A stretch of 64,000 bases of DNA, taken from NCBI RefSeq assembly GCF_003478035.1, contig NZ_QUEP01000011.1, positions 43,339 to 107,338 of the forward strand. Direction: 5' to 3'. Below the pieces are notes generated by a model that saw only the letters and a program-made list of their open reading frames with translations, did not search any database and was not told where the DNA came from. Shown in pieces: positions 1 to 64,000 of the stretch (position 1 is the first letter of the stretch; every line of letters starts with the position of its first letter). The position numbers were made by a program, and so were the translations under genes. Origin of the DNA: Clostridium sp. OF03-18AA (lineage in GTDB: Bacteria > Bacillota > Clostridia > Lachnospirales > Lachnospiraceae).

Positions 1-1448
1 TGGCTTACAATCATGGAGTAAGGGTAAAAGAGCAGGCAACGAGCCTGGTCGCACCCGTTACAGGAACAGCCGGACTGCAGGTAATCATCGGAACAGCACC
101 TGTGAACCTCGCAGCCGACCCGTACAAGGCAACCAATGTACCGATGATCGCCTACAGTTTCAGTGGAGCCGTGGAGCAGGTTGGATACAGTGACGATTTC
201 AAGAATTACACGCTCTGCCAGAGCATGGACGCTTGCTTCCGTGTTCTCAATGTCGCACCGATTATCTTAATCAATGTGCTCGACCCGAAGAAACACAAGA
301 AAGCAAACGAGGAACAGACCGTGAATGTGGAGAAGATGCAGGCAACAGTAAAGGTGGTAGGCATCCTCGCAGATACCGTAGAGGTAAAGGCAAACGAAGC
401 CACACTCACAGCCGGAACGGACTACATCACGACATTCGATGATGACGGATACCTTGTGATCACATTAACCGCAGGAGGCAAGGGTGCATCAGCCAAGACC
501 CTCACAGTCAATAGCACAAGCATCGACCCAACTGCCGTAACAGAGAGCGACATCATTGGTGGATACAATGCAAGTACCGGAGCAGAGACTGGTATGGAGT
601 TAATCCGCCACATCTATCCGAAATTCAGCATGACACCGGGTCTGCTCTTAGCACCAGGATGGACGCAGAAGCCGAATGTAGGTATCGCCCTTGCAGCAAA
701 GTGCGAGGAAATCAACGGAGTATTCACTTGTGAATGCATCCTCGATATCGACACCGCAGAAGCAACCAAGTACACAGACTGCAACGACTGGAAGAATAAG
801 AATGGATACACCAACAAGCACGCAGCACTTCTCTGGCCGCAGGTAAAGGTCGGAACGAAGCAGTATGCATATTCCGCTATCTTCGGAGCGTTGACAGCGT
901 ACACAGACGCAAGCAACGATGATGTGCCGAACCTCTCCCCTTCCAATAAGCTGATCGGAATTACTGGTCTCTGCCTGGAAGATGGAACAGAGGTGGTTTT
1001 GGATGAATTACAGGCAAACCTCTTAAACGGACAGGGTATCATTACCGCAATCAATGATTCCGGATGGAAGTCATGGGGCAACAACACAGCGTGCTATCCG
1101 GCGAATACAGACCCGAAAGACAGATGGTTCTGCTGCCGTAGATTTTTCTCATGGTGGGGCAACAGCTTCATCTTGACCTACAAACAGAAAGTAGATGACA
1201 ATGGAAATTATCGCTTGATTGAGTCTGTTGTGGACAGTGAAAACATCAGAGGAAACTCATACGTGCCGAGTAAATGTGCAGGGGCAAGAATTGAATTTAG
1301 TGAGGACGAAAATCCGGTAACGGACATCCTTAACGGCAAGATCCAGTTCCATCAGTACCTCGCACCATATGTACCCGCAGAGGACATCCTCAATATTTTG
1401 GAATTTGACCCGACCATGCTGTCGGCAGCATTAAGCGGAGGTGAATAA
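1..1448 (+). CDS. Phage contractile tail sheath protein
   Basis: Forms the contractile outer sheath around the tail tube. The reading frame is open from base 3 and begins A-Y-N-H-G-V-R-V-K-E; bases 1-2 are TG, so the start codon is almost certainly an ATG whose A lies just outside the window and the gene is complete except for that base. About 482 residues, within the range of P2 FI-like and Firmicute sheath proteins. The N-terminal pattern of a short basic strand followed by a V-x-P-V-T-G-T-A-G-L stretch is typical of sheath subunits. It is followed by the tube gene after 2 bp, the standard sheath-tube pairing. Any ATG or GTG further inside, such as the GTG at 102, would remove this conserved N-terminus. 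Confidence 0.9.
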   Translation, partial: AYNHGVRVKEQATSLVAPVTGTAGLQVIIGTAPVNLAADPYKATNVPMIAYSFSGAVEQVGYSDDFKNYTLCQSMDACFRVLNVAPIILINVLDPKKHKKANEEQTVNVEKMQATVKVVGILADTVEVKANEATLTAGTDYITTFDDDGYLVITLTAGGKGASAKTLTVNSTSIDPTAVTESDIIGGYNASTGAETGMELIRHIYPKFSMTPGLLLAPGWTQKPNVGIALAAKCEEINGVFTCECILDIDTAEATKYTDCNDWKNKNGYTNKHAALLWPQVKVGTKQYAYSAIFGALTAYTDASNDDVPNLSPSNKLIGITGLCLEDGTEVVLDELQANLLNGQGIITAINDSGWKSWGNNTACYPANTDPKDRWFCCRRFFSWWGNSFILTYKQKVDDNGNYRLIESVVDSENIRGNSYVPSKCAGARIEFSEDENPVTDILNGKIQFHQYLAPYVPAEDILNILEFDPTMLSAALSGGE

Positions 1449-1450
1449 GA

Positions 1451-1975
1451 ATGAAGGCATTAGGTATTCCGGGAGTTATCAATAACTTCAACCTTTATAA
1501 CGATGGAACAGTACTTGTAGGTCTGACAGGGGAAATCTCCCTGCCGGACTTCGAGGGAATGACCGAGACACTGAGCGGTCCCGGTATCCTTGGAGAAATC
1601 GAGGAAGTAATCATCGGACAGTTCGGAAGCATGGAGTTGGAGATTCCGTTCCGAATTCTCGATGAGGACGCATTCAAGTTGATGTCCCCTGCAACCTCGC
1701 TGAATCTGACACTCAGAGCCAGTGAGCAGTTTACAGTCAAGAGCACAGGCGGCATTGACTACAAGGGCATGAGAGTAGTTGTCCGTGGACGGATGAAGAA
1801 ACTTACAAGCGGCACCGTGAAGCAGGGCGGGGCGATGGACGCAGCAGTGACGGTAGAAGTTGTTTATATCATGATTGAACTTGACGGCAAGCAGAGAGTC
1901 GAACTTGATAAGCTTAACAATGTCTACAAGGTCAACGGTGTGGACTTACTGGCAAAAATCAGAAAGCAGTGTTAA
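1451..1975 (+). CDS. Phage major tail tube protein
   Basis: 174 residues, P2 FII-like size and position directly after the sheath. It should form the rigid inner tube through which DNA passes. The GGAGGTG at the end of the sheath gene serves as its ribosome site. The sequence is beta-rich with no membrane segment or signal peptide, as expected. Identity rests on gene order plus overall resemblance to tube proteins of contractile phages of Firmicutes; no catalytic motif exists to check. Confidence 0.88.
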   Translation: MKALGIPGVINNFNLYNDGTVLVGLTGEISLPDFEGMTETLSGPGILGEIEEVIIGQFGSMELEIPFRILDEDAFKLMSPATSLNLTLRASEQFTVKSTGGIDYKGMRVVVRGRMKKLTSGTVKQGGAMDAAVTVEVVYIMIELDGKQRVELDKLNNVYKVNGVDLLAKIRKQC

Positions 1976-1993
1976 TTAAGGAGGACGAGCAAG

Positions 1994-2353
1994 ATGGAAA
2001 AAGAAGCAAAGAAAACAGAGGTAGCAGTAGAGGTATTGGACAAAGACGGAGAAGTGATCGAGAACGAGTATACGGTAGTTTTTAATAAGCCGTACACATT
2101 CGAGGGCGAAACCTATGACAAAATCGATCTAAGCGGACTGGACAATCTGACAGCAGCGGACATGATCGCAGCAAATAAGATTCTGGACAGAACCGGATCA
2201 TTCACATTCCTTCCGGAAATGTCCTTGGAGTATGCGTGCATCATCGCTGCCAAGGCAACCAAACTTCCGGTGGAATTTTTCAAGGGATTACACCCGAAGG
2301 AAGCAGTCAAGGTCAAGAACCGTGTGACAGCTTTTTTCTACGGAGCGGAATAA
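1994..2353 (+). CDS. Tail assembly chaperone, short (zero-frame) form
   Basis: 119-residue acidic protein between tube and tape measure, the place of the G-type tail assembly chaperone (P2 E, lambda G). Such chaperones coat the tape measure protein while the tube polymerises and are absent from the virion. The start has a strong AAGGAGG site upstream. The C-terminal end V-T-A-F-F-Y-G-A-E overlaps a T-TTT-TTC slippery heptamer in the correct phase, so part of the translation should continue in the -1 frame to 2520. Confidence 0.85.
   Translation: MEKEAKKTEVAVEVLDKDGEVIENEYTVVFNKPYTFEGETYDKIDLSGLDNLTAADMIAANKILDRTGSFTFLPEMSLEYACIIAAKATKLPVEFFKGLHPKEAVKVKNRVTAFFYGAE
2332..2338 (+). promoter_or_regulatory. 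Programmed -1 ribosomal frameshift slippery site
   Basis: The heptamer T TTT TTC is read in the zero frame as the last base of GCT followed by TTT and TTC, which is exactly the X-XXY-YYZ phase needed for tandem slippage. It lies five codons before the zero-frame stop. The -1 frame is open from here to 2520 and has no good start of its own. The same arrangement is known for tail chaperone genes of lambda and P2. Confidence 0.8.
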
Positions 2354-2520
2354 GTCCAACTGACGGTGCAAACCTCCGGAAACTCGCAATACAGTTATCA
2401 ATGACATTACGGACCGGGATAGATTTCTTTCTATCTCTGTCCGTTTTTGAATTGCGGGAAATAGCCGAGGAGGTGGCAGACATTGGCAAGCAGCAGCAAA
2501 GAGCAGGAACTCGCCATTAA
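2338..2520 (+). CDS. Frameshift extension of the tail assembly chaperone (GT-type)
   Basis: Reading from the slippery site in the -1 frame adds about 60 residues and gives a fusion of about 175 residues ending at 2520. The added part contains a helix resembling the T domains of GT chaperones (F-F-L-S-L-S-V-F-E-L-R-E-I-A-E-E-V), which are thought to bring the tape measure protein to the chaperone. It overlaps the tape measure start by 38 bp. The frame has no ribosome site of its own, which is why it is read as an extension and not a separate gene. Confidence 0.75.
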   Translation, partial: LRSGISPTDGANLRKLAIQLSMTLRTGIDFFLSLSVFELREIAEEVADIGKQQQRAGTRH

Positions 2521-5500
2521 AATCGCAGGCAAGGTCGAAAACTCTTTCAAGCAAAGTCTCGGAGTAACCGAGGACGGATTAAACAAAATAGCGAGCGTTG
2601 CTAAGAAAGCCGCAGCAGTGGCGGCCGCAGCATTCGCAGCCGTTAAGGTCGGAGACTTCATATCCGGTGCGGTTGATGAGTATGCGGAATTTGAACAGGC
2701 AATGGCAAACACCTCTGCTATCGCAGGGGCATCTGCGGACGATTATGCGAAACTGTCTGCTGCGGCCAGAGAAGCAGGTAAAGCGACAACCTTCACGGCT
2801 TCGGAGGCGGCCGATGCCTTGGGATATATGGCACTGGCGGGATGGAATGTGGAAGAAAGTACCGCAGCCTTAACACCAGTGCTTAAACTCGCAGAAGCAA
2901 CGCAGGCAGACCTTGCTACCACCAGTGACCAGGTAACAGACTCCATGAGTGCCATGGGAGTTGGAATAGATGACTTACAGGGATACCTCGATGTTATCGT
3001 AACGACCAACAACAAGGCGAATACCACGGCGGCAGACCTTATGGATGCATTCATCGGATGCGGTGGTGCAGCCAGAGCCGCAGGTATGAACTACAAGGAA
3101 ACCTCCACAGCACTCGGAATCTTGGCGAACAACGGTATTAAGGGCAGTGAAGCAGGTACAGCATTGAACTCAATGCTTGTACGAATCAGCACCAAGGATG
3201 TAGCGCAAAAGGCATTCAAGGATTTAGGTGTCGCAGTTTACGACAGTTCCGGGGAAATGAGGAACATGAGGGATATCCTCGTGGACTTAAACGGTGCAAT
3301 GGCAGGAATGACGCAGGAGCAGAAAAACTCCTATATGTCAGCAATTGCCGGAACGAACTACTACTCACAGTTTGGTTACTTACTGGACGGAGTAAAAGAG
3401 GGAGTAAACGGCTCTGCATCAGCATGGGATGAACTCGCCGGAGCAATCGACAATTCGACTGGCGCACTGGATGCAATGGATGCAACAGCGACCGGAACAT
3501 TACAAGGCGCACTGGCACGATTCCAGTCGGCAATCAGCGACCTAAAGATAAGCATGGTAGAGGACTTCGGACCGTATGCGATGCAGATCATAGATGCGGT
3601 GGCATTGAAAATCCCGGATATTACGGCAGGGTTCAGCGAACTCATTCAGAAACTACCAATCCAAGAATTCATGAACGGAGTCGGTCAGATGGCAGGCGGT
3701 GTTCTAGATTTTGTCGGAAAGATAGTGGACGGTCAGAGTTTCTCCGAAGCATTCTCGTCAACACTGTCGGAAGATTTCGGTGCAGAACTGCCCGGAAGCG
3801 TACAGACATTCCTTGGAGTGATCCAGAACCTGTGGGATGATTTCCAGTCATTCATTGGATGGATAGGAAGCACCGCCGAAGCAACACTGGGCGGATTAAA
3901 AGATACAATCGCAGAGCATGAGCCACAGCTACAGGCAATCATGGATTTGTTATCAGATGTGCAGCAGAAATTCTCGGAAGCCTTCGGGGGCGCAAGTGAT
4001 GATGCAAGCAGTCTGGTAAGCGGAGGACTTCCGGCACTGGTCGGGGCACTATTGGATGTACTGGGCGCAGCGGCAAATGTACTTGACAAATTCGTGGAAT
4101 GGAAAGGTTTTATACCTACCGTGACCACACTGGCGACAGCCATCGCAGGGTTTAAACTTGCGAAAACAGCGATAGAGATCGCAAAGGTTACCAAGGCAAT
4201 GACACTGCTTCGGGTAGCCAAGATAAAGGATAAAGCGGAAACATTGTATCTGAACGCACTATATGCCAAGGACGCAATCGTGAAAGCAGCATCCACAGCA
4301 GCAACATGGGCACAAACAGCAGCCACAACCGCATGGAACGTGGTCTGCACGGCGGCGACAGCGGTAACGACCGCACTGGGTGCAGCGTTTACATTCTTAA
4401 CCAGTCCGATTGGCTTAGTAATTCTGGCAATCGGAGCAGTAATCGCTATCGGTGTATTACTGTATAAAAACTGGGATACGGTAAAGGAAAAGGCAGGGCA
4501 ACTCGGAGAGTGGATCTCCGCAAAGTTCTCCGCATTGAAAAATGCGGTCTGCAATGCGGTGGACGGCTTCAAAGATAAATTCCCGGTAGCCTTCGAATTT
4601 ATCAAGGGTGTATTTGATGGATGGTGGACAACCGTCAAGGGAGTAATTGACGGAGTGAAACAGGTATTCCAGGGAATCATTGACTTCGTAGCCGGGGTAT
4701 TTACCGGAGACTGGAGCAGGGCACTGGATGGACTGAAAAACATCTTCCTCGGAGCATTTAATGCGCTGAAATCGTTGGCACTCGCTCCTTTGAACGCACT
4801 GAAGGGTGTAGTAACCGGAGCATTTAATGCCATAGACACAGCCACAGGCGGAAAACTGACGGCAATTAAAGAAAAAGCGTCCGAATGTTGGAACAATGTG
4901 AAGCAGACGGCAGGTACAGTATTACAGGCAGCCAAGGACACTGTAAGCGAAAAGCTGAACAACATGAAAACCGCATACGAGCAACACGGTGGCGGAATCA
5001 AGGGTGTAGCAGCCGCAGCGGTCGAGGGTGTCAAAGGATATTACACAGCCGGATACACATTCATAGACAATCTGACAGGCGGAAAGTTATCAGCCATCAA
5101 GGATAAGTTCACATCCAAGATGGGTGAGGTAAAGGCGAGCGTTTCGGAAGCATTCAACAATGTCAAAGACACAGCCGGAAACCTCATGGAAACAGCCAGA
5201 GCAAATGTAGGGACAAAACTCGATGCCATGAAATCTGCGTATGACAGCGCAGGCGGAGGCATTAAGGGAGTGGTCGCAGGAGCAATGGCAGGAGTACAAA
5301 GCACCTTCTCCAGTGTGATGAGCACCGTGGATACATTGACGGGAGGAAAATTATCCTCCATTACAAGTGCATTCACAAACAAACTGAACGCAGCCAAAAC
5401 AGCCGTCACGAATGTCCTTGGGAATATCAAGCAGGCATTCAGTGACAAACTGGAAGCAGCGAAAAGCGTGGTAACCGGAGCACTGGACAAAATCAAGGGA

Positions 5501-6076
5501 GCATTTAACTTCAAGTGGTCACTGCCGCACCTCAACCTCCCACACATCAGTGTAAGTGGAGGACAAGCACCATACGGTATCGCAGGAAAAGGCTCACTGC
5601 CTAAGTTCTCAATCGAATGGTACAAAAATGGTGGTATTATGACGCAGCCTACCGCATTCGGAATCAATCCGGAAAGCGGAAACTTAATGGCAGGCGGAGA
5701 AGCAGGACCAGAAGCAATCGTGCCTCTTTCCCAGTTATGGGAGAAAATGACGACCATCCTAAAAGGCATTCTCGCAGAGAGCCAGAACGGTGGCGCAGGC
5801 AACGCACTGTCGGCACTGGTGGATAAGGTCGGGGCAGCAATGCAGGGAAGCACGCAGACACCAATATCCGGTCTGCTCGACAGACTGAGTGGCGGTGGAA
5901 ACGAACCGCAACCTGCGACAGCAAACGGAGCACCAATAAACTACGCACCAGTATATAACTTCAACGGCGCAGCACCTACGAAGGATGATCTGGTGGAAGC
6001 AGAGCGTATGTCACAGGCAGAATTCAATGAAATGATGGAGCAGTGGCAGCGTGACAACGACAGAAAGAGGTTCTAA
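2483..6076 (+). CDS. Phage tail tape measure protein
   Basis: 1,197 residues, the longest gene of the tail module, expected to set tail length and be ejected on infection. It starts at TTG after AGGAGG. Residues about 60-330 match the TP901-type tape measure core, with repeated A-x-A-A and G-x-x-A-G-T-A-L-N segments. A hydrophobic stretch near residues 630-660 (L-V-I-L-A-I-G-A-V-I-A-I-G) could cross a membrane. Residues about 770-1010 hold three imperfect copies of an about 80-residue unit with the signature T-G-G-K-L-(T/S)-x-I. The C-terminus carries the M-A-G-G-E-A-G-P-E-A-I-V-P-L motif common at tape measure ends. Confidence 0.93.
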   Translation: MASSSKEQELAIKIAGKVENSFKQSLGVTEDGLNKIASVAKKAAAVAAAAFAAVKVGDFISGAVDEYAEFEQAMANTSAIAGASADDYAKLSAAAREAGKATTFTASEAADALGYMALAGWNVEESTAALTPVLKLAEATQADLATTSDQVTDSMSAMGVGIDDLQGYLDVIVTTNNKANTTAADLMDAFIGCGGAARAAGMNYKETSTALGILANNGIKGSEAGTALNSMLVRISTKDVAQKAFKDLGVAVYDSSGEMRNMRDILVDLNGAMAGMTQEQKNSYMSAIAGTNYYSQFGYLLDGVKEGVNGSASAWDELAGAIDNSTGALDAMDATATGTLQGALARFQSAISDLKISMVEDFGPYAMQIIDAVALKIPDITAGFSELIQKLPIQEFMNGVGQMAGGVLDFVGKIVDGQSFSEAFSSTLSEDFGAELPGSVQTFLGVIQNLWDDFQSFIGWIGSTAEATLGGLKDTIAEHEPQLQAIMDLLSDVQQKFSEAFGGASDDASSLVSGGLPALVGALLDVLGAAANVLDKFVEWKGFIPTVTTLATAIAGFKLAKTAIEIAKVTKAMTLLRVAKIKDKAETLYLNALYAKDAIVKAASTAATWAQTAATTAWNVVCTAATAVTTALGAAFTFLTSPIGLVILAIGAVIAIGVLLYKNWDTVKEKAGQLGEWISAKFSALKNAVCNAVDGFKDKFPVAFEFIKGVFDGWWTTVKGVIDGVKQVFQGIIDFVAGVFTGDWSRALDGLKNIFLGAFNALKSLALAPLNALKGVVTGAFNAIDTATGGKLTAIKEKASECWNNVKQTAGTVLQAAKDTVSEKLNNMKTAYEQHGGGIKGVAAAAVEGVKGYYTAGYTFIDNLTGGKLSAIKDKFTSKMGEVKASVSEAFNNVKDTAGNLMETARANVGTKLDAMKSAYDSAGGGIKGVVAGAMAGVQSTFSSVMSTVDTLTGGKLSSITSAFTNKLNAAKTAVTNVLGNIKQAFSDKLEAAKSVVTGALDKIKGAFNFKWSLPHLNLPHISVSGGQAPYGIAGKGSLPKFSIEWYKNGGIMTQPTAFGINPESGNLMAGGEAGPEAIVPLSQLWEKMTTILKGILAESQNGGAGNALSALVDKVGAAMQGSTQTPISGLLDRLSGGGNEPQPATANGAPINYAPVYNFNGAAPTKDDLVEAERMSQAEFNEMMEQWQRDNDRKRF

Positions 6077-6088
6077 GGAGGCGAGAGA

Positions 6089-6292
6089 ATGGCAGGCACA
6101 TACGAAACGGTGCAGGGCGACACATGGGATAAGATAGCGTACCAGGCCTACGGAGATGAGAAGTACGCAGGATACCTCATGGAGAACAACCGCCTGTTAC
6201 TGGAATACCTGGTATTCCCGGGCGGGGTCACTCTCGCCACACCGGAACTGGCAGATGAGGTAGACGAAGATCTGCCAATATGGAGGGATTAA
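6089..6292 (+). CDS. Phage tail protein X (LysM-like)
   Basis: 67 residues resembling P2 gpX, a small LysM-like protein of the tail-tip region. The motif V-Q-G-D-T-W-D-K-I-A at residues 8-17 is the LysM core, and V-T-L-x-x-P-E-L close to the end is typical for the family. It sits between tape measure and gene D as in P2-like phages, with GGAGGCGAG as ribosome site. Confidence 0.87.
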   Translation: MAGTYETVQGDTWDKIAYQAYGDEKYAGYLMENNRLLLEYLVFPGGVTLATPELADEVDEDLPIWRD

Positions 6293-6294
6293 GC

Positions 6295-7599
6295 ATGGAC
6301 CCAAGGAAAGCAACCGCCTCCGTTTCATATAACGGAAAGCGGATCGATACCAAACTCGCAGAGTACCTCCAGTCATTCAGTTACACAGATGTTGCATCGG
6401 GAGAGAGCGACAGCCTCTCCCTCAACATCAATGACAGAGACAGGAAGTGGATCAAGTCATGGTTTCCAAGCAAGGGAGACACTATGGCGGCCACGATTAT
6501 TATGAAAAACTGGAGCAAAGAGGGAGATACGCAGAAATTAAGCTGCGGATCTTTTGTGATTGATGATTTCAGTTTTTCTGGAACACCAGTCAAGCTGAAA
6601 CTGGAAGCGTTGGCACTTCCGGCAGACAGCAGCTTCAAGGAAACACAGAGAACAAAAACATATGAGAAAACAACCTTGGAGAATATCGGACAGGAAGTCG
6701 CAAAGCGGGCGGGCATCAAACTGTACTATGAAGCACCAAGGATACCAATAGAAAAGGTGGAGCAGAGCGAGAAGGATGACTGCTCATTCTATAACGAGTT
6801 GGTAAAACTCTACGGCTTCGCCATGAAGATATATAAAAACAAAATCGTGGTGTTTAACGAAGCCACCTATGAGAAAAAGAAATCAGTGGCAACGCTGACG
6901 GAACAGAACATAGAACCGAACTGGTCATGGAACACAAAATTGTGCAGAACCTACACTGGGGCGAAATATGAGTACACCAACAATGATAAAAACCAGACGA
7001 TAAAGGTCGAGGTCGGTGGCGGAAACAGGATACTGAAGGTCACGGATGCAGCGAGCAACGCATCGGAAGCAGAGCGCATTACACTGGCAAAAATCAATGA
7101 AGCCAACAAGGGCGACACAACCATGTCGGTAACAATGACCAGAGCCAACAGGAAGATCATAGCGACCTCCTGCGTGACCATAAAAGGCTTCGGAAAATTG
7201 GACGGCAAGTACTATGTGGAAAAGGTCACATGGGATATCGGAAGCGGATGTAAGCAGAAACTCGACCTTCGGAGAGTGGCGGATCGCTTCACGGATGCCA
7301 AATCATCGACCAAGGCTGTGGCAAAGAAGTCAAAGACGGAGACAAAGTCCTCCACAGCGACTACCACGGCAACGAAGTCCACAGGAACGCAGACACCAGT
7401 AAAGGGCGGAAAGTACACACTGACCACTACGAAAAAGGGTTACTACACCGCAGCCGAAGCACTGGCAGGTAAGGTAACCGGAGGACACCCGACAGGCACA
7501 AGACGACCTGGAACATATACGATATTCAACATTTCACAGGGTATGCTGAATCTAACGACCAAGGCAGGAGTGCCGGGGTCATGGATAAACCCGAACTAA
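6295..7599 (+). CDS. Phage late control / baseplate hub protein D
   Basis: 434 residues from the ATG at 6295, chosen because GGAGGG ends 7 bases upstream; the earlier ATG at 6280 lies inside gene X. P2 gpD-like proteins form the hub linking tube and spike. Residues 1-330 fit the late control D fold. A linker rich in K, S and T (about 340-365) leads to a C-terminal domain of about 60 residues (G-x-Y-T-L-T-T-T-K-K-G-Y-Y-T to W-I-N-P) that recurs at the end of many phage hub proteins and may bind a partner or cell-wall component. Confidence 0.85.
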   Translation: MDPRKATASVSYNGKRIDTKLAEYLQSFSYTDVASGESDSLSLNINDRDRKWIKSWFPSKGDTMAATIIMKNWSKEGDTQKLSCGSFVIDDFSFSGTPVKLKLEALALPADSSFKETQRTKTYEKTTLENIGQEVAKRAGIKLYYEAPRIPIEKVEQSEKDDCSFYNELVKLYGFAMKIYKNKIVVFNEATYEKKKSVATLTEQNIEPNWSWNTKLCRTYTGAKYEYTNNDKNQTIKVEVGGGNRILKVTDAASNASEAERITLAKINEANKGDTTMSVTMTRANRKIIATSCVTIKGFGKLDGKYYVEKVTWDIGSGCKQKLDLRRVADRFTDAKSSTKAVAKKSKTETKSSTATTTATKSTGTQTPVKGGKYTLTTTKKGYYTAAEALAGKVTGGHPTGTRRPGTYTIFNISQGMLNLTTKAGVPGSWINPN

Positions 7600-7612
7600 G
7601 GAGGTGGAGAGC

Positions 7613-8149
7613 ATGGCAGCAGCAACAATCAGACTGGGGAAGATATCCTCAATCAATTACACAGCGGGGAAAGCCAGAGTGGTGTATGAGGACAGAGACG
7701 ACTCCGTGACAAGCGAGCTTCCATTCCTCGCCCTGCAGTACAACATACCAAAGGTAGACGACCTCGTGATCGTGGCTTGCTTTTCCAACGGCACGGTGTC
7801 CGGGGTCATACTCGGACCGGTGTATAATTCAGCGAACACACCACATGAGGGTGGCGCAGGCATCTTCCGACAGGAGATGAGCAACAATGTGAATGAAGCA
7901 GTCATGTCCTATTCAGAAAAGAAGCAGACAATGATCCTGCGTGCCCCGAAGATAGAACTCGAAGGGTATGGATACGAGGACAAGCCGTATGTGACACTGG
8001 AACAGATAAACGATGCGTTCTCGGATATTGATGATAACAAGACCGGGATATCCAACCTGCAAGATGACACAGCCAAGACAAAGGGAAAGCCGTCCCTGCA
8101 GTCGCAGTTGGACGCACTGGAAGAAAGAGTAAAGGCACTGGGAGGTTGA
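7613..8149 (+). CDS. Phage baseplate assembly protein V (central spike)
   Basis: 178 residues from the ATG at 7613, which follows GGAGGTGGAGAGC. It resembles gpV-type spike proteins with an OB-fold: residues about 10-80 include the pattern P-K-V-D-D-L-V-I-V-A-C-F-x-x-G and then G-V-I-L-G-P-V-Y. The C-terminal part is polar and coiled-coil prone, ending in L-E-E-R-V-K-A-L-G-G. It lies between D and U. Confidence 0.82.
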   Translation: MAAATIRLGKISSINYTAGKARVVYEDRDDSVTSELPFLALQYNIPKVDDLVIVACFSNGTVSGVILGPVYNSANTPHEGGAGIFRQEMSNNVNEAVMSYSEKKQTMILRAPKIELEGYGYEDKPYVTLEQINDAFSDIDDNKTGISNLQDDTAKTKGKPSLQSQLDALEERVKALGG

Positions 8150-8153
8150 TGAG

Positions 8154-8552
8154 ATGGGAAGAATAGGAAACTTCGGAAAACTGATCGTCTTTGAAACGAG
8201 CGACAGCAGAATCCTCAACTTCACGGACTACCAGAGAACCATATCGGCAAACTGGGCGAAACATGAGCGCATCGGGAAAAAGCCGCAGTCGGAATTCCTC
8301 AACCCGGAACTGATGACTGTACAGTTCAAGGTCGTGCTGAACGCACAGCATGGAGTGAAGCCGTGGAAAACATTCCACGAAATCACAAAGGCGGTGCAGC
8401 AGGGAAGGGTGGAGAAACTGGTCATCGGAAACCATGCCGTAGGGTCGAACAGGTGGAAGATCACACAGGCTACCCAGTCAAACCTTGTTGTTATGGGAAC
8501 AGGGGAAATCCAGAAGATGGATGTCAATCTTTCATTGGAAGAATATCTGTAG
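8154..8552 (+). CDS. Phage tail protein U-like (P2 gpU family)
   Basis: 132 residues. The N-terminal G-x-F-G-x-L-x-F-E-(T/V)-S motif and the later W-K-I-T-x-A-x-x-x-x-x-x-x-G-x-G-E-I-x-x-M-x-V-x-L-x-L-E-E-Y-L pattern fit the P2 gpU family, tail completion proteins that cap the tail tube. It sits one codon after gene V, so translation is probably coupled. Confidence 0.78.
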   Translation: MGRIGNFGKLIVFETSDSRILNFTDYQRTISANWAKHERIGKKPQSEFLNPELMTVQFKVVLNAQHGVKPWKTFHEITKAVQQGRVEKLVIGNHAVGSNRWKITQATQSNLVVMGTGEIQKMDVNLSLEEYL

Positions 8553-8565
8553 GGAGGGCGGCGGA

Positions 8566-8868
8566 ATGACAATAGACTTAAAACACATAACCGTAGCCTT
8601 TGATTACACAAGCGGAGACATCGCAGATATTAAAAGGTGTCTGGAATGCTTATACCAGACGGCAGAGGGAACGTGTCCGCTCGACCGGGAATTCGGTCTG
8701 AATACGGACTTTGTAGGAATGCCGATGGATGTGGCAAAGAGCCAGTTCGCAGTGGAGATCATCGACAAGACGGACCGGTACGAGCCAAGGGCAACAGTAA
8801 AAGATATCAACTTCTCATTCAATGAGGATGGGCAGTTGCAGGCGGAGGTGGTAATAACAAATGTCTGA
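8566..8868 (+). CDS. Phage baseplate wedge protein W (gp25-like)
   Basis: 100 residues from the ATG at 8566, preceded by AGGGAGGG; upstream in-frame starts would overlap gene U. Contains the gp25/gpW-type segment C-P-L-D-R-E-F-G-L-x-x-D, the conserved core of baseplate wedge subunits that trigger sheath contraction. Its end overlaps the J gene by 8 bp, as usual for W-J pairs. Confidence 0.85.
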   Translation: MTIDLKHITVAFDYTSGDIADIKRCLECLYQTAEGTCPLDREFGLNTDFVGMPMDVAKSQFAVEIIDKTDRYEPRATVKDINFSFNEDGQLQAEVVITNV

Positions 8869-10015
8869 TACAATCCAAAGCGTAAAAGACCTCCCAGAGG
8901 TGTCGTTTATTGACAATGACACACTGGAAGCAATGAAAACAAGAATGGTGGCAAACTTTGAGAGCGAATGGAAGCGCATCACAGGACAGGAGATAACACT
9001 CTCTCCTTCAGATCCGAACCGCATCATGCTATATGCCATCGCACTGGAATTATACCAGGACGAACAGTACATAGACAGAGCCGGAAAGCAGGACTTAATC
9101 AAATACTCCTACGGAGAATTCCTCGACAACCTCGGAGCAGGTAGGGGAGTAACTAGAAAGCAGCCGGCCCCTGCGGAAACAACGCTGAGGTTCACTCTTT
9201 CAGAGAAGCGGCCTGCTGCCGTAGGCATACCGGAAGGAACAAAGGTCACGGACGGCAACCTCAACTACTTCGCCACGGTAGGATACGAGGAAATCCCCGC
9301 AGGGGAAACCTATGTAGATGTGAGAGCACTCTGCACCGAGAACGGAGTGGACGGAAATGAACTGCTGCCGGGACAGGTCAATGTACTGGTTGATCTGATA
9401 CCGTATGTGGAGAGCGTAAACAACACGACCAAGACAAGCGGTGGGGCAGACCTCGAATCAGACGAGAGCCTTGCAGAGAGGATATTCCTCGCACCAAGCG
9501 GATACAGTGTCGCAGGACCGGACGATGCATACAAATACTGGACAAAGACCTACAGCCAGACCATCGGAGATGTAAAGGTAACCAGTCCGAACCCGGTAGA
9601 GGTAGAAATCCGTTTCATTATGACGGACGGAGAACTCCCGACCAAGACTGTCATAGACGGAGTGGCAGCATACCTGCAGGATGAAAACATCCGCCCGCTT
9701 ACCGACAAGGTAACCGTGCTCGCACCGGAGACGGTCAAATTCAACATTGCATTCACATACTATGTAAATTTGAGCGACCAGTCCAAGGCAGGAACGATAC
9801 AGGCGGAGGTGGCACAGGCGGTGACTGACTACATCGAATGGCAGACCAGAACCATCGGCAGAGATATCAACCCTTCAGAACTCATGAAACGGATTGTGGC
9901 AGCCGGAGCAAAGAGGGCGGAGATAACCTCCCCGGTATTTACGACCGTGCCGGATACCAGTGTCGCAAGGATAGGAACGCAGACCGTGACATACGGAGGT
10001 GTTGAGAATGATTAG
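8861..10015 (+). CDS. Phage baseplate assembly protein J
   Basis: 384 residues, a full-length baseplate J protein: N-terminal F-x-x-x-(T/R)-G-x-x-(L/I)-x-P-x-D-P-x-R-x-x-x-Y segment near residues 45-65, central G-G-A-D-L-E-S-D-E-S-L motif near 195 and A-G-P-D-D-A-Y-K-Y-W near 215, all hallmarks of the family. The product joins W and I in the baseplate wedge. Confidence 0.92.
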   Translation: MSDTIQSVKDLPEVSFIDNDTLEAMKTRMVANFESEWKRITGQEITLSPSDPNRIMLYAIALELYQDEQYIDRAGKQDLIKYSYGEFLDNLGAGRGVTRKQPAPAETTLRFTLSEKRPAAVGIPEGTKVTDGNLNYFATVGYEEIPAGETYVDVRALCTENGVDGNELLPGQVNVLVDLIPYVESVNNTTKTSGGADLESDESLAERIFLAPSGYSVAGPDDAYKYWTKTYSQTIGDVKVTSPNPVEVEIRFIMTDGELPTKTVIDGVAAYLQDENIRPLTDKVTVLAPETVKFNIAFTYYVNLSDQSKAGTIQAEVAQAVTDYIEWQTRTIGRDINPSELMKRIVAAGAKRAEITSPVFTTVPDTSVARIGTQTVTYGGVEND

Positions 10016-10916
10016 TTTATATGACGGACAGATCACAGACCTCCTGCCGTGGAAGATAGCACAGAGCACTGAGGTGCGCTGCATATCCTACGCAGTGCAG
10101 CAGGAACACCAAAGGATGCTCCGACTGGCAGCGCATACCAGAACTATGGCAGTCATTGATGAACTGCCGGAGCGGATACTGGATGTACTGGCGGTGGAAT
10201 TAAGGACACCATACTACCAGGAGAGCATGAATCTGGAAACCAAACGCAACATCATAAAGAGGACGCTCCTGTGGCACACCAAGGCAGGAACTCCGAGTGC
10301 GGTATCAGAACTGATAGAGATTGTATTCGGGGAAGGCAGGACAGAGGAATGGTTCGATTACACCGAGGGTCCATACACACCCGGAACATTCGACATCATA
10401 ACCAATGCCAGAATGACAGAGGAAATGGCAAATTACTTCCTCTCCATCATTCAGAGAGTAAAGAACACCCGCTCCCATATCCGCAGGATACTGGTGGAGC
10501 GAGAAATGGAGATGCATGAGACAGTGGCATCCGTGGTGGTCAGCAGTCCGAAAGAACAGGTGCTGAACCACCACCAGACCACAAATGATTACACCATGCA
10601 GGAGACGGCTGCATCAGCCGTAACCTCCGCACCGTCCAGAACGGTAACAAACCACCCGGAAGGACGCACCGGAGATATCGGCATGGAAGGGAACGCTGCC
10701 GCAGGTGCAGTAAGTTCCCCTCATGAGACTATCGGGAATAATGTTACCCCACGCACAGGCACGCTGTTGGGCGGTGTGAGCGGTTTTGCAGCGATAGTGG
10801 TAAGAAACACCAAGACCACAATTCTAAACGGAGCACAGCGAACACAGGCAAGCGTACACGGCACTGTGCCGAGGATGGCAGTGGGAATGGCATCACATTC
10901 CAAAATAACAACATAA
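10008..10916 (+). CDS. Phage tail protein I with repeat-bearing C-terminal extension
   Basis: 302 residues from the ATG at 10008, placed by GGAGGTG upstream; it overlaps J by 8 bp. Residues 1-165 resemble P2 gpI (L-L-P near the start, W-H-x-K-A-G-T-P in the middle). P2 gpI is about 176 residues. Here residues from about 170 on add four imperfect 28-30-residue repeats, each with an (E/G)-x-x-A-x-x-V-x-S-x-P-like core and a V-x-N-H or I-x-N-N turn. The extension may be a fibre attachment stalk; that role is inference. Confidence 0.82.
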   Translation: MISLYDGQITDLLPWKIAQSTEVRCISYAVQQEHQRMLRLAAHTRTMAVIDELPERILDVLAVELRTPYYQESMNLETKRNIIKRTLLWHTKAGTPSAVSELIEIVFGEGRTEEWFDYTEGPYTPGTFDIITNARMTEEMANYFLSIIQRVKNTRSHIRRILVEREMEMHETVASVVVSSPKEQVLNHHQTTNDYTMQETAASAVTSAPSRTVTNHPEGRTGDIGMEGNAAAGAVSSPHETIGNNVTPRTGTLLGGVSGFAAIVVRNTKTTILNGAQRTQASVHGTVPRMAVGMASHSKITT

Positions 10917-10929
10917 AGGAGGAACAACG

Positions 10930-11481
10930 ATGGCAGGAGTATTCAAAGAAGCAGTGCTGACAGCCAAAGGAATCGCCCTGCTCGCCAAGGCACAGGCAGG
11001 AAGATGCACAATCAAACTGACCAAGGCCGCAACCGGAGACGGATCATATTCAGATGGCGAAGCACTCACAAACAGAACTGCTCTCAAATCCAAGAAGCAG
11101 GAGTTCGCACTGATTACAGTGACGACCCAGAACCAGTCCAATGTATATGTGAAATTTATCATCACAAACAAGCAGGACACCGGAAACCTTAAGAATGGCT
11201 ACTACGTGAAAGAGGTCGGCATTTATGCACAGGACCCGGACGAGGGGGAAATCCTCTACGCACTGGCAGTCGGAGTTGCAAACCAGTGGGATTATATGCC
11301 CGCTTACAACGACCTCCTCCCGTCCACGATTACCATGGACTTCTTAACCGAGGTCGCCAACGCAACAGATGTAACTATCGTAACACCAAACAGTATGTAC
11401 CTTTACGACCAGACCACTGGGGATAAGTATGTGCTTGGTGTGGATAAAGGACTTTTATACTACGAGGAGGTAGAGGAATAA
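10930..11481 (+). CDS. Phage tail fibre protein, N-terminal collar type
   Basis: 183 residues, similar to the N-terminal tail-collar domain of P2 gpH-like fibres: A-x-L-T-x-x-G-x-A-L-L-A-K-A near the start and N-G-Y-Y-V-K-E-V-G-I-Y-A in the middle, a pattern shared with fibre bases that attach to the baseplate. The protein stops after this domain, so the receptor-binding part is probably supplied by the next gene, which starts on the last base of this one (TAATG). GGAGGAACA is the ribosome site. Confidence 0.8.
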   Translation: MAGVFKEAVLTAKGIALLAKAQAGRCTIKLTKAATGDGSYSDGEALTNRTALKSKKQEFALITVTTQNQSNVYVKFIITNKQDTGNLKNGYYVKEVGIYAQDPDEGEILYALAVGVANQWDYMPAYNDLLPSTITMDFLTEVANATDVTIVTPNSMYLYDQTTGDKYVLGVDKGLLYYEEVEE

Positions 11482-12758
11482 TGGGAAAGACATACATCGC
11501 AGACAAGGAAACCCTCGACAAGTGCTATGCGATTTTATCCGCAGACGGAATCTATGGCTTTATTGAGCACATGGATGTTTTAAGTCCGACAGCACGAATC
11601 GAATACATCGGACAGAACAAAGACTTCACTCCGATTTCACTCAACAAGGACACCGGAACAATGACACTCAACAGTTGGGCGGACTTCCCGATCATCGTGG
11701 CAAATAAGCCGTGGATGGTAAGGGCAGACGGAACACCGGACTACAGACTGGATGAGAACGACTACACCAAGAAAGAGGACGGTACTGCTTCGGATGTTTC
11801 CAACACAAGCTACAACGGCGGAGCGTTCTCATGGCTTGCCAAGATTTACAAGCAGGAGTATATGCTCGGCAATGATCGTGTCGTTAAATTCTCCATGAGG
11901 GAAAGAGACGGATTCGAGCCTGTCGGATTTAAAGACCCGAGCAACAATGTACTGGAGGGTGTATGGATTCCGATGTTTTACGGTTCAATCCTCGGAGCAG
12001 ATACCTCCACACCAAAGATGGTGTCTCTGGCAGGATTGCAGCCTTGCTACAATAACACCACGGACAAAGAGCATACGGCAATCGCAAACTTCTCAAGCCG
12101 TGCAGCATTCCTCGGTGGCGGAATCGTTCAGACAATCACTGACCTTCTGATCATGTTCGCAAAGAGCACGAACTCACAGGAAGCATACGGCTATGGAAAT
12201 TCAAGCGGATACGATGCGAGCCTTGCGCCGACCAACGGAGTGAAACAGAACGCAGTCGTAGGTGGCGGACAGTTCTACGGAACAAAGGATGCGAAGTCAC
12301 TCAACAAGATCTTCCACTCCATCGTCCTTGGAACATATCAGCAGTGGATGCGTGACCCGTACACATTGCTCGTGAATGGCAGATACAAGGTCAGCAAGAA
12401 CTACACCTACGATGTGACCGGAGCAAAATACCAGGATACAGGCATCAGCCTTCCGAAGATGCTTAACGATGACGGAAGCACCCAGAAAACAGGTATTTTC
12501 TATCCGCATAAGTACCAGACCGTTCCCGGCTTCGGAGCAGTTCCGGTTCATCCGTGCAAGGGAAGCACATCCACTGGCGGCTGTGACGGATTATGGCAGA
12601 ATGTCGAGATTGTGGCGGTCGCCCTTCGGTTCGGTCCTTGCAACAACGGTACGAATGCTGGTATGCGCTACTTGGATGTGAACAACGCTGCCGGGGCTGC
12701 CTACTGGGGCCTCGGGGCCGCCGTCCTTCTTTTACCACCTGTCGGGGTCGCAGCGTAA
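11481..12758 (+). CDS. DGR target protein, C-type-lectin-like receptor binder
   Basis: 425 residues. The last 36 residues before the tail (379-414) are encoded by the variable repeat and include the DGR lectin signature L-R-F-G, N-N-G, R-Y-L, V-N-N and W-x-x-G-A-A. In target proteins of phage DGRs these residues line the ligand-binding face of a C-type lectin fold at the tail fibre tip. Compared with TR, eight residues have changed at adenine codons: N to P, D to A, N to D, T to A, N to A, N to Y, N to G and I to L. Residues 1-370 are phage-specific and probably anchor the protein to the preceding fibre. No signal peptide or membrane segment is present. It forms a transcription unit with TR and RT. 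Confidence 0.92.
   Translation: MGKTYIADKETLDKCYAILSADGIYGFIEHMDVLSPTARIEYIGQNKDFTPISLNKDTGTMTLNSWADFPIIVANKPWMVRADGTPDYRLDENDYTKKEDGTASDVSNTSYNGGAFSWLAKIYKQEYMLGNDRVVKFSMRERDGFEPVGFKDPSNNVLEGVWIPMFYGSILGADTSTPKMVSLAGLQPCYNNTTDKEHTAIANFSSRAAFLGGGIVQTITDLLIMFAKSTNSQEAYGYGNSSGYDASLAPTNGVKQNAVVGGGQFYGTKDAKSLNKIFHSIVLGTYQQWMRDPYTLLVNGRYKVSKNYTYDVTGAKYQDTGISLPKMLNDDGSTQKTGIFYPHKYQTVPGFGAVPVHPCKGSTSTGGCDGLWQNVEIVAVALRFGPCNNGTNAGMRYLDVNNAAGAAYWGLGAAVLLLPPVGVAA
12614..12722 (+). repeat. DGR variable repeat (VR)
   Basis: 109-bp segment at the 3' end of the target gene that aligns without gaps to TR 263 bp downstream. Twelve positions differ; at eleven the TR base is adenine. The last 10 bases are G/C only and identical in both copies, which fits the initiation-of-mutagenic-homing end. 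Confidence 0.95.
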
Positions 12759-12782
12759 GCAAGACACCGTGATAGGGGGTCT

Positions 12783-12809
12783 GGGGGTCTGCGTCAGCAG
12801 AATTCCCCC
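12783..12809 (+). other. Hairpin downstream of VR
   Basis: GGGGG (12783-12787) can pair with CCCCC (12805-12809), and CTGC with GCAG inside it around a GTCA tetraloop. A GC-rich hairpin with a small G-A loop just past VR is needed for target recognition in the Bordetella phage DGR, though there it sits only a few bases from VR and here about 60 bp away. The role is therefore tentative. Confidence 0.45.
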
Positions 12810-12876
12810 AGTGGAACAAAATCGGATTTTAATAGCGTAAGGAAGAATAACAGGGGCGCAGGACTGCGTCACCTCG

Positions 12877-12985
12877 GGCGGTCGCCCTTCGGTTCGGTAA
12901 TTGCAACAACGGTACGAATGATGGTTTGCGCTACTTGAATGTGAACAACACTGCCGGGAATGCCAACTGGAACATCGGGGCCGCC
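12877..12985 (+). repeat. DGR template repeat (TR)
   Basis: Non-coding, invariant donor copy between the target gene and the reverse transcriptase. Read in the VR frame it is rich in AAC/AAT codons (N-C-N-N-G, Y-L-N-V-N-N, N-A-N-W-N), the classic design that lets adenine mutagenesis reach many amino acids without creating stop codons. The transcribed TR is expected to be copied into cDNA by the neighbouring enzyme with errors at adenines and then to replace VR. Confidence 0.95.
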
Positions 12986-13179
12986 TTATTCTATCTTAAA
13001 CGGAATAACAACCCAAAGCAGTCCTGCTTCCTACACCGCTGACCTTTGAAACAAGGTTTACTCACCATTACTGGGAAGATGAGTGGAAATGAGTCCGACA
13101 CAGGACGCACGGTAAAGCGGTCGCACCTGCCGTGCGTAGGAGATAGAAGAAAAAATATCTTATAGGAGTACTCAGCAGA
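12986..13179 (+). ncRNA. DGR spacer RNA between TR and RT (candidate structured region)
   Basis: No open reading frame of note. The stretch has a stable stem, ACGCACGG (13105-13112) with CCGTGCGT (13130-13137). In the studied Bordetella DGR the RNA between TR and RT primes and templates cDNA synthesis, so a structured spacer here is expected. Function is inferred from position. An AGGAG site at 13164-13168 serves the RT start. Confidence 0.5.
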
Positions 13180-14403
13180 ATGCGAAAAACACACACAGAA
13201 ATCCATCTGCGTAATGAACCGGAACACGGTCACAAAGAGTACAAATATCTGTATCAACAAATGCTGAAGGATGATGTCATTCGGAAAGCATATAAGAAAT
13301 TACGCAAAGGAAAAACCAAGAGAAAAGAGATTCAGTACATAGACGCACACCTCGATGATGAGGTGCAGAAAATGTACGACATGATCCTAAACACAAAGCC
13401 GGAGGGAGTGGACGTCCCACACCCGGAACTGGCATACAAACCAAAGAAAAGAACCCCGAAGATCATCTTCGAACATGGGAAAAGGCGAAAAATTTATATG
13501 CCGGAAATCCATGAACAATGGCTGCACCACATCATCGTTCTAGTATTAGAGCCAATCATCACAGCCACAGCCTATCCATACTCCTGCGGTTCGTTCCCAA
13601 AGCGTGGAGCACACTACGGAAAGAGACAGATAGAGCGGTGGCTTTTGCATGACCAAAAGGGAACACGGTGCTTCGCAAAGATGGATATCCGGCACTTTTA
13701 TGATAGTATCCGGCTGAAAATTCTGATGAGGGAACTGGCAATCCGAATCAAGGATGACTGGTTTTTATACATCATCGGATTATGCCTACAGGGATTTAAT
13801 AAAGGAATCCCTCTCGGATTTTACATCAGCCAGTGGTTGGCAAATTACCTCTTAGAACCACTCGACCGATTGATTACAGAGGTGCTCGGTCTGCCAAAGC
13901 TGCAAAGGTACATGGACGATATCGTCATATTCGCAAGCAGCAAGAAAGTCCTCCAGAGAGCCATCGTGGAGATAAGGAAGATGCTCGGTCAGCGTTTCAG
14001 ATTAAAGCTGAAGCACAACTACCAGGTATGCAAATTCTACTACGAGAAGGGCAAGCGGAAGATAGGTAGGGCACTGGACTTCATGGGTTTTATATTTTAC
14101 AGAAACAAGACGCTGATCAGAAAGAACATCATGCTATCCGCAACACGGTTGGCAAAGAAGATGGAGAGGTCAAAGGAAGCAAACCGTGGATACTTTCACA
14201 GACACATCGAAGCCATGCTGTCGTACATGGGATGGTTTACCTGCACGGACACATACGACTGTTACCAGAGCAGGATAAAACCTTATATCCATGTGGGCCG
14301 GCTTAAGAAAATAATATCAAAAATCAAAAGGAGGCAGAACCATGAAGGAATGGACCAAGGAAAGATGCTCCGAGGAGCCGCAGGAGCTGCAGCTTGTGGC
14401 TGA
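13180..14403 (+). CDS. DGR reverse transcriptase
   Basis: 407 residues, group II intron-related retron/DGR type. Motif A F-A-K-M-D-I-R-H-F-Y has the first catalytic Asp at 169, and the Y-M-D-D box at residues 244-247 supplies the other two. The segment L-G-F-Y-I-S-Q (212-218) matches the LGxxxSQ variant that marks DGR enzymes; group II and retron enzymes have QGxxxSP there. This variant is linked to low fidelity at template adenines. No maturase, endonuclease or accessory domain is attached. No Avd-like gene lies between target and RT. Confidence 0.94.
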   Translation: MRKTHTEIHLRNEPEHGHKEYKYLYQQMLKDDVIRKAYKKLRKGKTKRKEIQYIDAHLDDEVQKMYDMILNTKPEGVDVPHPELAYKPKKRTPKIIFEHGKRRKIYMPEIHEQWLHHIIVLVLEPIITATAYPYSCGSFPKRGAHYGKRQIERWLLHDQKGTRCFAKMDIRHFYDSIRLKILMRELAIRIKDDWFLYIIGLCLQGFNKGIPLGFYISQWLANYLLEPLDRLITEVLGLPKLQRYMDDIVIFASSKKVLQRAIVEIRKMLGQRFRLKLKHNYQVCKFYYEKGKRKIGRALDFMGFIFYRNKTLIRKNIMLSATRLAKKMERSKEANRGYFHRHIEAMLSYMGWFTCTDTYDCYQSRIKPYIHVGRLKKIISKIKRRQNHEGMDQGKMLRGAAGAAACG

Positions 14404-14605
14404 CGGCATCTACATCCAGAGAAAGAACATCGAGAGAGTGCAGCACGAAGCAACCGAGGGTATGGAAGCCTACGCCGACTGGGAGTGCGATAGCAGGGAA
14501 ATCACTGTATCGGAATACCAGATGTTGGAATCCATCAAGCAGATCAACACCGACAAGGCGATTGATGATTACACCGCACAGCTTATCGAGGAGGGATTGT
14601 TATAA
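14342..14605 (+). CDS. Small phage protein of unknown function downstream of RT
   Basis: 87 acidic residues. The start is well supported by AAGGAGGCAGAACC before the ATG, although the gene begins 62 bp before the RT stop. No known domain is recognised. Similar-sized proteins precede XkdX-like genes in many Firmicute tail modules, so a tail or fibre-assembly role is possible. It is not Avd-like: it is acidic and lacks the basic four-helix pattern. Confidence 0.7.
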   Translation: MKEWTKERCSEEPQELQLVADGIYIQRKNIERVQHEATEGMEAYADWECDSREITVSEYQMLESIKQINTDKAIDDYTAQLIEEGLL

Positions 14606-14760
14606 TGAGACTATTAATCGACAGTCTGAAAAGACTTTATGCCGCAGGCAGGCTGACAAAGGAACAGATCGCAGCCAGAGTGGAGAAGGGAACTATTGAT
14701 GAAGCAGAGTACGAGGAAATCACAGGCGAGAAGTACAAGGCAGAAACCAAGGCAAAATAA
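14605..14760 (+). CDS. XkdX-like small phage protein
   Basis: 51 residues, missed by length cut-offs. The sequence L-K-R-L-Y-x-A-G-R-L-T-K-E-Q-(I/L) and later G-x-I-x-x-x-E-Y-x-x-I-T-G fits the XkdX family, tiny proteins coded just before lysis genes in B. subtilis PBSX-like phages; the function is unknown. Its ATG shares a base with the previous stop (TAATG), so translation is coupled. Confidence 0.8.
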   Translation: MRLLIDSLKRLYAAGRLTKEQIAARVEKGTIDEAEYEEITGEKYKAETKAK

Positions 14761-14923
14761 CTTCCAATGTACCCACGCACATGGGAGCAGGTACTGCCAT
14801 AAGCACATGAAAGAATGTGACCTCGACTGCAAGGAAAGCGGCACCTGTGCCCACTGCACAAATTACCACATACCGATGACGCAGTACCCATGCAAGCGGT
14901 GTGAGAAATTAAATCAGAATTAA
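14699..14923 (+). CDS. Cysteine-rich small protein, possible
   Basis: 74 residues read in another frame from within the XkdX-like gene and continuing 163 bp beyond it. The last 50 residues hold eight Cys and several His (C-T-H-A-H, Y-C-H-K-H, C-D-L-D-C, C-A-H-C, C-K-R-C), a pattern that suggests zinc binding and argues against a chance frame. The start is uncertain because no good ribosome site is visible; expression might depend on coupling to the upstream gene. Confidence 0.5.
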   Translation: MKQSTRKSQARSTRQKPRQNNFQCTHAHGSRYCHKHMKECDLDCKESGTCAHCTNYHIPMTQYPCKRCEKLNQN

Positions 14924-14950
14924 GGACCGTCCGGACAGGGCGGTCCTTTT
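14924..14950 (+). terminator. Hairpin terminator between small tail genes and lysis genes
   Basis: GGACCG (14924-14929) pairs with CGGTCC (14941-14946) followed by TTTT. The short T run suggests partial read-through into the lysis genes. Confidence 0.55.
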
Positions 14951-14968
14951 AGAGAGGAGGTGCAGCGC

Positions 14969-15322
14969 ATGGATGTGACAGCAATCATCGTGGCAGCGAG
15001 TATCCCATCGGCACTGACTGGCTTCTTTTTCTGGCTCATCGAGCAGAGTATACAGAAGCGTGCCGACAAGGAAAAAGCAGAGCGGGAAGAACGGCAGAAG
15101 GAAGTAGATGCCAGAGAGCAGATCCGAGAGAAGAATGAACTCTGCATCATCAACTGCGTCAATGCTTCCCTGGCACTCGGAGAAGCGACAGCCAGAGCGG
15201 TGCAGAGAATCCCGGACGCACACTGCAATGGGGATATGCACGCAGCACTCGACTACGCTCAGAAAGTCAAGCATGAGCAGAAGGACTTTTTGAACGAACA
15301 GGCACTTAAACAAATTGTATAA
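14969..15322 (+). CDS. Small membrane-anchored phage protein, lysis region
   Basis: 117 residues from the ATG at 14969, which is 8 bases after GAGGAGG; the in-frame GTG upstream lies inside that site. One N-terminal membrane helix (I-I-V-A-A-S-I-P-S-A-L-T-G-F-F-F-W-L-I) is followed by a highly charged, E/R/K-rich coiled coil. This shape occurs in phage proteins beside holins. It could be a holin partner or spanin-like factor; the exact role is unknown. Confidence 0.7.
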   Translation: MDVTAIIVAASIPSALTGFFFWLIEQSIQKRADKEKAEREERQKEVDAREQIREKNELCIINCVNASLALGEATARAVQRIPDAHCNGDMHAALDYAQKVKHEQKDFLNEQALKQIV

Positions 15323-15337
15323 CAGGAGGACAAAGCA

Positions 15338-15562
15338 ATGAAGAAAATCGACTGGGTAAGAAAACTCACAAGCAGAAAACTGTGGACGGCAGTGGCATCA
15401 TTTGTCTCAATGATGATCCTCGCCACAGGCGGAACAGATAACACGGCAACGCAGGTAACTGCACTGATTATGGCAGGAGCGTCCGTGGTGGCTTACATCA
15501 TCGGGGAAGGCTTGACCGACTCCGCCAACATCGGTGCTTCGGATGATACCGAGGAACAGTAA
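15338..15562 (+). CDS. Phage holin
   Basis: 74 residues with a basic N-terminus (K-K-I-D-W-V-R-K-L-T-S-R-K-L-W) and two short hydrophobic helices (about 18-32 and 40-56), ending in an acidic tail. This is the common small holin of Firmicute phages, which permeabilises the membrane to release endolysin. AGGAGG precedes it and the endolysin gene follows. Confidence 0.82.
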   Translation: MKKIDWVRKLTSRKLWTAVASFVSMMILATGGTDNTATQVTALIMAGASVVAYIIGEGLTDSANIGASDDTEEQ

Positions 15563-15578
15563 CAGGAAACATACGCAA

Positions 15579-15610
15579 CAGGGCGGCCAGTAGGCTGCCC
15601 TGTTTTATTA
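15579..15610 (+). terminator. Hairpin between holin and endolysin
   Basis: CAGGGCGGCC (15579-15588) pairs with GGCTGCCCTG (15593-15602) and is followed by TTTTATTA. It may reduce endolysin transcription relative to holin. Confidence 0.6.
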
Positions 15611-15630
15611 CAGAAAGTGAGGAAACAGAT

Positions 15631-16674
15631 ATGGCAATCAAAGGTATGGACATTTCATGTTGGCAGGGCAATGTAGACTTTGCCAGAGTAGCAGCAGGCG
15701 GCATCAAGTTCGCAATCCTCCGTGAAGGATACGCACAGACGGTAGACGCAAAGTTCCGCCAGTATGTGGATGGCTGCAGAAAGAATGGCATCGAGATCAA
15801 GGGAGTATATCATTTCAGTTATGCACTCAACGCAGAACAGGCAGCGCAGGAGGCGGCATTCTGCATCAAGCAGATGGAACAGGCAGGTCTCGGAAAAGAT
15901 GTGATCGTATTCTACGATTTTGAGTACGACACCGTAAAGAAAGCCAAGGCAAAGGGAGTGACCCTCGGAAAGAATGAGTGCATCGCATTCACAAAGGCAT
16001 TCTGTGAGTACGTGGAAAGCCACGGATACAAGGCAGGTGTTTATTCCAACATCGACTACCACAGAAATATGTATTCGGACGAAGTGCTCTCCAAGTATGT
16101 GTACTGGCTCGCAGATTACACAGGATCTCCGGACTATGACTGCGCATTCCACCAGTACACCAGTTCCGGAACAGTAAGCGGCATCGATGGCAAGGTAGAT
16201 ATGGACTACTACTACGGAGAGGAAACCAAAGAGAACCAGGGCGAGAAGAAATCCGTCACTGAGGTGGCAAAGGAAGTGCTCGCAGGAGACTGGGGAAACG
16301 GAGATGACCGCAAGAATAGACTGGCTGCTGCCGGATATGACTACGCAACGGTGCAGGCAGAAGTGAACCGCCTTGCAGGAGTAACCTCCGCACCGAAAAA
16401 GAGCGTGGCAGAAATCGCCAAGGAAGTCATTGCAGGACAGTGGGGAAATGGCGATGACAGAAAGAACCGCATCAAGGCAGCAGGATATGACTACGATGCA
16501 GTCCAGAAAGAGGTCAATGCACAGCTTGGAGTAAAACCGCAGAAAAGCTTTACTGAGGTAGCCAAGGAAGTGATCGCAGGTAAGTGGGGCAACGGCGAAA
16601 CCAGAAAGCAGAAGCTGAGGGCAGCCGGATACGACTACGCAGCCGTGCAGAAGAAGGTCAATGAACTTCTGTAA
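15631..16674 (+). CDS. Endolysin: GH25 muramidase with three Cpl-7 repeats
   Basis: 347 residues. Residues 1-200 are a glycoside hydrolase family 25 domain that cuts the N-acetylmuramic acid to N-acetylglucosamine bond of peptidoglycan; the catalytic pair is D96 and E98 in F-Y-D-F-E. Three Cpl-7 wall-binding repeats follow (about 208-248, 258-298 and 306-347), each with A-K-E-V-(L/I)-A-G-x-W-G-N-G and A-A-G-Y-D-Y. Cpl-7 repeats bind cell wall independent of choline. No signal peptide, so it relies on the holin. Confidence 0.95.
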   Translation: MAIKGMDISCWQGNVDFARVAAGGIKFAILREGYAQTVDAKFRQYVDGCRKNGIEIKGVYHFSYALNAEQAAQEAAFCIKQMEQAGLGKDVIVFYDFEYDTVKKAKAKGVTLGKNECIAFTKAFCEYVESHGYKAGVYSNIDYHRNMYSDEVLSKYVYWLADYTGSPDYDCAFHQYTSSGTVSGIDGKVDMDYYYGEETKENQGEKKSVTEVAKEVLAGDWGNGDDRKNRLAAAGYDYATVQAEVNRLAGVTSAPKKSVAEIAKEVIAGQWGNGDDRKNRIKAAGYDYDAVQKEVNAQLGVKPQKSFTEVAKEVIAGKWGNGETRKQKLRAAGYDYAAVQKKVNELL

Positions 16675-16705
16675 TTGGCGATTGACTTATAAAAAGAGTG
16701 GAGGT

Positions 16706-16813
16706 ATGATGTGCCGCAGAGGGGGTTCTAAAGGGGGTAAGCACCCGGACGATGTGACCGACATAAATGTCGGGAACACCACAACGCAGAACCCAGAGCG
16801 TGGCGCACCGTGA
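16706..16813 (+). CDS. Possible 35-residue phage peptide
   Basis: Open frame after the endolysin with GGAGGT directly before its first ATG; the second ATG (16709) has better spacing. The peptide is basic and glycine-rich at the start, then polar. No homologue is recognised. It may equally be untranslated 3' sequence of the lysis transcript. Confidence 0.3.
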   Translation: MMCRRGGSKGGKHPDDVTDINVGNTTTQNPERGAP

Positions 16814-16836
16814 CAGCCAGAATAAGACGAAAAGCA

Positions 16837-16870
16837 ACCCAGTGGAACAAACACCCACTGGGTCTTTTTT
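16837..16870 (+). terminator. Terminator of the late tail-lysis operon
   Basis: ACCCAGTGG (16837-16845) pairs perfectly with CCACTGGGT (16855-16863), followed by CTTTTTT. It separates the rightward late genes from the leftward block that ends at 16922. Confidence 0.85.
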
Positions 16871-16921
16871 ATTGCCTAAATGGGGCAGATTTGGAAGCCA
16901 AAGAAAAAGCAGGGGCAATGA

Positions 16922-17131
16922 TTACCCCTGCGGAAAGATAAAGATTTTATAGACCTGCTCCGGGGTAAGAGAATATCTCCGGGCAATGAGACGGATATAC
17001 TTCAGAGCAAACTCGCCACGACCATTCCAGATGGTGGAGAAGTTCGGAACGGACATACCAATGGCCGCAGCCAAGTCCTTGTTTTTATCTCCGTGAGCAC
17101 GCATGATCGGCTCAAGCAATTCTTTATTCAT
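16922..17131 (-). CDS. Short XRE-type helix-turn-helix protein
   Basis: 69 residues, starting at 17131 where GGAGGTG lies 6 bases upstream. The sequence K-D-L-A-A-A-I-G-M-S-V-P-N-F-S-x-I-W-N-G is a Cro/C1-type HTH. The protein is only the DNA-binding domain, without a dimerisation or protease domain, so it may be a Cro- or Ner-like factor. It is the last gene of the leftward small-gene block. Confidence 0.8.
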   Translation of the reverse strand: MNKELLEPIMRAHGDKNKDLAAAIGMSVPNFSTIWNGRGEFALKYIRLIARRYSLTPEQVYKIFIFPQG

Positions 17132-17354
17132 GAGACAACACCTCCCTGCAGGAGAACCTGCTGACATTGTCAGAGCAGGAATCCGAAATCACAAGGCGAA
17201 CCAGAACATCGCCAAACTTGTCAGTAACATCGAGCACACGAACACCAGTCCCTATGCCGACCTTGCCGGAATCAGAGAACCGACATCTATCATCAACCGC
17301 CCACTCATCCACGGTAACACCGAGGTCAGTGCGGCACTTATCAATATAAATCAT
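17124..17354 (-). CDS. Hypothetical small protein upstream of the HTH gene
   Basis: 76 residues, ATG at 17354 with AAAGGAT upstream. It overlaps the HTH gene start by 8 bp, so the two are probably co-translated. The sequence is beta-prone with D-V-T-D-K-F-G-D-V-L-V-R-L-V-I in the centre. No family is recognised. Confidence 0.6.
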   Translation of the reverse strand: MIYIDKCRTDLGVTVDEWAVDDRCRFSDSGKVGIGTGVRVLDVTDKFGDVLVRLVISDSCSDNVSRFSCREVLSHE

Positions 17355-17375
17355 TTTACCAGATCCTTTCAGATT

Positions 17376-17522
17376 TTATCGCCGGAGTTTTACCGCCGGA
17401 AATTTATCGCCGTTTTTCAAAAAGGAACAATAAGCCATGTCGCCCATCGGTCTCGCCCGACTGGAGAGAGCGTCCAGTGTTACGGTACACCAGATAAGAC
17501 CTCGTGCTCGGCTACACACCAC
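17376..17522 (-). CDS. Hypothetical 48-residue protein, GTG start
   Basis: Open frame from tandem GTG codons at 17522 and 17519, preceded by AAAGG, to a TAA 22 bp before the next gene. Basic, with three Cys (V-C-S-R, I-W-C, A-Y-C-S) and a tail K-N-G-D-K-F-P-A-V-K-L-R-R. It lies in line with the other leftward genes. No homologue is recognised. Confidence 0.4.
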   Translation of the reverse strand: MVCSRARGLIWCTVTLDALSSRARPMGDMAYCSFLKNGDKFPAVKLRR

Positions 17523-17756
17523 CTAACCCTTTCTCTGCAACGCAGGAAACAAAATCAACGAGTTGCGATAGGCAATCGGCAAAACCAATAACTCCTCCTA
17601 CCTTTAAGGCTTTCACATTAAAAACCAGGCAAACTTGTCAGACATCACTCAGACATGGCATTGTCCTTCGCTCCCCTCACGCTTCCGCCTTCTGGACTTG
17701 GGACCAGACATCGGTGGGTTAGAGCCGGAGCAGATGCACTGCCCCGGACGGACCGG

Positions 17757-17855
17757 CTACATTCTGGAAAGCAGGAGAAGCAGACCAGAAACCACGATAA
17801 GCAACTCCGCTATCCGAAAAGCCAGAACCGAAACTGAAACACATAACCGTTTCAT
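17757..17855 (-). CDS. 32-residue membrane micropeptide
   Basis: ATG at 17855 has GGAGG 8 bases upstream. The peptide M-K-R-L-C-V followed by a 20-residue hydrophobic stretch including L-L-I-V-V-S-G-L-L-L-L-L is one membrane helix with a positive N-terminus. Such small phage peptides may affect the host envelope, exclusion or signalling, but nothing in the sequence fixes the role. Confidence 0.5.
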   Translation of the reverse strand: MKRLCVSVSVLAFRIAELLIVVSGLLLLLSRM

Positions 17856-17929
17856 TGACAAGACCTCCAATCGTGTGGTATATTTTGAGAAGCAAGGGGA
17901 GAGAGGTGGACCCCTCCCCCAAGCCATCA

Positions 17930-18049
17930 TCATAAGATGATGAATCGGATAACCGCTACGAGCGTTCCGATTTCCAATGCAAGCTGAGTAAGGGCTCGAA
18001 CAACTTTACTCAGCTTATTTATTTTAGAAACCAAATCATCCAAATTCAT
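17930..18049 (-). CDS. 39-residue protein with C-terminal membrane helix
   Basis: ATG at 18049 follows AAAGGAGGTGC, a near-perfect ribosome site. The N-terminal half is polar and helical (N-L-D-D-L-V-S-K-I-N-K-L-S-K-V-V); the C-terminal half is hydrophobic (L-E-I-G-T-L-V-A-V-I-R-F-I-I-L). First gene after the promoter at 18082-18110. Likely a tail-anchored peptide of unknown function. Confidence 0.65.
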   Translation of the reverse strand: MNLDDLVSKINKLSKVVRALTQLALEIGTLVAVIRFIIL

Positions 18050-18061
18050 CGGATGCACCTC

Positions 18062-18093
18062 CTTTCCTTTAGGTTGTCTGTATATTACCTTGG
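18062..18093. repeat. 32-bp direct repeat, copy 1 (promoter/leader)
   Basis: Identical to 18528-18559. Each copy holds the -10 box and first transcribed bases of a leftward promoter and precedes a small gene with a strong ribosome site. Confidence 0.9.
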
Positions 18094-18110
18094 AAGGGCG
18101 GTAAGTTCAA
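18082..18110 (-). promoter_or_regulatory. Leftward sigma-A promoter PL1
   Basis: On the minus strand TTGAAC (18105-18110), 17 bp, then TAATAT (18082-18087). The -10 and downstream part are in the 32-bp repeat shared with PL2. Drives the 39-residue gene and probably everything leftward to 16922. Confidence 0.8.
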
Positions 18111-18150
18111 GTTATTTATAACACATAATCTGCACAAACTTCCGATCCAA

Positions 18151-18366
18151 TCAAGGCTCGGTTTTTGTTGGTATTTTAAGGCTTTTTATAACCTTGTCTA
18201 CAGCAGCACGGCACTCATCCAGAGAGCTAAATCTGCGATACCAAGAGGAGCGTATCCAACGACCGTCCACCTTGTTATATCGCTCAACGATCCACTTCCG
18301 AACTGACCATTCGGAGTAATTGATTTCAAAGAGCACCGCTCCGTCCGGAGAAAGAATCTCATACAT
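18151..18366 (-). CDS. Hypothetical 71-residue protein
   Basis: ATG at 18366, with GGAGG 8 bases upstream. Aromatic and basic (E-W-S-V-R-K-W-I-V-E-R-Y-N and R-S-S-W-Y-R-R-F). It follows the 39-residue gene by 16 bp in the PL2 transcript. Both have short Trp-rich stretches, which suggests a related nucleic-acid or protein-binding role; that is inference. No family is recognised. Confidence 0.65.
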   Translation of the reverse strand: MYEILSPDGAVLFEINYSEWSVRKWIVERYNKVDGRWIRSSWYRRFSSLDECRAAVDKVIKSLKIPTKTEP

Positions 18367-18382
18367 ACTCGATGCCTCCTTA

Positions 18383-18502
18383 TTACCACTCTACGATGTA
18401 AATATTCTGACCGAAGCCATCGCGATCGCTCCAGACTCTACCGCTAACTGTTTCAGCAAAAGCATTTGCTCTTTTAAGGGAAAAAAATGTTTTTCTATAC
18501 AT
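18383..18502 (-). CDS. Hypothetical 39-residue protein
   Basis: Too short for routine calling but well supported: GGAGGT 9 bases before the ATG at 18502, promoter PL2 about 50 bp upstream and tight coupling to the next gene. The sequence has F-F-S-L-K-R-A-N-A-F-A-E and ends G-Q-N-I-Y-I-V-E-W. No known domain. Confidence 0.6.
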   Translation of the reverse strand: MYRKTFFSLKRANAFAETVSGRVWSDRDGFGQNIYIVEW

Positions 18503-18527
18503 ATTGACTACCTCCGCTTTTTATTTG

Positions 18528-18559
18528 CTTTCCTTTAGGTTGTCTGTATATTACCTTGG
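18528..18559. repeat. 32-bp direct repeat, copy 2 (promoter/leader)
   Basis: Identical to 18062-18093, 466 bp away, in the same orientation relative to the gene it serves. Sequence outside the 32 bp diverges except for the -35 region and a nearby TTATAA-like stretch. Confidence 0.9.
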
Positions 18560-18576
18560 GTTGCGGAGGTATTCAA
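18548..18576 (-). promoter_or_regulatory. Leftward sigma-A promoter PL2
   Basis: Minus-strand TTGAAT (18571-18576), 17 bp, TAATAT (18548-18553), with AT-rich sequence upstream. It points away from the transposase gene that starts at 18725. Confidence 0.8.
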
Positions 18577-18629
18577 GTCTTTTATAACCCATAAATTCAA
18601 CAAAAATATAACCATAAAAGCACCACTTC

Positions 18630-19829
18630 TTTGTTGGTATCTTATCCTTATTTATAAGTGTTTTGTTATTGAAATTTATAACTTTAACACCGATAATAGT
18701 AGAAAGAGACAAGGAGGTGCTGCCATGCGCAGATTTAAACAGTTATCCAGAGCCGACAGGCTGAAATTAGAAGCACTGCTGAAAGCAGGACACGGCAAAC
18801 AGGAAATCGCTGACCAGATAGGAGTCCATGTCAGCACCATATACCGTGAGATAAAGAGAGGAACATACACACATACCAATTCAGATCTGACAGAGGAAGA
18901 ACGGTACTCCCCAGACATCGCAGAGGATAAGTATCAACAGAACCTGCGAGATAAGGGTCCAGACCTTAAGATAGGCAAAGACCACAGACTGGCAGAGTAC
19001 ATAGAAACAAAGATAGCAGAGGACGGATACTCGCCCGGAGCAGTCCTCGGAGAAATTAAAGCCAAGGGGTTGGAGTTTGAAACAGAGATTAGCAAGCCGA
19101 CCCTTTACAGTTACATCGACAAGGGGATATTCCTCACAATCACAAATAAGGAACTCCCAGTAAAAGGCAGACGGAAAAAGAAGAATAAGAAAGTCCGCAG
19201 GCAGGCGAGAGCCAACGCAGGTACAAGCATAGAGAAGCGGCCAGAGGACATCGACACCAGAGAGGAATTCGGACACTGGGAGATGGACACAGTGGTAGGC
19301 AAGAGAGGGGAAAGTAAACACAGCCTTCTGGTACTGACAGAGAGAAAGACCAGGAACGAACTCATATACCTTTTATATGAGCACACGACTGAGCAGGTCT
19401 GCAAGCGACTGGACCAGTTAGAAGCGGAATGGGGAGAGCGATTCGGGCAGGTGTTCAAGACCATAACCGTGGACAATGGCTCGGAGTTCGCTGACTGGGA
19501 GGGAATGCAGCAGTCGGCGGCAGATGAGTCCGAAAAGAGAGTGACCGTGTTCTACTGCCACCCATACTGCTCCTTTGAGCGTGGCAGCAACGAAAACCAG
19601 AACCGACTGGTGCGAAGGAAGATACCGAAGGGAGAGAACTTCGATGACCGGACAGAGGACGATATCCAGATGGTAGAGGACTGGATCAACGACTACCCAA
19701 GGGAGATGTTCGGATGGAAAACCTCCGGCGAACTGTTCCAGGAAGAACTGGCGAGACTGGCATAAAAAGAGTAGAATAAGCAGAGAGCAAAACGAAAAGA
19801 GGGGTAGTCTGTGCAAATTTACCAACAAA
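18630..19829 (+). mobile_element. IS30-family element or transposase module
   Basis: The transposase gene is flanked by an inverted 10-bp repeat, TTTGTTGGTA at 18630-18639 and its complement at 19820-19829, giving about 1.2 kb, a normal IS30-family length. The repeat is shorter than typical IS30 ends and a third copy exists at 18164-18173, so these may not be the true ends. No target duplication could be identified by eye. Confidence 0.45.
18725..19765 (+). CDS. IS30-family transposase
   Basis: 346 residues, apparently intact. An N-terminal HTH (residues about 1-45, with K-Q-E-I-A-D-Q-I-G-V-H-V-S-T-I-Y-R-E-I-K-R) binds the element ends. The catalytic triad fits IS30: D in H-W-E-M-D-T-V-V-G, D in T-V-D-N-G-S-E-F and E in F-E-R-G-S-N-E-N-Q-N, followed by R-K-I-P-K-G. 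It is divergent from the PL2 small genes. It may be a passenger IS at the prophage edge or the recombinase of the element itself. Confidence 0.93.
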   Translation: MRRFKQLSRADRLKLEALLKAGHGKQEIADQIGVHVSTIYREIKRGTYTHTNSDLTEEERYSPDIAEDKYQQNLRDKGPDLKIGKDHRLAEYIETKIAEDGYSPGAVLGEIKAKGLEFETEISKPTLYSYIDKGIFLTITNKELPVKGRRKKKNKKVRRQARANAGTSIEKRPEDIDTREEFGHWEMDTVVGKRGESKHSLLVLTERKTRNELIYLLYEHTTEQVCKRLDQLEAEWGERFGQVFKTITVDNGSEFADWEGMQQSAADESEKRVTVFYCHPYCSFERGSNENQNRLVRRKIPKGENFDDRTEDDIQMVEDWINDYPREMFGWKTSGELFQEELARLA

Positions 19830-19929
19830 ACGCAAGCAGAGTTGTGCAAAATGATGAAATGATGTTTCGCAAGTAAAGTTTTGCATTTATTGCTTGACTT
19901 TTCAAAAATAAAAAAATTGAAAAAAATAG

Positions 19930-19958
19930 TTGACGGATCAGAGTCGTTGCGCTATAAT
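19930..19958 (+). promoter_or_regulatory. tRNA-Gln promoter
   Basis: TTGACG (19930-19935), 17 bp, TATAAT (19953-19958), ending 17 bp before the first tRNA. Near consensus, as usual for stable RNA genes. Confidence 0.85.
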
Positions 19959-19975
19959 ATGTCTCGTTGATGCAT

Positions 19976-20047
19976 TGGGCTATCGCCAAATGGTAAGGCA
20001 ACGGACTCTGACTCCGTCATTTTCAAGGTTCGAATCCTTGTAGCCCA
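19976..20047 (+). tRNA. tRNA-Gln (CTG), copy 1
   Basis: 72 nt with a complete cloverleaf: acceptor TGGGCTA/TAGCCCA, D arm GCC...GGC, anticodon stem ACGGA/TCCGT with loop CTCTGAC giving anticodon CTG, and T loop TTCGAAT. CCA is not encoded (CCC-A is part of the stem). Reads CAG codons. Confidence 0.93.
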
Positions 20048-20091
20048 GTTTATAAACTAAATATTGTCAAAGTGCTTTAAGCACATATTAT

Positions 20092-20163
20092 TGGGCTATC
20101 GCCAAATGGTAAGGCAACGGACTCTGACTCCGTCATTTTCAAGGTTCGAATCCTTGTAGCCCA
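20092..20163 (+). tRNA. tRNA-Gln (CTG), copy 2
   Basis: Identical in all 72 positions to the copy 44 bp upstream and probably in the same transcript. The spacer and downstream sequence differ, so the duplication is limited to the gene and a few leading bases. Confidence 0.93.
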
Positions 20164-20274
20164 GCTGATAAAAGGCTGTTAATCTTTGTGAATGCAAGGC
20201 TTAATGGTCTTTTTTGTTACTGTACACCTTTTTCTTGCGCTTGACATCCATTTGTGTTAATGTAAAGGCGAAGC

Positions 20275-20405
20275 TAACTGTTCAGTAGGTCTGCGCATTT
20301 ACTGCGCTGACCGTACGAAAACATGGGCTGGCAGGCAAAAATCCCATTGCCGCAGGCAATTTTTAATGGATTTTTGCTCGTGACTGTGAAGGTACTGAAC
20401 AGTTA
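20275..20405. repeat. Nested 131-bp palindromic intergenic element
   Basis: Outer arms TAACTGTTCAGTA (20275-20287) and TACTGAACAGTTA (20393-20405) match perfectly over 13 bp. Inside, GCAAAAATCC (20335-20344) pairs with GGATTTTTGC (20368-20377), enclosing ATTGCC/GGCAAT (20346-20351/20355-20360). It lies between the tRNA genes and the thioesterase gene, in a 328-bp gap without a gene. It may be a structured leader, a small RNA or a palindromic repeat element. Confidence 0.7.
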
Positions 20406-20491
20406 CAGGCGAAGTCGGAAAAAGAGAGCGTGTTTCGCGGAAATGGATTTTTGAGTCGGAATACGGATCTTGCCGATCGGTGAGGTAGATT

Positions 20492-21202
20492 ATGTATGAA
20501 TTAAACAGCCGGGTCCGGTACAGCGAGACGGATATTGACGCGAAGCTGTCCCTGACCGGGATCATGAATTATATGCAGGACTGTTCGACAATGCAGTCGG
20601 AAGACGCGGGAGTCGGGATCGGATATCTGGAGCAGGAGAAGAAAGCATGGCTGTTATCATCCTGGCAGATCATGATCGAAAGACGCCCGGCGCTGGGTGA
20701 AAAGATCCGCGTGGTCACATGGCCGTATGGGGTAAAAGGACTTTACGCCTTGAGAAACTTCGCGATCCTAGATGAAAAGAACGAATATCTCGTGAAGGCA
20801 AATTCCTACTGGTTTCTCCTAAATACGGAGACGGGACGCCCGATGCGGATCATGGAGTCGGACACAGCTCCTTACGGGGAGTTTAGCCCGAAACTCGAGA
20901 TGGAGGATGCGGGAAGAAAGATCCAGGTGCCGAAGGAGATGGAGGAGACGGGACGGATGGTGGTCATGAAACACCTTCTCGACACGAACCTTCATGTAAA
21001 CAATGCCCAGTATGTGGACATTGCGAGAGAACTTCTTCCGGCCGGGACGGAAATTTCGGAGATCAGGGCTGAATACAGGAAAGCGGCTGTGCTCGGGGAT
21101 GAGATCGTGATCAGGAGCGCGCGGGAAGGAAAATCCTATCTCGTATCGCTCTGCAATCCGGACGGCGATGTGTTTGCAAATATCGAGTTGAAAGAGATGT
21201 AA
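20492..21202 (+). CDS. Acyl-ACP thioesterase
   Basis: 236 residues of the FatA/FatB-like bacterial family, two hotdog domains in tandem. It releases free fatty acids from acyl carrier protein. The conserved second-domain stretch T-N-L-H-V-N-N-A-Q-Y-V-D near residues 168-179 carries the catalytic Asn and His. The N-terminal R-Y-S-E-T-D-I-D segment is also typical. It has no signal peptide and acts in the cytosol. GGTGAGGT precedes the ATG. Confidence 0.9.
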   Translation: MYELNSRVRYSETDIDAKLSLTGIMNYMQDCSTMQSEDAGVGIGYLEQEKKAWLLSSWQIMIERRPALGEKIRVVTWPYGVKGLYALRNFAILDEKNEYLVKANSYWFLLNTETGRPMRIMESDTAPYGEFSPKLEMEDAGRKIQVPKEMEETGRMVVMKHLLDTNLHVNNAQYVDIARELLPAGTEISEIRAEYRKAAVLGDEIVIRSAREGKSYLVSLCNPDGDVFANIELKEM

Positions 21203-21334
21203 CCGGATCCTGCTGATGGTTTGCAGGATCATGACAATGAAAATAAAAAGAGAGGACGCAGCGGAAAGATTCTGGTTGCTGTTTGCATGGAACATGAACA
21301 ATGCCGGGGATGCAGCTGCGGGAGGACGAAAGAC

Positions 21335-22177
21335 ATGATGGAAATCGGAAAAATTCAGAAACTGAAAGTGATCAAAGAGAAGGACTTCGGAATTTATCTC
21401 TCTGACGGAGATAAGGCGGATGCCCAGGGCGTCCTTCTCCCGAAGAAGCAGGTACCGGCGGGAACGAAGATCGGGGATGAGCTGGAGGTGTTCCTCTACA
21501 AGGATTCTGAGGACCGCTTGATCGCGACGACATCCCGCCCGAAGGTCACTCTGGGTGAGACGGCGGTCCTTGAGGTGAAAGAAGTCTCAAAGATCGGCGC
21601 GTTTCTCGATATGGGCCTGGAGAAAGATCTCCTGCTCCCGTTTAAGGAGCAGACCCACCAGGTCCGCAAAGGAGAGAAATGCCTGGTTGCCCTCTACGTG
21701 GATAAGAGCAAACGTCTCGCGGCGACCATGAAGGCGTACCAGTATCTGAGATGCGATTCCCCGTACCACACCGGAGACGAGGCGGATGGATTTGTATTTG
21801 AGATCAATCCGGATATGGGCGCATTCGTTGCGGTGGATGGGATCTACCAGGGAATGATCCCGAAAAAGGAACTGTTTACCGGCTACAAGGTAGGAGATGA
21901 GATCCGTGTCCGTGTGACGAGAGTCCGTGCGGACGGAAAGCTTGACCTCACAACGAGAGACAAGGCGGGAAGCCAGATCTTTTCTGACGCCGATCTTGTC
22001 ATGAAGGTCATTGAAGAGTTTGACGGAGTCCTGCCGTTTAATGATAAGGCAGCTCCGGAAGTCATCGCGCGCGAGTTCAAACTCAGCAAGAACGCATTCA
22101 AGCGGGCGGTGGGACATCTGTTAAAAGAAGGAAAGATCGAGATCACGGAGAAAAGCATCCGGAAAATCGATAAATAA
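21335..22177 (+). CDS. CvfB-like S1 RNA-binding protein
   Basis: 280 residues from the ATG at 21335, 9 bases after GGAGG; the longer upstream frame lacks a ribosome site. Several S1-like beta-barrel repeats (G-A-F-L-D-M-G-L-E-K-D-L-L-L-P and G-A-F-V-A-V-D-G-I-Y-Q-G-M-I-P) precede a C-terminal winged helix (A-R-E-F-K-L-S-K-N-A-F-K-R-A-V-G-H-L). This is the architecture of S. aureus CvfB and B. subtilis YitL, RNA-binding proteins that modulate gene expression. It forms a unit with ridA. Confidence 0.88.
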   Translation: MMEIGKIQKLKVIKEKDFGIYLSDGDKADAQGVLLPKKQVPAGTKIGDELEVFLYKDSEDRLIATTSRPKVTLGETAVLEVKEVSKIGAFLDMGLEKDLLLPFKEQTHQVRKGEKCLVALYVDKSKRLAATMKAYQYLRCDSPYHTGDEADGFVFEINPDMGAFVAVDGIYQGMIPKKELFTGYKVGDEIRVRVTRVRADGKLDLTTRDKAGSQIFSDADLVMKVIEEFDGVLPFNDKAAPEVIAREFKLSKNAFKRAVGHLLKEGKIEITEKSIRKIDK

Positions 22178-22198
22178 GGAATCATGGAGGAAAATCAC

Positions 22199-22573
22199 AT
22201 GAAGAAAGTTATCAGCACAACAAACGCACCGGCAGCGATCGGACCGTATTCCCAGGCAATCGAGGCAAATGGTTTTGTATTTGCATCCGGACAGATCCCG
22301 GTAAACCCGGAGACAGGTGAGATCCCGGAGGGGATCGAGGCTCAGGCAGAGCAGGTCATGAAAAATGTGAAGAATCTTCTCGAGGCAGCAGGGACATCTG
22401 TTGACCAGGTTGTAAAAACAAGCGTATTCATCAAAAACATGGATGATTTCGCAACGATCAACGGCATCTATGCAAAATATTTCGCAAAAGACTGCCCGGC
22501 ACGTTCCTGCGTGGAGGTTGCAAGACTTCCGAAGGACGTCCTTCTTGAGATGGAAGCGATCGCAGTAAAATAA
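22199..22573 (+). CDS. ridA: RidA family enamine/imine deaminase
   Basis: 124 residues, the standard RidA length when started at 22199, 8 bases after GGAGG. It hydrolyses reactive 2-aminoacrylate and related imines from PLP enzymes. Key features are A-I-G-P-Y-S-Q-A near the N-terminus, S-G-Q-I-P-V, and P-A-R-S-C-V-E-V-A-R-L-P, whose first Arg binds the substrate carboxylate. Cytosolic trimer. Confidence 0.95.
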   Translation: MKKVISTTNAPAAIGPYSQAIEANGFVFASGQIPVNPETGEIPEGIEAQAEQVMKNVKNLLEAAGTSVDQVVKTSVFIKNMDDFATINGIYAKYFAKDCPARSCVEVARLPKDVLLEMEAIAVK

Positions 22574-22640
22574 GAATGATCGCGACAGTCGCCAGGGTCT
22601 CGTACAAGCGCGGATTTTGGCTCGTTGTTTGCGTAAATAA

Positions 22641-22682
22641 AAAAGGCGAAGACTGTGAGTGAAAACAGTCTCCGCCTTTTTG
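22641..22682 (+). terminator. Terminator after ridA
   Basis: AAAAGGCGAAGACTGT pairs with ACAGTCTCCGCCTTTT with one mismatch and is followed by further T residues. Strong hairpin of 15 or 16 bp. Confidence 0.9.
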
Positions 22683-22916
22683 GCAATTTTGATAAGAAAT
22701 TAACTAACCGTCTGTCTGTTTTTATGGAAAAAGGGCATATTTTCCCAAAAGTCTGAGTGGTCCTATGGAATATGCATGGAAAAAACGCATTTTTTTTGTG
22801 GAATAACCATATGGAAAAACATGTACCGTTTGTGTATGATGGATACAATAGATATAACAATAGGTTAAGTCTGCAATCCGGCAGATGAATATATCATACA
22901 GATCAGGAGGAAATTG

Positions 22917-24014
22917 ATGTCCGGTTTAGTGTTAAAAAATATCAACAAGACGTTTCCGGGTGACCAGCAGGCAATCCGGGATTTCAATCTGGAAGTGAAG
23001 GACAGGGAATTTTTGATCCTGGTGGGACCGACGGCGTGCGGAAAATCGACGCTGCTTCGGATGATCGGCGGACTTGAGGAGATCACTTCAGGCAGCCTGC
23101 TGATCGATGGGATCGACATGACGGACGCGGATCCGAAAGAGAGAAACGTCGCGATGCTTTTTAAGAACAGTGTACTCTATCCGGGAATGAGCGTGGAGGA
23201 AAATCTCATGTTTTCACTCCGGATGGCAAAAATGAACCCAGCGGAGATCGAGAGAAGAGTGGAAGAGACTGCAAAGATCTTAAATCTTTGGGAGACTCTT
23301 GACAAGATGCCGGAAGAACTCTCAGCCGCTGATACATATCGTGTCCTTCTCGGACGTGCCCTGATGCGCCGCCCGGGGATCCTGCTCCTGGACCGCACGA
23401 TCGCGGAGGCGGATCCGGATGTTCAGGAAGTGATGAGAAAAGAATTTGCAAACATCAACCGTGAGCTCGGGATCACAGTGATCTACGCGACAGACAGCCA
23501 GAAAACGGCAATGGCGCTGGGGACAAGGATGATCGTGATGAACGAAGGCGTGATCTGCCAGGAAGACTCCGCACAGAATATCTATAACCACCCGGGCAGC
23601 CTGTTTGTTGCCGGATTTTTCGGAACACCGAGGATGAACTTATCCATCGCGAAGGTGACGGAGGAGAACGGCAGTGTTGTCCTGAAGTTTTCATCAGGAA
23701 CAATCCCGCTCTCAGAGAAAAAAGGAAAACTCCTCAGAGAGCTCGGCTATGTGGGCAAGGAGGTCTTTACAGGTGTCCGCCCGGATAAAGTCGCTCCGGC
23801 AAAGAACGGAGAGAACGGAGAGATCACAGGGGAACTCATCGGAGGCGCGGAGATCGATGATGCGCCGTATATCCGCTTCCGTGTCGGTGAGAATGAATTC
23901 CTGGCAAAGGCGGAAGGCGGAGAAAATCTCACCGGAAAGAAGATGTCCTTCAAAATTTCCGGCGACAATGTGTACCTCTTCGACAAAGAAACAGAAAAAA
24001 TTATTGCAGAATAG
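22917..24014 (+). CDS. MalK/MsmK-like ABC ATPase homologue with lost catalytic residues
   Basis: 365 residues from the ATG at 22917, six bases after AGGAGG. The layout is that of sugar-importer ATPases: ATPase domain 1-235 and a C-terminal OB-type regulatory domain 240-365 with G-V-R-P-D-K-V. Walker A is present (G-P-T-A-C-G-K-S, 37-44). Other key positions are changed: Q-loop Gln is K83, the LSGGQ signature is L-S-A-A-D (135-139), the Walker B Glu is R160 in L-L-L-D-R and the switch His is D193 in Y-A-T-D-S. It could bind but hardly hydrolyse ATP. No permease is adjacent. A nucleotide-sensing or scaffold role is possible. Confidence 0.85.
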   Translation: MSGLVLKNINKTFPGDQQAIRDFNLEVKDREFLILVGPTACGKSTLLRMIGGLEEITSGSLLIDGIDMTDADPKERNVAMLFKNSVLYPGMSVEENLMFSLRMAKMNPAEIERRVEETAKILNLWETLDKMPEELSAADTYRVLLGRALMRRPGILLLDRTIAEADPDVQEVMRKEFANINRELGITVIYATDSQKTAMALGTRMIVMNEGVICQEDSAQNIYNHPGSLFVAGFFGTPRMNLSIAKVTEENGSVVLKFSSGTIPLSEKKGKLLRELGYVGKEVFTGVRPDKVAPAKNGENGEITGELIGGAEIDDAPYIRFRVGENEFLAKAEGGENLTGKKMSFKISGDNVYLFDKETEKIIAE

Positions 24015-24027
24015 CCAAAATATCAGG

Positions 24028-24066
24028 CAGGCCGGTCCTTTTACGGGGATCCGGTCTGTTTTTTTA
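24028..24066 (+). terminator. Terminator after the ABC gene
   Basis: CAGGCCGG (24028-24035) pairs with CCGGTCTG (24051-24058) with one G-T pair, followed by TTTTTTT. Confidence 0.85.
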
Positions 24067-24235
24067 GTGAAAAATACAAAAAAATTCTTTCCTTTTTTGT
24101 GATTTTGCATTAGAATAAATGTGAATATGTCCATGCCTGCAACGATTGCCATTCATCCCGAAAGGAACTGCAAACCGTGGAACCTGAGGAGAAAGGTACT
24201 GGATCGTCGCGATACTGTGAAAAGGAGAGGACGCT

Positions 24236-25324
24236 ATGATTTCAAATCAGATTTTACAGTCGAATATCGAAGGACTGAAAGAGATTACAAGAATTGACCT
24301 TTGCGTCTGTGATGTGGAGGGAAAGGTCCTGGCTTCCACATTCGAGCATGCGGAAGAGTATGAAAGCTCCATACTCGCGTTTGTGGATTCTCCGGCGGAC
24401 AGCCAGGTGATTTCCGGTTATCAGTTCTTTAAAGTGTTTGATGAGCACCAGCTTGAGTACATCCTGCTCGCAAAAGGCGGCAGCGATGATGTTTATATGG
24501 TAGGCAAACTGGCAGCGTTCCAGATCCAGAATCTTCTGGTGGCCTACAAGGAAAGATTCGATAAAGATAACTTCATCAAGAACCTTCTTCTCGACAACCT
24601 TCTTCTCGTTGATATCTACAACCGCGCGAAGAAGCTCCATATCGAGACGAATGTAAAACGAGTAGTATATCTGATCGAAACAAAGAATGAAAAAGACAAC
24701 AATGCTCTGGAGACGATGCGGAGCCTGTTCTCTACAAAGACAAAAGATTTCATCACGGCTGTCGATGAAAAGAATATCATCCTCGTCCGCGAGGTAAAGC
24801 CGGGTGAGACTTACGAGGATCTTGAGAAGGTCGCGAACACGATCCTAGATATGCTGAACACGGAGGCAATGTCCAAGGTGCGCATCGCGTTCGGTACGAT
24901 CGTCGGCGAGATCAAGGATGTCTCCCGCTCCTACAAAGAGGCGAAGATGGCTCTCGACGTCGGAAAGATCTTCTACAGCAGCAAGAATGTAGTTGCTTAT
25001 TCGAACCTTGGTATCGGACGTCTGATCTATCAGCTTCCGCTTCCACTCTGCCGGATGTTTATCAAGGAGATCTTTGACGGGAAGAACCCGGATGAGTTCG
25101 ATGAGGAAACACTCACAACGATCAATAAGTTCTTTGAGAACAGCCTGAATGTCTCCGAGACATCAAGACAGCTCTACATCCACAGAAATACGCTTGTTTA
25201 CCGTCTGGATAAGCTCCAGAAGAGCACCGGCCTGGATCTGCGCGTATTTGAGGACGCGATCACCTTCAAGATTGCCCTGATGGTTGTAAAGTACATGAAG
25301 TACATGGAGAATCTGGACTACTAA
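24236..25324 (+). CDS. PucR/CdaR-type transcriptional regulator
   Basis: 362 residues. The C-terminal 55 residues form the PucR-family HTH (S-E-T-S-R-Q-L-Y-I-H-R-N-T-L-V-Y-R-L-D-K-L). The middle (about 130-250) resembles the degenerate GGDEF-like domain of CdaR proteins; the N-terminal part may bind a ligand. It is only 3 bp upstream of ftsE, so it may be cotranscribed with the ftsEX block. Target genes are unknown. GGAGAGG precedes the ATG. Confidence 0.85.
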   Translation: MISNQILQSNIEGLKEITRIDLCVCDVEGKVLASTFEHAEEYESSILAFVDSPADSQVISGYQFFKVFDEHQLEYILLAKGGSDDVYMVGKLAAFQIQNLLVAYKERFDKDNFIKNLLLDNLLLVDIYNRAKKLHIETNVKRVVYLIETKNEKDNNALETMRSLFSTKTKDFITAVDEKNIILVREVKPGETYEDLEKVANTILDMLNTEAMSKVRIAFGTIVGEIKDVSRSYKEAKMALDVGKIFYSSKNVVAYSNLGIGRLIYQLPLPLCRMFIKEIFDGKNPDEFDEETLTTINKFFENSLNVSETSRQLYIHRNTLVYRLDKLQKSTGLDLRVFEDAITFKIALMVVKYMKYMENLDY

Positions 25325-25327
25325 ATT

Positions 25328-26014
25328 ATGATAGAAATTTCAAAACTGACAAAGACCTATGACAGGGGTACGAAAGCCCTGCGGGATGTAAACATCACGA
25401 TCGATGATGGGGAATTTGTCTTTATAACCGGCCGGAGCGGCTCCGGAAAATCCACATTGATCAAGATCCTCTTGAAGGAAGTGGAGCCGACTTCCGGCCG
25501 TGTTGTCGTTAATGACATGGACCTCGTGAAAATGCCGAGAAGATATGTTCCGAAATACCGCAGACGTCTTGGTGTCGTATTCCAGGATTTCCGTCTTTTA
25601 AAAGATAAGACGGTTTATGAGAATGTGGCATTTGCCCAGAGAGTGATCGGAGAGTCCAGCCGGACGATCCGGGAATCTGTTCCGCAGATGTTGAAGATGG
25701 TAGGCCTTTCTTCCAAATATAAGTTTTTCCCGCACCAGCTTTCCGGCGGAGAACAGCAGCGAGTGGCGATCGCCAGGGCTCTGATCAACCGTCCGGAGAT
25801 CCTGCTTGCCGATGAGCCGACAGGAAACCTGGATCCCCACAATGCGATGGAGATCATGGGACTTCTGGAAAAGATCAACAGGCGTGGGACAACCGTGATC
25901 GTTGTCACACACAGCCATGAGATCGTGGACATGATGAAAAAACGCGTTATTACGATCGACCGTGGTATGGTGATCCGTGATGAGGAGGAAAGTGGGTACC
26001 GTTATGAGGATTAG
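25328..26014 (+). CDS. ftsE: Cell division ATP-binding protein FtsE
   Basis: 228 residues with intact ABC motifs: Walker A G-R-S-G-S-G-K-S (35-42), signature [10 protein letters not shown], Walker B I-L-L-A-D-E-P and switch His in V-T-H-S-H. FtsE with FtsX forms a membrane complex that does not transport but activates peptidoglycan hydrolases. The next genes are ftsX and an M23 hydrolase, matching that role. Confidence 0.95.
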
Positions 26015-26918
26015 CACATTCTGGTTCTGCATGAAGCAGGGACTGGTGAATATATGCAGAAATATCTGGTTTTCCCTTGCGTCGACCGCGATCATTTCTG
26101 CATGTATTTTTTTATTCTGCGTATTTTTTTCTGTGATCACCAACATCGAGTACATGGTCCGCACGGCGGAGACAACGATGGGGATCACGGTATTTTTCGA
26201 TGAGAACCTGACGGAGGACGAGATCAAAGACATCGGGGCAAAGATCGAGTCGGACAAGTCGGGAATCATAAAAGAGATTAAATTTGTCTCCGCTGAGGAG
26301 GCGTGGGACAGTTTTAAGAGCGAGTATTTCGGGGACGAGGAGGCACTTGCGGAAGGATTTGCGGACGATAATCCTCTTGCGGGATCTTCTTCCTATGAGA
26401 TCCGCTTAAACAACATCACGGATCAGGACGGGATGGTGGCTTACCTGGAAGGACTTTCCGGAGTCCGCAAGGTAAACTATTCCAACAGTGCGGCAACCGG
26501 ACTCGCGAGCTTTAATAAGATCCTGGGACTCCTGTTCGGCGTCCTGATCGCCATGCTGCTCGCCGTTGCGGTGTTCCTGATCAGCAATACGATCTCTGTC
26601 GCCGCTGAATTCCGCAAGAACGAGAACAGGATCATGCGGCTCATCGGAGCGACAAATTTCATGATCCGGGCGCCGTTTGTGGTGGAGGGAACGATCCTGG
26701 GGCTGATCGGAGCGGCGATCCCGCTGGGAGTCATGCTGTTCGTTTACCGCCAGACCGTGGAATATGTGATGAACCGGTTTGAACTTCTCTCGGGGATCAT
26801 CCAATTCCTGCCGATCGGAACCTTCTATCCGACGATGGCGGCGATCGCCCTCGCACTTGGCGGTGGACTTGGATTTTTCGTAAGTTTCTTTACGATCCGC
26901 AGAGAGCTGCGCGTGTAG
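26004..26918 (+). CDS. ftsX: Cell division protein FtsX
   Basis: 304 residues from the ATG at 26004; a GTG at 25992 just after GAGGAGG is an alternative. One N-terminal membrane helix (near residues 20-45), an external domain of about 110 residues, then three C-terminal helices, the standard FtsX topology. It transmits the FtsE ATPase cycle to an outside hydrolase, probably the next gene product. Overlaps ftsE by 11 bp. Confidence 0.93.
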   Translation: MRISTFWFCMKQGLVNICRNIWFSLASTAIISACIFLFCVFFSVITNIEYMVRTAETTMGITVFFDENLTEDEIKDIGAKIESDKSGIIKEIKFVSAEEAWDSFKSEYFGDEEALAEGFADDNPLAGSSSYEIRLNNITDQDGMVAYLEGLSGVRKVNYSNSAATGLASFNKILGLLFGVLIAMLLAVAVFLISNTISVAAEFRKNENRIMRLIGATNFMIRAPFVVEGTILGLIGAAIPLGVMLFVYRQTVEYVMNRFELLSGIIQFLPIGTFYPTMAAIALALGGGLGFFVSFFTIRRELRV

Positions 26919-26931
26919 GAGGAAGAGACGT

Positions 26932-28164
26932 ATGAGAAGATCAGGAAAATTTCTGGCTGCGGCTTTGTCTGTTGCTCTCGTTCTCGCGACACCGCTTTCC
27001 GCCCAGGCGACGAAGAGCGGGCTGAGTGATGCGAAGAGCAAAAAGACGGCGCTGGAAGCGGAAAAAAAGAAGACAGAACAGGAATTAAAGAACCTGGAAG
27101 GTCTGAAAAGCGACACGACTGCCTATGTCAAAAAGCTGGATTCCAGTCTGGAATCGATCGGAAATGAGCTTTCAAAGCTGAATGATGACATAGACGCGAA
27201 GGAAAAGCAGATCGATACGACAAAGCAGGAACTCTCCGAGGCGAAGGAGACGGAGAAAAGCCAGTATGAATCCATGAAGCTCCGGATAAAATATATGTAC
27301 GAGAAGGGCGACAGCACCTATGTGGATCTTCTCATGGAGGCGGGTTCCCTCTCGGAACTTTTAAGCAAGGCGGAGTACATTACGAAGATCTCTTCCTACG
27401 ACCGGCAGAAGCTTGATGAGTATGCCGCAACGAAGGAGAAGATCGCAGAGAAAGAGAAAGCTCTGGAAGGAGAACATGCTGAACTATTAACTCTTCAGGA
27501 TGAGACGGAGGCAAAACAGGCGTCCGTGGAGAAGCTTCTCGCCGCGAAACAGACGGAGCTCCGGAACTACGAGACGAAGATCGCCTCCGCAGAAGGTCAG
27601 ATCTCCGAATATGCGAAGTCGATCGAGGCGCAGGAAAACCAGATCAAGTCCATCGAGGCGGAAATCAAACGGAAGGAAGAGGAAGCGAGAAAGAAAGCCG
27701 AGGAAGAGAAGAAGAAAGCTGCTGCGGCAAACAAGGCGGCACAGACGTATAAAACCGTGAGCCTTGGGGACATTAGCTTTACATGGCCGTGTCCGGCGAG
27801 CGGACGGATCACTTCGGGATTCGGCAGCCGGAAATCCCCGACCAAGGGAGCTTCTTCGAACCATCAGGGAATCGATATCAGCGCGCCGACAGGAACTTCC
27901 ATCGTCGCGGCTGCAGCGGGTGAGGTCGTGATCGCGACTTACAGCTCTTCCGCTGGAAATTATGTGATGATCAGCCATGGAGGCGGCGTCTACACCGTGT
28001 ATATGCACGCGTCCAGTCTTCTGGTATCACAGGGACAAAGTGTGAAAAAGGGACAGACGATCGCGAAAGTCGGCTCAACGGGCTATTCCACCGGATCCCA
28101 TCTCCACTTTGGAGTCCGGGTGAACGGTTCCTATGTGAATCCGACGAAGTATGTAAGTCCATAG
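26932..28164 (+). CDS. Secreted M23 peptidase with coiled coil (EnvC/PcsB-like)
   Basis: 410 residues. A signal peptide (K-F-L-A-A-A-L-S-V-A-L-V-L-A-T-P-L-S-A-Q-A) is followed by about 220 residues of coiled coil and a C-terminal LytM/M23 domain. Zinc ligands are H311 and D315 in H-Q-G-I-D-I and H392 in H-L-H-F-G, with H390 as catalytic partner. Placement after ftsEX and the coiled-coil-plus-hydrolase layout indicate the FtsX-activated peptidoglycan hydrolase of division. Confidence 0.93.
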   Translation: MRRSGKFLAAALSVALVLATPLSAQATKSGLSDAKSKKTALEAEKKKTEQELKNLEGLKSDTTAYVKKLDSSLESIGNELSKLNDDIDAKEKQIDTTKQELSEAKETEKSQYESMKLRIKYMYEKGDSTYVDLLMEAGSLSELLSKAEYITKISSYDRQKLDEYAATKEKIAEKEKALEGEHAELLTLQDETEAKQASVEKLLAAKQTELRNYETKIASAEGQISEYAKSIEAQENQIKSIEAEIKRKEEEARKKAEEEKKKAAAANKAAQTYKTVSLGDISFTWPCPASGRITSGFGSRKSPTKGASSNHQGIDISAPTGTSIVAAAAGEVVIATYSSSAGNYVMISHGGGVYTVYMHASSLLVSQGQSVKKGQTIAKVGSTGYSTGSHLHFGVRVNGSYVNPTKYVSP

Positions 28165-28305
28165 CGGACTTTGACAGAGCTGCGCAGATCATGCGGACAA
28201 TTCGGATCGTGATAGGCTTTTCTGTACATAATGGATTTCAGACAGCAATGGAAGAGAAAAATCTCCAGACAAAAACAGCTGCAGAAGGATGAAGGAGAGA
28301 AGACA

Positions 28306-29703
28306 TTGGAAGAGAAAGAGACGAAAAATAAATTCTGGAAAGGCGTCCTTGTAGGCGCGCTTGTGACGGCTTTTGCAGGGTTTGCAGTGGTTGGATTTGC
28401 AACCGGAATATGGATCATCGGGCGTCGAACTTCAGAGAGTCAGAGCATACAGGCGACCGGAACGGATGCCAACAAGCTGGATATGAAAAAAATCGAGCCG
28501 AAGCTCCAGTACATGGAGACGCTGATCGACAAGTACTTTCTGTTCGATGAGAACATGACGGAGGAAGAACAGAAGAAGAACGGGACAGCGGAAGACTGGA
28601 TCTACCGAGGGTACATGTATTCTCTGAACGATCCGTATTCTGTGTATTATGATAAGGACGAATATACCAGTCTGAACGAGGAAAATTCCGGTACTTACTG
28701 CGGGATCGGTGTTCAGGTCAGCCAGAATGTATATACCGGAATTATCACGGCCGTGAAGGTTTTTAAAGATTCTCCGGCACAGGAAGCCGGAATGCTTCCC
28801 GGAGATATCCTCTACAAAGTGGAAGATATCGAGGCGACCGGTGAGGACCTCTCTCTTCTCGTGAGCGATCACATCCGCGGTGAGGAAGGAACGAAGGTCC
28901 ATCTGACTGTTTACCGTCAGTCCACGGATGAATATGTGGAGATGGATGTGGAGCGCCGCATGGTGGAGAATCCGACCGTGGAGTATGAGATGCTGGAAAA
29001 CAAAGCCGGATATATCTCACTTTCTTCCTTTGAGGAGGTAAGCTCCGAACAGTTTAAGAAAGCTGTGGATGACCTTACAGCCCAGGGAATGGAAAAGCTG
29101 ATCGTCGATCTTCGAAACAACGGCGGCGGTGTTGTCCAGGCAGCGAAGGAAATCGCAGATTATCTTCTTCCGGATGGAAAGACCATCGTAAGCTTTAAGG
29201 GAAAAGGAATCGATGACAGCACCTACTCTTCCGATGACGGACATGAAGTGGATGTCCCGATCGTTCTTCTTGTAAACGGCGAGAGCGCCAGCGCCTCCGA
29301 GGTACTGACGGGTGCCTTAAAGGATAACAACTGGGCAACGATCGTCGGAGAGAAGACCTTCGGAAAAGGAATCGCCCAGGGAGTGTTCAATCTCCCGGAC
29401 GGCAGCGGCCTGAAACTCACAACGGCATACTACTATACCCCGTCCGGTGAGTGCATCCACAAACTCGGCATCGAGCCGGATGTGACAGTCACACTCGACG
29501 AGGATTTGAAGTCAAAGATCGAGATCCCGAAGGATGAGGACAATCAGCTGCAGACAGCACTTGAAGTTTTCGATGAAGGCGTCGATGCGGTAAAAGCGAA
29601 GATCTCCGCGGAGACCGGGGAGACAGAAGCTGCGAATGATGACTTTGAGGCGAAGGTAAAGGAGAATCTGGAGATCGAGAAAGAGACAGGGGCTGAGAAG
29701 TAG
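28306..29703 (+). CDS. S41 family C-terminal processing protease
   Basis: 465 residues from the TTG at 28306, chosen because AAGGAGAG lies 7 bases upstream; the longer ATG start at 28231 has no ribosome site. One N-terminal membrane helix (residues about 10-32) anchors it outside. A PDZ domain (about 125-215, with S-P-A-Q-E-A-G-M-L-P-G-D-I-L) precedes the S41 core. The serine lies in G-E-S-A-S-A-S-E (about residue 327) and the lysine in T-F-G-K-G-I-A-Q-G. Such proteases often trim or degrade wall hydrolases and fit the ftsEX-M23 set. Confidence 0.93.
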   Translation: MEEKETKNKFWKGVLVGALVTAFAGFAVVGFATGIWIIGRRTSESQSIQATGTDANKLDMKKIEPKLQYMETLIDKYFLFDENMTEEEQKKNGTAEDWIYRGYMYSLNDPYSVYYDKDEYTSLNEENSGTYCGIGVQVSQNVYTGIITAVKVFKDSPAQEAGMLPGDILYKVEDIEATGEDLSLLVSDHIRGEEGTKVHLTVYRQSTDEYVEMDVERRMVENPTVEYEMLENKAGYISLSSFEEVSSEQFKKAVDDLTAQGMEKLIVDLRNNGGGVVQAAKEIADYLLPDGKTIVSFKGKGIDDSTYSSDDGHEVDVPIVLLVNGESASASEVLTGALKDNNWATIVGEKTFGKGIAQGVFNLPDGSGLKLTTAYYYTPSGECIHKLGIEPDVTVTLDEDLKSKIEIPKDEDNQLQTALEVFDEGVDAVKAKISAETGETEAANDDFEAKVKENLEIEKETGAEK

Positions 29704-29942
29704 GACCTGCGCATTAGATTCTGAGAAATTGATAACGGGGAAAATTGAATATCTACTATATTATATAGAAGAAACAGGATGCTCCCTGAAGCGAAAAGAG
29801 GAAAAAGTCACATGAGAATGGATCTGATGCGACCTTTTTCCTCTTTGCTGTTTCAATCTGTGCATGGAAAACTTCGATTTGAACATGCTCCTGCCGATTA
29901 TCCACAAATTGAAAAAACCCTTAAAAAATAAGCAAAAAAGGC
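29704..29942. other. Gene-free stretch between the S41 gene and the ribosomal operon
   Basis: AT-rich, with no supported reading frame. It contains the terminator at 29795-29846 and the approach to the S10 promoter. A short TATATAG-rich run at 29755-29770 is seen but not assigned. Confidence 0.6.
29795..29846 (+). terminator. Terminator before the ribosomal superoperon
   Basis: AAAGAGGAAAAAGTC (29795-29809) pairs with GACCTTTTTCCTCTTT (29831-29846) with one bulged C. Long arms with T-rich 3' side; it ends transcription from ftsEX-M23-S41. Confidence 0.85.
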
Positions 29943-29971
29943 TTGATTTTTAGATTACGATGTGTTATTCT
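29943..29971 (+). promoter_or_regulatory. S10 operon promoter
   Basis: TTGATT (29943-29948), 17 bp, TATTCT (29966-29971). Predicted start near 29978, leaving an about 230-nt leader. Confidence 0.75.
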
Positions 29972-29977
29972 TATCTG

Positions 29978-30206
29978 GCTGTGACATGATAGCGTAGAAG
30001 CGAGAGGTTGCTGCCTGAGAATGGCAGGTGTTCCGTGGAGCGAATGTCAAGTTAGGAAACTGGCGACAAGTCACTGTACCAAATTAACAGCTGCTCAGGG
30101 TAAGGGGCAGTAACAACGTGTGAATCGGCATGATACACACGAGACCGTGTACAGTCACCGCTTGTCGTACTTCGATTAAAAGTGCGAAAAGGAGGCGACT
30201 TTTTTT
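29978..30206 (+). promoter_or_regulatory. Structured leader of the S10 operon
   Basis: A hairpin CTGCC/GGCAG lies near 30011-30027. A long domain is closed by GCGACAAG (30063-30070) with CTTGTCG (30161-30167) and ACTGTAC (30073-30079) with GTACAGT (30149-30155); inside are CTGC/GCAG and GTGT/ACAC hairpins. Leaders of this kind often bind a product of the operon. Which protein acts here is unknown, and the E. coli L4 leader is not recognisably conserved. Confidence 0.65.
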
Positions 30207-30524
30207 ATGGCAAGTCAGGTTATGAGAATCACATTAAAGGCTTACGACCATCAGCTGATCGACCAGTCCGCTGGAAAGATCATCGAGACAGTAAAGAAAA
30301 CAGGAGCACAGGTGAGTGGTCCGGTTCCGCTGCCGACAAAGAAAGAGGTTGTAACAATCTTAAGAGCTGTTCATAAGTACAAAGATTCCAGAGAGCAGTT
30401 CGAGCAGAGAACTCATAAGAGACTCATCGATATCGCAAGCCCGAGCCAGAAGACAGTAGATGCACTGTCCAGACTGGAAATGCCGGCTGGTGTTTATATC
30501 GACATCAAAATGAAAAACAAATAA
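30207..30524 (+). CDS. rpsJ: 30S ribosomal protein S10
   Basis: 105 residues, first gene of the S10 block. S10 binds the head of the small subunit and also takes part in antitermination as NusE. The sequence [13 protein letters not shown] near the start and the V-Y-I-D-I-K end are diagnostic. GGAGGCGA precedes the ATG. It is separated from rplC by an unusually long, foldable 222-bp spacer. Confidence 0.98.
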
Positions 30525-30602
30525 TTGAAAAATATTTATTTTTCATGCTACTGAAATGTAGCCACTAAAATTAGAAATCCTGAATGGTTCTGATATAAAA
30601 GC

Positions 30603-30714
30603 AACACTACTCATCCTGAAAGGGAATCAACATCATTACAATATGTAATGTCATAGTGTTCCACCTATGTTGGGCTGCTCTAGGATGAACGCACAGAAAA
30701 TTCTGTTTTGCGTT
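30603..30714 (+). promoter_or_regulatory. Candidate pseudoknot RNA between rpsJ and rplC
   Basis: AACACTA (30603-30609) pairs with TAGTGTT (30654-30660), enclosing hairpin CATTAC/GTAATG (30634-30639/30645-30650). TCATCCT (30611-30617), inside that loop, is complementary to AGGATGA (30682-30688) outside it, which would form a pseudoknot. A further hairpin AACGCA-CAGAA/TTCTG-TGCGTT spans 30688-30714, ending 17 nt before the rplC ribosome site. Strongly suggests a control element; the ligand is unknown. Confidence 0.6.
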
Positions 30715-30746
30715 CCGCTGTAGATTAGTAACAGGAGGTAAAAACA

Positions 30747-31382
30747 ATGAAGAAAGCGATTTTAGCTACAAAAGTCGGAATGACTCAGATCTTCAACGAT
30801 GAAGGCGTTCTTGTTCCGGTAACTGTTCTTCAGGCTGGTCCGTGTGTAGTAACACAGGTTAAGACAGAGGAGAACGATGGATACAAAGCTGTACAGGTTG
30901 GCTTTGTAGATAAGAGAGAGAAACTTGTAAACAAGCCGGTAAAGGGTCACTTCGACAAGGCTGGCGTATCTTACAAGAGATTCGTTAGAGAGTTCCGTTT
31001 TGAGAATTCTGAAGAGTATAACGTAAAAGACGAAATCAAAGCTGATATCTTCGCTGCTGGCGATAAGGTTGATGCAACTGCTATCTCCAAAGGTAAAGGT
31101 TTCCAGGGCGCTATTAAGAGACTTGGACAGAGCAGAGGACCGATGGCTCATGGTTCTAAATTCCATCGTCATCAGGGTTCCAATGGTTCCGCAACAACTC
31201 CGGGCCGCGTATTCAAGGGCAAAGGCATGCCGGGTCAGATGGGTAACAAGAAGATTACCACTCAGAACCTCGAGATTGTCAAGGTTGACGTTGAGAACAA
31301 CCTGATCCTTGTTAAAGGCGCTGTACCGGGACCGAAGAAGTCCTTAGTAACATTAAAGGAAACAGTAAAGGCTAACAAATAA
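30747..31382 (+). CDS. rplC: 50S ribosomal protein L3
   Basis: 211 residues, full length. L3 folds early and reaches into the peptidyl-transferase centre. It begins [15 protein letters not shown] and contains [21 protein letters not shown] precedes the ATG. First gene after the candidate regulatory spacer. Confidence 0.98.
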
Positions 31383-31409
31383 GCTTTTACAGGAAAGGAG
31401 GAAACAGAA

Positions 31410-32030
31410 ATGGCAAACGTATCCGTATACAATATGGAAGGTAAAGAAGTTGGCACAATCGAGCTGAACGACGCTGTATTTGGCGTTGAAGTGAACGAGC
31501 ATCTCGTACACATGGCTGTTGTTGCACAGCTTGCAAATAAACGTCAGGGAACACAGAAAGCAAAAACACGTTCTGAGGTTTCCGGTGGCGGCAGAAAGCC
31601 GTGGAGACAGAAAGGAACAGGTCACGCTAGACAGGGTTCCACAAGATCTCCGCAGTGGACAGGCGGCGGAATGGTATTCGCTCCGACTCCGAGAGATTAC
31701 ACAATCACTCTTAACAAGAAAGAGAAGAGAGCTGCTCTTAAGTCCGCTCTTACAAGCAGAGTAAACGAGAACAAGTTCGTAGTTGTTGACGAGTTAAAGT
31801 TCGACGAGATCAAGACAAAGAACTTCAAGGCTGTTATGAACAACCTCAAAGTTTCCAAGGCTCTTGTTGTTCTTGCTGACAACGATCAGAACACAGTTCT
31901 TTCCGCAAGAAATATCCCGGAAGTTAAGACTTCCCTTGTTAATACAATCAATGTATTCGACATTCTGAAATACAACACTGTAGTAGCTACTAAGGCTGCT
32001 GTAGCATCTATCGAGGAGGTATACGCATAA
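31410..32030 (+). CDS. rplD: 50S ribosomal protein L4
   Basis: 206 residues. The loop [16 protein letters not shown] (about residues 64-79) lines the exit tunnel near the macrolide site and has the usual sequence. L4 represses the S10 operon in E. coli; no equivalent is proven here. Its stop overlaps the rplW start (TAATG). Confidence 0.98.
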
Positions 32031-32329
32031 TGGCAAACGTACAGTACTACGACGTAATCCTCAAACCGGTTGTAACTGAGAAGAGCATGAACGCTATGAG
32101 CGAGAAGAAATACACATTCCTCGTACATCCGGAAGCAAACAAGACCATGATCAAAGAAGCTGTTGAGAAAATGTTCCCGGGAACAAAGGTTGACAGCGTA
32201 AACACAATGAACGCTGACGGTAAGAACCGCAGACGTGGCATGGTAGTAGGCAAGACTGCTAAGACAAAGAAAGCAATCGTTAAGCTTACAGCAGACAGCA
32301 AAGATATCGAAATCTTCCAGGGTCTGTAA
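32030..32329 (+). CDS. rplW: 50S ribosomal protein L23
   Basis: 99 residues. L23 sits at the tunnel exit and docks trigger factor and [15 protein letters not shown] near the start and [10 protein letters not shown] are family marks. Downstream, GCGGC/GCCGC and AACGCC/GGCGTT hairpins lie in the 75-bp gap to rplB. Confidence 0.97.
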
Positions 32330-32404
32330 TTTTTGAAACTATGCGGCAACCAAAGCCGCGATACGAAAAATAGAAACGCCAGAAGGCGTTGAAAGGAGTC
32401 AGAA

Positions 32405-33250
32405 ATGGGAATCAAAACCTATAACCCATATACACCTTCCAGAAGAAATATGACAGGTTCTGATTTCTCCGAGATCACAAAGACAACTCCGGAGAAGTCC
32501 TTAGTAGTTTCTTTAAAGAAGAACGCTGGTCGTAACAACCAGGGTAAGATCACCGTTAGACATCAGGGCGGTGGAAACAGACAGAAATATAGAATGGTTG
32601 ACTTCAAGAGAAATTCCAAAGACGGAATTCAGGCAACTGTAATCGGTATCGAGTACGATCCGAACAGAAGCGCTAACATCGCTTTAATCTGCTACGCAGA
32701 TGGTGAGAAGTCCTACATCCTTGCACCGCAGGGCCTTACAAACGGCATGAAGGTTATGAGCGGCGAGCACGCAGAGGCTAAGGTCGGCAACTGCTTACCG
32801 TTATCCTTAATTCCGGTTGGTGCACAGGTTCACAATATCGAGCTTTTCCCGGGCAAGGGCGGCCAGATGGTTCGTTCTGCAGGAAACGCTGCACAGTTAA
32901 TGGCTAAAGAAGGAAAATACGCTACACTTCGTTTACCGTCCGGCGAGATGAGAATGGTTCCGATCGAGTGCCGCGCAACAATCGGTGTTGTAGGCAACGG
33001 CGACCATAACCTTGTTAAGATTGGTAAAGCAGGTAGAAAACGTCACATGGGTATCCGCCCGACAGTCCGTGGTTCCGTTATGAACCCGAATGACCATCCG
33101 CATGGTGGTGGTGAAGGTAAGACTGGTATCGGCCGTCCGGGTCCGTGCACACCGTGGGGCAAGCCTGCTCTTGGTCTTAAGACTAGAAAGAAAAACAAAC
33201 AGTCTAACAAGTTAATCGTAAGAAGAAGAAATGGTAAGGCGATTTCATAA
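32405..33250 (+). CDS. rplB: 50S ribosomal protein L2
   Basis: 281 residues. L2 is needed for subunit joining and peptidyl transfer. The C-terminal stretch with [13 protein letters not shown] containing the key histidine is intact. GAAAGGAG precedes the ATG. Confidence 0.98.
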
Positions 33251-33268
33251 TCGATAGGAGGTAAAACG

Positions 33269-33550
33269 ATGGCTCGTTCACTTAAAAAAGGACCATTTGC
33301 AGACGCTAGCTTACTGAAGAAGGTAGACGCTATGAACGAGGCAGGACAGAAACAGGTTATCAAGACCTGGTCCCGCCGTTCTACAATCTTCCCGCAGATG
33401 GTTGGTCATACAATCGCTGTACATGACGGCAGAAAGCATGTACCGGTATACGTAACAGAAGATATGGTTGGTCACAAACTTGGTGAGTTCGTTGCTACAA
33501 GAACTTACAGAGGCCACGGCAAAGACGAGAAAAAGTCCGGACGTAAATAA
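33269..33550 (+). CDS. rpsS: 30S ribosomal protein S19
   Basis: 93 residues. It begins A-R-S-L-K-K-G-P-F and has W-S-R-R-S-T-I-F-P near residue 35, as expected for S19, which contacts the A-site finger from the small-subunit head. TAGGAGG precedes the ATG. Confidence 0.98.
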
Positions 33551-33579
33551 TAGATACGCTTTGAAAGGAGGTTCCAGTA

Positions 33580-33966
33580 ATGGCTAAGGGACATAGAAGT
33601 CAGATTAAGAGAGAGAGAAATGCCCAGAAGGATACAAGACCGTCTGCAAAGCTGTCTTACGCAAGAGTATCCGTTCAGAAGGCTTGTTTCGTATTAGATG
33701 CCATCAGAGGCAAAGATGTTCAGACAGCACTTGGTATTGTAACTTACAATCCTAGATATGCTTCCAGCTTAATCGAGAAATTATTAAAATCTGCAATCGC
33801 AAACGCTGAGAACAACAACGGAATGAACGCAGAGAACCTGTATGTGGAGGAGTGCTACGCATCTCAGGGACCGATTATGAAGAGAGTAAAACCGAGAGCA
33901 CAGGGTAGAGCTTACAGAATCGAAAAGAGAATGAGCCACATCACTATCGTGCTGAACGAGAAATAA
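33580..33966 (+). CDS. rplV: 50S ribosomal protein L22
   Basis: 128 residues; the tunnel-lining hairpin with G-P-(I/T)-x-K-R-x-x-P-R-A-x-G-R-A is intact. Placed S19-L22-S3 as in other bacteria, with AAAGGAGG upstream. Confidence 0.98.
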   Translation: MAKGHRSQIKRERNAQKDTRPSAKLSYARVSVQKACFVLDAIRGKDVQTALGIVTYNPRYASSLIEKLLKSAIANAENNNGMNAENLYVEECYASQGPIMKRVKPRAQGRAYRIEKRMSHITIVLNEK

Positions 33967-33978
33967 TAGGAGGCAGTT

Positions 33979-34635
33979 ATGGGACAGAAAGTTAATCCAC
34001 ACGGCATGAGAGTCGGCGTTATCAAAGACTGGGATTCCAGATGGTACGCTGAAGCTGATTTCGCTGACAACCTCATCGAGGATCACAAAATCAGAACTTA
34101 CCTGAAGAAGAGATTATACAGCGCCGGCGTTTCCAAGATCGAAATCGAGCGCGCATCTGATAGAGTAAAAATTATCGTTTTCACAGCAAAACCGGGCGTA
34201 GTTATCGGTAAGGGCGGATCTGAGATCGAGAAGGTCAAAGCTGAAGTTCAGAAGATGACTGCTAAGAAGGTATTTGTAGACATCAAGGAAGTTAAGAGAC
34301 CGGACCGTGAAGCTCAGCTCGTTGCAGAGTCCATCGCTCAGCAGCTTGAGAACCGTGTTTCCTTCCGTCGTGCTATGAAGTCCACAATGTCCAGATCCAT
34401 GAAGGCTGGCGTTCTTGGTATCAAGACAGCAGTTGGCGGACGTCTTGGCGGCGCTGATATCGCACGTACAGAGTTCTACAGCGAGGGAACAATCCCGCTT
34501 CAGACATTAAGAGCAGATATTGACTATGGTTTCGCAGAGGCAGATACAACTTACGGCAAACTTGGCGTTAAAGTTTGGATCTACAAAGGCGAGGTTCTTC
34601 CGACTAAGGGAAATAAGGAAGGGAGCGATAAATAA
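33979..34635 (+). CDS. rpsC: 30S ribosomal protein S3
   Basis: 218 residues with the KH domain G-K-G-G-S-E-I near residue 75 and N-terminal G-Q-K-V-N-P-H-G. S3 lines the mRNA entry and has helicase activity with S4 and S5. Overlaps rplP by one base (TAATG). Confidence 0.98.
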
Positions 34636-35072
34636 TGTTAATGCCGAAAAGAGTAAAGCGCCGCAAACAGTTCCGTGGAACTATGGCCGGTAAAGCTTTA
34701 AGAGGAAATACAATCTCCAACGGTGAGTATGGCCTTGTTGCCCTTGAGCCGTGCTGGATCAAATCTAATCAGATCGAGGCAGCCCGTGTTGCCATGACTC
34801 GTTATATCAAACGTGGTGGTAAAGTTTGGATCAAGATCTTCCCGGACAAACCGGTAACAGCTAAACCGGCTGAGACTCGTATGGGTTCCGGTAAGGGCGC
34901 TCTTGAGTACTGGGTAGCAGTAGTTAAACCGGGCCGTGTTATGTTCGAAATCGCTGGCGTTCCGGAGGAGACAGCAAAGGAAGCTCTTCGTCTTGCTATG
35001 CACAAACTCCCGTGTAAGTGTAAAATTGCTTCCAAGGCAGATTTAGAAGGCGGTGATAACAGTGAAAACTAA
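34635..35072 (+). CDS. rplP: 50S ribosomal protein L16
   Basis: 145 residues starting [12 protein letters not shown]16 positions A-site tRNA. The segment [18 protein letters not shown] is the family signature. It overlaps rpmC by 11 bp. Confidence 0.98.
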
Positions 35073-35271
35073 TAAGTATGTAGAAGAATTAAAAGCGAAA
35101 ACCGCTGCAGAGTTAAATGAAGAATTAGTTGCAGCAAAGAAGGAGCTCTTCAACCTGAGATTCCAGAACGCAACCAACCAGTTAGATAACACAAGCAGAA
35201 TCAAAGAGGTTCGCAAGAACATCGCAAGAATTCAGACTGTTATCACAGAGAAGGCAAGAGTTGCTAACTAA
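35062..35271 (+). CDS. rpmC: 50S ribosomal protein L29
   Basis: 69 residues from the GTG at 35062, chosen because AAGGCGG is at better spacing than for the GTG at 35053 and the family begins M-K-T-N-K-Y. Contains L-F-N-L-R-F-Q and an R-x-x-I-A-R-I-x-T end. L29 sits near the tunnel exit. Confidence 0.95.
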
Positions 35272-35379
35272 TCCCGTATCGGTGAAGAACCCCCAAGGCA
35301 TACTTGCGGGTTGAACAGCTGTCGTTATGACACACGCCGATGCGTGTAACAAATCGATTTTGAAAGGAGATTATCCGTC
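35272..35379 (+). promoter_or_regulatory. Foldable spacer between rpmC and rpsQ
   Basis: AACCC pairs with GGGTT (around 35288-35315) and ACACGC with GCGTGT (around 35331-35347). There is no promoter-like sequence. A processing or control role is possible but unproven. Confidence 0.4.
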
Positions 35380-35634
35380 GTGGAAAGAAATCTTAGAAAA
35401 ACACGTACTGGTAAGGTAGTTAGCAACAAGATGGACAAGACAATCGTCGTTGCTATCGAGAACCACGTAAAACATCCGTTAATCGGAAAGATCGTTAAAA
35501 AGACATATAAATTAAAAGCTCATGATGAGAAAAATGAGTGCAATATCGGCGATACAGTTAAAGTGATGGAGACAAGACCGTTATCCAAGGATAAGAGATG
35601 GAGACTTGTTGAAATCGTCGAGAAAGCAAGATAA
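35380..35634 (+). CDS. rpsQ: 30S ribosomal protein S17
   Basis: 84 residues with GTG start after AAAGGAG. The [16 protein letters not shown] segment and [14 protein letters not shown] end are diagnostic OB-fold S17 features. Confidence 0.97.
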
Positions 35635-35659
35635 TTGATTCGAGGAAGGAGTAACAGGC

Positions 35660-36028
35660 ATGATTCAGCAGGAATCCAGATTAAAGGTTGCCGATAATAC
35701 AGGTGCAAGAGAACTGCTTTGTATCCGCGTTATGGGCGGTTCTACAAGAAGATATGCTAACATCGGTGATGTAATCGTAGCCTCCGTTAAAGAAGCAACA
35801 CCAGGCGGCGTTGTAAAGAAGGGCGATGTAGTCAAAGCCGTTGTAGTTCGTTCTGTAAAAGGCGCACGTCGTAAAGACGGTTCTTATATTAAATTTGATG
35901 AGAACGCAGCAGTTATCATCAAAGATGACAAGACTCCAAAAGGAACCCGTATTTTTGGGCCGGTTGCAAGAGAGCTTCGTGAGAAACAGTTCATGAAGAT
36001 CGTATCTCTGGCTCCGGAAGTATTATAA
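35660..36028 (+). CDS. rplN: 50S ribosomal protein L14
   Basis: 122 residues, standard length. [16 protein letters not shown] at the start and the [15 protein letters not shown] segment are hallmarks. L14 is the target of the silencing factor RsfS at the subunit interface. Confidence 0.98.
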
Positions 36029-36042
36029 GGAGGTGCCAGATA

Positions 36043-36348
36043 ATGCATAAAATCAAAAAAGATGATATGGTAAAGATCATCGCAGGTAAAGATAAAGATA
36101 AAACCGGTAAGGTTCTGAGTGTAGACAGCAAGAAGAACGAAGTTGTTGTTGAAGGCTGCAACATGGTAACAAAGCATACCAAACCGAGCCAGACAAACCA
36201 GAATGGCGGAATCGTTCATCAGGAAGCTCCGATCGACATCTCCAACGTAATGCTGTTCGTTGACGGAAAAGCTACAAGAGTTGGCTTTGAAGTTAAAGAC
36301 GGTAAGAAAGTCCGCGTTGCTAAGGCAACCGGTAAAGTAATTGACTAA
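36043..36348 (+). CDS. rplX: 50S ribosomal protein L24
   Basis: 101 residues with N-terminal KOW motif ([15 protein letters not shown]). Assembly-initiator protein near the tunnel exit. Starts 14 bp after rplN with AAGGAGG inside the gap. Confidence 0.98.
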
Positions 36349-36371
36349 TAGCAGAGAGGAGGAAACACAAG

Positions 36372-36911
36372 TTGGCTAGATTAAAAGAAATGTACCAGAA
36401 CGAGATCGTTGAAGCAATGATCAAGAAATTTGGTTATAAGAATATCATGGAAGTGCCGAAGCTCGACAAGATCGTTATCAACATGGGCGTAGGCGAAGCA
36501 AAAGACAACGCGAAAGTCCTTGACTCTGCAGTTCGTGACCTTGAGATCATCTCCGGTCAGAAGGCAGTTCTTACAAAGGCTAAGAAGTCTGTCGCAAACT
36601 TCAAACTCAGAGAGGGCATGGCTATTGGATGCAAAGTTACTCTTCGCGGCGAGAAGATGTACGAGTTCGCTGATCGTCTGATCAACCTCGCTCTTCCGCG
36701 TGTACGTGACTTCCGCGGCGTAAACGCTAACGCGTTCGACGGCAGAGGTAACTACGCACTCGGCATCAAGGAACAGTTAATTTTCCCGGAAATTGAATAT
36801 GATAAAGTTGACAAGGTTAGAGGTATGGACATCATCTTCGTTACTACCGCTAAGACTGACGAGGAAGCTCGTGAACTTTTAACATTATTCAACATGCCGT
36901 TTGCAAAGTAA
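36372..36911 (+). CDS. rplE: 50S ribosomal protein L5, TTG start
   Basis: 179 residues, the usual length only if the TTG at 36372 is used; GAGGAGG lies nearby upstream. Binds 5S r[11 protein letters not shown] and [16 protein letters not shown] are typical L5 segments. Confidence 0.97.
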
Positions 36912-36926
36912 TTAGGAGGAGTAACC

Positions 36927-37112
36927 ATGGCAAAGACTTCAATGAAGATTAAACAGCAGCGTCCGGCAAAGTTCTCCACAAGAGAATACAACCGCTGCAG
37001 AATCTGTGGTCGTCCACATGCATATCTGAGAAAATATGGCATTTGCCGTATCTGCTTCCGTGAGCTCGCTTACAAGGGCGAGATCCCGGGCGTAAAGAAG
37101 GCAAGCTGGTAG
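36927..37112 (+). CDS. rpsN: 30S ribosomal protein S14, zinc-binding type Z
   Basis: 61 residues with the C-R-I-C ... C-R-I-C zinc ribbon that marks the C-plus paralogue. Sits in its usual place after L5. The zinc-free form is often made under zinc starvation from another locus, not seen here. Confidence 0.98.
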
Positions 37113-37363
37113 GATTTAGCTGCTTAAAAGGCGTCAGAAGTCAGGTGGGAAACGGCGAGTTCCCCCGCCTGACCGTGCAGTGAAGCGCCTGGCAAGCTGA
37201 CTGGTCCCGTTCTTCGACCACAGGGAAAAGAACTTCCCTATTCATCGTAACAACGCCTATACGGAAAACTTGTTTTCCCCAGGCCGAACAACATTCCTGT
37301 GCAGCGCGAATGATTCGCGAACCACAGTGATAAACCAACAACCCATTAGGAGGAAATATAATC
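37113..37363 (+). promoter_or_regulatory. Long structured spacer between rpsN and rpsH
   Basis: 251 bp with several strong stems: GTCAGG/CCTGAC near 37140-37172 enclosed by AGGCG/CGCCT, GGGAA/TTCCC near 37222-37238, and a nested CTGTG[CGCGAA TGA TTCGCG]CACAG near 37299-37327. No promoter-like boxes or open frame are evident. In E. coli this operon is controlled by S8, the product of the next gene; whether this RNA binds S8 is unknown. Confidence 0.55.
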
Positions 37364-37765
37364 ATGACTATGAGCGATCCGATTGCAGATATGCTTACAA
37401 GAATTCGTAACGCAAACACTGCTAAACACGATACAGTAGATGTTCCGGCTTCCAAGATGAAATTAGCTATCGCTGATATCCTTGTAAGAGAAGGCTACAT
37501 CAAGAAATATGACATCGTTGAGGACGGTGCATTCCAGACAATCCGCATCTCCTTAAAGTATGGCGCAGACAAGAACGAGAAGATCATCTCCGGTATCAAG
37601 AAGATCTCCAAGCCGGGCTTACGTGTATACGCTGGCAAGGAAGATATGCCGAAGGTACTTGGCGGACTTGGTATCGCTATCGTATCCACAAACCAGGGAA
37701 TCATCACTGACAAGCAGGCTAGACAGCTTGGTGTCGGCGGAGAAGTTCTTGCGTTCGTTTGGTAA
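37364..37765 (+). CDS. rpsH: 30S ribosomal protein S8
   Basis: 133 residues. S8 nucleates the platform of the small subunit. [13 protein letters not shown] near the start and S-T-N-Q-G-I-(I/M)-T-D-K-Q-A-R near the end are diagnostic. TTAGGAGG precedes the ATG. Flanked on both sides by long structured spacers. Confidence 0.98.
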
Positions 37766-37925
37766 TTATTGATGTTATCGCACCCCGCCTGCAAAGCCGG
37801 ATTTAAGATCTGGAAGGGCGGAGTTTGCGTGCGTCTGGAGATAACTTCAGACTATATATAACATAGAAACTGAAAACAGAGAGTGTTAAAGCACTTTCCG
37901 AGAATCTAAGTAGGAGGTAAAAGGC
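37766..37925 (+). promoter_or_regulatory. Structured spacer between rpsH and rplF with alternative pairing
   Basis: GTTATC (37774-37779) can close a domain with GATAAC (37840-37845), containing further G+C-rich stems. GATAAC also lies in the loop of GTCTG (37833-37837)/CAGAC (37848-37852), so the two pairings compete. This is what a regulatory switch could look like; no T-tract terminator is present. Confidence 0.5.
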
Positions 37926-38468
37926 ATGTCACGTATTGGTAGAATGCCGGTAGCGATTCCAGCAGGCGTAACTGTAACAATCGCAGAGAACAACAATGTG
38001 ACCGTTAAAGGTCCGAAGGGAACACTGGTAAGAGATTTACCGGTAGAGATGGAAATCAAAGAAGAAGATGGACACATCGTCGTAACAAGACCGAACGATT
38101 TAAAGAAGATGAAATCTTTACACGGTCTTACAAGAACGCTAATCCATAACATGATCCAGGGTGTTACTGAAGGCTACGAGAAGAAGCTTGAGGTAAACGG
38201 TGTTGGTTACAGAGCTCAGAAGCAGGGCAAGAAGCTCACACTTTCCCTTGGTTACTCCCATCCGGTAGAGATGGAAGATCCGGAAGGTATCGAGACTGTT
38301 CTTGATGGACAGAACATCATCATCGTTAAGGGCATCAGCAAAGAGAAAGTCGGCCAGTATGCAGCTGAAATCAGAGAGAAGAGAAGACCGGAGCCGTATA
38401 AGGGCAAAGGTATCAAGTACGCTGATGAGGTTATCAGACGCAAAGTTGGTAAGACTGGTAAGAAATAA
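37926..38468 (+). CDS. rplF: 50S ribosomal protein L6
   Basis: 180 residues, two tandem L6 folds. Begins [14 protein letters not shown], ends with [13 protein letters not shown]. Located near the factor-binding site. GTAGGAGG precedes the ATG. Confidence 0.98.
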
Positions 38469-38486
38469 TTTAAGGAGAGTGTAAAA

Positions 38487-38855
38487 ATGGTTAGCAAGCA
38501 GTCAAGAAGCGAAATCCGCAGAAAAAAACACTATAGATTACGCAATCGCTTTGCTGGTACAGCAGAGAGACCGCGTTTAGCAGTGTTCAGAAGCAATAAT
38601 CATATGTATGCTCAGATCATCGACGATTCCGTTGGACATACTTTAGTATCTGCTTCTACTCTTGAGAAAGAGATCAAAGCAGAGTTAGAGAACACAGATA
38701 CCGTTGATGCAGCTGCATATATCGGAACCGTAGTAGCAAAGAGAGCAATCGAGAAAGGCATCAAAGAGGTCGTTTTCGATAGAGGCGGTTTCATTTATCA
38801 GGGTAAGATTCAGGCATTAGCAGATGCAGCCCGCGAGGCTGGTCTCGTATTCTAA
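38487..38855 (+). CDS. rplR: 50S ribosomal protein L18
   Basis: 122 residues; [18 protein letters not shown] is a clear L18 signature. Binds 5S rRNA with L5. In order between L6 and S5. Confidence 0.98.
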
Positions 38856-38873
38856 TAGAGAGGAGAAAACAGC

Positions 38874-39383
38874 ATGAAGCGTACAATCATTGACGCAAGT
38901 CAGTTAGAGTTAAATGACAAAGTTGTTGCCATTAAGCGCGTATCCAAGACTGTTAAAGGTGGACGTACCATGAGATTTTCCGCTCTGGTAGTAGTAGGAG
39001 ACGGCAATGGTCACGTAGGCGCAGGCCTTGGTAAAGCAGGTGAGGTTCCGGAAGCTATCCGTAAGGGTAAAGAGGCTGCTATGAAGAACCTTGTAGAGAT
39101 CCCGATGGATGAGAACAATAGTATCCCGCATGACTTCCTTGGAGAGTTCGGAAGTGCTTCCGTACTTCTTAAGAGAGCTCCGGAAGGTACTGGTATCATC
39201 GCTGGTGGTCCGGTTCGTTCCGTAGTAGAGCTTGCAGGCATCAAGAACATCCGTACAAAGTCTTTAGGTTCCAACAACAAGACAAACGTAGTTCTCGCAA
39301 CAATCGAGGGTCTTACAAAATTAAAGACTCCGGAAGAGGTTGCTAAGAACCGCGGCAAATCTGTTGAAGACGTTGTTTGCTAA
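38874..39383 (+). CDS. rpsE: 30S ribosomal protein S5
   Basis: 169 residues with the N-terminal double-stranded RNA-binding fold ([15 protein letters not shown]) and the [11 protein letters not shown] segment. Lines the mRNA entry channel and affects decoding fidelity. AGAGGAG precedes the ATG. Confidence 0.98.
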
Positions 39384-39398
39384 TAGGAGGATAATAAA

Positions 39399-39581
39399 AT
39401 GGCAGAGAAGTTAAAAATCACATTAGTAAAATCCCCTATCGGCGCTGTTCCGAAGCAGAGAGCAACAATCGAGGCACTTGGTTTAAAGAAGATGCACAAG
39501 ACTGTTGAGATGCCGGATAATGGTGCAGTTAGAGGCATGATCCAGAATGTCAGACATCTGGTAAAAGTTGAAGAGATCTAA
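39399..39581 (+). CDS. rpmD: 50S ribosomal protein L30
   Basis: 60 residues. [19 protein letters not shown] and the G-M-I-x-x-V-x-H-L-V end are typical. TAGGAGG precedes the start. Confidence 0.97.
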
Positions 39582-39606
39582 TAGATATAAGTAAGGAGGT
39601 GCAGTG

Positions 39607-40047
39607 ATGAACTTATCTAATTTACATCCTGCTGAAGGATCTAAACACAGTGATAGTTTCAGAAGAGGTCGTGGACACGCTTCTGGAAATGGTAAGACAG
39701 CTGGTAAGGGACATAAGGGCCAGAAGGCACGTTCCGGCGCACCGAGACCTGGTTTCGAGGGCGGCCAGATGCCGTTATACAGACGTCTTCCGAAGAGAGG
39801 ATTTACAAACATCAACTCCAAGGAGATCGTTGGAATTAATGTAAGCGCATTAGAGAGATTTGAGAATGACTCCGTAGTATCCGTTGAGACATTACTGGAG
39901 ACAGGTGTGATCAAAAACCCGCAGGACGGCGTTAAGATTCTTGGTAACGGAGAGTTAACAAAGAAACTTGTCGTTAAAGCCAATGCTTTCAGTGAAGGCG
40001 CAAAAGCTAAAATTGAGGCAGTAGGTGGAACCTGCGAGGTGATCTAA
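39607..40047 (+). CDS. rplO: 50S ribosomal protein L15
   Basis: 146 residues from the ATG at 39607, six bases after AGGAGGT; the in-frame GTG at 39604 is too close. L-H-P-A-E-G-S near the start and [17 protein letters not shown] are typical of L15. secY follows after 1 bp. Confidence 0.97.
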
Positions 40048-40048
40048 T

Positions 40049-41371
40049 ATGCTAAAATCCTTACAGAAGGCATTTAAGGTGAAAGAAGTCCGCGACAGAC
40101 TTCTTTACACCTTCATGATGCTTGTAGTCATCCGAATCGGCTGTTGTCTTCCGATTCCGGGCGTTGATCCCAGCTATCTGCATGATTTCTTTTCCAATCT
40201 CCAGTCATCTGGAATGGGATTTTTCAATGCGATCACAGGAGGATCTTTCTCCTCCATGTCGATCTTTGCGCTGAGCATCACCCCGTATATCACATCGTCC
40301 ATCATCATGCAGTTGCTTACCATTGCAATTCCGAAACTTGAGGAAATGCAGAAGGATGGTGAGGACGGAAGAAAGAAGATCGCAGAGTACACCAGATATC
40401 TTACCGTTGGCCTGGCTCTTTTCGAGTCCTGTGCAATGGCAGTCGGCCTTGGCGGTAAAGGACTTCTTCTCGAAGATCACCGCAATGTCTGGGGATACCT
40501 CACGGTTGTAGCAGCTATGACCGCAGGTTCCGCTCTTCTGATGTGGATTGGCGAGAGGATTACAGACAATGGAGTCGGAAACGGTATTTCCATCGTACTT
40601 CTGATCAATATCGTATCTGGTACTCCACAGGATATGATGACATTATATGAGCGATTTATGGCAGGCAAATCAGTTGCAGTTGCAACAGTAGCATGCATTA
40701 TTGCACTGGCGATCATCATTGCGATCTTTGTCTTCGTTATCATCTTAAATGATGCGGAGCGCAGAATTCCGGTACAGTACAGCAAGAAGATGCAGGGCCG
40801 CAGAATGATCGGCGGACAGTCTACCTACATTCCGTTGAAGGTAAACACCGCAAACGTTATTCCGGTCATCTTTGCTTCTTCCATCATGTCCATGCCGGTC
40901 ATGATCGCTCAGTTCTTCCACGTAGATTATTCAACAATCGGTGGAAAGATCCTGTTAGCGCTGAGCTCATCCAACTGGTTTAAACCGGAAGCTCCGGCTT
41001 ACTCCATTGGTTTGCTCGTATATATCGTATTAGTCGTACTGTTCGCGTATTTCTATACGTCCATTACGTTTAACCCGCTGGAAGTTGCTAATAATATGAA
41101 GAAATCCGGCGGCTTTATCCCGGGCATCCGCCCAGGTAAGCCAACTTCGGACTACCTTAACAATATCTTAAACTATATTGTATTTATTGGAGCCTGCGGT
41201 CTGGTGATCGTGTGCATTATCCCGATCATCGCATCCGGTCTCTTCTCCGTTGGTAATCTTTCCTTCGGCGGCACATCCCTGATCATTATTGCAGGTGTTA
41301 TCCTCGAGACGATCAAGGCTGTGGAGTCTTTAATGCTTGTAAGAAATTACAAGGGATTCTTAAATGACTGA
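40049..41371 (+). CDS. secY: Protein translocase subunit SecY
   Basis: 440 residues, ten membrane helices. Central pore of the Sec translocon. The plug and lateral-gate regions carry the usual motifs, such as I-T-P-Y-I-T-S-S-I-I-M-Q-L and F-A-Y-F-Y-T-S-I. In the normal place after rplO; secE and secG are not in the window. Confidence 0.98.
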   Translation: MLKSLQKAFKVKEVRDRLLYTFMMLVVIRIGCCLPIPGVDPSYLHDFFSNLQSSGMGFFNAITGGSFSSMSIFALSITPYITSSIIMQLLTIAIPKLEEMQKDGEDGRKKIAEYTRYLTVGLALFESCAMAVGLGGKGLLLEDHRNVWGYLTVVAAMTAGSALLMWIGERITDNGVGNGISIVLLINIVSGTPQDMMTLYERFMAGKSVAVATVACIIALAIIIAIFVFVIILNDAERRIPVQYSKKMQGRRMIGGQSTYIPLKVNTANVIPVIFASSIMSMPVMIAQFFHVDYSTIGGKILLALSSSNWFKPEAPAYSIGLLVYIVLVVLFAYFYTSITFNPLEVANNMKKSGGFIPGIRPGKPTSDYLNNILNYIVFIGACGLVIVCIIPIIASGLFSVGNLSFGGTSLIIIAGVILETIKAVESLMLVRNYKGFLND

Positions 41372-41411
41372 TTTGACAGAGAAATAGCAGCAGCTGCGTG
41401 CTGAAAATCGG

Positions 41412-41444
41412 AGCGGGCGGAAAGATGCTTTTCGCCCGCTTTTT
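41412..41444 (+). terminator. Intra-operon terminator/attenuator between secY and adk
   Basis: AGCGGGCGGAAA pairs with TTTTCGCCCGCT (12 bp including one G-T pair) around a 5-nt loop and is followed by TTTT. Being inside the operon, it may lower expression of adk, map and infA; no fresh promoter is obvious before adk. Confidence 0.8.
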
Positions 41445-41478
41445 CGGTTTTTTAGGACGAGTGGAGGAAATAACAATT

Positions 41479-42123
41479 ATGAAGATCATTATGTTGGGCG
41501 CGCCGGGTGCCGGAAAAGGAACCCAGGCACAGAGAATCGCGGAAAAGTACGGAATCCCGCACATTTCTACCGGAGATATCTTCCGGGCTAATATCAAGAA
41601 CGGAACAGAACTTGGAAAGAAAGCGAAAGCATTCATGGACCAGGGACTTCTTGTTCCGGATGAACTGACTGTTGACCTTGTTATGGACAGGATCAGCCAG
41701 CCGGACTGCAAAGAGGGATACATCCTCGATGGATTCCCACGTACGATCCCGCAGGCAGAGGCTCTCACAGAGGCTCTTGCGAAAAAGGGAGAGGCGATCG
41801 ATTTCGCGATCGATGTCGACGTACCGGATGAGAAGATCGTTACCCGTATGGCAGGCCGCCGTGCATGCGTAAAGTGCGGAATGACCTATCACATCGTATA
41901 TGCTGCTCCGAAGAAGGAAGGCATCTGCGATAAGTGCGGCGCTGAACTCATTTTAAGAGATGATGATAAGCCGGAGACTGTTACAAAACGTCTTTCTGTT
42001 TATCATGAGCAGACGCGCCCGCTCATCAGCTTCTATGCGGATAAGCACGTCCTCTACACCGTAGACGGAACGCAGAATATGGAACAGGTATTTGAGGCTA
42101 TCACAAAGATTTTAGGAGCTTAA
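41479..42123 (+). CDS. adk: Adenylate kinase, zinc-binding LID type
   Basis: 214 residues from the ATG at 41479, the family length; upstream in-frame starts would read through the terminator. P-loop G-A-P-G-A-G-K-G-T at 7-15. The LID has two C-x-x-C pairs (C-V-K-C and C-D-K-C) for zinc, as in Gram-positive enzymes. Interconverts AMP, ADP and ATP. Confidence 0.98.
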
Positions 42124-42127
42124 AAGA

Positions 42128-42892
42128 ATGGCAGTAACAATTAAATCGCCGAGAGAGATCGAACTGATGCGAAAAGCCGGAGAAATTCTGGCGCAGGTAC
42201 ACGAGGAGCTGCATGCAGCCGTTCATCCGGGAATGTCCACGATGGACATCGACAAGCTGGGAGAGCGCCTGATCCGCAGCCATGGGTGCATTCCGTCCTT
42301 TAAGAATTATAATGGATATCCGGCATCCATCTGCGTGTCCGTAAACGATGAGATCGTACATGGTATCCCGAATAAGCACCGCATTTTAAAGGAAGGCGAT
42401 ATCGTCAGCCTTGACGCGGGAACGATCTATAAAGGATACCATTCCGACGCAGCCCGCACCTGGGCAGTAGGAAACGTCTCCCCGGAAGCACAGAAACTGA
42501 TGGATGTGACAAAACAGTGCTTTTACGAAGGTATTAAATTTGCAAAAGCAGGCAATCATCTGAATGACATCTCCACGGCAATCCAGGCATATGCCGAGAA
42601 ATTCGGCTATGGCGTTGTCCGCGAGCTGGTTGGACATGGAATTGGTACCCACCTTCATGAAGATCCGGAGGTCCCGAACTTCGCAACGAAGAGAAAGGGG
42701 ATCCTTCTGCAGCCGGGCATGACACTGGCGATCGAGCCGATGATCAATGCAGGTACACCGGATGTAATCTGGATGGACGATGACTGGACCGTTGTTACAG
42801 CAGATCATGCCCTGTCCGCTCACTATGAGAATACGATCCTCATCACCGAGGGCGAGCCGGAGATCCTCTCCCTGCGTCCGGGCCTTGAATAG
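42128..42892 (+). CDS. map: Methionine aminopeptidase type I
   Basis: 254 residues. Removes N-terminal Met from new proteins; two-metal pita-bread fold. Ligand segments visible include S-L-D-A-G-T, D-A-A-R-T-W, G-H-G-I-G-T-H-L-H-E-D-P and E-P-M-I. Usual neighbour of adk in the spc operon. Lacks the N-terminal zinc-finger extension found in some isoforms. Confidence 0.98.
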   Translation: MAVTIKSPREIELMRKAGEILAQVHEELHAAVHPGMSTMDIDKLGERLIRSHGCIPSFKNYNGYPASICVSVNDEIVHGIPNKHRILKEGDIVSLDAGTIYKGYHSDAARTWAVGNVSPEAQKLMDVTKQCFYEGIKFAKAGNHLNDISTAIQAYAEKFGYGVVRELVGHGIGTHLHEDPEVPNFATKRKGILLQPGMTLAIEPMINAGTPDVIWMDDDWTVVTADHALSAHYENTILITEGEPEILSLRPGLE

Positions 42893-42902
42893 GAGGCCCC
42901 GC

Positions 42903-43076
42903 ATGGAGATGACCCCGGGATTCCTGGCGAGATCACTTGCCGGAAATGACAAGGATAAAATCTATGTCATAACGGAGGACCTTGGAACATACGTTTCTCT
43001 GCTTGCAGAGAACGGCCGGGTCCTCCGGAAAAATAAAAAACATGTCCAGATCATTAAGAAAGCAAACAGGAGGTAA
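42903..43076 (+). CDS. KOW-domain RNA-binding protein (L14e-like)
   Basis: 57 residues from the ATG at 42903, six bases after [18 protein letters not shown] and K-N-K-K-H-V-Q-I-I fit the small KOW proteins often encoded between map and infA in Clostridia. Likely ribosome-associated, exact role unknown. Easily missed because a longer frame starts inside map. Confidence 0.88.
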
Positions 43077-43081
43077 ATTTT

Positions 43082-43300
43082 ATGTCTAAGGCTGACGTAA
43101 TCGAGATCGAAGGCGTTGTTGTAGAGAAACTGCCGAATGCCATGTTCCAGGTTGAACTTGAAAATGGCCACAAGGTTTTAGCAACCATCAGCGGAAAACT
43201 GCGTATGAACTACATCCGTATTCTTCCGGGAGACAAGGTAACATTAGAGATGTCCCCATACGATTTATCCAAGGGACGTATCATTTGGAGAGATAAATAG
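43082..43300 (+). CDS. infA: Translation initiation factor IF-1
   Basis: 72 residues, the canonical length. Begins [10 protein letters not shown] and contains L-P-N-A-M-F-x-V-x-L-E-N-G-H and [13 protein letters not shown]-fold factor that occupies the A site during initiation. Confidence 0.98.
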
Positions 43301-43349
43301 TATCTTTGAGGACGGGCAGAAAAAAGTTGAAGAAAACCAGCAAAAATGC

Positions 43350-43378
43350 TTGATTTTCCTGTAAGGAAGTGTTATAAT
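43350..43378 (+). promoter_or_regulatory. Internal promoter of the alpha operon
   Basis: TTGATT (43350-43355), 17 bp, TATAAT (43373-43378). It lies in the 232-bp gap between infA and rpmJ and gives a leader of about 145 nt for rpmJ-rpsM-rpsK-rpsD-rpoA-rplQ. Confidence 0.8.
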
Positions 43379-43532
43379 GCTCAAGCGAACTTTGTTGGAA
43401 CGCTTGTATTATGCCCATTTTCAGGTGCTTTTTATACAGGTATAGCAACCCGTAATGCCGTTTCCAGATGGCACGGAATCGGTGTGTTTCCGGCAGTAAG
43501 GGAAGCGGACTACGAAGGAAAGGAGAATTACT

Positions 43533-43646
43533 GTGAAAGTAAGATCATCAGTAAAACCGATTTGCGAGAAGTGCAAGGTTATTAAGAGAAAAGGCAGTAT
43601 CAGAATTATCTGTGAAAATCCTAAGCACAAACAGAGACAGGGCTGA
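43533..43646 (+). CDS. rpmJ: 50S ribosomal protein L36
   Basis: 37 residues with GTG start, AAAGGAG upstream. Full-length L36: [13 protein letters not shown] and [11 protein letters not shown] give the Cys3-His zinc site. Too short for simple ORF calling; a longer frame here (43346-43585) is a shadow. Confidence 0.97.
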
Positions 43647-43755
43647 TGCCGCATATTTGCCTGTATTTTTTCGCGCGGCTTTGACATGAAACGCGAGAGT
43701 GCGTTGTCGTGTCGGCAATAACTATTTCTACAATATTTAAATGGAGGTACCACTC

Positions 43756-44124
43756 ATGGCTCGTATTTCAGGTGTTGATTTACCAAGGGAAAAACGTGTC
43801 GAAATCGGCTTAACTTATATCTACGGTATCGGTAGAGCAAGTGCAGACCGTATTCTTGCTGCGGCTGGTGTAAATCCTGACACTCGTGTAAAGGATTTAA
43901 CCGATGACGAAGTAAAGAACATTGCAGCAGTAATCGCTGAGACTCAGACTGTTGAAGGTGACTTACGTCGTGAGATCGCTTTAAACATCAAGAGACTTCA
44001 GGAGATCGGATGCTACAGAGGTATTCGTCACAGAAAGAGTCTTCCTTGCCGTGGTCAGAAGACCAAGACAAACGCAAGAACATGCAAGGGTCCGAGAAAG
44101 ACTGTTGCAAACAAGAAGAAATAA
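43756..44124 (+). CDS. rpsM: 30S ribosomal protein S13
   Basis: 122 residues from the ATG at 43756, seven bases after GGAGGT; the ATG at 43741 is part of that site region. A-R-I-S-G-V-D-L-P and [18 protein letters not shown] are diagnostic. Contacts P-site tRNA and the large subunit. Confidence 0.98.
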
Positions 44125-44211
44125 TAATCAGTAACAAATGTTATGAATCACGTTGCATGTTTTAAAGACAGGAAACAGGGTTCAGTAAATGAGAAAGTAG
44201 GTTAGTTTAAA

Positions 44212-44613
44212 ATGGCTAAAAAAGTGTCCACTGCTAAAAAAGTGACAAAAAAGCGTGTAAAGAAAAACGTTGAACGCGGACAGGCGCACATCCAGTCATC
44301 TTTTAACAACACAATCGTGACATTAACAGATGCACAGGGTAATGCCTTATCTTGGGCAAGTGCAGGCGGTCTGGGATTTAGAGGTTCAAGGAAATCTACT
44401 CCATATGCAGCACAGATGGCTGCAGAAACTGCAACTAAGGCAGCTCTTGTACATGGTTTAAAATCCGTAGACGTTATGGTTAAAGGACCGGGATCAGGCC
44501 GTGAGGCTGCTATCCGTGCCCTTCAGGCATGTGGTCTTGAAGTAACAAGCATTAAGGACGTAACACCGGTTCCGCACAACGGATGCCGTCCGCCAAAGCG
44601 TAGAAGAGTCTAA
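44212..44613 (+). CDS. rpsK: 30S ribosomal protein S11
   Basis: 133 residues. N-N-T-I-V-T-L-T-D and [10 protein letters not shown] at the C-terminus are invariant S11 features. Platform protein at the mRNA exit. Preceded by an 87-bp gap with no strong ribosome site; AAGTAGGTTAG is the best candidate. Confidence 0.98.
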
Positions 44614-44628
44614 TTAGGAGGAAATAAA

Positions 44629-45222
44629 ATGGCAGTTGATAGAGTTCCTGTTCTTAAAAGATGCAGATCCCTTGACCTTGATCCCATTTATTTAGGAATA
44701 GATAAAAAATCCAACAGAGAATCTAAGAGAGCAAACAAGAAGATCAGTGAGTATGGTCTTCAGTTAAGAGAAAAACAGAAAGCTAAGTTCATCTATGGCG
44801 TTCTGGAGAAGCCGTTCCGTAACTACTACGATAAGGCTGAGCGTTTAAACGGACAGACAGGTGAAAACCTTATGATCCTTCTTGAGCGCAGACTTGACAA
44901 CGTTATCTTCCGTCTTGGTTTCGCAAGAACAAGAAAGGAAGCTAGACAGATCGTTGACCACAAGCACGTTCTTGTAAACGGTAAGTGCGTAAACATCCCG
45001 TCCTACCTTGTAAAGGCTGGCGATGTTGTTGAGATCAGAGAAAAGAACAAAGGCGACAACCACTACAAGCTGGTTCTCGAGACCACAGCTGGCCGTCTTG
45101 TTCCGGCATGGTTAGAGTCTGACCATGAGAACTTAAAGGGCGAGATCAAAACTCTTCCGACAAGAGAAGAAATCGACGTTCCTGTAAACGAGATGCTCAT
45201 CGTCGAGTTATACTCCAAATAA
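44629..45222 (+). CDS. rpsD: 30S ribosomal protein S4
   Basis: 197 residues. Contains the S4 RNA-binding fold ([20 protein letters not shown]). The N-terminus lacks the four-Cys zinc site of some S4 proteins. S4 often autoregulates its operon. TAGGAGG precedes the ATG. Confidence 0.97.
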
Positions 45223-45240
45223 TTCACCGGAGCGGTTTTT

Positions 45241-45277
45241 ACAAAGTATCTGGCCTTTTTTCGGCCGGATGCTTTGT
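45241..45277 (+). promoter_or_regulatory. Strong hairpin between rpsD and rpoA
   Basis: ACAAAGTATCTGGCC pairs with GGCCGGATGCTTTGT (15 positions, two imperfect) around a TTTTTTC loop. There is no T tract after it, so it is not a classical terminator. It may be an RNase processing site or attenuator for rpoA. Confidence 0.6.
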
Positions 45278-45332
45278 GTTCTAAAATGCTCCGTGGCATT
45301 TGTCAAAGCATACCCAAAAGGAGGGGCTTTTT

Positions 45333-46295
45333 GTGTTCGATTTTGAGAAACCAAACATTGAGATTGCTGAGATTTCCGAAGATAAAAGATACGGAAAGTT
45401 TGTCGTAGAACCGCTTGAGAGGGGTTACGGCACAACTCTGGGAAATTCCCTGAGAAGAATCATGCTTTCTTCTTTACCGGGTTCTGCTGTCAGCCAGGTG
45501 AAAATTGATGGTGTACTTCATGAGTTCAGCTCCATCTCCGGCGTTAAGGAAGATGTAACTGAGATCATCATGAACATCAAGAGCTTAGCAATTAAGAACA
45601 ACAGCGATACAAACGAGCCGAAGACTGCGTACATCGAGTTCGAGGGCGAGGGCGTGATCCACGCATCTGACATTCAGACAGATGCTGACATCGAGATCCT
45701 CAACCCGGATCAGGTGATCGCAACATTGAGCGGCGGTGCAGACAGCAAGTTCTACATGGAACTTACGATCACCAACGGCCGTGGCTACGTGAGCGCTGAT
45801 AAGAACAAGAGCGACGATCTTCCGATCGGAGTCCTCGCTGTAGATTCCATTTACACACCGGTTGAGCGTGTCAACATGTCCGTTGAGAACACCCGTGTTG
45901 GTCAGCAGACAGACTACGATAAGCTCACACTTGAGATCTACACAAACGGAACACTTGATCCGGACGAGGCAGTCAGCCTTGCTGCTAAAGTTTTAAGCGA
46001 GCATCTGAATCTCTTCATCGACCTCTCTGAGAATGCAAAGACTGCAGAGGTTATGGTTGAAAAGGAGAACAACGAGAAAGAGAAAGTTCTTGAGATGAAC
46101 ATTGACGAGCTGGAGTTATCCGTTCGTTCCTACAACTGTCTCAAGAGAGCCGGTATCAATACCGTTGAAGAGCTTTGCAGCCGTACATCTGAGGATATGA
46201 TGAAGGTTAGAAACCTTGGTCGTAAGTCCCTCGAGGAAGTACTTGCAAAGTTAAAAGAACTGGGCTTACAGCTCAATTCAAGTGACGAACAGTAA
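45333..46295 (+). CDS. rpoA: RNA polymerase alpha subunit
   Basis: 320 residues from the GTG at 45333 after AGGAGGGG; the longer ATG start lacks a site. N-terminal dimerisation domain with [14 protein letters not shown] and C-terminal domain with [15 protein letters not shown] (UP-element and activator contact) are intact. Confidence 0.97.
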
Positions 46296-46439
46296 AATTT
46301 AGTTGTGATACACACCCGGATGGTAAGTCCAAAGAAGCACGGACGGGCGTAGAGCGACTCATTATGGAGAAAAAGGCGGCAGTCCAGTAAGTCCAAAGAT
46401 GCGTGGGCGGCTGTTCCACAAATGGAGGAGAATTAAATC
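46296..46439 (+). promoter_or_regulatory. Spacer with a twice-repeated motif before rplQ
   Basis: GTAAGTCCAAAGA occurs at about 46323-46335 and again at about 46387-46399, each followed by GC, a few bases and GG(A/G)CGG or GGGCGG. The repeated unit is about 28 bp. Looks like a two-part RNA element or duplicated protein-binding site upstream of L17. No promoter is visible. Confidence 0.5.
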
Positions 46440-46976
46440 ATGGCAGGTTATAGAAAACTCGGAAGAACTTCCAGTCAGAGAAAAGCATTACTTAGAATCC
46501 AGGCTACAAACCTTTTATATCATGGAAAGATCGTTACAACTGAGGCTAGAGCTAAAGAAGTAAGAAAGATCGTTGAGAGCCTGATCGCTCTTGCAGTAAA
46601 AGAGAAAGATAACTTCGAGACTGTAAAAGTTACTGCTAAAGTTGCCCGCAAGGACGCTAACGGCAAGAGAGTAAAAGAAGTTGTTGACGGTAAGAAAGTT
46701 ACTGTATACGACGAAGTTGAGAAGGAAATCAAGAAGGACATGCCGTCCAGACTTCATGCAAGAAGACAGATGGTAAAAGCTCTTTATGACGTAACAGAAG
46801 TTCCGACAGCAGCAGCTGGTAAGAAGAAAAACACAAAAAAAGTTGATCTTACAAACAAGCTGTTCAACGAGATCGCTCCGAAGTACGCTTCCCGTAACGG
46901 TGGTTACACAAGAATCATCAAGATCGGTCAGCGTAAGGGCGACGGTGCTATGGCAGTTCTGATCGAGCTCGTTTAA
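46440..46976 (+). CDS. rplQ: 50S ribosomal protein L17, long form
   Basis: 178 residues compared with 120-130 in most bacteria. Core ends are normal: [14 protein letters not shown] at the start and G-G-Y-T-R-I-I-K-I at the end. An insert of about 50 residues, rich in K, E and V ([15 protein letters not shown]), interrupts the middle. Similar long L17 forms are known in Lachnospiraceae-type genomes. GGAGGAG precedes the ATG. Confidence 0.96.
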
Positions 46977-47012
46977 TTCTGTATAGCAATTAGCCGTACG
47001 GCAGAACTTAAG

Positions 47013-47052
47013 ACCGGTGGAATACGTTTTATGCGTGTTCTGCCGGTTTTTT
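47013..47052 (+). terminator. Terminator of the ribosomal superoperon
   Basis: ACCGG with CCGGT plus inner GAA-ACG/CGT-TTC pairing around a TTTTATG loop, then TTTTTTT. Located just after rplQ. Confidence 0.85.
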
Positions 47053-47072
47053 TGCGTCATATGGAAAAAAGG

Positions 47073-47131
47073 AAAGCCACTGTTCTTCTTCCGCGATCTT
47101 TTTGTGATCGATGGAAGGGAACAGTGGCTTT
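47073..47131 (-). terminator. Convergent terminator for the DUF4190-like gene
   Basis: AAAGCCACTGTTC (47073-47085) pairs perfectly with GAACAGTGGCTTT (47119-47131). Read leftward, it is followed by a run of T (AAAAAA at 47065-47070 on the plus strand). Confidence 0.85.
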
Positions 47132-47175
47132 TCGATTGCCATAAAAGGTGATCAACCGGCTTTTGAAACAAAAGA

Positions 47176-47805
47176 TTAATTGATCCCGAACTGCTGCTGA
47201 AACTGTTCAAAGAACTGGTTGAAAGCTGCCGCGTTGGCCGGGTCCTTCATCAAGTTGGTGATCGTCAGAGCATAAAAGAATTCACCGACACCGAGGAGAA
47301 TGGCGATCACACCGAGAATGATGCCTGCGATGGCTGTTCCGCGGAATGCCTGCCCGCGTTTGGAGATGATCGCGAAACAGATCGCGCCGACTCCGCAGAT
47401 GATCGCAACCGGGAATGCGAAACAGCAGAGCGTCAGGATCGCGAAGATACCGCTGATCAGGGACATCGCTGCGAATGAGTTTTTCTCGCGTCTTGGGCGC
47501 TGCGGCTGATCCTGCCAGTAGGGCGGCTGCCCGTTATGCTGAGGAGGGATCTGCTGGTTGTTTGGGTTCTGCCAGTAAGGATTCTGTCCGTTGTTCTGAG
47601 GAGGGATCTGCTGGTTATTTGGGTTCTGCCAGTAAGGATCCTGTCCATTATTCTGAGGAGGCATCTGCCTATTGTCCGGGGACTGCTGGTTTGTATCCTG
47701 TCCGTCTGCCGGGGATGAAATCTGCTGACCGGTCTGTTCTGCAGGAGCTGTTTCAGTGGTTTGGTCTTTATATTCAGATGAATTCTAATCGTCGTAATCT
47801 GTCAT
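47176..47805 (-). pseudogene. DUF4190-type membrane protein gene with in-frame amber codon
   Basis: From an ATG at 47805 with AGGAGG before it, the frame reads M-T-D-Y-D-D, then TAG (47785-47787), then continues open to 47176. The protein after the stop has a Q/N/P-rich N-terminal region with about three 19-residue repeats (N-G-Q-x-P-Y-W-Q-N-P-N-N-Q-Q-I-P-P-Q) and a membrane part with two to three helices (I-F-A-I-L-T-L-C-C-F-A-F-P and G-I-I-L-G-V-I-A-I-L-L-G-V-G) typical for DUF4190. The first downstream Met (47664) has a poor ribosome site. Either a recent pseudogene, a reinitiated gene, or a sequence error. Confidence 0.75.
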
Positions 47806-47912
47806 GAAAATTCCTCCTAAATGTATGTGAAACTTGTCCGCGCCGCGGAAAAATGACACGGAACAGTTACCGTATAGTTTAACATGAAACGCCGCGCATG
47901 TCCACATTTAAG

Positions 47913-47941
47913 TTGCATAAGAGGATGGATTGAATTATAAT
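47913..47941 (+). promoter_or_regulatory. Promoter of tex
   Basis: TTGCAT (47913-47918), 17 bp, TATAAT (47936-47941), about 60 bp before the tex start. Confidence 0.75.
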
Positions 47942-48001
47942 GGAGATTGACATCTCCGGCAGCCTGGAGCCGTCCGGGGAAGAACCAGAAGGAGAAACAA
48001 C

Positions 48002-50152
48002 ATGGACATTTTAGGCGTACTGACAGCGGAATTAGGGGTAAAACGGAGCCAGATCGAGGCAGCCGTAAATCTGATCGACGAGGGAAACACGATTCCGTTT
48101 ATTGCCAGATACCGGAAAGAAGTAACCGGTTCCTTAAACGATGAGGTATTAAGGAACCTGGATGAACGATTAAAATATCTGCGCGGACTGGAAGAACGTA
48201 AGACCCAGGTCCTCGCGGCGATCGAAGATCAGGGAAAACTTACCGCTGATCTGAAGAAAAAGATCGAGGATGCTGAGACGATGGTGGCGGTCGAGGACTT
48301 ATATCTTCCGTTCCGCCCGAAGAGAAAGACGAGAGCAAGCGTTGCAAAGGAAAGAGGACTTGAGCCGCTTGCCGATACGATTATGCTGCAGATGGCGAAG
48401 GAGCCGATCGAGACTCTTGCGGCCCCGTATGTATCAGAGGAAAAAGGTGTTGCGAACGTGAAAGCAGCGATCGACGGCGCAAAGGATATCCTCGCGGAGC
48501 GGATCTCCGAGGTTGCGAAATACCGCGCCTATATCCGAAACGTGACGAAGGAAGAGGGATCGATCGTCTCCGAGGCAAAGGATGAGAAGACAGAATCTGT
48601 CTATGAGATGTACTATCACCACGAGGAGCTCGTGAGAAAGTGTGCAGGACACAGGATCCTCGCCTTAAACCGCGGCGAGAAGGAAAAGATCCTGACTGTA
48701 AAGATCGTGGCTCCGGAGGAGAAAATCCTGCGCTATCTGAACAAGATGGTGATCACGAGAGAAAACCCGGTGACAACTCCGATCCTGCAGGAAGTGATCG
48801 CGGACAGCTATAACCGTCTGATCGCTCCGGCGATCGAGCGTGAGGTCAGAAATCTTATGACGGAAAAGGCGGAGGACGGCGCGATCCAGGTATTCGGAAA
48901 GAACCTGGAACAGCTTCTCATGCAGCCTCCGATCGCCGGACGCGTTGTTCTTGGATGGGACCCGGCGTTCCGTACCGGCTGTAAGCTGGCTGTCGTTGAT
49001 GCGACCGGAAAAGTCCTCGATACCGTTGTGATCTATCCGACCGCACCGCAGAATAAGGTCGAGGACGCGAAAAAGACCTTAAAGAAGCTGATCGAGAAAT
49101 ATCAGATCTCCCTGATCTCCGTCGGAAACGGAACTGCTTCCAGAGAGTCTGAGCAGATCATCGCGGAGTTTATCAAGGAGATCCCGGAACACGTCCAGTA
49201 TGTGATCGTAAACGAGGCGGGAGCTTCCGTATATTCTGCCAGCAAGCTTGCGACAGAGGAATTCCCGAAATTTGATGTAGGTCAGAGAAGTGCTGTCTCC
49301 ATCGCGAGACGTCTCCAGGACCCGCTTGCAGAGCTTGTAAAGATCGATCCGAAGGCCATCGGCGTCGGTCAGTATCAGCATGATATGAACCAGAAACACC
49401 TCGGTGAGGCGCTCGGGAATGTTGTGGAGGACTGCGTAAACAAGGTTGGAGTTGACCTGAACACAGCATCGGCATCCCTTTTGGAGTACATCTCCGGCGT
49501 GTCAAAGATGATCGCGAAAAATATTGTCGCTTACCGTGAGGAGAACGGTGCATTCACAAACCGCCGCCAGCTCTTAAAGGTCGCAAAGCTCGGCCCGAAG
49601 GCGTTCGAGCAGTGCGCCGGATTTATGAGGATCGCGGGCGGGGATAACCCGCTTGACGGAACGTCTGTGCATCCAGAGTCCTACAAGGCGGCGATGGAAT
49701 TGTTAAAACGTGTCCATGTGGAGCCGGAGGAGATCACAAAAGGCGGAGCTGCCGGGATCTCAAAGAAGATCATGGATTATAAAAAGCTCTCAGAGGAACT
49801 GGAAGTCGGTGAGGAGACCTTAAAGGATATCGTAAAGGAACTGGAAAAACCAGCGAGAGACCCGCGTGAGGAGATGCAGAAACCGATCCTCAGAACGGAT
49901 GTCCTCGATATGAAGGACTTAAAACCGGGAATGATCTTAAAGGGAACCGTCAGAAACGTCATTGATTTCGGCGCTTTCGTAGACATCGGTGTCCATCAGG
50001 ACGGTCTTGTGCACATTTCCCAGCTTTCCAAGAAGTACATCAAGCATCCGCTTGAGGCGGTCAGCGTAGGGGATATCGTTGAGGTGAAGGTTCTCGGAGT
50101 GGATATGGCGAAGAAAAGAATTTCCTTATCTATGATATTGGACGAGGAATAA
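48002..50152 (+). CDS. tex: Tex family RNA-binding transcription accessory protein
   Basis: 716 residues, standard length. Tex N-terminal helical domain, a YqgF-like core near 330-450 (V-L-G-W-D-P-A-F-R-T-G-C-K), helix-hairpin-helix repeats near 490-560, and a C-terminal S1 domain (G-A-F-V-D-I-G-V-H-Q-D-G-L-V-H-I-S, about 640-710). Binds nucleic acids and affects transcription; precise role in Firmicutes is unsettled. Transcribed from its own promoter. Confidence 0.96.
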   Translation: MDILGVLTAELGVKRSQIEAAVNLIDEGNTIPFIARYRKEVTGSLNDEVLRNLDERLKYLRGLEERKTQVLAAIEDQGKLTADLKKKIEDAETMVAVEDLYLPFRPKRKTRASVAKERGLEPLADTIMLQMAKEPIETLAAPYVSEEKGVANVKAAIDGAKDILAERISEVAKYRAYIRNVTKEEGSIVSEAKDEKTESVYEMYYHHEELVRKCAGHRILALNRGEKEKILTVKIVAPEEKILRYLNKMVITRENPVTTPILQEVIADSYNRLIAPAIEREVRNLMTEKAEDGAIQVFGKNLEQLLMQPPIAGRVVLGWDPAFRTGCKLAVVDATGKVLDTVVIYPTAPQNKVEDAKKTLKKLIEKYQISLISVGNGTASRESEQIIAEFIKEIPEHVQYVIVNEAGASVYSASKLATEEFPKFDVGQRSAVSIARRLQDPLAELVKIDPKAIGVGQYQHDMNQKHLGEALGNVVEDCVNKVGVDLNTASASLLEYISGVSKMIAKNIVAYREENGAFTNRRQLLKVAKLGPKAFEQCAGFMRIAGGDNPLDGTSVHPESYKAAMELLKRVHVEPEEITKGGAAGISKKIMDYKKLSEELEVGEETLKDIVKELEKPARDPREEMQKPILRTDVLDMKDLKPGMILKGTVRNVIDFGAFVDIGVHQDGLVHISQLSKKYIKHPLEAVSVGDIVEVKVLGVDMAKKRISLSMILDEE

Positions 50153-50343
50153 ATTCTAAATTGTCGATATGAAGGAATATTTAATTGACGGAAAAGTCCT
50201 GAAATCCCTGCGGCAGGAAGAAACTGATTTTAGCGTAGGAATGCCAGAGATATAAGGCTTTTAAGGAGACGAACCAGATAAAAAGGAATACACGGGACAG
50301 ACGGAGAATATTCCGGCGAGCCGAAGAAATGGAGGAGTCAGTC

Positions 50344-51534
50344 ATGAAGTATAATTTTGATGAAGTGATCGACCGTAAGGGAACCCATGCAATGAAAGTT
50401 GAACGTCTGCCGAAGGGAGCTGACAAAGATTCCCTCGCCCTCTGGGTGGCAGATATGGACTTTGCCTGCGCAGAACCGATCTTAAAGGCTCTCCATGAGC
50501 GGATCGACCGGAAGATCTTTGGCTATACCATGTACGATGCGGACGAGTGCATGGATGCTGTGACAGGCTGGATGAAGAAGCGCTATGGCTGGGAGGAGAG
50601 CAGGGAGAATCTGTTCTTCTGTCCGGGCGTTGTGGCGGCTTATGCAGCGCTCATCAACCTCCTCACGGAACCGGGGGACGGGATCGTCCTCCAGCGCCCA
50701 ATCTACTATCCATTTACAAATAAAGCCAACAGCAATGGCCGTGTTCCGGTGGATAACGCGCTGATCTATGAGAACGGTGCTTACCGGATCGACTTTGAGG
50801 ATCTCGATAAGAAGATGGAGGACCCGGCAAACAAGGTTCTCGTGGTGTGCAGTCCGCATAACCCGACAGGCCGTGTCTGGACGGAGGACGAACTTAAAAA
50901 GACGGTTGAGATCTGTAAAAAGTACGACAAATGGATCATCTGCGATGAGATCCACTGCGACCTGATCCGCCGTGGCGTGACGTTCATACCGATCATGAAT
51001 GTGGCTCCGGAGTATGCGGACCGGATCGTTGTCTGCACGGCGCCGAGCAAGACCTTCAACCTTGCCGGAATGAAGACCTCCAATATCGTGATCCACAATA
51101 AGGAACTTCAGAAAAAATGGAAAGACTATGTGAATGGCAGCCTGTCCATGGATGGCGCTTCCGCTCTGGGCATGACGGCGATGATCGCGGCCTACACAGA
51201 GGGGGAAGAGTGGCTGGAGCAGCTGAAGGACTATCTGGATGGAAACTTCGCGTATATCGACGAATATTTAAAGAAATATCTTCCGAAGGCTCATCTCGTC
51301 AAGGCGGAGGGAACCTACCTCGCGTGGCTTGATCTCAACGGATACGTTGACCGGGATGAGAAAAAACTGGAAGAACTGATGCAGAAGAAAGCAAAGGTCG
51401 CTCTGGATGAGGGATATATCTTCGGTGAGGAGGGACGCGGATTTGAGCGCATCAACGTCGCTTCCCCGCGCAGCGTCATCGAGGAGTGTATGAACCGGAT
51501 CCGGACGGCATTTGAAGAGGAAAAAATGGTATGA
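50344..51534 (+). CDS. PatB/MalY-type PLP-dependent C-S lyase
   Basis: 396 residues from the ATG at 50344 after GGAGGAG. Fold-type I aminotransferase-like enzyme of the MalY/PatB group, which cleave cystathionine or cysteine conjugates to pyruvate, ammonia and a thiol. The PLP lysine is K236 in A-P-S-K-T-F-N-L-A-G-M; W-V-A-D-M-D-F near the start and H-N-P-T-G-R-V-W are typical. Its stop overlaps the next start (ATGA). Confidence 0.92.
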   Translation: MKYNFDEVIDRKGTHAMKVERLPKGADKDSLALWVADMDFACAEPILKALHERIDRKIFGYTMYDADECMDAVTGWMKKRYGWEESRENLFFCPGVVAAYAALINLLTEPGDGIVLQRPIYYPFTNKANSNGRVPVDNALIYENGAYRIDFEDLDKKMEDPANKVLVVCSPHNPTGRVWTEDELKKTVEICKKYDKWIICDEIHCDLIRRGVTFIPIMNVAPEYADRIVVCTAPSKTFNLAGMKTSNIVIHNKELQKKWKDYVNGSLSMDGASALGMTAMIAAYTEGEEWLEQLKDYLDGNFAYIDEYLKKYLPKAHLVKAEGTYLAWLDLNGYVDRDEKKLEELMQKKAKVALDEGYIFGEEGRGFERINVASPRSVIEECMNRIRTAFEEEKMV

Positions 51535-52025
51535 AAATTCAGGTAAAAATGACAGCGAGAGATATTTTTGATTTCTCCATGTACAGCGCGTATTCGGGAT
51601 TTGCCGGGATCTTTACATTTGTGTTCCTGATCCTGGTCATCGGGATTCTCGGATACGCATGGAGCTCAGTGGCAGTGATGCAGAGAGTCATGCTTTTGGG
51701 CTGTATCATCCTTTTTGTGTTTGTCCAGCCGATCATGATCTGGATGAAGGCAAAGGCGCATGCGAAAACGACCGGATACTCAACGCCGATCAATCTTGAC
51801 GTTTCGGATGAGCAGATCGGGGTCGAACAGGCCGGTGTGACCGGAGAGTTGAAATGGGATCAGATCTGGAAAGTCGTTCGGATCCCGAATATGTATATCA
51901 TCAAGGTCGGACCGACAAACGGATATCTTGTGCCATTCCGGTCCATTGAAGGGAGAAAGCAGGAGTTTGTTGATTTCTGCAAGCGGAATCTTCCGCCGAA
52001 GAAGACGAAAGGATTAAAGGCATGA
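51531..52025 (+). CDS. YcxB-like membrane protein
   Basis: 164 residues. Two membrane helices (about 27-47 and 54-74) followed by a soluble PH-like domain with W-D-Q-I-W-K-V-V and G-Y-L-V-P-F-R-S-I, the pattern of YcxB family proteins of unknown function. Overlaps both neighbours by 4 bp, so it is cotranslated with patB and tsaE. Confidence 0.75.
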   Translation: MKIQVKMTARDIFDFSMYSAYSGFAGIFTFVFLILVIGILGYAWSSVAVMQRVMLLGCIILFVFVQPIMIWMKAKAHAKTTGYSTPINLDVSDEQIGVEQAGVTGELKWDQIWKVVRIPNMYIIKVGPTNGYLVPFRSIEGRKQEFVDFCKRNLPPKKTKGLKA

Positions 52026-52447
52026 TAAAGGAAACAAATGCACCGGAGGAGACCTTCGCCTTTGGAAAAATGCTTGGGGAACAGGCAAAGCCGGGCGAAG
52101 TGATCTGTCTGAACGGCGATCTTGGCGTCGGGAAAACAGTTTTTACGAAGGGCTTTGCTGAGGGACTCGGAATCACGGAGCCGGTAAACAGCCCGACCTT
52201 CACGATCGTCCAGCAGTATGACAGCGGAAGAATGCCGCTGTACCATTTCGATGTGTACCGGATCGGTGATATCAGCGAGATGGATGAAGTAGGATACGAA
52301 GACTGCTTCTACGGGGATGGTGTGACGCTCATCGAGTGGTCCAATATGATCGAGGAGATCCTGCCGGAGCATGTGAAGACTGTCACCATCGAGAAGAACC
52401 TGGAAAAGGGCTTCGATTACAGAAAGATCACGGTGGAGGAAAAATAG
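52022..52447 (+). CDS. tsaE: tRNA t6A biosynthesis ATPase TsaE
   Basis: 141 residues with P-loop G-D-L-G-V-G-K-T (32-39) and N-S-P-T-F-T-I-V-Q-Q-Y. Acts with TsaB and TsaD in making threonylcarbamoyladenosine at position 37 of tRNAs that read ANN codons. Confidence 0.96.
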   Translation: MIKETNAPEETFAFGKMLGEQAKPGEVICLNGDLGVGKTVFTKGFAEGLGITEPVNSPTFTIVQQYDSGRMPLYHFDVYRIGDISEMDEVGYEDCFYGDGVTLIEWSNMIEEILPEHVKTVTIEKNLEKGFDYRKITVEEK

Positions 52448-53155
52448 ATGCGGATTTTAGGAATTGAAAGCTCCTCACTGGTGGCATCGGCGGCTATCTA
52501 TGAGGACGGGATCACGATGGCGGAGTATACGGTGGATTTCAAGATGACCCACTCCCAGACCCTGCTGCCGATGATCGATGAGATGGTAAAACTTGTAGGA
52601 ATCGATTTAGATACGATCGATGCGATCGCAGTATCCGGCGGTCCGGGATCCTTTACGGGTCTCAGAATCGGATCTGCAACGGCGAAGGGACTTGGACTGG
52701 CGTTAAATAAACCGTTGATCCATGTTCCGACGCTTGACGCGACAGCGTACAACCTGTTCGGTGCATCCGGACTGATCTGTCCGATCATGGATGCGAGAAG
52801 AAACCAGGTCTACACGGGAATCTATCGCTTTGAGAAGAAATTTGAGACCGTGATGGATCAGGATGCGATGGATATGGGCGAGCTGATCGGGAAGTTAAAT
52901 GGAATGGGAGAGCGCGTGATCTTCTTAGGTGACGGTGTGCCGGTCTACGAGAAGCAGATATCGGAAAAAATGACTGTGCCTTACGATCTTGCCCCGTCCC
53001 ATGTAAACCGACAGAGAGCCGCTTCTGTGGCCGCTCTGGGCGCTGTCTACTTCGCGGAAGGAAAGACAGAGACCGCCATGGAGCATAAGCCGGACTATCT
53101 GAGAAAATCCCAGGCAGAGCGGGAGCGCGAGGAGAGAGAGGCAAAGAACGCTTGA
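52448..53155 (+). CDS. tsaB: tRNA t6A biosynthesis protein TsaB
   Basis: 235 residues, ASKHA fold. I-L-G-I-E-S-S-S at the start, G-P-G-S-F-T-G-L-R-I-G near residue 66 and the C-terminal P-D-Y-L-R segment are diagnostic. Partner of TsaD. Directly follows tsaE; rimI, a common third gene, is not next and tsaD is not in the window. Confidence 0.96.
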   Translation: MRILGIESSSLVASAAIYEDGITMAEYTVDFKMTHSQTLLPMIDEMVKLVGIDLDTIDAIAVSGGPGSFTGLRIGSATAKGLGLALNKPLIHVPTLDATAYNLFGASGLICPIMDARRNQVYTGIYRFEKKFETVMDQDAMDMGELIGKLNGMGERVIFLGDGVPVYEKQISEKMTVPYDLAPSHVNRQRAASVAALGAVYFAEGKTETAMEHKPDYLRKSQAEREREEREAKNA

Positions 53156-54441
53156 TCATTCATTATCCAGGTTATTATAAAAAGTTTCGCTGTCTTGCGG
53201 GGGAATGTCCGGATACCTGCTGTATCGGATGGGAGATCACCGTGGACAGGGAGACGGAAAAAACATATCAGAAACTCCGGAAGGGGAAAAGTGAGCTGGC
53301 AGAGCGCCTGAGAAGATCAGTCCGCCGCCGTCTCATTATCCCGGACGGAGACAGATGCCCGTTCCTTGCTGGGGACGGGCTTTGTGATCTCTGCAGAGAA
53401 TACGGGGAAGCGGCGATGACGAGGACCTGCAGGCGCTATCCGAGACATGTGGAGGATTTTGGAGATATCCACGAGGTGGAGCTTTTATGTTCCTGCCCGG
53501 AGGCGGCGAGACTGATCCTGTCGGAGGATTTCCGGCTTATCACGAGGAACATGCCGGAGCGAAAAGGAAATACGGACGGGATCGATGAGGAGCGCCTGGC
53601 GCTTTGGTTTTCCGTCAGGGAGCAGGTGTTCGCGATGGCGGGAGACCGCAGAATGCCGCTTTGGGCTCGCATGAGGCGGATCCTGGCATTTTGTCATGAC
53701 GTGCAGGGAAGACTGAGAAGAGAAGATACGGCTGGCGTGGAGGCGCTTGTGGAGCGGGCGAAAGAAAGCGTGCCGGGAAGATTGAAAGAAGCCGATCACA
53801 GGAAAAAAGATTGGAAAAAAACTAACGATGTATACACACCAGGGAAGGCAGACATGCATAACCTGGAAGAGCGTTTTTCCCTCATGGCGGATTTTTTCGC
53901 CGAGTTTGCATCCCTCTCCCCGATCGGACACGGATTCCCGGAACTTTTGGAGCGCAGCAGGACGTTTTTGTATCATTCGGAGGACAGCCGCAGCCGGTAT
54001 GAGGAACGGCAGCAGGAGTTCAGCCGGAATATGCCGGAGGCGGAAGTCTGTACGGAACGGCTCCTGTTCTATTTCCTGTATTCGTTTGTGATGCCGGGGT
54101 TCTACGATGGGGATCTTTATACGAAAGCGAAAATGGCTGTGCTTGGCGCCGTGGCAGCGGAAGAGCTGGAGATGGCGGAGTATTTCAGAAATCCCGGGAA
54201 GTATGGGAAGAGAACCGGAGAGGGCAGAGGGAAAGATGTAGAGCCTGTAATGTCTCTGGAAAATGATGAAATGGTCACAGAAAGATCTGCGAAAGAACGG
54301 ATTTCAGCACTCTCCCGCACCGCGTATCTCTTTGTGAGACAGATAGAAAATTCAGCGGAAAACAGGGATCTGCTGGAACAATTATTAAAACAGCCGGAAT
54401 TTGGGATCCGGCGGATTATAGAAACGAAAAGTTGGTTTTAA
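53152..54441 (+). CDS. FliB-like protein (flagellin lysine N-methylase family)
   Basis: 429 residues, TTG start overlapping the tsaB stop. N-terminal Y-P-x-Y-Y-x-x-F-R-C-L-A-G-E-C-P-D-T-C-C and then C-P-F-L, G-L-C-D-L-C and C-R-R-Y-P match the Cys-rich N-terminus of FliB, which methylates flagellin lysines in Salmonella. The clustered Cys suggest metal or Fe-S binding. No flagellar genes are visible, and FliB-like genes occur in non-motile Clostridia, so the substrate may differ. Confidence 0.82.
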   Translation: MIIHYPGYYKKFRCLAGECPDTCCIGWEITVDRETEKTYQKLRKGKSELAERLRRSVRRRLIIPDGDRCPFLAGDGLCDLCREYGEAAMTRTCRRYPRHVEDFGDIHEVELLCSCPEAARLILSEDFRLITRNMPERKGNTDGIDEERLALWFSVREQVFAMAGDRRMPLWARMRRILAFCHDVQGRLRREDTAGVEALVERAKESVPGRLKEADHRKKDWKKTNDVYTPGKADMHNLEERFSLMADFFAEFASLSPIGHGFPELLERSRTFLYHSEDSRSRYEERQQEFSRNMPEAEVCTERLLFYFLYSFVMPGFYDGDLYTKAKMAVLGAVAAEELEMAEYFRNPGKYGKRTGEGRGKDVEPVMSLENDEMVTERSAKERISALSRTAYLFVRQIENSAENRDLLEQLLKQPEFGIRRIIETKSWF

Positions 54442-54449
54442 TAGCTAAG

Positions 54450-54497
54450 AAAAGGTCCATGCAAGTATCGAGACAGATATTTGCATGGACCTTTTTA
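54450..54497. terminator. Bidirectional terminator between fliB-like and iclR genes
   Basis: AAAGGTCCATGCAA pairs perfectly with TTGCATGGACCTTT; T-rich tail rightward (TTTTT) and A-rich sequence on the left. Serves convergent genes. Confidence 0.88.
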
Positions 54498-55271
54498 CTA
54501 TAGAGGAAGCGAAGAAATCTCGCGAGAAATTTTTTTGAGTTTTTCTGTCATCTTATTTAAAAGTTCTTCCTGAGCTCTTTGAACTGGAATACTTACACAT
54601 ATGGCTGCGATCGGACGTCCGGTATATTTATAAATTGGAACAGCTATATTTACGACACCTTCTTCATATTCTTCCTGTTCCAGGCAGATTCCGGAAGTAT
54701 GTATTTTTTCCAATTTTTCTTTTAATGAGGAAAAATCAGAATCGCTGAGTGAAGAATGTCCCTCTGAAATCAAAATCTCTTTCAATGCATCACTGGAAAG
54801 ACTGGATAAGAAGATATAGCCAGAAGCAGTGTGCATCAAAGGAAGCCATTTTCCGACAGCAACAGAAACACGCACTGGATGAGTGGATTCAACGTAGCTG
54901 GTACATAGAACCTGAGTGAGACCATTGATTTTTGAGTAGTGATAGACTCCGACCGTTTCATTAAACTCGGAAACCAATTGCTCAAGGTATGGCTGGCAAA
55001 TGGTGGTGAGATTAATATTCTGATATGCCTTTGATGCGAGTTCGAAGACCTTTCCGCCTGTTTTATATGAAAGCGTATCAGGGCTTTGTTCCAGATACCC
55101 GCGTGCTTCCAGGGTTTTAATCAAATGAAAAGCAGTTGTTTTATTGAGATGACAATGTTCGGTAATTGTTGAAAGCTTTTGACCATTCCCACTGAAAACT
55201 GCGAATTCCAGGATATCAAGAGCGCGATGAACCGACTGAATTGTTTTTACGTTTTTTTCCAAATTATCCAT
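54498..55271 (-). CDS. IclR family transcriptional regulator
   Basis: 257 residues. Winged HTH at about 12-75 (S-T-I-T-E-H-C-H-L-N-K-T-T-A-F-H-L-I-K-T-L) and a GAF-like ligand domain after residue 85 ending near I-P-V-Q-R-A. Divergent from gltS and separated by a promoter flanked with palindromes, so it most likely controls gltS and the hydrolase gene in response to their substrate. Confidence 0.92.
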   Translation of the reverse strand: MDNLEKNVKTIQSVHRALDILEFAVFSGNGQKLSTITEHCHLNKTTAFHLIKTLEARGYLEQSPDTLSYKTGGKVFELASKAYQNINLTTICQPYLEQLVSEFNETVGVYHYSKINGLTQVLCTSYVESTHPVRVSVAVGKWLPLMHTASGYIFLSSLSSDALKEILISEGHSSLSDSDFSSLKEKLEKIHTSGICLEQEEYEEGVVNIAVPIYKYTGRPIAAICVSIPVQRAQEELLNKMTEKLKKISREISSLPL

Positions 55272-55309
55272 AAGAATACCTCCGGATTAATCATAACATA
55301 TCACAGAAC

Positions 55310-55326
55310 GTTTTACAATATAAAAC
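55310..55326. promoter_or_regulatory. Candidate IclR operator 1
   Basis: Inverted repeat GTTTTA-5 bp-TAAAAC, 36 bp upstream of the -35 box of the gltS promoter and close to the iclR start. Similar half-sites to operator 2. Confidence 0.6.
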
Positions 55327-55361
55327 ATAATAAAAAATAAGTTCCTATTGTGAAAAAATAT

Positions 55362-55390
55362 TTGACAGACAGAAAAAGTGTTCTTATAAT
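55362..55390 (+). promoter_or_regulatory. gltS promoter
   Basis: TTGACA (55362-55367), 17 bp, TATAAT (55385-55390): full consensus, so repression is the expected mode of control. Confidence 0.88.
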
Positions 55391-55406
55391 AAAAATGAGC
55401 TCAATT

Positions 55407-55423
55407 ATAAAACCTGGTTTTAT
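55407..55423. promoter_or_regulatory. Candidate IclR operator 2
   Basis: Perfect palindrome ATAAAAC-CTG-GTTTTAT just past the predicted transcription start, followed by another ATAAAAC half-site at 55427-55433. Placement suits a repressor. Confidence 0.65.
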
Positions 55424-55461
55424 ATTATAAAACACAAAGCAACTAATAAAGGAGGAAGATT

Positions 55462-56829
55462 ATGACAGGATCACAGATTGATGTATTATTGAAAACAATG
55501 GCATTAGTTGGTACCTTGCTGTTGATTGGCACTTTTTTGCGTGCAAAAGTTAGTTTGTTTCAAAACCTTTTTCTTCCGGCTTGTGTGATCGGCGGGATTA
55601 TCGGACTGATTTTAGGGCCGAGAATGCTGGGAGTGTTGCCGATTTCAGACGAGATCATGACAACTGCCTCTAATATGCCAGGTCGTTTTTTTGCACTGAT
55701 CATTGCGGCATTACCGATGTGCAGTCAGAAATTAAAAAAGGGTGAATTGTTTCAACGGATCGATGCAATCAAGCTGGGAATTATCATTTCTTTGATCAGT
55801 GCGTTACAATTTGCAATTGGATTTCTAACCAATATTGTTTTTACAAAGCTTGGTCTTGAGATGTACTCCGGATATGGACTGGAAATGATGCTCGGCTTTT
55901 GCGGAGGACATGGAACAGCGGCTACAGTCGGAGGAATCCTGCAGAATCTTGGTCAGGACTATTGGGAAGTTGCCCAGGGTATGGCGATGACGTTTTCTAC
56001 GATCGGTATGGTCGGTGGAATCATGATCGGAATCACGGTAATCAATATCGTCTCCAGAAAAGGATTAACCAATTATGTCAAAGATCCAGGTGCGCTTCCG
56101 AAAGAGATGAAAACAGGATTATACAGTGCAGTAGATGAATGTCCTTCAGCAGGCCGCATTACAACTGCAGGAGGAAGCATTGATACACTTGGACTGCATT
56201 TAGCACTTATTTTCCTCTCTGTTGGTGCTGGATATGTCATTAACTACATGATCAATAAGTATCAAATCCCTGGTCTGACGTATTTAAGCTCATGGTTCTG
56301 GATGTTAATGTCGATGTATGTGATCTGGTTTGCAGTGCGCAAGTTAAATTGCGAACAGTATTTTGATGCAAATATAAAAAGCAGAATTCAGGGATGTGTC
56401 ACAGATTTTATTGTAACAGCGGCTATTTTCAGTATGCCGATCGAAATGATCGCTGAATATTGGCTGCCGCTGCTTACAACTTCTGTTTTAGGATTTGTTG
56501 TGACAGTGAGTGTACTTTTATTCCTTGATAAAATGTATCTGAGCAAAGACTGGATCGAAAAATCGATGGGACCGTTGGGAATGCTCACTGGTGATTTTAT
56601 TACCGGCGTTTTATTAACGAGAATGGTCGATCCGGACTTCAAGTCAGAGGCAATGGGAGATTTCTCTATTGCATATTCAATCAATACATTTTATTGTGTT
56701 GCAATGCTCGCAATTCTGTTCCCATTTGTTGTGAAACGCGGAGCGATGGCAGCGATGATCTTTACGGTAATTCATGCGGTTATTTTTATGGTAGCTTTAT
56801 GTCTTGTCAATCTGAAAAAGAAGGGGTAA
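55462..56829 (+). CDS. GltS-type sodium/glutamate symporter family protein
   Basis: 455 residues with about ten to twelve membrane helices in two halves, and the GltS-like C-G-G-H-G-T-A-A motif near residue 152. Members import glutamate or related amino acids with sodium. The substrate here may be another acid, given the hydrolase next door. AAAGGAGGAAG precedes the ATG. Confidence 0.85.
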   Translation: MTGSQIDVLLKTMALVGTLLLIGTFLRAKVSLFQNLFLPACVIGGIIGLILGPRMLGVLPISDEIMTTASNMPGRFFALIIAALPMCSQKLKKGELFQRIDAIKLGIIISLISALQFAIGFLTNIVFTKLGLEMYSGYGLEMMLGFCGGHGTAATVGGILQNLGQDYWEVAQGMAMTFSTIGMVGGIMIGITVINIVSRKGLTNYVKDPGALPKEMKTGLYSAVDECPSAGRITTAGGSIDTLGLHLALIFLSVGAGYVINYMINKYQIPGLTYLSSWFWMLMSMYVIWFAVRKLNCEQYFDANIKSRIQGCVTDFIVTAAIFSMPIEMIAEYWLPLLTTSVLGFVVTVSVLLFLDKMYLSKDWIEKSMGPLGMLTGDFITGVLLTRMVDPDFKSEAMGDFSIAYSINTFYCVAMLAILFPFVVKRGAMAAMIFTVIHAVIFMVALCLVNLKKKG

Positions 56830-56844
56830 GGTGGGATTAGAAAT

Positions 56845-57789
56845 ATGAGAAAACTAAATGGATTATCAATTATCGAAAATGAATATTGCTATAACGAATG
56901 GAGATTCGATACGAGCACCAAAGAAAGAAAACGGATCCTGTCATCGATACGGGAGTACAGAGATCCAAGGGATACTACTTATTATAAAGAGTCTGGAACT
57001 TACCAAAAAGCGGGAGTTGATTATAAAGTCTTCAAAACAGACTTTGAAAGAAGGGAAAAATGTGAGCCCTATGAAGGAGTATTGAAAAATCTTTCGGATT
57101 TGGTTTGCAAAGAAATAAAAGAGGGAAACGGAATTCTGATGTCCAGTGGATACTGCGCGCATGCGCCTGCGATTGCCGGAGGAATTGAACGTGCAGTTGG
57201 TCCGGATAAGAAAATCGGAGTGATATGGATCGATGCTCATGCAGACAATCGAATTGCAGAAACTACAGAATCGTTAGATATCAGATTGGTTGGCGTTCCT
57301 GTTTCTGTCATGGTGGGACAGACAGCTGAAGATTATAGAAAAAAAGTTTGTGGTTTAACAGTCCCGATTGCAGGAGAGCATATCCTGGTTAGTGATGGTC
57401 GAATGAACATCCCGGAATTTGATGAGAATCTGAAAAATGCTGGTAGTAAAAAAGTTTCTGGAGAAATATTTGATGATCCGGAAAAATGGAAAGAAGAAAT
57501 ACAAAAACTTGCGGATCAGACAGATCTTTTATATTTGTCTGTGGATGCAGATATTCTTGCAGCTGAATGGATTCCAGCTTATGCGAAATATGTTCCGGAC
57601 GGACATAGCTTAGAGACCGTGAAACAGAATGTACAGATCGTGATGGAAACAGGGAAAGTGATCGCATTTTCATTATTTTGCGTGGATTTTGACCGGTACG
57701 ATATGGGAGGAGAAAAGACCTATAGCAGTGGAAAAGAAATTTTAGAGGCAGGATTGACATCCTGGAAACAGCTGCCGGATCTTGTATAA
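56845..57789 (+). CDS. Arginase-family (ureohydrolase) metal-dependent amidino hydrolase
   Basis: 314 residues. The D-A-H-A-D motif (D130, H132, D134) and S-V-D-A-D (D234, D236) supply the usual metal ligands; H106 in G-Y-C-A-H stands where most members have G-G-D-H-S. The D-P that normally follows the last motif is replaced (I-L-A-A-E-W). So it is a divergent ureohydrolase that may act on a guanidino or formimino compound. Likely cotranscribed with gltS (15-bp gap) under IclR control. Confidence 0.8.
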   Translation: MRKLNGLSIIENEYCYNEWRFDTSTKERKRILSSIREYRDPRDTTYYKESGTYQKAGVDYKVFKTDFERREKCEPYEGVLKNLSDLVCKEIKEGNGILMSSGYCAHAPAIAGGIERAVGPDKKIGVIWIDAHADNRIAETTESLDIRLVGVPVSVMVGQTAEDYRKKVCGLTVPIAGEHILVSDGRMNIPEFDENLKNAGSKKVSGEIFDDPEKWKEEIQKLADQTDLLYLSVDADILAAEWIPAYAKYVPDGHSLETVKQNVQIVMETGKVIAFSLFCVDFDRYDMGGEKTYSSGKEILEAGLTSWKQLPDLV

Positions 57790-57809
57790 AAATAAGAAAG
57801 TTAAAACAA

Positions 57810-57840
57810 TGGGGGCGGATTAGATCCAGCCCCCATCCAT
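57810..57840. terminator. Convergent terminator between hydrolase and SDR genes
   Basis: TGGGGGC-GGAT pairs with ATCC-A-GCCCCCA; the stem spans the SDR stop codon. Tails ATTTTAA rightward and TTGTTTTAA leftward. Confidence 0.75.
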
Positions 57841-58548
57841 TTTAATGATCTGACCGGTCAGATATTCCGGTGCTTCGACGAGTTTCATGACGAGGTCAGC
57901 GACTTCCTCGGGTTTTCCCATGCGTCCGGCCGGGATCTCATCCAAAAGCATCGCATGTTCTTCCTCGGAGAGAAAACCGTTCATCTCGGTGTCGATCGCG
58001 CCGCAGGCGATCGCGTTGACCTGGATATTCGACGGGGCGAGTTCTTTTGCGAGAGCCATTGTGAGTCCGTTGACGCCGCCTTTTGTCGCGGAATATGCCG
58101 CTTCACAGGACGCGCCGCAGACTCCCCAGACGGAGGAGATATTGATGATCTTGCCACTGTGGTTGTGGATCATGCCTGGGATCGCGAGTTTTGTACAGTG
58201 GAAGACGGAGGAGAGATTCGCGGAGACGATCCGGTTCCAGTCTTCAAAGCTCAAGTCCTGTAAGAGCCCGATGATGGAGATCCCGGCGTTGTTTACGAGG
58301 ACATCTACATGACCGAAGCGGGACTCGATCTCCTGAAACAGGCGCTTACAGTCTTCCGGATTTCCGACATCCGCCTGTACCGCCAGGCACTCTGCACCGA
58401 GCGTCTCCACTTCTTTTTTCACTTCTTCCATCCGGTCCGCACTTCTGGCGCAGTTGATCACGACCCGGTATCCGCAGGAAGCAAATTTTAAAGCCACCGC
58501 CCGCCCGATCCCGCGGGAGGAGCCGGTGACGAGAACTGTTTTTTTCAT
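57820..58548 (-). CDS. SDR family oxidoreductase (FabG-like)
   Basis: 242 residues starting at 58548. Classical short-chain dehydrogenase: T-G-S-S-R-G-I-G (8-15) for NAD(P), N-N-A-G (86-89), and catalytic Ser near 138 with Y152 and K156 in Y-S-A-T-K. Close to 3-oxoacyl-ACP reductases, but it stands alone, away from fatty-acid genes and beside a catabolic cluster, so a role as a sugar-acid or hydroxy-acid dehydrogenase is plausible. Confidence 0.88.
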   Translation of the reverse strand: MKKTVLVTGSSRGIGRAVALKFASCGYRVVINCARSADRMEEVKKEVETLGAECLAVQADVGNPEDCKRLFQEIESRFGHVDVLVNNAGISIIGLLQDLSFEDWNRIVSANLSSVFHCTKLAIPGMIHNHSGKIINISSVWGVCGASCEAAYSATKGGVNGLTMALAKELAPSNIQVNAIACGAIDTEMNGFLSEEEHAMLLDEIPAGRMGKPEEVADLVMKLVEAPEYLTGQIIKMDGGWI

Positions 58549-58731
58549 AGAGAGACACCTCATTTTTTATTTCTCCCTTTCATGTGTGGGAGAGATGTAT
58601 AATTGCTCTTCAATCGAAGAGGGGAAAGTCGTCCGGCTTTCCGATGTGCGAAGTATAACATATCAGGTTAAATCATACAATGGTAACGATGAAAATCCCC
58701 CCGAAATATTTCGGAGAGATTTTGTGTAAGT
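58549..58731. other. Gap between SDR and RraA-like genes
   Basis: Contains two perfect short hairpins, CTCTTC/GAAGAG (58607-58622) and CCGAAATATTTCGG (58699-58712). The second is 20 bp after the RraA-like stop on the minus strand and may be its weak terminator. A promoter for the SDR gene is expected here but no clear boxes stand out. Confidence 0.4.
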
Positions 58732-59400
58732 TTATTTCTGCTGTCTCGCCTCATTCAGGCTCATTCCGCCGCGGACGAGGTCTTCGATCCGGTCTTCCTT
58801 TGCTTTGATCTTTTTGGCTTCTTCGAGAACTTCCTTTAAATGTGCACTTGGAACGACGGCAACGCCGGTGCGGTCCATAAGGATGAGGTCTTCCGGGCAG
58901 ATCTGGACGCCGCCGATGAATACCGGGACATCGGTGTCAACCGTCTCCATGAAACGGGCGCTTTTTACCGGGCTTGTGCTGCCCAGATAGACCGGGAATT
59001 TCAGGTCTGCGATCTCGTCGATGTCGCGGAGACTTCCGTTTGTGAGTTCCCCCATAACGCCGCGCATCTGGGCTCTTGTGGCTAACATGGCGCCGCCTGT
59101 GGCGATATCGGTAAGACCGGTCGCCTCGATGACGAGAAGATCGCCGTATTCGGTCTGGGTGTCGATGATGGATGCCTGTTTTGTCAGCGCTTTTCCGTCG
59201 AATGCAGTCTTTCTGCGCATCTGGCGGATCGTTTTCGCAAAGCCTGCAGTACGCGGCTGGTAGACATCCAGAGCGTGAAGTCCGAGTACAACTCCGGAGC
59301 GGAGTCCGAGATTGTCCATGGCATCGGAGATGTTTGCAGTCGGAAATTTTTTGTAGTTTTCGATCCAGTAGGTTCGTTCTTCTTTATTGAACATGGTCAT
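58732..59400 (-). CDS. RraA-like / HMG aldolase family protein
   Basis: About 222 residues. Members include 4-hydroxy-4-methyl-2-oxoglutarate aldolases and oxaloacetate decarboxylases. G-D-L-L-V-I-E and N-G-S-L-R-D fit the active-site region, with N in place of the more usual D before G. The start is uncertain: the AAAGGAG site is about 40 bp upstream of the ATG at 59400 and a six-codon frame (M-N-A-E-T-L) lies between. A CTG 8 bases after the site could be the true start. Confidence 0.8.
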   Translation of the reverse strand: MTMFNKEERTYWIENYKKFPTANISDAMDNLGLRSGVVLGLHALDVYQPRTAGFAKTIRQMRRKTAFDGKALTKQASIIDTQTEYGDLLVIEATGLTDIATGGAMLATRAQMRGVMGELTNGSLRDIDEIADLKFPVYLGSTSPVKSARFMETVDTDVPVFIGGVQICPEDLILMDRTGVAVVPSAHLKEVLEEAKKIKAKEDRIEDLVRGGMSLNEARQQK

Positions 59401-59541
59401 TTGTATCACAGCGTTTCTGCATTCATACAGCTGTGATTCTCCTTTCTAAATAATGATAGATCATTTCTGGAAGAACCATTTGAATTCTTCCCAGGCGGTC
59501 ATAATTTGATTTTAGTATATCAGAAAAACAGCAGGGATTTT

Positions 59542-59561
59542 ATGAATTTGGCGCAATTCAT
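59542..59561. promoter_or_regulatory. Candidate LysR-type operator upstream of the RraA-like gene
   Basis: ATGAATT-6 bp-AATTCAT, containing the T-N11-A form. Its centre lies about 45 bp before the predicted start, where an activator would stand, and the promoter lacks a -35 box. Confidence 0.5.
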
Positions 59562-59609
59562 CATGCCAAAATGTCATGAAGATTCATTCCTTAAATTTAT
59601 TACTTTTTA

Positions 59610-59643
59610 AGAAAAATGCCCGATGAAGATTCACCAGGCATTC
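59610..59643 (-). terminator. Terminator of the leftward carrier operon
   Basis: On the minus strand AATGCC and GGCATT pair around an inner region, followed by TTTTTC. About 80 bp after the carrier stop. Confidence 0.6.
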
Positions 59644-59724
59644 CAAAGGATGTATTTGGGACCTTCAGTCCCTGAATGAACAAAAAAAATGGAATAATCG
59701 AAATTATTTAGCAAATTAGCATAT

Positions 59725-60978
59725 TCATGCAATAATCTTATAAATTCCAATAAAAGCGAATACTGCCAACACCGCAAGCGCGATGAAGGATACCGCGAAC
59801 AGCTCGACAAACAGTCTGTTCTGCGGGAATTTTTCATCTGCATCCTCCTGCTGCGCAACACCTGCCATGATGAGAGCACCGGTGGTGGAGATCGGTGTGA
59901 AGCCGGAAACAGTTCCGCCGATAACGATTACGGAGACAAGCTCTAACGCTGTCACGCCGCCGATGCTCGCAGCGAGCCCGCTGGCTGTCGGGATCAAGGT
60001 CGGGAATACGACACCGAGACCGGAACTGAAGAAGGACATGAGACCTGCTGCGATCGCCATGATCGTTGCGGCTGTCTTCGGACCCATAACGGATTCCAGA
60101 CCGTCGACCATGATGTCGATACCACCGGAGAGGGAGATGACATTCATTAAGATGCCGACACCGAGAACCATGATGATCACGTTCCATGGGATCATCTTGA
60201 ATGCAGTCTTTTCATCGCCGCATCCGAGAACGATCAGAACAGAACCGACGGTAAATCCTGTGAGACCGACATTCCATGAAAAGAACAGGGCACCGATGGC
60301 GAGAGCGGCAAGTCCCGCGAGGGAGAGCCACTGATTTTTGCTGAATTTCGGAAGAACGTCCTCATGAGCTGTGTGCGGAGCGACCTTCCATCCTTTGTAG
60401 TAGATGTACACGAGAACAGCCACGACAAGAGCTGTCACAGTGAGGCACATCATGATCGGAACGGTATTTCCTGCGAGTCCCTGTGCTTCCATAAGCTCAC
60501 GGACAACGGCACTCTCCGGAGTCAGCGGGCTCATACGTCCGGACATAACGCCGAGATCGCCGATGATTGCCGTCATGATCGGGTTCACACCTGCGGATAT
60601 CGCAACCGGGATCGCGATGACCGGAACGATCGCGAGAGACGGGATAGCTCCCGGTCCCACCGCACAGATCAGGAATCCGAGCAGGTACATGACGAACGGG
60701 ATCAGCGCCTTGTGCGGTCCGACAAGCGCTACCATTTTTTTTGCGAGAAGCTCCAGAGTTCCGTTTTCGTTGATGATGGCAAAGAGATAAGTGATACCGA
60801 TCATCTGCATGCAGAGGGAGGAACTGAAGCCTTTGATGATGTCTCCAGCCTTGATCCCGTAGACGAGGCCGAGGATCATGGAGAAGCCGATACATAAGAT
60901 TCCGACGTTCGCCTTGCGGACGAAGCCGATGACGATGGCTGCTAAAAGAGCGATCAGTGAAATAAGACCAAGATTCAT
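59725..60978 (-). CDS. MatC-type dicarboxylate carrier family permease
   Basis: 417 residues with about eleven membrane helices. The N-terminal half fits the MatC dicarboxylate carrier domain (malonate/C4-acid transport in Rhizobium). P-G-A-I-P-S-L-A and L-T-P-E-S-A-V-V are conserved-looking loops. It lies 12 bp after the lactonase gene, so they form one operon and the carrier probably brings in an organic acid that the neighbours degrade. Confidence 0.78.
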   Translation of the reverse strand: MNLGLISLIALLAAIVIGFVRKANVGILCIGFSMILGLVYGIKAGDIIKGFSSSLCMQMIGITYLFAIINENGTLELLAKKMVALVGPHKALIPFVMYLLGFLICAVGPGAIPSLAIVPVIAIPVAISAGVNPIMTAIIGDLGVMSGRMSPLTPESAVVRELMEAQGLAGNTVPIMMCLTVTALVVAVLVYIYYKGWKVAPHTAHEDVLPKFSKNQWLSLAGLAALAIGALFFSWNVGLTGFTVGSVLIVLGCGDEKTAFKMIPWNVIIMVLGVGILMNVISLSGGIDIMVDGLESVMGPKTAATIMAIAAGLMSFFSSGLGVVFPTLIPTASGLAASIGGVTALELVSVIVIGGTVSGFTPISTTGALIMAGVAQQEDADEKFPQNRLFVELFAVSFIALAVLAVFAFIGIYKIIA

Positions 60979-60990
60979 ATGTGTACCTCC

Positions 60991-62040
60991 CTATCGGAAT
61001 GTGATGCAGACCGGACTTTCGGCTGCGATCACGCGGCCGGTGTATTCCATGCGGCCCTGTTCAGAGTCAAGCTTCATCTCGATAATGGTATCGCTGTCCT
61101 CATTTGCCATATAGAAACGGCTGTAATCCGGATTGAAGGTAATGAAACGTGGGGTGAGACCCATTGCCGGGTAGTAGCCGAGCTCCTTCATATAACCGGT
61201 CTCCTGATCGATGTGGTAGAGAACGATGGACTCGTGGATGCGGTTGGAACCGATGAGGATCTCGCCGTTTTTATCAAGGAGAGAGGCGCTGGCCTGTCCT
61301 TCGCCGGTGTATGTCTCGGGAAGTGTCGGCAGGTTCTGGCGCGGAAGAAGCTTTCCGTTCACGTCATCAAAGCCGAAGTATGTCATCTTGTTGCCCTTTT
61401 CATTGATCAGGTACGCATACCGGTTGTTCGGATGGATCGCGATGTGGCGCGGCTCATCGTACTCTCTGGAGCGGAAGCAGTCGGTCTCGGTGAGAGTCCC
61501 GTTTTCTGCGTCGAAGCGGTATACGAGAACCTGTCCGTATCCCTGAATCCTTCCCTGGGTCACAACGAAGAGGAAGGTCTTTGTCTGATCCCAGATGCAC
61601 TGGTGCGCGAAGGAGACGGATCCCTCTTTTTTGCCAGGAAGATGAGTCTCAGAGACGATCTCGCCGAGGCTTCCGTCTTCATTTCTCTTAATGACATAGA
61701 CAGCGCCGCCCTGGAGAGCAGCAACGACTAAAAAGCGGTTTGTTCTGTCAGCAGTGATGAACACCGGATTTTTTCCGCCGATATCGATCATATTTAACGG
61801 AGATAAAGTTCCGTCTTCAAGAATTTTATAGCTGGAGACTTTTGTCTTGTCTCCGTGTACGGAATAGAGAAAATTTCCCTCATTGTCGAGTGTCTGGTAG
61901 GATGGATTTTCCTCCTCCGTTTTTAAACACTGGATCAGGTTCCAGTCTCCGGTCTTGTCGTTGATCTCGAAAACTTTTAAGCCTTTTCCGCGTGCATTTC
62001 GTTCTTTTGTTGTTCTGCAGCCCACATAAGCGTAGCTCAT
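60991..62040 (-). CDS. Beta-propeller lactonase family protein
   Basis: 349 residues of the YbhE/6-phosphogluconolactonase-like seven-bladed propeller family. Y-A-Y-V-G at the N-terminus, E-E-N-P-S-Y-Q, H-Q-C-I-W-D and R-H-I-A-I-H-P-N are typical blade motifs, with His and Glu in the central channel. Hydrolyses sugar or other lactones. No signal peptide, so cytosolic. First gene of the leftward operon with the MatC-type carrier. Confidence 0.88.
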   Translation of the reverse strand: MSYAYVGCRTTKERNARGKGLKVFEINDKTGDWNLIQCLKTEEENPSYQTLDNEGNFLYSVHGDKTKVSSYKILEDGTLSPLNMIDIGGKNPVFITADRTNRFLVVAALQGGAVYVIKRNEDGSLGEIVSETHLPGKKEGSVSFAHQCIWDQTKTFLFVVTQGRIQGYGQVLVYRFDAENGTLTETDCFRSREYDEPRHIAIHPNNRYAYLINEKGNKMTYFGFDDVNGKLLPRQNLPTLPETYTGEGQASASLLDKNGEILIGSNRIHESIVLYHIDQETGYMKELGYYPAMGLTPRFITFNPDYSRFYMANEDSDTIIEMKLDSEQGRMEYTGRVIAAESPVCITFR

Positions 62041-62205
62041 TTCCTTTTCCTCCTGAGATGAATATAGATCATATAAAAGATACCCACTTGATCACGTTAC
62101 GGGATTCCCAGATCCGATGCCGGATTTCCTGCAGCCGGAGTGATGGCTTCAGGGAAAGATCGGAGGGATCCTGTCTTGTGATATCTTTATGATAAATTAT
62201 TAACA

Positions 62206-62256
62206 TGTCAAATGGAAATTCAGGAAAAGAATAGGCGCGGTATTCCATTATGGAAT
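62206..62256 (-). promoter_or_regulatory. Promoter and candidate LysR operator of the lactonase operon
   Basis: A minus-strand TTGACA at 62206-62211 is the likely -35 box; the -10 is poor. Upstream of it lies ATTCCA-TTA-TGGAAT (62242-62256), a T-N11-A-type palindrome flanked by GGCG and CGCC. This arrangement fits activation by a LysR protein, probably the adjacent one. Confidence 0.55.
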
Positions 62257-62300
62257 ATCACGCCGGATTACAAACAGGTTTCAGACAGCCGGATCCAATT

Positions 62301-63167
62301 TCAGTTTACTCCGTAATAGTTTTCCACAAACCGGATAAAATCTGAGATTCCCTCACTTTTATAGCAGCGGTCCGAGATCAGCATGGAGACTTTTCTGGAA
62401 ACAGGATTTCCGTCCCGGTCATAAGCAGGGATCAGCTGTAGTTTTTCCTCGTCGATCTTCCAGTCATCTCCGAACACGAAACAGATCCCGAGCCCGTTTT
62501 CTGCCATTTCGATGGCGATGTCAAAGTAGGGAACCTGCTGTTTCTCATGGGGACTGCTTCCGAACTGACTTTTCCACCATTGATTGATGATCATGCGGAC
62601 CATCGGATTATAGAAGGTCTCGATGAGTGGCATATGTTCGATGGAATCCATGGTTGCTGTTTTCGGGGCAACGATGTAGAGCTCTTCCTGAAACAGGCAT
62701 ACCTGGTCACCGAGATACGGGAAATCGCCGCAGACGAGACCGATATCGATCGTATCGTCGATCAGATCCTTTAAGATCACGTCGCTGGAGTTGGAAATTG
62801 TCTTGATATAGAGATTGGCTCCGCTTTTCTGGTATACGGCGAGGAGTTTCGGAAGATGGCGCTTTGCAAACGAGTTCGGGACGCCGAGTTTTAAGGATTC
62901 CATCTTTGTATGGCGGTCTGCAAAGTGGTCCCCGATCTCCTGGAGAAAATCCAGCATGATGTTTGCCTTCTGTACCAGATATTTTCCGTCTTCTGTGAAA
63001 GTTACGCCGCGGCTTGTCCGTTCCACGAGCTGGCGGCCCCACTCGCTCTCGATCGACTGCAGCCGCTTTGTCAGGGCGGACTGGGTCATAAAGAGGGCGT
63101 CGGCGGCCTTTGTGATGCTGCGCTTTTCATATAATACTTTTAAAATTTTCCAGTCAATGTTTTTCAT
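62301..63167 (-). CDS. LysR family transcriptional regulator
   Basis: 288 residues, complete. N-terminal winged HTH (S-I-T-K-A-A-D-A-L-F-M-T-Q-S-A-L-T-K-R-L) and a substrate-binding domain from residue 90. It lies immediately upstream of the lactonase-carrier operon, its most likely target. Confidence 0.93.
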   Translation of the reverse strand: MKNIDWKILKVLYEKRSITKAADALFMTQSALTKRLQSIESEWGRQLVERTSRGVTFTEDGKYLVQKANIMLDFLQEIGDHFADRHTKMESLKLGVPNSFAKRHLPKLLAVYQKSGANLYIKTISNSSDVILKDLIDDTIDIGLVCGDFPYLGDQVCLFQEELYIVAPKTATMDSIEHMPLIETFYNPMVRMIINQWWKSQFGSSPHEKQQVPYFDIAIEMAENGLGICFVFGDDWKIDEEKLQLIPAYDRDGNPVSRKVSMLISDRCYKSEGISDFIRFVENYYGVN

Positions 63168-63179
63168 AGAAGTTCCTTC

Positions 63180-63968
63180 TTAAAAATAAGCAGATGAAGA
63201 TGAAAATGAAGCAGCAAGCGATTCCGTATATTTTATAAAATCGGCAAGCTTTTCCGGCAGTCGTTTCTCCTTTGGGTACACAAACCATGTTTTTCTCGTC
63301 ACCGGTGTTCCGTCCGGCCATGTAAGCGGCGTGAGCGTCAGCTGATACCGGTTCTCAAAGTTTTCCGGCAGAAAACTCAGGGCATATCCCATCCCCTCAT
63401 CGATCAGCTTCCATGCCCCGTCAATGTGCCCGACCATCATTCCGGACGGGTAAGCGCTCTCAAAGCACATTTCCCACCATCTGTTCAGGATCCTGGTCGT
63501 CTTTTCGTTCGTTTTATAGTCCAGCCGGTGCATTCCGGGAAGCGCAGACACTTCCACGGCTCCTTTCGTGACAAGGAAACCGCGGGTCTCCCCTAACAGA
63601 GTCCTGTTTACCGGTCCCTCATAATCCCCGCGCAGAAATCCTACATCCACGGATCCGTCCAGGACCTGGCGGTAAAGAGCATCACTGGAATCATTGACGA
63701 TCCGGAATTTTATATTTGGATGCGCGATCTGGTACGGAACAAGAACATCTGCGAGAGAGTATTTGCTGTAAGTGTAGGAAGCGCCGATCACGATCTCCGT
63801 CAGTGCGGCATCCTGCAGTTTTTTTAATTCTTCCTTTGTGTCATGGAACAGCTCCAGATATTTTTCTGCCTGTGCGGCAAGAAAATTTCCTTCTGCGGTG
63901 AATGTCAGGCCTTTTGGCGTCCGGTCCACAATGGTACATCCCCATTCGGTCTTCATTTGTTTTAACAA
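63180..63968 (-). pseudogene. LysR family regulator lacking its HTH region (truncated in window)
   Basis: The frame begins at the linker (L-K-Q-M-K-T-E-W-G) and carries a full effector domain of about 200 residues, but the first 40 or so residues with the HTH are missing. In the same frame a TGA lies two codons upstream of the TTG at 63968, so it cannot extend within this window. Either the 5' end is broken by frameshift or rearrangement, or the last bases of the window are unreliable. 12 bp separate it from the next LysR gene. Confidence 0.7.
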
Positions 63969-64000
63969 GAATCAGCAAGAATTCTCCCACCTCTATAGGT

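Follow-up and report, generated by a model that had tools for sequence, protein, structure and literature searches.

The window analysed here, a 64,000-nucleotide stretch of DNA from Clostridium sp. OF03-18AA, contains a compact cassette within a phage tail operon, all of whose features lie on the forward strand. On its 5' side stand genes with Pfam matches to Baseplate_J, Tail_P2_I and Phage_tail_fib and a PHROG match to a tail sheath, of which the sheath, Baseplate_J and Tail_P2_I mark a contractile P2-like tail. A tail-collar fibre N-terminal protein (10930..11481; PF12571, E 4.9e-10) abuts the gene for a 425-aa protein (11481..12758; PHROG 5302 'tail protein', E 2.6e-93), the target of a diversity-generating retroelement (DGR). 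PHROG 5302 spans these two adjacent genes, with profile positions 2-135 falling in 10930..11481 and 128-546 in the target. At the 3' end of the target gene lies the variable repeat (VR, 12614..12722), whose GC-rich terminus TCGGGGCCGCC is where an IMH would be expected; after the target stop codon, 58 nt beyond the VR, comes a GC-rich hairpin (12781..12811) with a stem of CTGGGGG and CCCCCAG and an inner stem-loop. The template repeat (TR, 12877..12985) is intergenic and is separated by a spacer from the gene for the reverse transcriptase (RT, 13180..14403). The start of a gene for an 87-aa protein, here called Q (14342..14605; PHROG 20201, unknown function), overlaps the end of the RT gene by 62 nt, and the next gene encodes the tail protein XkdX (14605..14760; TIGR01669, PF09693).

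The VR and TR are 109 nt each, lie at an offset of 263 and align without gaps, as the first-pass annotation had described them, and its reading that their differences fall almost only at TR adenines is confirmed: they differ at 12 of 109 sites, 11 of which are TR adenines (hypergeometric P = 1.2e-7, adenine making up 25 of the 109 TR bases), the other being a T to A change at 12663. All 12 differences fall at codon positions 1 or 2. The closely related protein P0001 shares 96% identity with the target across 425 aa, with 14 of its 16 differences within the 37 VR residues and just 2 in the 388 residues outside; of the 14, 11 lie in the 15 codons holding a TR adenine and 3 outside them (382, 395, 398). 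At 12663 P0001 keeps the TR residue, so the VR change there is probably a private point mutation. The same bias is widespread, since a repeat finder recovered an adenine-biased pair at 114 of 132 relative loci (none at 18), with at least 75% of the differences at TR adenines in 113 of the 114. The annotation had also proposed that adenine sites invariant among relatives, together with a dominance of non-adenine substitutions, would speak against a DGR; the relatives point the other way. Relative loci were compared in 12 disjoint pairs, the two members of each having the same TR and at least 99% identity in the upstream DNA; some pairs come from the same phage group and are hence not fully independent. 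Across them 164 of 325 TR-adenine sites differ versus 9 of 1067 other VR sites, with about 8 of 7049 sites differing in the upstream DNA; the VR of these relatives turns over at the level of strains. The idea that the repeats arose by plain duplication, or that the DGR is defunct, can draw on the one VR difference lying off the TR adenines, but the adenine bias of the remainder, the concentration of P0001 differences in the VR, the adenine-site divergence of identical-TR relatives and an open RT frame with YMDD intact make it very improbable.

The locus thus has a DGR-type RT, adenine-biased repeats, a VR at the 3' end of its target and adenine-site variation in relatives, and we are highly confident that it is a DGR from a phage lineage whose RT has no Avd next to it; the earlier placement of a DGR on a contractile-tail prophage at this position agrees with the repeats, the RT and target families and the tail genes alike. 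A C-type-lectin-like fold, suggested in the first pass for the target, is borne out as a prediction, with the modelled structure matching solved DGR variable proteins. When the target profile was searched against PDB sequences, three rows came out at E ≤ 1, the best being a dehydrogenase at 0.009, judged to be chance. By analogy with BPP-1, the RT would copy a transcript spanning the TR and the spacer, with priming in the spacer and errors opposite adenine, and the resulting cDNA would be written over the VR, the 3'-terminal part of the tail-protein gene, starting at the GC-rich end and proceeding inwards, with the IMH marking that end and the hairpin behind the target gene assisting the replacement. 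This would diversify about 15 residues of the C-type-lectin-like tip, a part that probably binds the host surface, and the DGR may serve to retarget the phage to other receptors.

The RT (PF00078; PHROG 1423, E 3.7e-92, a family also matched by the BPP-1 RT) carries both motifs ascribed to it earlier, namely LGFYISQ, an instance of the DGR-specific LGxxxSQ motif, and YMDD. Avd was searched for in several ways. A home-made profile, which matched the BPP-1 control, found none in the window and picked out only two (L128 and L131) of 133 relative loci; the bAvd family PF22296, which also matched BPP-1, went unmatched in the 11 relative virus records scanned, of which some may be fragments; and PF05635 was dropped as a test on failing to match the BPP-1 control. 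Other ORFs around the TR and RT, considered as a hidden Avd, gave no Pfam match above the cut-off except XkdX. The claim of a complete DGR accordingly stands for target, VR, TR and RT and needs qualifying for the rest, because Avd is missing next to the RT and BPP-1 needs it according to the relevant passages of PMC12875486. Elsewhere in the host genomes searched, bAvd was found above the cut-off in 12 of 39, including 7 of the 17 carrying an RT-4-type locus (see below), so that for those hosts Avd might act in trans; in 7 of the 17 there was no bAvd match at E ≤ 1.

The spacer holds a full-length match to the structured RNA RT-4 (Rfam RF03025; 13032..13148; 127.8 bits, E 4.4e-25, above the Rfam threshold of 73.5 bits), which begins 46 nt after the TR. 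A scan of 25 relatives with Rfam yielded 11 matches to RT-4, 7 to RT-18, 1 to RT-17 and 6 without a match. The RNA covaries strongly: 148 cells of the RT-4 alignment are changed on both sides of a pair versus 46.4 (sd 6.1) in shuffles, and 97.0% of cells are paired versus 29.5-44.4% when the structure is slid; the single-sequence fold of the spacer is only mildly stable (z -1.86). Base complementarity further suggests a likely long-range helix closing the spacer RNA, formed by TTCTATC (12989..12995), which starts 4 nt after the TR, and GATAGAA (13142-13148), the last bases of RT-4. At 34 distant loci the two halves share 7.29 matching bases within loci versus 5.94 between loci (permutation p 5e-5), and among 50 near loci the full TTCTATC with GATAGAAG occurs in 25 and CTATC in 36; the helix is absent at locus L054. 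The GC-rich hairpin behind the target also covaries in relatives, with matching changes in its outer pairs, and the DNA of 12700-12830 folds with z -3.24. A limited literature search found no paper linking RT-4 (RF03025) with DGRs, from which absence from print is not claimed.

Purifying selection acts on Q: with the first 22 aligned codons excluded, the 99 pairs with dS < 1 have a median dN/dS of 0.25. The protein has no Pfam match at E ≤ 1e-3. Its predicted structure is a beta domain plus a C-terminal helix (pLDDT 78.2, pTM 0.52), with no PDB match at E ≤ 0.001 (best E 0.88) and 2 matches in BFVD at E ≤ 0.001. Proteins of the crAss-like phages cr55_1 and cr50_1 also match it in BFVD at 0.0079 and 0.045; equated by length only with gp060 and gp043, both overlap the end of an RT gene, and a comparison with the Q profile is weak (E 0.0027 and 0.0073, probability 11% and 5%). 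The same profile comparison was negative for crAssphage LMMB and Lactobacillus LBR48, and a search of viral contigs with Q as the query gave 1 locus. The weak structural neighbours in cr55_1 and cr50_1 hint that Q might reach beyond the Firmicutes.

There is about an even chance that Q belongs to the tail, as one of its proteins or as a chaperone of the fibre, and was inherited together with the DGR lineage and its targets instead of working with the RT. It is located in a tail operon before XkdX, a position that we take to be that of XkdW; under a strict rule, which overlooks some cases, 77 of the 168 Q loci have XkdX within the next 400 nt. Of 14 XkdX loci drawn from 200 Lachnospiraceae genomes, 10 lack Q; wherever a small ORF could be seen before XkdX at these 10, it was a different one. 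Some such ORFs carry a C-terminal motif, DIxYIAMMTDVEL, that the Q proteins of L368 and L080 also have. The 10 stretches include 7 with an RT match and 3 (L366, L369 and L374) with adenine-biased TR/VR-like pairs, in which 9 of 9, 13 of 13 and 13 of 15 differences are at adenines; here the RT lies beyond XkdX and the stretch has no Q or Avd match. These are DGRs of another lineage in which the small ORF stays with the tail and not the RT, and this check slightly favours a tail function for Q. Against it, the Q profile does not find those small ORFs, Q has no Pfam match, and in set D of the relatives XkdX was recognised behind just 2 of the 42 Q genes, 3 of which are truncated there, with Q still at the RT end. 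Among 20 newly numbered target loci, RT and Q are both present at 16, and the other 4 end within 500 nt of the match. Searches from other tail genes gave no firm control: they found no relative with Tail_P2_I and 7 loci with Baseplate_J, which often have short flanks and show no match to RT, Q, XkdX or Avd.

It is also possible, if less than probable, that Q is an RT accessory in the place of Avd, translationally coupled to the RT, which would bind RT and spacer RNA and aid the priming or placing of cDNA. Across 274 sampled RT loci, Q is present at 168, Avd at 69 and both at none. Set A served to train the Q profile, which recovered Q at 42 of the 70 loci of set D, almost none of them seen in training; the median start of Q relative to the RT end is -37 nt in set A and +2 in set D. 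In the 200 Lachnospiraceae genomes PHROG 20201 is strong in 3, all with an RT of the window lineage and all already known from the earlier search for relatives (2 more, at E 0.007-0.009, were judged chance), and in 391 Clostridia it occurs in 4, each with an RT immediately upstream. All 7 matching records of a phage collection have a related RT. Q occurs at 4 of the 14 XkdX loci, exactly those with a window-lineage RT before XkdX, and its conservation under purifying selection is also in keeping with work alongside the RT. On the other side, the Avd-bearing RTs occupy one side of one branch of the RT tree, so the mutual exclusion of Q and Avd counts as one old event; 23 RT loci with enough flank have neither, and of the 5 window-lineage RTs in the 200 Lachnospiraceae genomes one (G089) lacks a recognised Q. 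DGRs of another lineage do without Q in the same tail setting, some hosts carry bAvd elsewhere, and the beta-plus-helix fold, modelled at modest confidence, looks unlike the helical bundle of Avd. A protein without Pfam or CDD match had, moreover, earlier been suggested to be DGR-linked (reference 12 of PMC10053308, as outlined there), and this may be Q.

A wider conjecture, which we consider unlikely as it stands, is that phage DGRs fall into two ancient branches, one using Avd and the other, to which this DGR would belong, a small beta-plus-helix protein encoded from the RT end together with a lineage-specific RT-4, RT-17 or RT-18 spacer that a long-range helix closes onto the TR end. Were it true, DGRs lacking Avd would have these Rfam families as the cores of their TR-RNAs and Q as an accessory protein; the RNA part by itself would give a role to families so far bearing just RT-n names. 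Cornuault et al., in the pertinent passages of PMC5883640, left the mechanism of Avd-less DGRs open and guessed at another small protein. The value of the cassette is comparative, in that it offers such DGRs a concrete helper candidate along with a structured RNA, each of which could be examined in an assay like the two-plasmid one built for BPP-1 in E. coli (described in part of PMC12875486).

Among known systems, the DGR of Bordetella phage BPP-1 shares a target with VR, a TR and an RT of the same PHROG, and its adenine-specific mutagenesis, structured spacer and hairpin behind the VR are described in passages of PMC3240598 and PMC12875486; it differs in having Avd and no RT-4, and Q is absent at the relatives of the BPP-1 RT sampled. 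In the published phage hairpins, located 4-34 bp from the VR, stems of 7-10 bp carry 4-nt GRNA loops (as given in part of PMC3240598), whereas the present one, with its 7-bp outer stem, has a longer, elaborated loop and a greater distance, which place it outside that type. The DGR of crAssphage LMMB, which PMC7290462, citing Wu et al., assigns to RT lineage 3, has, according to the relevant passages there, the same target-VR-TR-RT order, no Avd and a small hypothetical protein after the RT, but that protein shows no likeness to Q. The Rfam family RF03025, matched in full between TR and RT, is here set in a DGR and extended by the proposed helix. Closest is Faecalibacterium phage FP_Epona (Eponavirus; MG711462, NC_047910), with the same order of Baseplate_J, Tail_P2_I, tail-collar fibre, MTD-like target and RT, a small protein overlapping the RT end and then XkdX, an RT-4 RNA and no bAvd match; its RT is 72% identical over residues 19-373 and is the tree neighbour of the window RT (support 98/83), although the phage was found in Faecalibacterium and megablast matches only 20% of 8861-16674, at 70.8%. 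In passages of PMC5883640 FP_Epona is presented as a myovirus that carries a DGR, with no homologue of Avd found, so the P2-like tail, which the first pass had held to be unusual, has a precedent. The kind of system is already known, and this is one more gut-phage DGR; in this version the usual helper protein is missing, and the RT is accompanied by a structured RNA and by Q, a conserved small protein.

The cassette in the window is a genuine diversity-generating retroelement (DGR) belonging to an already known kind of system, and the part of greatest interest is its machinery, in which the accessory protein Avd of BPP-1-type DGRs is absent from beside the RT. As the first-pass annotation described, the target ORF (11481–12758), VR (12614–12722), TR (12877–12985) and RT (13180–14403) are found together on the forward strand; its claims of a gapless VR/TR alignment of 109 nt apiece at an offset of 263 and of a bias to TR adenines likewise stood, with 11 of the 12 differences falling at an A (P 1.2e-7; adenines form 25 of the 109 TR bases). 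All 12 occupy codon positions 1 or 2, and the last bases common to both repeats are GCCGCC, after which the likeness ends.

That annotation had also proposed that the system should be doubted if VR adenine sites proved invariant among relatives and other changes dominated; when relatives were compared, the outcome supported a DGR. Twenty-four locus pairs have an identical TR, upstream DNA at least 99% identical and differing VRs (the near-identical-TR set comprises 72 pairs, identical copies counted in). Across 12 disjoint pairs, some supplied by one phage group, 164/325 TR-A sites differ versus 9/1067 non-A VR sites, and about 8/7049 upstream sites do so. Read from sequence comparison, these pairs show natural variation for the DGR lineage of the window. 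The closest homologue of the target among the database matches listed, P0001 (96% identical), departs from it at 16 residues: 14 lie among the 37 of the VR and 2 among the remaining 388, and 11 of those 14 fall in the 15 codons containing a TR adenine. Residue 382 is L in the window and TR and R in five database proteins (P0001, P0002, P0004, P0006 and P0007), as if tract replacement had stopped at varying points. The P0001 cluster, with 20,016 member sequences the largest of the 120 matches listed, perhaps gathers variants that a common gut phage has made of its VR. Another database protein, P0005 (383 aa), runs from the target body straight into the TR of the window DGR and the sequence downstream of that TR, probably an assembly collapse across the 109-nt repeats and possibly a real deletion.

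An A-biased repeat pair was found in 114 of 132 RT-relative loci (80 viral, the best 80 of 184, and 52 genomic); the genomic ones come most often from Lachnospiraceae and other Clostridia, with Gastranaerophilales, Enterococcus and Termititenax further out. Of two loci with the Rfam RNA RT-18, one (L065:3110–3226) has a repeat pattern suggesting several tandem TR copies at a spacing of 147, and the other (L111:5085–5478) a pattern suggesting multiple VRs or TRs. In the window, an IS30-family transposase (18725–19765) lies past the prophage lysis genes, and a possible attachment region is marked by two tRNA-Gln (CTG) genes (19975–20049 and 20092–20165), which are separated by 42 nt and have the prophage on one side and host genes on the other. 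An S10-Clostridia ribosomal protein leader at 29987–30069 makes a member of the Clostridia the most likely host.

The Avd profile matched only L128 and L131 among 133 relative loci, the BPP-1 control being found, and the Pfam profile bAvd matched BPP-1 and none of 11 relative virus records. Elsewhere in the host genome, bAvd scored above cut-off in 12 of 39 searched, including 7 of 17 with an RT-4-type locus, so that Avd help in trans is possible for part of the loci; in 7 of those 17 there was no match at E <= 1.

Within the RT gene begins the ORF of an 87-aa protein, here Q (14342–14605, forward strand; PHROG 20201), followed by the tail gene XkdX (14605–14760). The 274 RT loci surveyed comprise 134 relatives of the window RT (window and the phage FP_Epona included), 67 of the BPP-1 RT, 3 of an Avd-type Lachnospiraceae RT and 70 of an Enterococcus RT. 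Q occurs at 168 (126 + 42), Avd at 69 and both at 0; 23 with sufficient flank have neither, one lacks an RT call, and the remainder are cut off on one side. In a tree of 93 RTs (thinned from 260 at 72%), the 25 Avd rows form one side of a branch (99/94), so that the mutual exclusion is a single old split; 56 of 57 Q rows lie opposite, L324 being a long stray, and 11 rows have neither. Loci with neither often have a different small ORF at the RT end. Families of ~100 aa (L303, L305–L307, L309–L311) and ~142 aa (L312–L317, L320, L322) overlap the RT end in DGRs without Avd or recognisable Q.

Q is under purifying selection. PHROG 20201 is strong in 3 of 200 Lachnospiraceae genomes, all with the window RT lineage, and occurs in 4 of 391 Clostridia genomes, always adjoining the RT; among 398 genomes from the class to which Enterococcus belongs, PHROG 18126 turned up in 1, which was the centre genome. 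Q accompanies 4 of the 5 window-lineage RTs in the 200 Lachnospiraceae genomes (one weakly, E 1.5e-5) and was not recognised at that of the genome G089. XkdX occurs in 14 of these genomes, and Q at the 4 where a window-lineage RT precedes it; some RT is present in 7 of 10 XkdX stretches without Q. Three Lachnospiraceae tail operons (L366, L369, L374) have repeats about 1.1 kb apart with 9/9, 13/13 and 13/15 differences at A and an RT past XkdX; they are apparently DGRs of another lineage, in the order target, small ORF, XkdX, TR, RT, and their 3.1-kb stretches gave no Q or Avd match. Q thus tracks the window RT lineage, and neither DGRs generally nor XkdX. In the three operons the small ORF before XkdX remains with the tail, and some such ORFs have a C-terminal motif in common with certain Q proteins; that Q is a lineage-specific tail protein fits, and we give it an even chance. 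That Q is a partner of the RT also fits, and is put forward tentatively. An unlike 87-aa ORF follows the fibre gene at L361:12509–12769, where the baseplate protein is similar and the stretch has no RT match. Priority for a DGR-linked protein is not claimed here, as one without Pfam or CDD assignment was suggested earlier, as cited in the available text of PMC10053308.

The TR–RT spacer matches Rfam RT-4 full length (13032–13148). Twenty-five relatives scanned hold RT-4 (11, FP_Epona included), RT-18 (7), RT-17 (1) or none (6), and RT-4 is present in 8 of 9 phage records, the exception being BPP-1. Of the 28 pairs in the predicted structure (36 sequences), 16 have changed on both sides; cells with such double changes number 148 versus 46.4 in shuffles, and 97.0% of cells are paired versus at most 44.4% when slid. 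The window's own predicted fold has TTCTATC, 4 nt past the last base of TR, paired to GATAGAA where RT-4 ends. Of 50 distinct loci in the group, 36 carry CTATC close to the end of TR together with GATAGAAG downstream, 25 having TTCTATC in full, and none of the 50 has CTATC at the end of VR. Across a more distant set of 34 loci, helix-half complementarity is 7.29 within versus 5.94 between loci (p 5e-5), though several show nothing of it. These patterns probably reflect a helix that would fasten the TR end to the RNA core and would also explain why TR and VR likeness stops at that point.

The interval from target to TR was inspected in 70 loci, which hold 35 distinct stem-loops. In 64 of the loci the best stem is GGGGG/CCCCC, with outer pairs that covary (CT/AG, CC/GG, TT/AA, GT/AC); another outscores it in L017, L047, L053, L054, L057 and L102. 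In the window no T run follows this stem, which speaks against an intrinsic terminator.

The nearest named phage, FP_Epona, matches the window in tail order, likewise has the target, the RT, the small protein and XkdX, and was published in 2018 as having a DGR and, in the available text, no Avd homologue (PMC5883640). The P2-like tail, which the first-pass annotation took as unusual for a DGR, is thus not a new combination, since FP_Epona already shows both. The post-target hairpin resembles the BPP-1 hairpin/cruciform in what is available of PMC3240598, with differing loop and distance, and the BPP-1 spacer, as excerpted from PMC12875486, recruits RT-Avd and primes cDNA.
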